Positions 1-20,246 of a stretch of 20,246 nucleotides of DNA are shown here, piece by piece. Numbering within the stretch: position 1 is the first letter of the stretch; every line of letters begins with the position of its first letter. Below the pieces are notes generated by a model. It searched no databases and was not told the DNA's origin. It saw only the letters and a program-made list of their open reading frames with translations. Position numbers and translations under genes: made by a program. Source of the DNA: a virus; the IMG/VR virus record IMGVR_UViG_3300011114_000044, positions 1 to 20,246 of that record. One strand, 5' to 3'.

Positions 1-848
1 GCTGCTTCACGCAGCAGTTTCTGTTCTGCGATGTTGAGCGCCTCACCCTTGGCTTGCTTGGACAGAGCAGACTTGACGCCCTCTTTCCACGCAGCTTTAC
101 CCAGCAGGCTGGAGAACGCAGCGGCTGCGCCACCCACCGGAGTGCCAGAGGCGGCAGTACCAGCGAGGAAACCCAGTCCAGCCGTGGCGATGGACTCGAT
201 CATGTTCGGCCCTTGCTGGGCGAAGTTGGCTACCAGCCACTCAACGGCACCGCGACCCGACTCGATGTCGGTGAACTGGCGTTCGTAGGGGGTTGTCTTG
301 CGCAGGTCTTCCATCTGCTGACCAACGATGCGACCACCAGTCTCCTCGGCACCGGCAAGTTGCAAGGCGCGGCCAGCCAGCATCTGCGTGACATCGACGC
401 CGCGCCCAAAGTTGCGTGCGGCCAGCGTGCCCAGCGAAGGGTTGCGCACGTTCTGAACCAGTTGACCGTAGGACTGTGAGTCGAGCGGCATCCAGTCTCC
501 GCCTGTGGGTAAACCCGTTGATGGGCCACCGAGCAGACCCTCGGCCTGCACCAACGACTGTGCGTCGTCACTGGAAAACGTGGTGCCTTGGACGAAGAAC
601 TCTTTGCGCGACGGGCTGTAGCCAATGGACGGTGGCTGCTTCATCTCCGGCATCGTGAACTGATTTTGGCGGGCGAGTCGTACACCCATGCCACCCATGA
701 TGGCGAGGCTAGAGAGGTCGTCGCGCAGCGCATCAGAACCTGACGCCGATGCTGCGTTTTGAAACCCAAACGGATTTACGACCGCAGATGGAACCCCGTT
801 TGCGTCCTGATAAAGAGGGTTTTCAAACGAAAGTCCTTTGGTTGCCAT
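1..848 (-). CDS. N-terminal part of a large internal virion (ejection) protein, cut by window edge
   Basis: An open frame without stops runs from an ATG at 848 to the left edge, giving 282 residues with the C-terminus missing. The start follows the TGA of the 674-residue gene after a single base, which fits the coupled gene layout here. The sequence opens MATKGLSFENPLYQDANG. It continues with a Gly/Ala-rich hydrophobic stretch at about residues 215-250, containing spaced small residues that could form a membrane or glycine-zipper segment. A Lys/Ala/Glu-rich probable helix follows at 251-282. In T7-like phages the last and largest structural genes (gp15, gp16) encode ejected internal proteins, and position plus the hydrophobic segment suggest that role. 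No enzymatic motif is visible in the part present. Confident as a gene, moderate on function. Confidence 0.8.
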   Translation of the reverse strand, partial: MATKGLSFENPLYQDANGVPSAVVNPFGFQNAASASGSDALRDDLSSLAIMGGMGVRLARQNQFTMPEMKQPPSIGYSPSRKEFFVQGTTFSSDDAQSLVQAEGLLGGPSTGLPTGGDWMPLDSQSYGQLVQNVRNPSLGTLAARNFGRGVDVTQMLAGRALQLAGAEETGGRIVGQQMEDLRKTTPYERQFTDIESGRGAVEWLVANFAQQGPNMIESIATAGLGFLAGTAASGTPVGGAAAAFSSLLGKAAWKEGVKSALSKQAKGEALNIAEQKLLREA

Positions 849-849
849 A

Positions 850-2874
850 TCAACGTCCCATGTTTAGCCCTACGACTGGGCGAGCGGCTGGCGGAAGTTC
901 TATCTTGCCAAGCGGAGTTTCTTCGACCTTGCCGTCAGGGTTGATTACAAATACACGATTGCCCTGTTGGAAGTATGCCACGCCCTTGCTTGTGTCGATA
1001 GTCAACTTACCCTGAAGTTGCTTGGCACGTTCCTCGGCAATCTTGTACTCACCGTCGATCATGGCCTTCTGGATGTCACGCATGGCGTTGACCAGTGCGT
1101 CGCCGTACTTGCGCTTGAGCGCCAGTTCGTTCTCTAACTGCGCCGACTGTGCGCTGGCAGTACGGGCTTCCGGGCTGAACTCTCTAAGCGCCATCGCGGC
1201 CAACTGCGCTGGGGACACACCGTCCTGCACCTTTTTGCCATTGATGAAGTAGTTGTACTTGCCATCAGGCCGAGGCTGGATTCCCACTGGGGTGCCCATG
1301 AACTGGGTCAGCACACCAGACAGACGACGTGGATCGTTGGCAGTGGCGAGTTCACGCAGACCCTGCATCCCTTGCAGATACGTTTGCTTCTGTCCAACTT
1401 GTTGCTGAATCTGGAGCAGGCTTGCGTCAAGCTGACCAATGTTCTCGCGCAACCGCATGGCCGCTTCGATACCCTGCTGGGTACCACTGCGCAGGTACAC
1501 CTGTGCCAACTGTGCGGTTTCGTTGCGCTGTTGAGTCAGAAACGCAGCCTGTTGCTGCGCCATCTGGTTGACCTGCTGCAACTCATACGGGATGGACTCG
1601 GGGTTGGCAAGGTAAAACTCGGCCATCTCCATATTGCGGGCCGGAGTCTGTGGAACTTCCAACGCCGCAGGAGCCGCACCGGGTGCAGCGGCAGCACCGG
1701 GGACGGGAGCAGCGGCAGCACCCGTAGGAGCTAAAGCGGCCAGAACTTTCGGGATGTACGTACGAGTTTCTTCCGGGAGCTTGTTGAAGTCGGCACCAGC
1801 GGCCAGCCACTTGTCCACGCGCCCCGGCCCTGCGTTGTATGCAGCCAGTGCGTATTCCAGATTGCCGTTGTACCGCTGGAGCATGGCGTCCATATACCGT
1901 TGGCCGTAGCCAGCGCCCACCGTCGGGTCAGCCAGCAGCCGTTTGGCTTCTGCTTCGTTGCGCTTGCCAACCTGTGTGCCCATCTGCTCGGCAAAGTCAA
2001 ACACGTTGGGTAAACCGAAGCCGGGTTTCATGGCCGTGGATGGCAACACCTGCATTAAACCAGTAGCACCCTTGTTACTAACAGCACCGGGTTTACCCGC
2101 ACTCTCCACCTGAATCATGGCTTGCAACAGTTGCTGTGGGTTGGGCAGTTGCGCCGCAGGGGTTGGTGGAAGTGTGCTGCGTTGCCGTGCCTGCGCAGCA
2201 TCAGTCGCGGCCTGCTCCGGTTCTCGTACATAGCGGTCGTAAAACGGAGTCATGGAGAACTGACGGTACTGCGTGTCTGTCGGCAGCGTAGTTTCACCAG
2301 TGATAGCGTTGACCACCCGGCCTGCAAGGTTCTGTGCTCCCGCAACACCCGCACCGAATAGATTCAGGCCAGCCGCAACCGGGGCTTGGGCTACGTCAAG
2401 GATGGCCGTGGGCGCACGCAACAGCGCCAGCCGGTCAGCCTGAGACTGCGACATGTCAAGTTGCACAGGCGGCAGTGTGCGGCCCTGAATCGTTGGCTGT
2501 GGCGCGACCGGAGCAGGAGCAGCCACACCGGGGGCAGCACCGGGCGCAGCCGGAGCAGTAGCAGCCACACCGGGTGCAGCCGGAGCCACACCGAGCGCAG
2601 CAGGCGCAGCGGGAGCCGCAGCAGCAGGTGCAGGTGCAGGAGCGGCACCCATCGGCATCGTTTGTCCGGGCATGAACTGCTGCGTGTACTGAGCCACGTT
2701 TACCGGCTGGAAAGACGGCATCTGCAACCCGGCCAACTGCTTCTTCAGATCGGCTGTCCGATTCTGTTCTTCGATGATAAGCTGGTTCTGACGGGAAACG
2801 CGCTCGGCTTCTTCAGCCTGTCGCATCCCTTGACCGACGACGCCAGCGCCGCCAAGTAGTTGTCCGAGGTTCAT
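850..2874 (-). CDS. Internal virion protein with lytic transglycosylase (SLT) domain
   Basis: A 674-residue protein. Residues 20-50 are charged and probably helical. Residues 76-125 are an Ala/Pro/Gly-rich linker. Residues 245-382 match the soluble lytic transglycosylase family: catalytic Glu257 in QVES, then GLMQ at 272-275, AYNAGPG at 345-351 and an ETRTYIP motif at 369-375. A second Ala/Pro linker lies near 385-407, followed by a long helical, Gln-rich region and a short beta-rich C-terminus. Such domains cleave the glycan strand of peptidoglycan. In virions they locally open the wall so that DNA and ejection proteins can pass, as T7 gp16 does at its N-terminus. Here the domain sits mid-protein and the next gene is separate. 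The ATG at 2874 has a very strong Shine-Dalgarno at 2878-2885. Confidence 0.88.
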   Translation of the reverse strand: MNLGQLLGGAGVVGQGMRQAEEAERVSRQNQLIIEEQNRTADLKKQLAGLQMPSFQPVNVAQYTQQFMPGQTMPMGAAPAPAPAAAAPAAPAALGVAPAAPGVAATAPAAPGAAPGVAAPAPVAPQPTIQGRTLPPVQLDMSQSQADRLALLRAPTAILDVAQAPVAAGLNLFGAGVAGAQNLAGRVVNAITGETTLPTDTQYRQFSMTPFYDRYVREPEQAATDAAQARQRSTLPPTPAAQLPNPQQLLQAMIQVESAGKPGAVSNKGATGLMQVLPSTAMKPGFGLPNVFDFAEQMGTQVGKRNEAEAKRLLADPTVGAGYGQRYMDAMLQRYNGNLEYALAAYNAGPGRVDKWLAAGADFNKLPEETRTYIPKVLAALAPTGAAAAPVPGAAAAPGAAPAALEVPQTPARNMEMAEFYLANPESIPYELQQVNQMAQQQAAFLTQQRNETAQLAQVYLRSGTQQGIEAAMRLRENIGQLDASLLQIQQQVGQKQTYLQGMQGLRELATANDPRRLSGVLTQFMGTPVGIQPRPDGKYNYFINGKKVQDGVSPAQLAAMALREFSPEARTASAQSAQLENELALKRKYGDALVNAMRDIQKAMIDGEYKIAEERAKQLQGKLTIDTSKGVAYFQQGNRVFVINPDGKVEETPLGKIELPPAARPVVGLNMGR
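2511..2648 (-). repeat. Degenerate Ala/Pro/Gly-coding repeat tract
   Basis: This tract within the transglycosylase gene is made of imperfect short GC-rich units that code for Ala-Pro-Gly runs at about residues 76-122. It is seen directly as repeated forms of 'gcagccacaccggg' and 'gcagccggagc'. It most likely encodes a flexible linker and may vary in length between related phages. A shorter tract of the same kind lies at about 1654-1722. Confidence 0.7.
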
Positions 2875-2877
2875 AGT

Positions 2878-2885
2878 ATCTCCTT
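2878..2885 (-). promoter_or_regulatory. Strong Shine-Dalgarno of the transglycosylase gene
   Basis: Reads AAGGAGAT on the minus strand, three bases from the ATG at 2874. It overlaps the TAA stop of the upstream gene (2884-2886), so termination and re-initiation are probably coupled. Confidence 0.75.
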
Positions 2886-4386
2886 AACCGCGACCTTGCG
2901 ACCGCTGGCCCCCGGTCAGGGAACCGAACAAGTTGCCAATGTCGCCTTGAGTCTCCCGCGCCCGCTGATTTGCTGCGGTGTACGCACCACGCAAGTTCGT
3001 GTAGTCGCCCATACTGGACGGGTAGCTTGTAGGCATCATCTGCATACCGGCCTGCATGGTTTGCAAGCGGCCACCCACACCAGTGAGATAGCCTTGATCA
3101 AACGACGTGCCCACATCACGGGCAGTTGCCAGATCAAAGCGACGTGCTTCCGCAGCCCGACCCGCACCTTCAAGGCCACGCAGCCCAGCACGTTTGGCTT
3201 TGGCTGCGGCAGTCTGGGCGCGGCGTGCGCGTTGCAAGCCGAAGTACTCAGGGTCGAAATACTTGGATTCGCCCATAAGGTTCTGTGCCTGCTCCAGTCG
3301 CTGTGCAAACAAGCCAGCGTTGGTCTGCTGGAGGGTACGCAACTCGTCTGTTTGCGCGGTCAGCAAGGCACGCTCTTGGTCTGATAGGCCATCGCCAGCA
3401 ATGACGGAGCCAGCCAGTTGGCCTGCGGCCCGCAATGTCAGATCAGCCAGCGCCTTCGGATCATTGAACTTGGCGGCGATCTCACCGGGCACCTTGGACA
3501 ACGCATCCATGAACGTGGTGGGCTTGTCCGCAGCCGTTGCGCCTGTACCTGTGCCAGCAGCAATCGTGCCGCCTGTAGCAGCGCCGGTGGGGCCAACGTA
3601 GGAACCGCCCGAGTACTGAGAGATCGGAGTTGTTGACTGGGCAGTACCTGCACCAGTCGTGACTTGAGTGCCGCCTGTAACCGGATTGACCGATGCGACC
3701 TGCAAACCGGTTGACGATGGAGCGTAAGCACCAAGACTGTAGTCAATCGGGGTGCCCGTTGTCAGTGCGTTGGACACACCAGCTTGGAAGAAGCCCGGAT
3801 CAGCGGCCCGCAGACCGAAGCCAGCCGTAGCGGGGTTGAGGCCCACAGTGGGGAACTGTGCCCCAGATGCGAGGCTGTAGTCCGCGCCAGTGAACCCGGC
3901 TGGGCCACCAGCACCGGCCAATCCGGTGGGCGCTCCTGCACCGCCGAACGAGGTGGGCATTGTCAGCCCCGCACCGCCACCGCCTGTGGCACCGCTAAGA
4001 CCCGATGTAACACCTGTACCAAGGCTGTAGTCTACGGGGGAAACCCCTGCGGTGGTCGTCGCGGCGGTGGGTGCTGCGGTTCCAGCGGCGGGAGTAACTC
4101 CGCCTCCAGCAGCAGTCGGTGCAGTGGTATACCCCCCGATGCCTCCTCCAATCGCCCCCAGCAATGCCCCTCGCCCAACGTCGCCACCGAGTACCGCCTG
4201 TGATGCGCCTCCCAGTGCTGCGCCTACGGCTGCGGAACCCAGCACACTACCGACAGTTGCGGACATGCCGAACGTGGCCGCAGTGATACCCGCCGATGCG
4301 CCGATTGCCCCGGCGATAGCCGGAGCAGCAAATGGAATGGCGATTGCAACTGCAACCCCGATGATAGTTTTTACGGCATTGCTCAT
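2884..4386 (-). CDS. Gly/Ala-rich internal virion protein
   Basis: A 500-residue protein of unrecognised family. Residues 5-85 are hydrophobic and very rich in Gly and Ala, with GxxxG-type spacing (for example GAIGASAG and GAIGGGIGG), as in membrane-active glycine-zipper segments. Residues 85-285 are low-complexity Gly/Thr/Ala/Pro sequence containing three copies of a DYSL motif (119-122, 169-172, 215-218). Residues 290-500 are charged and mostly helical, with an Arg/Ala-rich stretch at about 390-425. Its place between the gp13-like protein and the transglycosylase corresponds to T7 gp14, the internal protein that enters the outer membrane, and the hydrophobic N-terminus fits. That assignment is by position and composition only. 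The start has a perfect Shine-Dalgarno at 4391-4398. Confidence 0.8.
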   Translation of the reverse strand: MSNAVKTIIGVAVAIAIPFAAPAIAGAIGASAGITAATFGMSATVGSVLGSAAVGAALGGASQAVLGGDVGRGALLGAIGGGIGGYTTAPTAAGGGVTPAAGTAAPTAATTTAGVSPVDYSLGTGVTSGLSGATGGGGAGLTMPTSFGGAGAPTGLAGAGGPAGFTGADYSLASGAQFPTVGLNPATAGFGLRAADPGFFQAGVSNALTTGTPIDYSLGAYAPSSTGLQVASVNPVTGGTQVTTGAGTAQSTTPISQYSGGSYVGPTGAATGGTIAAGTGTGATAADKPTTFMDALSKVPGEIAAKFNDPKALADLTLRAAGQLAGSVIAGDGLSDQERALLTAQTDELRTLQQTNAGLFAQRLEQAQNLMGESKYFDPEYFGLQRARRAQTAAAKAKRAGLRGLEGAGRAAEARRFDLATARDVGTSFDQGYLTGVGGRLQTMQAGMQMMPTSYPSSMGDYTNLRGAYTAANQRARETQGDIGNLFGSLTGGQRSQGRG

Positions 4387-4390
4387 TTCG

Positions 4391-4398
4391 ATCTCCTT
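4391..4398 (-). promoter_or_regulatory. Strong Shine-Dalgarno of the Gly/Ala-rich internal protein gene
   Basis: Reads AAGGAGAT on the minus strand, four bases before the ATG at 4386. It is the same octamer as at 2878-2885 and overlaps the last codons of the upstream acetyltransferase-like gene. Confidence 0.75.
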
Positions 4399-4828
4399 AT
4401 AGGGCCATCCTGACGTACATACATGACTTGTTGAACCCGAAACGGTTCATATAAATCTTTGCAAGACGCTCAGGTGCATACGCATCAAGGAACTCCACCC
4501 CGTTGGCTTTGAGCCATTCAAGGATGATGTGCCAATATGCAGATTTGAATCTCATCAAACCACGGCCAGCGAGCGCCATCACATCTGCGCCCTTCTTACC
4601 GTTGGCGGTGTTGAACTGAATGCCCATCACACAAGCAGGCTCGCCGTCCTCGAATCCAACAAAGACTGCAACCAGTCCAGCGATTGCAAGGACGTAAATA
4701 TCCTTGGCGTCCAGTTCGTCTTTGGCAATCTCATTGCCTTTACATGCAGCGTCAAAATGCGGCTCCAGAACCGGCCACAACTCAGTGACTCGTTCAGGTG
4801 TCAACATCTCAATGGTCATGTCTGTCAT
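4397..4828 (-). CDS. GNAT-fold protein, T7 gp13-like internal virion protein
   Basis: About 143 residues. The C-terminal half has the look of the GNAT acyltransferase fold: a helix over GLMRFKSAYWHIILEWLKANG, a strand (VEFLDAYA), then RLAKIYMNRFGF, which resembles the closing helix-turn-strand of GNAT enzymes. T7 gp13, an internal virion protein, belongs to a family placed in the acetyltransferase superfamily, and this gene has the matching position just before the large internal proteins. I cannot see a clear acetyl-CoA pyrophosphate loop (Q/RxxGxG/A); a nearby LAGRG is only suggestive, so catalytic activity is unsure. Two adjacent ATGs exist at 4831 and 4828. The second is six bases from an AAGGA ribosome site and is preferred, and both overlap the upstream TGA. 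Confidence 0.78.
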   Translation of the reverse strand: MTDMTIEMLTPERVTELWPVLEPHFDAACKGNEIAKDELDAKDIYVLAIAGLVAVFVGFEDGEPACVMGIQFNTANGKKGADVMALAGRGLMRFKSAYWHIILEWLKANGVEFLDAYAPERLAKIYMNRFGFNKSCMYVRMAL

Positions 4829-5661
4829 CATGCGTCCTTGTATTTCTCAACCAAGCTGTCGAAGAACTCTTTGCCCTTCATCTTCACGACGTTGGCGGGG
4901 ATAACGAATTCTCCCTCATGGGCGTTGATCAGTACAGAGCCATCGGTCTTTCTGGAGTCAGGGGTCATACCGCCACGGGCCATCGACGGCACTGCGCCGC
5001 TGGAGACTTGGGAGGCGCTGATCTCGGGGCCACCGGCCATTGCGGGAGAACCGCCTTGCATCATGTTCTGACCACCGGTGTCAGCCTGTATGGCACGGGC
5101 CGCAAGCAACAGAACAAACACCAGACCTTGATCGTACTGGGGCGGCAAGTCCTGCTCGGTGGCGATACCGTTTTGGATGGCAAACTTGCGGACGTAAGGA
5201 TACATCTCGGGGTTCTGTGCAGCAACTGTTGCTAACTGGACAACCATGTTAAGTTCTTGCTGTGTCAACTCGCCGGTCTGCATGACCTGCTGGATCGCTA
5301 CCCGGATGGCCGCAACCTGTTGTGGGTTCTGCGTGGCAAACTGGTTGACCTGCATCTCCAGCATCTGGGGCGACATTGTGCCGCCCTGTCCAACTGCCTG
5401 CTCACTGACACCAACGCCCGTACCGGCGCTCATACCTGCACCGGGCATACTGGACATACCGGCCATATCAGGCGCACCGCCGGAACCAATCATGCCGCCA
5501 GCTTGGTACGATGGAGCGAAAGTTGCCGCGCCGCCCATGCCGCCCGACAGGCCAGCCATTGGGGGTGTATTCATTGAAGGGGTGCCTGCGCTGCCGACAT
5601 TCAAAATGCTTGCAAGCGCCGGTGGAATATCGGGCATCGACATGTTGTAGGGGTTCTGCAT
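4828..5661 (-). CDS. Phage virion-associated protein with conserved C-terminal HEGEFVIP motif
   Basis: About 277 residues. Residues 1-95 are Met/Gly/Pro/Ser-rich and probably disordered. Residues 95-180 are Gln-rich and helical (for example the MQVNQFATQNPQQVAAIR region). The C-terminus carries SVLINAHEGEFVIPANVV followed by KGKEFFDSLVEKYK. A very similar ending recurs in aquatic podovirus proteins near the tail genes, and I recall no assigned function. It may be a virion or assembly factor that ends in a small beta hairpin plus helix. An ATG at 5667 overlaps the upstream stop as ATGA, but the AAAGGA ribosome site abuts it directly. The ATG at 5661 has correct spacing, so I chose that start. 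Confidence 0.8.
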   Translation of the reverse strand: MQNPYNMSMPDIPPALASILNVGSAGTPSMNTPPMAGLSGGMGGAATFAPSYQAGGMIGSGGAPDMAGMSSMPGAGMSAGTGVGVSEQAVGQGGTMSPQMLEMQVNQFATQNPQQVAAIRVAIQQVMQTGELTQQELNMVVQLATVAAQNPEMYPYVRKFAIQNGIATEQDLPPQYDQGLVFVLLLAARAIQADTGGQNMMQGGSPAMAGGPEISASQVSSGAVPSMARGGMTPDSRKTDGSVLINAHEGEFVIPANVVKMKGKEFFDSLVEKYKDA

Positions 5662-5663
5662 GT

Positions 5664-6020
5664 TCATCCTTTCAGTTGGTTGATCAACGTGTTCACCGTT
5701 GCTCGTAAATTGGCTACGTCATTTGCAAGCTGCTGAACATCAGACACCAACTTACCATAATCGTCAAGGCTCGGCACAGTCGCCCCGCCTATTGTATAAC
5801 CCGTGCCCTGCGCAGTCACGCGAGTCATGTTCTGGGTCGCCGGGTTGGACACCGTAACTTGACCCTTGACAACAGCACGGACTGAGTTGTCGGCACCCCG
5901 AGCGCCAGTCAGCAACTCGATGTTCTCTTTCATGGCAGTCAGGGTGTTGAACTGCCAATCACTCAGCCCGCCTTGCGGGATAGACGGTATCGCTGTGAAG
6001 CGTGGGCCACGTGTTGCCAT
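5664..6020 (-). CDS. Small phage structural protein with C-terminal coiled coil
   Basis: A 118-residue protein. The N-terminus has a basic, Pro-containing segment (RGPRFTAIPSIPQGGLSDWQ). The middle (about 45-85) is Thr/Val/Gly-rich and likely beta. Residues 84-116 form a heptad-like coiled coil (YGKLVSDVQQLANDVANLRA onward). The TGA of the nozzle gene and this ATG share a base (TGATG at 6018-6022), which indicates coupled translation. I do not recognise a family. A tail or core accessory protein that oligomerises through the coiled coil is the likeliest reading, from its place between nozzle and internal proteins. Confidence 0.75.
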   Translation of the reverse strand: MATRGPRFTAIPSIPQGGLSDWQFNTLTAMKENIELLTGARGADNSVRAVVKGQVTVSNPATQNMTRVTAQGTGYTIGGATVPSLDDYGKLVSDVQQLANDVANLRATVNTLINQLKG

Positions 6021-8677
6021 CAGACCTCCCTCAATCCAAGCATGGTTTCGGCCAGATAGATGGCACGAACCCGAATGTTGCCTTCGACACCAACCTCAAA
6101 TGTATCGGTACGGTACCCGGTCGGCAGGCGGAACCCATCTACATCATTGACTGCTGTCGTAAAGATCAGTTGCTTGTTTACCCAGAGGTAAAACGTAATC
6201 TCGTCCGCCGTGTTCCAGTTGGTCAATGCGTTGTTCCACACCTGCACATCGGCATCCCATGTCTGTGTCACGGTGGAGTAGTCTGCAACCACCCGCGCTG
6301 CGCCGAGGTTGATCATGTCTTTGGTAACGATGACCTTGGACTTCCACTCCTGAATTACAGGCGGCTGCGCAAGGTTGTCCCATTCGTAGATGTCACCATT
6401 GGTGCCGCTGACGTAGTACACGATGCCGTCGATGGAGTCATAGAACGAAGCCGAGAAGCTGTAGTCTGCGTTGACGAAGAACCCGCCGACCTTGGCGTCC
6501 TGCTCGAAGATGAAGGCACCCGTCGAATGCGAGGCGAAGTAGTTATCGCCGTAGTACTCAGCCACCACCGTCTTGGGGCTGATAGTGGACTGCCACGTGT
6601 CGTTGTTGTACAGCAGCTTGGTGATGATGCCCGCGCCACTGCTGGGCGAATACACCGCCAGTCCGTCGTGCGTGGAATACACGATGCCATAGCCCATCGT
6701 CACTATGCTGTTCTTGTTCAGGCACGGAAAGTTGGCGTCGATCCGCGCTGTGGACATGCCATTGGCTGGGTCAGACCCCGAGACGATGTACGGGTACGAG
6801 TCTGTCGTCACCAGCGTAGAGCCGCTGATCGCCGCGATACCCACGACGTTGTGTTCGAGGTTGACAGCATACGAAGCAGGCCATGCGTGCGGGGCACTCG
6901 GCTCGGAGAAGTACAACGTGTTGCCGACAAAGCCCACGAGGATGTTGTTTTGGATGGCGGTCAACCCCTGCAAGTCTTCGGGCGGCGCGTCGTAGTTGTC
7001 CGTGGCAAGGATGTCAAACAGGTCACGCGAGTCAAAGTCATCGAGGAAGGTGTACACACCGCCATCACCCCAGTACCGCGCAGTCGTGGTGGGCGGGTTC
7101 TCAGAGACATCATGGAACATGGTGCCTGCGGCTACGATGGTGTTGCCAACGTTCCCTGCCACCTGCGCGTACTCGAACGTGTAATCGTCAATCACATCCG
7201 TGACGATGCCACCCGTGATGTCGACGGACGCCACGGTGCAACCACTGATCTTGAAGCGATCATCGACCGACAGGTTGTGGGGGAAGATCAGTGCGACCCG
7301 CGAGACGTTGGCTGTGCGCTGCACCGAGGCCAACCCGGTAGGAAACCACAGGGTCTGGAGCAAGTAGAACTCCGTGCCCGACGCAGCCGCCAGCGTGCGA
7401 TAGAGCTTCACACCACGCACAAAGTTGTTGCCAGACGGTTTGACCGTGGGGATGTTGGACACCGTGACAGAGATGCCTTCCTTGATAAACAAGTCGTCGG
7501 ACGGCTTGGCCGCGATGGACTCCTCGTCCCAAGGTGTAATCCATGTGAAGGTGTATGACCGCGCTTGCGTCAGCCCACCGAGGTTGACCTTACCAGCACT
7601 GCTCGTGGTTGTAGTGATCTGGGGGCCGGGGCTGAAGTAAGTGAAGGTCGTTGTGTTGGTGACTGTGCATTCGACGTTGGTCGCGTTCAGGTTGCGGATG
7701 TCCCACTTCACAGTGCCGCTGGTCGTGTTGGGCACCGTTGTGATGATGTCAAACGTGTTGGCCGCGACATTGGTGACAGTGTACGTGCCGTCGGTGGCAG
7801 TACCAGATGTGAAATCCAACGTCACCTGTGCGCCGTTTGACAATCCGTGGGCGGTAAGCGTAACCTGAATGGTTGTAGTGCCCGAGTTTACCCACGTAAT
7901 GTTGCCCGACCGAGCGGCTGCTACCGGGGCTGTGATAGCAAAAGTGTCCTTGTCAATCACGCTGACCGAGTACGCGCCGTCAATGGTGGGGTCGGCGCTG
8001 AACTGGAGGTTTGTCACCATGCCGGTTTGAAGACCATGATTAGTAATCACGACGGTCAGCGACAGTGTGCCAGAATTCTGGTTATAGGTGCCAGTGCGGG
8101 TCGATCCTGTCTGCGTGTATGTGCCGTTGATGTAGCTAAACCCGGAGATGGACACAGAGTTGCCAGTGCGCAGACCATGCACTGCGGAGGTCACGATGGT
8201 GACGATGTTGGCTGCATCACGGGCATACGAAGTAGTCGTCTTCTCGGTGAAGGTTCCAGCGGTCGTTGTCAGTTGTAGCGCATCATCAGGCGGTGCCAGT
8301 CCGAGGTCATAGTACCCCGTGGGGTACGGCGCTGCGCCAGTCGTTGCCAGTTCGTAGTTGCTGACCTTGGGCTTACCGTCGCCCGAGTAGTAGAACCGTT
8401 GCTCATCCTTGTCAGTCTTGGAGGCGACAGCGATGTCCACATCAGTGAGCCACGAGAGCCACTTCTTCTCATCAGTGTCTGGGTCGCGCAGCGCGAACAG
8501 CGTCTTGATTGCGCCCGTGCGGGCTGTATTTGCAATCACAACAGGTTGTGGATAGGGGATCAGATCACCGGAGTACAGCTTGCAGTTGTTCGCAATTTGG
8601 CCCGCCGTGTTGGGAAGCAACTCCGGCGAAATTTTCGGTGCGGTACCGAGGAAGCCTATGATCTTGACGCCAGCCAT
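6020..8677 (-). CDS. Tail nozzle protein (T7 gp12-like tail tubular protein B)
   Basis: An 885-residue beta-rich protein, slightly longer than T7 gp12 (about 794). The N-terminus (GFLGTAPKISPELLPNTAGQ) is typical of podovirus nozzle proteins, as is the later region with YYSGDGKPKVSNY, TYTFTWITPWDEES-like sequence, VKLYRT and FSEPSAPHAWP. The nozzle forms the distal end of the short tail below the adaptor ring and is the channel for DNA ejection. Residues 157-352 are an insertion of at least three repeats, each with an HGL motif (167, 214, 277); a weaker fourth lies at about 455-506. The start overlaps the endolysin stop (TAATG). Unlike T7, the gene is separated from the adaptor genes by the fibre and lysis blocks. 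Confidence 0.9.
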   Translation of the reverse strand: MAGVKIIGFLGTAPKISPELLPNTAGQIANNCKLYSGDLIPYPQPVVIANTARTGAIKTLFALRDPDTDEKKWLSWLTDVDIAVASKTDKDEQRFYYSGDGKPKVSNYELATTGAAPYPTGYYDLGLAPPDDALQLTTTAGTFTEKTTTSYARDAANIVTIVTSAVHGLRTGNSVSISGFSYINGTYTQTGSTRTGTYNQNSGTLSLTVVITNHGLQTGMVTNLQFSADPTIDGAYSVSVIDKDTFAITAPVAAARSGNITWVNSGTTTIQVTLTAHGLSNGAQVTLDFTSGTATDGTYTVTNVAANTFDIITTVPNTTSGTVKWDIRNLNATNVECTVTNTTTFTYFSPGPQITTTTSSAGKVNLGGLTQARSYTFTWITPWDEESIAAKPSDDLFIKEGISVTVSNIPTVKPSGNNFVRGVKLYRTLAAASGTEFYLLQTLWFPTGLASVQRTANVSRVALIFPHNLSVDDRFKISGCTVASVDITGGIVTDVIDDYTFEYAQVAGNVGNTIVAAGTMFHDVSENPPTTTARYWGDGGVYTFLDDFDSRDLFDILATDNYDAPPEDLQGLTAIQNNILVGFVGNTLYFSEPSAPHAWPASYAVNLEHNVVGIAAISGSTLVTTDSYPYIVSGSDPANGMSTARIDANFPCLNKNSIVTMGYGIVYSTHDGLAVYSPSSGAGIITKLLYNNDTWQSTISPKTVVAEYYGDNYFASHSTGAFIFEQDAKVGGFFVNADYSFSASFYDSIDGIVYYVSGTNGDIYEWDNLAQPPVIQEWKSKVIVTKDMINLGAARVVADYSTVTQTWDADVQVWNNALTNWNTADEITFYLWVNKQLIFTTAVNDVDGFRLPTGYRTDTFEVGVEGNIRVRAIYLAETMLGLREV
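7622..8209 (-). repeat. HGL-motif beta-domain repeats within the nozzle
   Basis: Codes for nozzle residues 157-352. Three units share the pattern x-HGL-xxG-xxV, a short loop, DG-x-Y-x-V (or NGTY) and a TF-x-I strand. They are followed by a half unit (TTFTYFSPGP). They resemble a module often inserted into phage tail proteins that domain searches label as like the FCCH domain of ubiquitin-activating enzyme E1. That label reflects fold similarity and does not imply ubiquitin activity. Confidence 0.65.
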
Positions 8678-9141
8678 TACGCGACCAGTCCTTGTAGGTA
8701 AACCGTTTTGCCGTCTTCCTTGACGGCAGTCAGCGCCTGCTTCTTCAGGTTTTCGTGGTCATATGACACATGCACCCAGCCGCTGTCCGGCACACCCTGA
8801 GTATAGAACTCAAGGATCACCTGAGTAAACAAAAGATTGCTGCGAATCCACTCGGCCAACTCATGGTTGGGGACACCCGGAATCTCGATGTCCGCAGCCA
8901 TACCCCGGCAGTGGTCAGATGTGCGTGAGCCGCCGACCTTGGCGTTGACATCGGGGCTGCGGTACCCAGAGTTGACTTTCACGCCCTTGCCGTAGTGGTC
9001 ACGCACAGGTTGCAGTACGTGGACAGCCAGCGCCTGCAAGTTGCTGGTGATCTCTTGGGGCGGCGAGTTGTCCATGTCGTGGCGCAGCGCCGTCTCGCTC
9101 TTGGTCATCTCGGACAGCGTGAAGTTTTCGGTCAGGTTCAT
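8677..9141 (-). CDS. Endolysin, M15-family L-alanoyl-D-glutamate / D,D-peptidase type
   Basis: A 154-residue protein covering a complete peptidase M15_3-type domain with no extra cell-wall-binding domain. The sequence opens with a FTLSEMTKSETA segment typical of these lysins. It has a YRSPDVNAKVGG loop, then SDHCRGMAADI with zinc ligands His77 and Asp84, and GWVHVSY with the third ligand His124. Such enzymes cut the peptide part of peptidoglycan and lyse the cell once the holin has opened the inner membrane. There is no signal peptide, consistent with a holin-dependent endolysin. The gene overlaps the holin-like gene by ATGA (9138-9141) and the nozzle gene by TAATG. Confidence 0.92.
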   Translation of the reverse strand: MNLTENFTLSEMTKSETALRHDMDNSPPQEITSNLQALAVHVLQPVRDHYGKGVKVNSGYRSPDVNAKVGGSRTSDHCRGMAADIEIPGVPNHELAEWIRSNLLFTQVILEFYTQGVPDSGWVHVSYDHENLKKQALTAVKEDGKTVYLQGLVA

Positions 9142-9635
9142 TTTACTGGCCCTGACTTAGAGAGCAGGTCGGTCTTGGCTTGCGAGCCAGCACTGCTGCC
9201 AAAATAATAGGCAATGATGCCCGTCCATGCGGTGCCGAGCGAGCCGAGCATCATCAAGATGGCGGGGTTGTTAGAGTCGATCTTGTTGAAGAACATCATC
9301 ACCATGATTCCAAAGAAACCAACGGTCACAGTACCAGCCAAAATTGGCGGCATCATAGAGCGCGTTGTGGCCTGCATCTCCCGTGCTGATTTCCTGTCTT
9401 CGACCTCCAACTTTTCAAAGTTTAGGCCCAACTCCTGTGCTTGCTTTTGCAGTTCTATCTCGGCAATCTTGACCTGTGCGATCTGCTCGGCTGACAGTTT
9501 GTTGTTGGAGATCATGTCGCCAACTTTGTCAGGGTCAACCCCAATGGCCTTGGAGATAGCGGACACAGCCATGCCCGCCAGTGGGCCACCCATTGCAGTA
9601 GCAATCGTCGGTGCAATTTGTTTAAGCCAATCCAT
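9138..9635 (-). CDS. Probable holin, GTA_holin_3TM-like
   Basis: A 165-residue protein. The N-terminus (WLKQIAPTIATAMGGPLAGM followed by a small-residue helix) is hydrophobic. A charged helical stretch spans about 45-90. Two further hydrophobic segments follow at about 96-116 (PPILAGTVTVGFFGIMVMMFF) and 126-147, with a Lys-containing tail. This architecture, and the GGPLAG motif especially, matches the family of three-TM holins described for gene-transfer-agent release (Pfam GTA_holin_3TM), which form membrane lesions that let the endolysin reach the wall. The position immediately before the M15 endolysin supports the role. The start overlaps the upstream stop as TAATG at 9633-9637. Confidence 0.85.
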   Translation of the reverse strand: MDWLKQIAPTIATAMGGPLAGMAVSAISKAIGVDPDKVGDMISNNKLSAEQIAQVKIAEIELQKQAQELGLNFEKLEVEDRKSAREMQATTRSMMPPILAGTVTVGFFGIMVMMFFNKIDSNNPAILMMLGSLGTAWTGIIAYYFGSSAGSQAKTDLLSKSGPVK

Positions 9636-9937
9636 TATTTCTTCTCCAACTTTGTGTTGATGACGGCAATCTCTTGTCGGTTGTGCATGATGTCATCGCG
9701 GTTCTTTTGGATTTCTTTTTCCAAATCCTGTCGCAGCTTTTCTCTTGCGAGTTCAGCGCCTGAGTTGCTGGCTTGCTTGTTGTCGCTGGTCACCACTAGG
9801 CTGATCTTGCTGTTGAGGATGGTCACTTCATGGCTCAAGTTCGACAAGGCAGACATCAGATACACAACGCAGGAGAACAGCAGCGGCAGTATCGCAAACG
9901 TAGCCTTCTCAATCAGTGCGCCTTTGTCATCATTCAT
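9635..9937 (-). CDS. Single-TM coiled-coil membrane protein of the lysis block (i-spanin-like)
   Basis: A 100-residue protein starting at the ATG at 9937, which overlaps the upstream TGA as ATGA. A longer in-frame start at 10009 would lie inside the neighbouring gene and is unlikely. Residues 12-33 form one membrane segment (ATFAILPLLFSCVVYLMSAL). The rest is a polar coiled coil rich in Lys, Glu and Asn, up to the C-terminal KLEKK. An N-terminal anchor followed by a periplasmic coiled coil is the arrangement of inner-membrane spanins, and the gene lies between other membrane proteins and the holin. I find no accompanying outer-membrane lipoprotein, so the spanin reading is tentative. An accessory or anti-holin is the alternative. 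Confidence 0.75.
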   Translation of the reverse strand: MNDDKGALIEKATFAILPLLFSCVVYLMSALSNLSHEVTILNSKISLVVTSDNKQASNSGAELAREKLRQDLEKEIQKNRDDIMHNRQEIAVINTKLEKK

Positions 9938-10407
9938 CTTCCATCTCCAACAATTTGCCAAGTCAAATACGCCACTAATCCGACTATGGATGACACCAGC
10001 GCAGTCCACAATCCAAAATTCACAATGTCGCTAATTTCCTCTGCTCTTACCGCCTTGGCGTGAGCTACTTCAGCCTCTGCCTTTTTTCGCTCTGTAACCA
10101 TGCGGTTACGCTCCAACATGATGGCGTTCCAGACATCATCATTACCTGACCAGATCAGCATCTGTTTTAATTCGTTCTCAGCATCCTGAAGCTGCTTGAG
10201 TTGCATCACCGTCTCAAACGCCACCGCCGTATCGCTCTTGCCAAACTTGGGCTTTTTGACCGACTCTTTTGCGATGACATCCTTCGCCTCGAAAAACTTC
10301 ATCAGATCACCGCTGATGCTATTGATGTCCTTGCCCATTTTGATTGCAGCTTGGACGCCTTTGATTGCCCCTTGGGCTACAGCAAAGGCGGTGATCGGAT
10401 CAATCAT
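9934..10407 (-). CDS. Phage membrane protein with C-terminal TM, lysis block
   Basis: A 157-residue protein. Residues 1-30 are moderately hydrophobic (IDPITAFAVAQGAIKGVQAA). Residues 30-120 are a charged, mostly helical region rich in Lys, Glu and Met. Residues about 130-152 form a clear membrane segment (NFGLWTALVSSIVGLVAYLT). The short tail ends in Gly-Asp-Gly-Arg. Similar proteins with this MIDPITAFA-type opening occur in aquatic phages without an assigned function. Being directly upstream of the coiled-coil membrane protein, holin and endolysin, it probably takes part in lysis timing or envelope disruption. The ribosome site is weak. Confidence 0.75.
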   Translation of the reverse strand: MIDPITAFAVAQGAIKGVQAAIKMGKDINSISGDLMKFFEAKDVIAKESVKKPKFGKSDTAVAFETVMQLKQLQDAENELKQMLIWSGNDDVWNAIMLERNRMVTERKKAEAEVAHAKAVRAEEISDIVNFGLWTALVSSIVGLVAYLTWQIVGDGR

Positions 10408-10412
10408 CGCAC

Positions 10413-10598
10413 TTACTTCTTAGTCTTGGCGGAGCCGTGCTTGCCACCGGGCATCATCTTGCCATCAGGCCTCTTGTGCATTGCTTTAGGTACCATGCCA
10501 CCCTTTTCATAGGGCATGGGCTTTTTAACCGCGCCGCCTTTTTTGTAGGCCATAGGCATAGCGGCGGGCTTATCTTTTTTCATCATCATTCCGGGCAT
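10413..10598 (-). CDS. Small Lys/Met/Gly-rich basic protein
   Basis: A 61-residue protein of low complexity, with 15 Lys and 1 Arg against 3 acidic residues by my count, so the net charge is near +13. It contains a repeated motif of the form MxYxKGGxV (AYKKGGAVKKPM, then PYEKGGMVPKAM). Such KKGG proteins are common and unassigned in aquatic phages. The start has a good AAGGAG site seven bases upstream, and the stop of the preceding gene lies within that spacer. A nucleic-acid- or membrane-binding role is possible from the charge, but nothing in the sequence decides this. Confidence 0.7.
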   Translation of the reverse strand: MPGMMMKKDKPAAMPMAYKKGGAVKKPMPYEKGGMVPKAMHKRPDGKMMPGGKHGSAKTKK

Positions 10599-10601
10599 GA
10601 T

Positions 10602-10889
10602 TTACTCCTTGTTGGACTTGGATTCGAGCTTTTTAAACAGCAGCCCGAGAGTACTGTCGATCTTGTTGAAGCCGTCTTTCATGTCGTGCTTCAACTCCTT
10701 GAAGTCGTCCTTGATGTCAGTCATTGCAACTTTGAAGTCGTCCTTGCGGACGTAGACTTCAGGGAGGTCACGTTCGATCTGCTTCATGTCGGCCTTCAAT
10801 TCTTTAATGGCATCCCAGACGACCTTCAGCACCCACCCGAAGGCGGCACCTAGTCCTGCAAACAACCAGTTGACAATCGTCTGATCCAT
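10602..10889 (-). CDS. Small membrane-anchored coiled-coil protein
   Basis: A 95-residue protein. Residues 6-27 (VNWLFAGLGAAFGWVLKVVW) form one membrane segment. Residues 28-90 are a strongly charged helix with heptad spacing of hydrophobics (WDAIKELKADMKQIERDL, and a later DMKDGFNKIDSTLGLLFKKL). This layout is seen in small phage accessory lysis proteins, for example haemolysin-XhlA-like or spanin-like proteins. I do not recognise a specific family. It may be the first gene of the lysis block. The start has an AGGGG ribosome site just inside the gap to the previous gene. Confidence 0.75.
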   Translation of the reverse strand: MDQTIVNWLFAGLGAAFGWVLKVVWDAIKELKADMKQIERDLPEVYVRKDDFKVAMTDIKDDFKELKHDMKDGFNKIDSTLGLLFKKLESKSNKE

Positions 10890-10895
10890 CGAGCT

Positions 10896-11162
10896 TTACC
10901 CCTGTGGAAGACCAGCAGGCATTACTTGCGCAGCCTGCGCAGCTTGGTATGCAGCAACAACTTCAGCGGTGTGCGTCGCTGCACAGATGGCCTTCACACG
11001 GGTATCCTCAGCCAAGTAGTCATCGCCGGGGGCAATGATGCGGCGGTGAAACGTGCCGCTGATTTGTTCGCCGTCCTCCATGATGGCGGTCTTGGTGCGC
11101 ACTTGCACGCAGCCGTTCTCGACTACTTCGATGCGGTCAACAATTTGAATTTTCTCTAGCAT
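10896..11162 (-). CDS. Conserved phage protein downstream of tail fibre genes
   Basis: An 88-residue protein opening MLEKIQIVDRIEVVENGCVQ, then VRTKTAIMEDGEQISGTFHR and an Ala/Gln-rich C-terminal helix (AAYQAAQAAQVMPAG). I recall near-identical short proteins in many phages and prophages, usually close to fibre or tail genes and without assigned function. The first 60 residues look beta-rich. Its position after three fibres makes a fibre-folding chaperone or fibre accessory possible, as does the tail-fibre-assembly-like C-terminal helix. This remains inference. The start has an AAAGGAAA site and sits behind the largest gap of the window (11163-11201), in which I see no clear promoter or terminator. 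Confidence 0.78.
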   Translation of the reverse strand: MLEKIQIVDRIEVVENGCVQVRTKTAIMEDGEQISGTFHRRIIAPGDDYLAEDTRVKAICAATHTAEVVAAYQAAQAAQVMPAGLPQG

Positions 11163-11201
11163 GATGATTTCCTTTCAGTTATTCCAATTAAGTCATCCGA
11201 C

Positions 11202-11465
11202 CTAATTTACCCTTGGGTCACTTGCCAAATACAAACCGCCGTCTGACCCTTTCACGACTTCGGCTTGATCTTCATACGCGCCATTGGGCAGCGGATTTCT
11301 GATCCGTGTTTTCTTAACTGGTCGGCATTCTTCTGGCAGAGGAATATTTGACTCAGGAGTCCAACCCTCAGGCACGGGTGCGGCTTCTGTGTACTCCTCA
11401 ATCAAAAAATCCCATTCGCCGATGTTGATGAGATTGCCTGAAGCATCACGGTAGATTTTAGTCAT
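11202..11465 (-). CDS. Small phage protein directly after the tailspike
   Basis: An 87-residue acidic protein (MTKIYRDASGNLINIGEWDF onward) with several Pro-rich turns and a C-terminal YLASDPRVN. Family unknown. Two starts compete. The ATG at 11471 overlaps the tailspike TGA as ATGA but has its GGA ribosome site only two bases away. The ATG at 11465 has eight bases of spacing and is preferred, with the other adding two residues. A much longer upstream extension to 11609 lies wholly inside the tailspike and lacks support. The position suggests a fibre accessory or chaperone. Confidence 0.65.
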   Translation of the reverse strand: MTKIYRDASGNLINIGEWDFLIEEYTEAAPVPEGWTPESNIPLPEECRPVKKTRIRNPLPNGAYEDQAEVVKGSDGGLYLASDPRVN

Positions 11466-11467
11466 TG

Positions 11468-13168
11468 TCATTTTCCAACCCATCCTATGTTTCCGTTGCC
11501 GCTTTCCTTGACATACAAAGTGGTGCCAGCACCACCTGAAATGTTGGTGTAAAGCGCACCCGGCGAAGCGGTTACCGAACCCTCCGGGCTTCCTGTTCCA
11601 GAAGTCCACCTGTTGTTGAAACTTCCATTTGGACAGAAAGCATTTGCGCCAAGGTATCCAAACGTGACATTATTTTGGGAATACACATCGACCTGATTTC
11701 CAGATGGCGCTCTTAGAAATGCGGTTGGTGATCCTTGAATGGCTGTTGCAAACTCAACTTGCACGTTTCTTGTAAACGGGGTGTAGTCCCCAAGAAATGA
11801 TGTCACAATGAACTGACTTGGAACGGCAACACTCAAAACACTTGCGTATCCACGTTTTGCTGGGCTGATCAATGTGCATTGGAACATTGTTGCGCCATAG
11901 TCGCCAAGCGCTCCAGTTCGCGTGTATGTTTCGTAGTACACGTTGACAGATTTCAAAGCGGCAGTACCCGACCCGGCAAAGCCAACATAGTTGCAAGTAT
12001 GCGTAGCAGCCGATCCAATGTGGTAAACGCTTGTGTTATCAGGCTGTGTACCCCATGCTGTGTCAACCGTAGCAACTTTTGTGGTGCCGTTGTAATTTGA
12101 AATGGTGCGTGCTTGTCCAGCGCCTGTTCCAGTCTCAATCAAAACTCGGTAGCCAGTCCACTTTTGACTAACACTGCTTGCGCTGGCCGCAAGGGTGATC
12201 GTCAATGCGCCGCCTGCTTGCGCTGTTCCATCAGTCGTGTCAAACACCAAACTCTCGACAGAACCAGTGGTCATTACAAAGTCGCCGCGATCTACGCGAA
12301 TGCCTTGATACGTGAATTGTGCTTCGCAGTTTACAAGCGCGTTTGCGCCGCCGTCACTTTCGAGCCAGAAACAAATGAAGCCAAATGCTTTAACGGTCAA
12401 CCATGTGTTGTAGTAGCCGTTGTTTGTGGTGTACATGCAAATCGTATATCCCACGATATTGATGTTTTCGATAGTTGAGTAGCCGGTGCTACCCATGTTC
12501 AAACCGATGGTGTTTGACTCTAGGTGGTATCTGGTCGCACTCGTGGGTACTGGAGAAAATGTCCCGCTGATAGTGGCAACTTTAGTAGTTCCGTTGTACG
12601 CAGTAATGTTCCCTTGTTGTGGTGAGCCGGGGCCACCTTCCAGTTTTACAAGCCAGCCAACATAATAGTTAGTAACAGCACTGGAAGTGGAATCAAGGAT
12701 GATCGTGTTTGCACTACCACCTTGCGCTAGACCAAGTACACCAAGCGCGTTGTGCAGTGAATTTTCAATTGCAAAGTCTCGCATATCCCACCCAACAGTT
12801 CTGTCGCCATATGCGGGATTTTCCCCGTACTGACCGCGAATTGCTGATTTGCCGACAAAAGAGGTACTGATGAACGTGCTTCTCGGGCCTTCACCTTGAA
12901 GACACGCATAGTCTTTGGCAACAATTGAGTCTGCGATTCTGTATGTGCCAGCAGGCATGAACACCACAGGACGCGCTATATATGATGTAGGATTGCCTCG
13001 CAGCCTCGCGTACTCTAATGCTGCGTTGATGCCTGTGACAATGGCCGCGCCGTCTTGCGCCGCAACATTATGGGTTTGAATCAGAGGAATTTGTGCTGCT
13101 GGGATAAAGTCAAACACATTGACGCAAGCACCCTCGATCATCGAATACGAAACTTTTGTGAGTGCCAT
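11468..13168 (-). CDS. Tailspike with pectate-lyase-like beta-helix
   Basis: A 566-residue protein. Residues 1-20 (MALTKVSYSMIEGACVNVFD) are an N-terminal anchor found on many phage fibres. Residues 35-110 match the opening of the pectate-lyase-like right-handed beta-helix (DGAAIVTGINAALEYAR, then FMPAGTYRI). Two inserted copies of a small beta domain lie at 153-217 and 322-385. The protein ends with a GSPEGSVTASPGALYTN segment and a TTLYVKESGNGNIGWVGK tail, a C-terminal ending common to many phage fibres. It should trimerise, bind and possibly cleave a surface polysaccharide of the host; catalytic residues cannot be assigned from sequence alone. A ribosome site AAGGTG overlaps the end of the preceding fibre gene. 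Confidence 0.85.
   Translation of the reverse strand: MALTKVSYSMIEGACVNVFDFIPAAQIPLIQTHNVAAQDGAAIVTGINAALEYARLRGNPTSYIARPVVFMPAGTYRIADSIVAKDYACLQGEGPRSTFISTSFVGKSAIRGQYGENPAYGDRTVGWDMRDFAIENSLHNALGVLGLAQGGSANTIILDSTSSAVTNYYVGWLVKLEGGPGSPQQGNITAYNGTTKVATISGTFSPVPTSATRYHLESNTIGLNMGSTGYSTIENINIVGYTICMYTTNNGYYNTWLTVKAFGFICFWLESDGGANALVNCEAQFTYQGIRVDRGDFVMTTGSVESLVFDTTDGTAQAGGALTITLAASASSVSQKWTGYRVLIETGTGAGQARTISNYNGTTKVATVDTAWGTQPDNTSVYHIGSAATHTCNYVGFAGSGTAALKSVNVYYETYTRTGALGDYGATMFQCTLISPAKRGYASVLSVAVPSQFIVTSFLGDYTPFTRNVQVEFATAIQGSPTAFLRAPSGNQVDVYSQNNVTFGYLGANAFCPNGSFNNRWTSGTGSPEGSVTASPGALYTNISGGAGTTLYVKESGNGNIGWVGK
12014..12205 (-). repeat. Tailspike internal module, copy 2
   Basis: Codes for tailspike residues about 322-385. 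It shares with copy 1 (12518-12712) the core YNGTTKVAT, a following strand, a T/P-rich loop and a Y-H-hydrophobic ending (RYHL or VYHI). Confidence 0.65.
12518..12712 (-). repeat. Tailspike internal module, copy 1
   Basis: Codes for tailspike residues about 153-217, a roughly 60-residue beta domain with G-Q/QQG, AYNGTTKVATISGTF and RYHL. It is the partner of the module at 12014-12205. Confidence 0.65.
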
Positions 13169-13171
13169 GTT

Positions 13172-14356
13172 TTACACCTTGTAGGTGATACTGAAATACA
13201 GCCGACCCGTGGCAAAACCAGTCGATGGAAAAGCTCCATTGACTGTGATGACCATCCCTGTTCCACCAGCGCCAACATACACACTGTCTGCCCCACCAGA
13301 CAAGCAGTCCGCATAGGACACCGAACCAGTTGCCGAGTAAGCAGATGTGCTAGTCGTGGCAAACGGTAAGCCGCCAATGTAGCAAAGCCCACCGCCTGCT
13401 GAAGTGACCGTGAAGAACATCGTACCTTGCACTGCTACGGTATCACCAATTTTTGTGTACTTACCAACAACCGTGCCGTAAGTAAACGTAGGAGGCGTGT
13501 CACGAGTAAAGGTTGGCGTCCAGTCGCCTTCTTCATAGTCAGCCAGCAACTCGCTGGTCATCGTGCCAGAGCCTGATGATGTAATAGAAAAGTCAATGCC
13601 TTTGCCCGAGGTGCCGATGACAATATCTCCGCCGACAAACCTGTGCTTGGTCACGTTGGCGTCGCCGTATGTGTATTCATTGCTGACACCAGCAGCGGAT
13701 GGTTGCGCGTTGTATCCAAAAAACCCGCAATTTGAACCTGTCGTTAGGTCGTAACCAGCATAAAATCCGCAGCCGGTGTTGTTCGAAGCTGTTGACGAAC
13801 GCAACGACCCCCAGCCTACGCCGGTATTTGCTGCACCCGAGACGTTTAAAACAAGACTGTACGTTCCAACGCCAACATTAGAATTACCACCAACATTTGA
13901 TTGCAATGCGTTGCCACCAATTGCGGTGTTTTCAATGCCACCCGTGTTCAGCATCAAAGCTGTGCGCCCAAACGCCGCATTCAAACTTCCCGCAACGTTT
14001 GCAGCCAGCGCACTAACACCAACCGCCGTATTCGTCGAGACACGGCTCGCGCCCTTACCAACAGCAATTCCATTGACAACAAGATCGCTGGAAAACGTCT
14101 GCACGCCCGTAAACGTCTGCGCTGCGTCAGTACGTGCCGCAGTAAAATTTGCGTCGGGCACAGTCATTGTGCGAGTCGCCGCAGCAGCAGGCCCAGCGAT
14201 CTGAAGCAAACCAGTTGTTGCGTTCGACCGGATGTTTTTTACCGTGAGATCGTTAACCGCCACTTTCTTGGTGGTACTGGACTGCACAATAGGCAGCACC
14301 TCGGTGCCTGCCAACGCCGAAGCAGTTGTCAATGCGGAAATTTTTGCATCAGCCAT
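13172..14356 (-). CDS. Tail fibre with YadA-head-like repeats and C-terminal receptor-binding domain
   Basis: A 394-residue protein. Residues 1-38 (MADAKISALTTASALAGTEV onward) are an N-terminal attachment segment seen in many phage fibres. Residues 70-98 (NFTAARTDAAQTFTGVQTFS) are a typical fibre-shaft linker. Residues 109-225 contain about seven units of 16-17 residues with an N-T-x-V/I-G-x-x-A/S-L pattern, resembling the left-handed roll of trimeric autotransporter heads. Residues 273-394 (YEEGDWTPTF, GKYTKIGDTVAVQGTMFF) form a beta-sandwich tip common in phage fibres and likely contact the receptor. An SD of GAGGAA lies at 14362-14367. The middle part has no Cys-rich or enzymatic motif, so a binding rather than cutting role is expected. 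Confidence 0.87.
   Translation of the reverse strand: MADAKISALTTASALAGTEVLPIVQSSTTKKVAVNDLTVKNIRSNATTGLLQIAGPAAAATRTMTVPDANFTAARTDAAQTFTGVQTFSSDLVVNGIAVGKGASRVSTNTAVGVSALAANVAGSLNAAFGRTALMLNTGGIENTAIGGNALQSNVGGNSNVGVGTYSLVLNVSGAANTGVGWGSLRSSTASNNTGCGFYAGYDLTTGSNCGFFGYNAQPSAAGVSNEYTYGDANVTKHRFVGGDIVIGTSGKGIDFSITSSGSGTMTSELLADYEEGDWTPTFTRDTPPTFTYGTVVGKYTKIGDTVAVQGTMFFTVTSAGGGLCYIGGLPFATTSTSAYSATGSVSYADCLSGGADSVYVGAGGTGMVITVNGAFPSTGFATGRLYFSITYKV
13682..14032 (-). repeat. Tandem 17-residue repeats in tail fibre
   Basis: Codes for fibre residues 109-225. Units begin NTAVG, NAAFG, NTAIG, NVGVG, NTGVG, NTGCG and NCGFF, at steps of 17, 17, 17, 17, 16 and 16 residues. Repetition is at protein level; the DNA copies are well diverged. 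Confidence 0.8.
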
Positions 14357-14361
14357 TTTGG

Positions 14362-14367
14362 TTCCTC
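14362..14367 (-). promoter_or_regulatory. Shine-Dalgarno of the 394-residue fibre gene
   Basis: GAGGAA on the minus strand, five bases before the ATG at 14356, in the 15-base gap after the preceding tailspike stop. Confidence 0.65.
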
Positions 14368-14371
14368 ATAT

Positions 14372-15829
14372 TTAGCGGCCAGCGCCGCACCAGTTGATCA
14401 TCGCTGTGACTGTACAACCACCGCCAAGCCCCCCAGCGTATGAGGCTTGGAACTGTAGATTCGTACCAGACACAGCAACGGTTGCTACCACTTGAACAGG
14501 TAGCGTGTTGACAAGATCAGTTAGCGTGACAGTGGTGCCGTTAAAAACAAAACGCGATTCCCGGTATCCGACATTGCCAGCACTGGTTGCAATCGCAACC
14601 ATTAGCGTGCCGATGACCTGATTGCCATTGGTCGCCCCAAGGGTACTCCAGAGATTCTTCGTGATCGGCAGATCACCATCTCGGGTGCTACCCGTATCAC
14701 TGAAGACCCCACCAAACATGCGTGGTTGCGTAACTCCTTGCGGCGTGTCAAACAAAGTATCAAAAGCAACGCCAGCCAAATCTTGGCGCGTTCTGTTTAT
14801 TTTCTGAAGGACATTACCAGTTGTGGCGTCCCGAATGGCTTGTGTGGTATCAGACGTTGGGTAGTTTTGAATTACCAAAGCACCTAAAGCACGGGTTTGA
14901 ATCGTGTAGCCTTGTTTCATGCTCAAAATCAACGCAGGAAACACTAATGAAGGTACTGTCCCTGCAATGATCTGCATAGCAGTATCAAACGCTGGCGCTC
15001 CGCTCGCCGTGGTTGCATAGCTTAACAACAACCGATCTATATTTTCTTCAAATGTAAGATTAAACCGATTGCCTGCGGGGTCAGCGTTTAATGTAGATCG
15101 TTGGAACAACAGGTCTGTTGAACCACCATTGGTCGCTGGCTGCGCTTGAATGAAATGGCTATCAGTCGTAAACGCCAAACCTCTTGTAAAATAAGTTGCG
15201 GTTCCGGGCTGACTGTTTTGAATGCCAATAACATTGTTATTAGTAACTGCATCAACAATAAAAGTCAAAACATTACTACCTACGCTGTATCGTAATCTAC
15301 CAGCAAATGCGTTGCTAACATTGTAGGTTGTTGCGCCAATCTTGATAAACGTGTTGCCTGCTGCTTGAAAACAATCTGTCCAAACATCTGGTGATGCGTC
15401 AAGCAAATAGGTTCCACTTGGAATAAAGTAGCGAGTATTTACCGCCCTAGCTAATGTAAATGCGGCAGTATCGTTCGTAACCCCATCCCCGACGGCCCCA
15501 AAATCTCGAACCGATACGATGCGATCCTGCACATACCCAACGACTGACCCAGCAGTCACGCGCAACTCAAACCGCGACCCGGCAGCAAACGAGTTGGCCG
15601 TCGAGCCGTCTTGCGCACGTGTGATGGTCAGGGAATCTCCAGAACGCACCGTGACCTTCACGATCTCCAGCGTGCCGCCTGTGCTCTCCAGCGTGGCGTA
15701 GAAGTAGTCGGTCGCGCCCAGTGCAGGGAAGCTGGCCCCGTTGCCCGTCTGGAGCACGGCACCCGTGTCCGACGCATTGATTGCGGTGGCAAGATAGCCT
15801 ACGGCGTTGTTCTTGAGTTGGATTCCCAT
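14372..15829 (-). CDS. Chimeric tailspike: shared anchor domain plus pectate-lyase-type start and unrelated body
   Basis: A 485-residue protein. Residues 1-93 are about 52% identical, without gaps, to the free 109-residue protein at 16327-16656 (common core LGATDYFYATL, EIVKVT, SRFE). Residues 108-140 (VRDFGAVGDGVTNDTAAF, then FIPSGTYLL) are the opening of a pectate-lyase-like beta-helix. The body (about 150-480) then departs from a clear helix pattern and ends beta-rich with AMINWCGAGR. The DNA of the body is much poorer in GC (about 36% over 15181-15300) than the anchor (about 62% over 15601-15720), which points to module exchange. Its role is probably host-surface binding. The start lies two bases after the stop of the 42-residue gene. 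Confidence 0.83.
   Translation of the reverse strand: MGIQLKNNAVGYLATAINASDTGAVLQTGNGASFPALGATDYFYATLESTGGTLEIVKVTVRSGDSLTITRAQDGSTANSFAAGSRFELRVTAGSVVGYVQDRIVSVRDFGAVGDGVTNDTAAFTLARAVNTRYFIPSGTYLLDASPDVWTDCFQAAGNTFIKIGATTYNVSNAFAGRLRYSVGSNVLTFIVDAVTNNNVIGIQNSQPGTATYFTRGLAFTTDSHFIQAQPATNGGSTDLLFQRSTLNADPAGNRFNLTFEENIDRLLLSYATTASGAPAFDTAMQIIAGTVPSLVFPALILSMKQGYTIQTRALGALVIQNYPTSDTTQAIRDATTGNVLQKINRTRQDLAGVAFDTLFDTPQGVTQPRMFGGVFSDTGSTRDGDLPITKNLWSTLGATNGNQVIGTLMVAIATSAGNVGYRESRFVFNGTTVTLTDLVNTLPVQVVATVAVSGTNLQFQASYAGGLGGGCTVTAMINWCGAGR
15649..15667. repeat. 19-base exact repeat, tailspike anchor copy
   Basis: Identical to 16476-16494; codes for the EIVKVT core of the anchor domain. A second near-repeat lies at 15694-15722, with three mismatches in 29 bases to 16521-16549. 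Confidence 0.85.
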
Positions 15830-15831
15830 AT

Positions 15832-15960
15832 TTACTCCAGCAGGATGTACGAGCCGTCTTCTTGCAGCATATCATCGCCGTCTTCGAGCAGCAGGTTGTT
15901 GAGGAGCGCAGAGGTCTGCCTCCGAATGCGCCGCATGATCAGGACGATGTTCAGCGCCAT
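15832..15960 (-). CDS. 42-residue protein with acidic octapeptide repeats
   Basis: An ATG at 15960 follows the upstream TGA by one base, and the TAA at 15832 sits two bases before the next ATG, so the frame exactly fills the space between two genes. The N-terminus is basic and hydrophobic (MALNIVLIMRRIRRQ). The C-terminus is two and a half units of eight residues, LLLEDGDD / MLQEDGSY / ILLE. EDG-type repeats like this occur at the ends of phage structural proteins, but I know no function. The exact packing and typical start spacing make a real gene likely, while its small size keeps this uncertain. The upstream 109-residue protein ends in a similar DDYLLL. Confidence 0.65.
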   Translation of the reverse strand: MALNIVLIMRRIRRQTSALLNNLLLEDGDDMLQEDGSYILLE

Positions 15961-15961
15961 A

Positions 15962-16315
15962 TCAGCCTCGCAGCACCACAGTCACGTCAACGGCGTTGGC
16001 CGCGCCACCCGTGATCACCGGGCGGATATACATCGCAGCAGTCGTAAACTCAAACAGCGCAGCCGCTGTGGCGCTGATCACGGTGCCGCCCAAGTCCCTC
16101 ATGTCGAAGTAAGTCGTGCCGTCGTTGGAAACTTGCAGCCCGATGGTTGCGCCGCCGAAGGTGCCGCCGAACTGCACAGCGCCCGCTACAGCGGCTTGCG
16201 CGGCGACGGGGAAGGTCGTAAGGGTGTCGCCAGTCACGATGTCCGCCCACGTCACACGGGGCGTTTTACCCGACTGGGTGGCGACGAAATCAAATGCGGG
16301 GGTTACGGTAGCCAT
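15962..16315 (-). CDS. Small beta-rich structural protein
   Basis: A 117-residue protein, Thr/Val/Gly/Ala-rich and predicted all-beta (AGAVQFGGTFGGATIGLQVS, NDGTTYFDM, MYIRPVITGG, VDVTVVLRG). The pattern of a strand pair followed by SNDGT and a C-terminal IRP strand resembles a small jelly-roll or discoidin-like module seen in phage tail and baseplate accessory proteins. I do not recognise a named family. It lies between the free anchor protein and the 42-residue protein, upstream of the first tailspike, so a fibre-attachment or decoration role is plausible. An AAAGGAC ribosome site precedes the ATG at 16315. Confidence 0.75.
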   Translation of the reverse strand: MATVTPAFDFVATQSGKTPRVTWADIVTGDTLTTFPVAAQAAVAGAVQFGGTFGGATIGLQVSNDGTTYFDMRDLGGTVISATAAALFEFTTAAMYIRPVITGGAANAVDVTVVLRG

Positions 16316-16326
16316 GTTGTGTCCTT

Positions 16327-16656
16327 TCAGAGAAGCAAGTAGTCGTCTGTTTCGTCGATGATCGCCAGAATCGTCGCCGCAGTGATCCGGTGCTCAAAGC
16401 GGCTATTGGCCGCAAACGGGATCGCCAGTGTGCTCTCCTGTGCCCGAACCATCGTCATCACGTCATCGGTGCGAGCCGTGACCTTCACGATCTCGAAGTT
16501 GTTGTTCACGTCACTCAAGGTGGCATAGAAGTAATCGGTCGCGCCGAGGATCGGGAACAGCGCCCCCTTGCCTGCCGTAACGGTGAGCGATGTCTGCGTG
16601 CTAGACACCGCACTGGGTACGGTGGCAAAAGCGTTGTTGGTCAGTTTGATTCCCAT
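16327..16656 (-). CDS. Free-standing fibre anchor domain protein
   Basis: A 109-residue protein starting at the ATG at 16656, one base after the TGA of the adaptor-like gene. The open frame extends to 16848, but that part overlaps the upstream gene and lacks codon sense. Residues 1-93 align without gaps to the N-terminus of the 485-residue tailspike at about 48 of 93 identical positions. The shared blocks include MGIxLxNNA, LGATDYFYATL, EIVKVT, RAQ and SRFExR. The protein ends soon after the homology, in DETDDYLLL, and so carries no spike. In the tailspike the domain should mount the fibre on the tail. Alone, it may be a collar, plug or docking subunit. Family name unknown to me. Confidence 0.8.
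   Translation of the reverse strand: MGIKLTNNAFATVPSAVSSTQTSLTVTAGKGALFPILGATDYFYATLSDVNNNFEIVKVTARTDDVMTMVRAQESTLAIPFAANSRFEHRITAATILAIIDETDDYLLL
16476..16494. repeat. 19-base exact repeat, free anchor copy
   Basis: Identical to 15649-15667 and in the same orientation and reading frame, which marks the nucleotide-level duplication of the anchor domain. Confidence 0.85.
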
Positions 16657-16657
16657 G

Positions 16658-17434
16658 TCAGGCTCCAAAGGGTTGCATCCGCACCCGCATGGTGCCGCGC
16701 ACATTGCCGAGGTTGGCCCGAGCACGACGCTCAGAGGTCTGGTACACGTACTGCTTGGCGTGGTACGCAGCAAGCTCACGATCAGACCACGCTTGGCTCG
16801 GCAACACCAGAAGATGTTGCAGCGCCCCGTGCATGATGACTTCCTCAAGCTCGTCGAAGATCACCTCATCCATCGCGCTGGCGCTGCGCTTGGGCTTGAG
16901 CGCCAAGAACATGCGGCACCGGTACGGCTTGTCGTTGTTGGGAAGCGGCAGGATGATGTATTTGTCCGGGGTCACTTGCGTGATGGACTGGGGGGTGCTG
17001 GCGTCCGCGATGATGGCGTCGGGCACCGTGTACACGGGCTGGTCGTTGAACAGAGCCTCGTTGTACTCAGGCGCGTTGAACGTGCCGCTGGGCGGTGTCA
17101 GGCGCCACGCTACAGCCGGGTCTTGCCCGCTGTAGAGGTCAGCCCACTGGGGGTACAACTCGATGGCTTTCTCCATCGTCAGGCGCTCCAAGGGGCGGTC
17201 GTTGACCACCGCCTCGAACATCACATGCACGTCGGTAGTCACCGGCTTGTTGTAGGCGTACTCACTGACACCGGGCAACAAGTTGAACAGCGGCACTTGG
17301 TAGCGCCAGTACAGCGTGCGCTCGCACGTGCGGATGGCCGAGTCGCGGATGTACTGCACGATGGTGGCGTTCGGGCACCCCGGCACAGAAGCCTGCACAC
17401 GGGGCACGAGGGAAGCGAAGGTACGGTCGGCCAT
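16658..17434 (-). CDS. Second adaptor-like tail protein
   Basis: A 258-residue protein. The first half begins with helices (TFASLVPRVQASVPGCPNAT, QYIRDSAIRTCERTLYWRYQ), then a strand region (YAYNKPVTTDVHVMFEAVVN). The second half contains YIILPLPNNDKPYRCRMFLA and helices EVIMHGALQHLLVLP and AAYHAKQYVYQTSERRARAN. This order of N-terminal helices, beta region and C-terminal helical bundle is that of phage head-tail adaptor (gp11-type) proteins, and near relatives are common beside them in aquatic podoviruses. It may form part of the connector between portal and nozzle. The start shares a base with the stop of the preceding adaptor (TGATG at 17432-17436). Confidence 0.8.
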   Translation of the reverse strand: MADRTFASLVPRVQASVPGCPNATIVQYIRDSAIRTCERTLYWRYQVPLFNLLPGVSEYAYNKPVTTDVHVMFEAVVNDRPLERLTMEKAIELYPQWADLYSGQDPAVAWRLTPPSGTFNAPEYNEALFNDQPVYTVPDAIIADASTPQSITQVTPDKYIILPLPNNDKPYRCRMFLALKPKRSASAMDEVIFDELEEVIMHGALQHLLVLPSQAWSDRELAAYHAKQYVYQTSERRARANLGNVRGTMRVRMQPFGA

Positions 17435-18078
17435 CAGATCACCTGTTTCGGGTCTTGCCCGCCTGCTTCGGTATCAGTAATTGTGCGCGACTGCAACGAC
17501 ACGCCCAACCCTTGGATAAACGAGTCTTGGAACAGCTTGGCGCGGCCTGAGTTAACGTGCTCGTTGTCAATGGACTCAGCCAAGAACACCACGCCATCTA
17601 CAGTCGTAGGGAAGTAGGCGTCGGTGGGGAACGTGATCTCTTGGTCGAGGGTGTAGTCAGGCGAGGTCTGAGCGTACTCCCCGACAAGCACGACACCCGC
17701 CACGGGGGCGGGGTACACGAAGAACCTGTTGGGGTTGCGCACGTGGCGCATGAAGTTCACGGGCTGGCCGGGAGTCTCGCGCACCCAACCGGGGGCCGTG
17801 CGATCCAGTGTCTCGCGGTTGACTTCCGTGATGGCATCGCCATCCTTGACTTGGAAGATTTCGATCAACCGTGTCGAGTCCGCAGGGCAGCTTTGCAGCA
17901 CGGTGGCTGGAGTTGTCGGAATATCCCCGATCACTGCAAACAGATCAGGGCGAAGCATCACCATGCGCTTGAGCGTCTGATTGACGAACCCCAGCAGCAC
18001 CGTGTCGCTGTAGCGGAACGGAACCTTGGTGTCTTGGATCAGACGACGCGCTTCGGTGATGACTTCGTTGGGTGTCAT
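17434..18078 (-). CDS. Head-tail adaptor, DUF6682 / T7 gp11-like
   Basis: A 214-residue protein, close to the 196 residues of T7 gp11. It begins TPNEVITEARRLIQDTKVPF and RYSDTVLLGFVNQTLKRMVM, which is typical of the phage adaptor family DUF6682. A beta region follows (PADSTRLIEIFQVKDGDAIT, RNPNRFFVYPAP) and then C-terminal helices (DGVVFLAESIDNEHVNSGRA, LFQDSFIQGLGVSLQSRT). Adaptors form a ring under the portal and receive the nozzle. The start overlaps the upstream gene by ATGA at 18075-18078. Confidence in the family is good from the helix motifs; the T7 number is by analogy. Confidence 0.88.
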   Translation of the reverse strand: MTPNEVITEARRLIQDTKVPFRYSDTVLLGFVNQTLKRMVMLRPDLFAVIGDIPTTPATVLQSCPADSTRLIEIFQVKDGDAITEVNRETLDRTAPGWVRETPGQPVNFMRHVRNPNRFFVYPAPVAGVVLVGEYAQTSPDYTLDQEITFPTDAYFPTTVDGVVFLAESIDNEHVNSGRAKLFQDSFIQGLGVSLQSRTITDTEAGGQDPKQVI

Positions 18079-18353
18079 GCAGGCAATCCTCGTGAGGCTT
18101 CTTCAGCCAGTTCAGCAGGAGTATACGGCGGAGCCTCTGGAATGTCATCAGTTGATAAGTCAAGCGCACCCTTCTTCTTACGTCCAGTTGCCTTCACAGC
18201 CTCGGCAACACGCTGCGCAGCAGCCGGAGGGATGAACCGCTCAGGGTAGGCGATCTCCTCGGGCACGACTTCGCAGTCCGGGTTCTTCGCCAGAATGGGG
18301 TTGAAATCATAAATGAAGCCGTCGGCCTTGACTCGGATGTACATTTTGCTCAT
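18075..18353 (-). CDS. Small unknown phage protein upstream of adaptor
   Basis: A 92-residue protein. The N-terminus is a probable beta hairpin (YIRVKADGFIYDFNPILAKN). Residues 30-45 include PEEIAYPERFIPPAAAQRVA. A basic patch (GRKKKG) is followed by an acidic, Pro-rich tail that ends LAEEASRGLPA. Family unknown. It is translationally coupled to the adaptor (ATGA overlap). A good ribosome site, AAAGGAA, lies in the 24-base gap before it. The position suggests a connector or capsid accessory function. Confidence 0.75.
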   Translation of the reverse strand: MSKMYIRVKADGFIYDFNPILAKNPDCEVVPEEIAYPERFIPPAAAQRVAEAVKATGRKKKGALDLSTDDIPEAPPYTPAELAEEASRGLPA

Positions 18354-18377
18354 CTAGATTTTCCTTTTGTTGGTTGA

Positions 18378-18611
18378 CTATCGGTACTGCGCAGTTTTCT
18401 TTGCGACAGATTTTGGCTGGGCTACGAATTGCTTCCCCGCAGCTTTGCCCATGCGCTTCGCACGTGTTGTTGCAGCATACTCAGCAGGGCTGAGACTTTT
18501 AATCGCAGCTTCAGGAAGGTATCGTTCACCCGTGTCAGAAGATTTTTTACCACTTTTGGTTCTCCATTTTTGGTCGCCCCAGTCTCTGAGGCTTTTCTGT
18601 GGGGCTTTCAT
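18378..18611 (-). CDS. Small basic conserved phage protein
   Basis: A 77-residue protein starting MKAPQKSLRDWGDQKWRTKS at 18611, one base after the TGA of the previous gene. A longer frame to 18692 overlaps that gene and is rejected. It has 13 Lys and 6 Arg against 6 acidic residues by my count. Motifs GERYLPEAAIKSL, EYAATTRAKR and GKQFVAQPKSVAKKTAQYR recur in short proteins of marine and freshwater phages, often next to DUF5872 proteins. No function is known to me. The charge suggests nucleic-acid binding. Confidence 0.75.
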   Translation of the reverse strand: MKAPQKSLRDWGDQKWRTKSGKKSSDTGERYLPEAAIKSLSPAEYAATTRAKRMGKAAGKQFVAQPKSVAKKTAQYR

Positions 18612-18612
18612 G

Positions 18613-18795
18613 TCAGTCCCTATACCCACCGCCAGCGGCCTTGTACTTCTTGGCAACAAGTTGCGCTTTGCGTGCGCTCCATTGCCCAGCACCGGTACCT
18701 TGCACCGCAGCAGACTTCACCTGCGACACGATCCGCTTGCGCAGTTCGGGCTTGGTGTAGTTGCCAGCGGCGTTGACTTTAGACTTGGTTGCCAC
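18613..18795 (-). CDS. DUF5872-like small basic protein
   Basis: A 60-residue protein with a GTG start at 18795, two bases after the upstream stop. It contains YTKPELRKRI and GAGQWSARKAQLVAKKYKAA followed by GGGY, the signature of DUF5872, a short family found in phages and large DNA viruses. It has 9 Lys and 4 Arg against 2 acidic residues. Function is not established. A helix-turn-helix-like or DNA-binding role is only a guess from charge and size. Confidence 0.78.
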   Translation of the reverse strand: MATKSKVNAAGNYTKPELRKRIVSQVKSAAVQGTGAGQWSARKAQLVAKKYKAAGGGYRD

Positions 18796-18797
18796 GG

Positions 18798-18971
18798 TTA
18801 CTTCTTAGCTTTGTGCATACCGGGTTCAAACTTTTTCTCCATAGCAGCATAGGCTTTTTTGCCCGGTGCCGTTTTCTTTTCGGTAGCTTCCATCTTTGCG
18901 GATTCGCCCTTGCCGAAGGGGTTAGCTTTGCTTTTTGCAGTAGATTGACCGCGCATTGGTGTATTTTTCAT
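18798..18971 (-). CDS. 57-residue Lys-rich protein
   Basis: An ATG at 18971, preceded by AAGGAAA, runs to a TAA at 18798. The protein (MKNTPMRGQSTAKSKANPFG onward) has 14 Lys and 1 Arg against 5 acidic residues. It contains the repeated short motif K-KxAxGKKAYAAMEKK and ends HKAKK. It fills the space between the DUF6321-like and DUF5872-like genes with 12- and 2-base gaps, so a real gene is likely. Similar Lys-rich proteins occur in aquatic phages; no function is known. Confidence 0.7.
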   Translation of the reverse strand: MKNTPMRGQSTAKSKANPFGKGESAKMEATEKKTAPGKKAYAAMEKKFEPGMHKAKK

Positions 18972-18983
18972 AATGTTTCCTTG

Positions 18984-19238
18984 TTAACATTTCCACGCCC
19001 GAAGGCTTTTGTTGATCCGGCTGTTGGGGTCGTTGGCTGTCTTTGCGGAAGTCAACTTCTCTTTCATGCCGGTCATTCTTGCGCAGAACGAATCCTTGCG
19101 CGAGCCACCTTCAGGCTGCGGAGCCTTCAGTCCGGGTTTACCCGGATTGGCCTTGTTGTAGGACGCACGCCCCTTGGCGTTCAGCCCGCCTTTCTCAGAC
19201 TTGCCTTCCTTGCGAGCCCATGCTGGTGTCTTTGCCAT
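18984..19238 (-). CDS. DUF6321-like small basic phage protein
   Basis: An 84-residue protein that opens AKTPAWARKEGKSEKGGLNA and KGRASYNK, has LKAP and SFCARMTGM in the middle, and ends INKSLRAWKC. This matches a family I know as DUF6321, common in aquatic phages near portal and capsid genes. By my count it has 14 Lys and 6 Arg against 6 acidic residues. The start overlaps the stop of the fibre-like gene as TAATG (19236-19240). Function unknown; a DNA- or capsid-binding role fits the charge but is unproven. Confidence 0.8.
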   Translation of the reverse strand: MAKTPAWARKEGKSEKGGLNAKGRASYNKANPGKPGLKAPQPEGGSRKDSFCARMTGMKEKLTSAKTANDPNSRINKSLRAWKC

Positions 19239-20246
19239 TACGCAATCCTTTCAGCGGAGATGATTGCAGATGGGATCGCTGGGATCGACGGCGGGCCAAT
19301 GGCCGGTACCGTGAAGTCCAGCGTGACTGCGACATTCTCGGGAAGCCAATACACTTGGATGTACTGACTTGCAGTCACGGTTGCGTAGAACACGATCTGG
19401 AAGAACGCACTGCCGCCATCTGAGGCTTTTGGTATTGATATTTTGGTGGCAGAGCGAGCTATGTTCGTGCCATTCAGCGCAAACCAGACCGTTATATCGT
19501 GGTCAGCCGTATCCGAGTTGGCGAACTGGAGGTTTGGCATCACAGCATAGGTACCCGCCGCAGCAAAGGTCAAGCGCGTGAGATTGGTACCATCTGTCAC
19601 CATAGTGATACCAGCGCCTGCGACCTCCGTCGTACCAAACTTCACAGCGGTTGGGACAGTCGTGCTACCCGTCTGGTCGGTAACATCAGAGAACGCAGCG
19701 TAGGCCCGGTTTGTAATGGTGCTGAACGGTACCTTGCCGCTCACCACGTCGATGTTGGTGATGTTCACCTCGCCCGTGCCCTTGGGCGTGATGTTTAGGT
19801 CGATGTTGGTGTCGGTGCCATCAGCGGCTAGTGTGCTGCCATTGAGGTTGCATCCTGTGGCTGCATTGCCAGTTGCCAGTGTTACGGACTCGACCAGCGT
19901 CATGCCGGAGAACGAGCCGCTAAACACCACGCCCGACACAGTGCCGCCCGTGATGGCGACAGCGCCCGAGTTCTGGGTCGCCATCGTGCCGAGGCCCAGC
20001 GCCGTGCGGGCGTTGCTGGCACTGTCAAATGCAATGTTGGAACCCAGCATGAGGTTGCCTGTGGTGGCCTGCACCGTGTTGCCGGTCAACTGCACGTTGC
20101 CGACCGAGGCCGACGTGGTGCCAACCTTCAGCGCCGTGGCGACGCCCGTGCCGCCGTAGACCGTCTTCCCGGCTGCGGTCGGGCCGTCGTCAACATGCAG
20201 CAGTTGATCGAACGTATAGGCAATGGGGGAGCCGGTACGGTTGGTT
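19238..20246 (-). CDS. Virion fibre / decoration protein, C-terminal part, cut by window edge
   Basis: The frame is open to the right edge with no start needed inside the window, so the N-terminus is missing. A GTG at 20095 is only an internal codon, because the upstream codons (for example GSPIAYTFDQLLHVDDGPTA) read on in frame. Residues near the edge through about the first 170 are repetitive and Gly/Thr/Ala-rich, typical of fibre shafts. The last 120 residues (NRAYAAFSDVTDQTGSTT, GTYAVMPNLQFAN, DITVWFALNGTNIARS, SQYIQVYWLPE, then PAIPSAIIS) match a C1q/TNF-like jelly-roll widespread at the ends of phage virion proteins. Position before the adaptor genes suggests a capsid fibre or decoration protein. 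Confidence 0.83.
   Translation of the reverse strand, partial: TNRTGSPIAYTFDQLLHVDDGPTAAGKTVYGGTGVATALKVGTTSASVGNVQLTGNTVQATTGNLMLGSNIAFDSASNARTALGLGTMATQNSGAVAITGGTVSGVVFSGSFSGMTLVESVTLATGNAATGCNLNGSTLAADGTDTNIDLNITPKGTGEVNITNIDVVSGKVPFSTITNRAYAAFSDVTDQTGSTTVPTAVKFGTTEVAGAGITMVTDGTNLTRLTFAAAGTYAVMPNLQFANSDTADHDITVWFALNGTNIARSATKISIPKASDGGSAFFQIVFYATVTASQYIQVYWLPENVAVTLDFTVPAIGPPSIPAIPSAIISAERIA

Follow-up and report, generated by a model that had tools for sequence, protein, structure and literature searches.

The window analysed here is the whole of a 20,246-base virus contig, a genome fragment whose tail genes lie on the minus strand (as do all window genes given below). In the order of transcription, these genes encode adaptor I, adaptor II, a free anchor, proteins of 117 and 42 aa, an anchored spike, two anchor-less fibres, several small proteins and the nozzle. 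Adaptor I (17434..18078) matches the Pfam family SU10_adaptor (PF24175, E = 1e-19), and adaptor II (16658..17434), encoded directly upstream of the free anchor, matches phrog_437 and gp81 of Ralstonia phage GP4 in PDB entry 8jov (E = 2e-14). The nozzle (6020..8677) is similar to 8jov_A, which is present in six chains (E = 3e-57). With these counterparts of 8jov chains G and A, the partners of a GP4-type anchor are encoded on the same contig. At 885 aa the nozzle is longer than that of GP4 (577 aa), and its residues 195–254 show a weak, below-cut-off match to an endosialidase beta-barrel (PF12195). The two proteins without this anchor are a fibre with the N-terminus MADAKISALTTASALAGTEVLP (13172..14356) and a second spike (11468..13168; PF12708, E = 6e-5) beginning with MALTKVSYSMI, an N-terminal peptide that recurs in relatives. 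Part of a further anchor-less fibre, which in relatives begins MPTNLTG..TYDQLLH, lies at 19238..20095. A 674-aa protein (850–2874) with a stretch judged by eye to be lytic-transglycosylase-like (MIQVESAGKPGAVSNKGATGLMQVLPSTA) is probably an ejection protein.

The free anchor gene (16327..16656) encodes a protein of 109 aa that begins MGIKLTNN and ends DDYLLL, the codons for the terminal D-Y-L-L-L (16330..16344) immediately preceding the stop. Its paralogue forms the N-terminus (residues 1–93; 15551..15829) of a 485-aa tailspike (14372..15829), whose body starts with a weak pectate-lyase-like match over residues 104–145 (PF12708, E = 6e-6, just under the curated cut-off). Aligned without gaps, the two anchors are identical at 48 of 93 residues, compared to a mean of 7.3 (sd 2.5, maximum 19) in 20,000 shuffles, which bears out the likeness proposed from the sequence-only reading. 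According to a protein search, the record contains exactly two copies of the anchor (E = 3e-68 and 2e-28), both free of internal stops. That reading had also pointed to shared DNA, and both matches were recovered: an exact 19-base identity (15649–15667 and 16476–16494) and a 29-base stretch with three mismatches, which we located at 15693–15721 and 16520–16548. Overall DNA identity of the two anchors is 58%, the two matches coincide with the protein motifs that are conserved best, and the longest DNA word common to both anchors of a relative has between 8 and 30 bases and differs in position. The DNA similarity therefore needs no explanation beyond protein homology. These short, shifting words, together with the deep separation of the two anchor clades (see below), rule out a recent duplication or gene conversion.

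Two small genes separate the anchors. The 117-aa protein (15962..16315), for which no family or PDB match was found, is found at this place in none but the closest relatives, where it is conserved; contig L085 encodes a similar protein of 117 aa elsewhere (10768–11121). In GP4-like phages, the gene just ahead of the fibre genes encodes a different small virion protein (8jou_D). The 42-aa ORF (15832..15960), ending in EDGSYILLE, likewise occurs only in the closest relatives. The ORF is 75–100% conserved in close relatives, and its leucine-rich, acidic end (LLLEDGDDMLQEDGSYILLE) is similar to the free anchor's tail. Since only the closest relatives have these two genes between their anchors, a role of either as an anchor partner is unsupported.

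The solved reference for the anchor is chain 1 of PDB 8jov, the N-terminus of the GP4 fibre (J Mol Biol 2023 435:168258). At the sequence level it is matched by the free anchor with E = 1.3e-19 and by the spike anchor with E = 2.4e-18. The single-chain AlphaFold model of the free anchor (pLDDT 88) consists of strands and a C-terminal helix (residues 93–108) of lower confidence, with block means of 78 and 63. Foldseek superimposed this model on 8jov_1 with TM-scores of 0.88/0.83 and an rmsd of 1.6 over 107 columns, and 8jov_1 was its sole PDB match below 1e-3. Judged from these matches and the predicted fold, both copies carry the GP4-type tail-docking anchor domain, as the sequence-only reading had supposed. 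The free gene possesses this domain but no fibre or spike body, as it stops at residue 109, whereas the spike copy is fused. For the free anchor, no Pfam match was found, including to the T7 gp17-type N-terminal domain (pfam03906), and a T4gp10-like branching piece is absent, the model comprising the anchor and one helix only. PDB entry 8jov holds 18 anchor-type fibre chains. They are reportedly the nozzle-bound fibres of GP4, and their number suggests six trimers.

Relatives were gathered by two scans of viral contigs, and copies directly behind adaptor II were assigned to what we call the slot; since many loci are near-copies of each other, counts per representative are given where possible. 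The adjacency of adaptor II and the free anchor is conserved in these relatives. Among 72 complete slot copies (one more, cut by a contig end, was left aside), 62 stand alone with 106–111 residues and 10 carry cargo. In 60 of the 62 stand-alone copies the exact C-terminus is [DN]-hydrophobic-Leu-Leu-Leu, the two exceptions ending in LLLY and LLLE. The pattern persists in the 27 representatives sharing less than 90% identity: leucine occupies positions -2 and -3 in all of them and position -1 in 25, and 26 have D or N at position -5, whereas positions -6 to -13 are variable. Cargo and leucine tail are mutually exclusive, as no cargo-bearing slot copy keeps the LLL. The leucine codons are varied, and the next gene's likely ribosome-binding site follows the stop, which argues that selection acts on the C-terminal peptide itself and rules out the LLL as a by-product of that binding site. 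Pairwise comparison of 11 close copies, the window's own included, yielded a median dN/dS of 0.10 over 54 pairs; by this measure the free anchor is under purifying selection. Many contigs retain it, at identities as low as about 52%, and every slot copy seen complete was intact; relatives with a degraded copy, which the sequence-only reading had named as grounds for refutation, were thus not found. Even at two places outside the slot (L115 and L135) a bare copy shows the same C-terminal ending; on L115, which was opened, the anchors, this bare copy included, are neighbours of the MPTNLTG fibre.

The two anchors are old paralogues. In a tree of 72 anchor domains, slot and spike anchors fall into separate clades with high support (100/99), from which we conclude that the duplication is old, and the slot clade was recovered in a wider tree of 103 rows that included cultured relatives (97/93); these trees are built on few columns and their inner forks are uncertain. 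Beside a common invariant core, positions 14, 54, 64, 79, 80, and 84 distinguish the two classes. Several separate branches of the slot clade bear cargo, whose length runs from about 50 to about 960 residues. Total lengths of the cargo-bearing slot copies include 159 aa (L013/L087), 266–268 aa (L024–L027 and L068), 789 aa (L111), and 1069 aa (L143), and a slot-clade copy of 700 aa with cargo is encoded at another locus (L098). Thus, the earlier idea that the free anchor might be an acceptor for spike fusions is supported as history, the slot having gained cargo in several separate branches.

All contigs compared are fragments, and the following absences apply to the DNA present on each of them. 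The sequence-only reading had proposed a search for phages with a single copy, and one such type was found (L062/L063; contigs of 23.7 and 15.9 kb), which contains the bare copy only. The stretch from its bare anchor to the nozzle contains small genes only, some lysis-related in appearance, and its fibres, both anchor-less (736 and 325 aa), are encoded upstream. In another set (L131–L139) both anchors are bare, with separate fibre-like genes following in the two genomes that were opened (L131 and L136). The free copy thus occurs independently of the spike. The second anchor of this set (for example L136, 8325–8642; L131, 3413–3742) has 105 aa and ends in GGTYS or GGTYP, and on L131 the next small protein also ends in GGTYS. 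A further phage group (L038–L060) lacks the slot anchor; several of its genomes have a bare second anchor, while in others this anchor is fused. Among the ten phage records opened, MW202566 has the only stand-alone copy, a protein of 111 aa without the LLL end (MW202566.1, 18769–19104; L076, 5001–5336); this record is a circular phage genome assembled from spring water. Eight anchor loci were found in bacterial genomes, mostly of Nitrosospira/Nitrosovibrio. Among the phages of the collection searched, identity to adaptor II did not exceed about 26%, so the group appears to be essentially uncultured.

The reading that we favour, with a probability of roughly 0.5, is that the free gene encodes a dedicated spikeless anchor, a constitutive tail part that would have docking positions of its own and a neck closed by the leucine tail. 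By analogy, the free anchor would trimerise, as the GP4 anchor appears to do, and its trimers would sit at the junction of adaptor and nozzle in positions separate from the seats of the spike paralogue. The class-specific residues 14, 54, 64, 79, 80, and 84 suggest that the two paralogues make different contacts. From the trimer, the C-terminal helices could extend into a short three-stranded neck closed by the leucines; the hydrophobic positions -2, -6, -9, and -13 of the free anchor have a spacing that fits a short coiled-coil neck. Such an arrangement would fill the seat and brace the junction with no need for a spike, and the slot could regain a fibre by fusion, whereby the leucine tail would be replaced. 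Of the mechanisms offered by the sequence-only reading, the filling of docking sites appears to be the best. The short conserved peptide at the C-terminus could just as well serve to dock some other protein.

The latter possibility leads to the main rival of a spikeless brace or cap, namely an intermediate socket, in which the free trimer would hold a separate anchor-less fibre via the [DN]-hydrophobic-LLL tail or the top of the anchor, in the manner of KP34gp49 and KP34gp57. Intermediate anchor proteins have precedent (PMC6872550; PMC8262889), and these genomes do encode anchor-less fibres. Nearly every genome that has the slot and enough upstream sequence encodes at least one anchor-less fibre; the MPTNLTG..TYDQLLH fibre is found in nearly all of them and is absent from genomes without the slot anchor, and MALTKVSYSMI spikes and KIS-type fibres occur in many. 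The phage type with only the bare copy has exclusively anchor-less fibres (the 736- and 325-aa proteins), and where the second anchor is bare too, separate fibre-like genes follow on L131 and L136. However, an anchor plus one helix leaves no space for anything like the branching domain of KP34gp49. The MPTNLTG fibre also persists in genomes whose slot anchor bears cargo (copies of 1069 or 266 aa), many genomes with the free copy lack MALTKVSYSMI spikes, and no anchor-less fibre tracks the free state. A socket specific to the MALTKVSYSMI spikes is unsupported for the same reason, and a socket in general seems to us possible but doubtful. Less probable still is its broadest form, in which bare anchors make up a permanent second ring of fibre seats and exchangeable fibres are held non-covalently by the [DN]-hydrophobic-LLL end, which acts as a general plug; we mention it tentatively, as an unlikely case. 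If it were true, the fibre repertoire would evolve through swaps of unanchored genes or through fusion of cargo into the slot.

Co-assembly of free and spike anchors into mixed trimers, or their competition for the same seats, had been suggested as a way of setting the number of spikes. The two genes lie near each other, and their products share a fold family and an invariant core, but they form two deep clades with class-specific positions, and a mixed trimer would be expected to disrupt the trimeric body of the spike. Since, in addition, the free copy stands alone in one phage type and both copies are bare in another, this mechanism is disfavoured and in our view improbable. Even harder to defend is the notion that the free gene is simply what is left of a decaying spike gene, or a short ORF present by chance. 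It is true that the gene is short and lacks a catalytic domain, and that all examined Lessievirus anchors are fused to fibres. Yet a dN/dS of about 0.10, the absence of internal stops, the fixed length, the C-terminal motif in 60 of 62 copies and the retention across divergent contigs, even at the other loci of L115 and L135, contradict decay, for which we see hardly any likelihood.

The free anchor shows that a tail-docking domain can become a conserved tail component by itself, separate from its spike-bearing paralogue. The finding is relevant to the question of how phages with short tails acquire and lose fibres and come to combine several types of them. It also provides a testable handle, as one exact C-terminal peptide is present on the bare anchor and lost with cargo.

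Stand-alone anchors and several anchor copies per genome are known already, and the view that a free anchor is odd needs to be qualified accordingly: stand-alone intermediate anchors have been described for Klebsiella phage KP34 and for phages of the SP6/K1-5 and JD001 types (PMC6872550; PMC8262889). The KP34-type and SP6-type anchors belong to a different family from the one described here. KP34gp49, a protein of 307 aa composed of a T7-gp17-type domain and a T4gp10-like branching piece, carries KP34gp57 and is the anchor for the only active spike of KP34 (PMC6872550; PMC8262889). Like the free anchor, it stands alone and lacks a receptor-binding body; the free anchor, in contrast, is a single GP4-type domain of 109 aa that has no branching domain and is encoded together with an anchored spike. 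The fibre anchors of Ralstonia phage GP4 and of Lessievirus share the same domain (E = 1e-19, TM-score 0.88) and occur with related adaptors and nozzles. Lessievirus genomes have three to four anchor copies (four in BcepIL02, three in JC1). Every anchor examined in Lessievirus, like that of GP4, is joined to a fibre, whereas the window has one copy that is bare and ends in a conserved C-terminus. The proposed arrangement of two distinct fibre-seat sets on a single short tail has a parallel in phage SU10, for which excerpts of the published description give six seats on the adaptor for long fibres and six on the nozzle for short ones (PMC9509320), and adaptor I of the window belongs to the SU10 adaptor family. 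In those excerpts the SU10 fibres are full-length, and a bare anchor paralogue is not described (PMC9509320). Our literature search found no description of a bare anchor paralogue kept beside an anchored spike. Set against these systems, the pairing of such a paralogue, marked by a fixed C-terminal signature, with an anchored spike looks like a new arrangement of a known docking domain.
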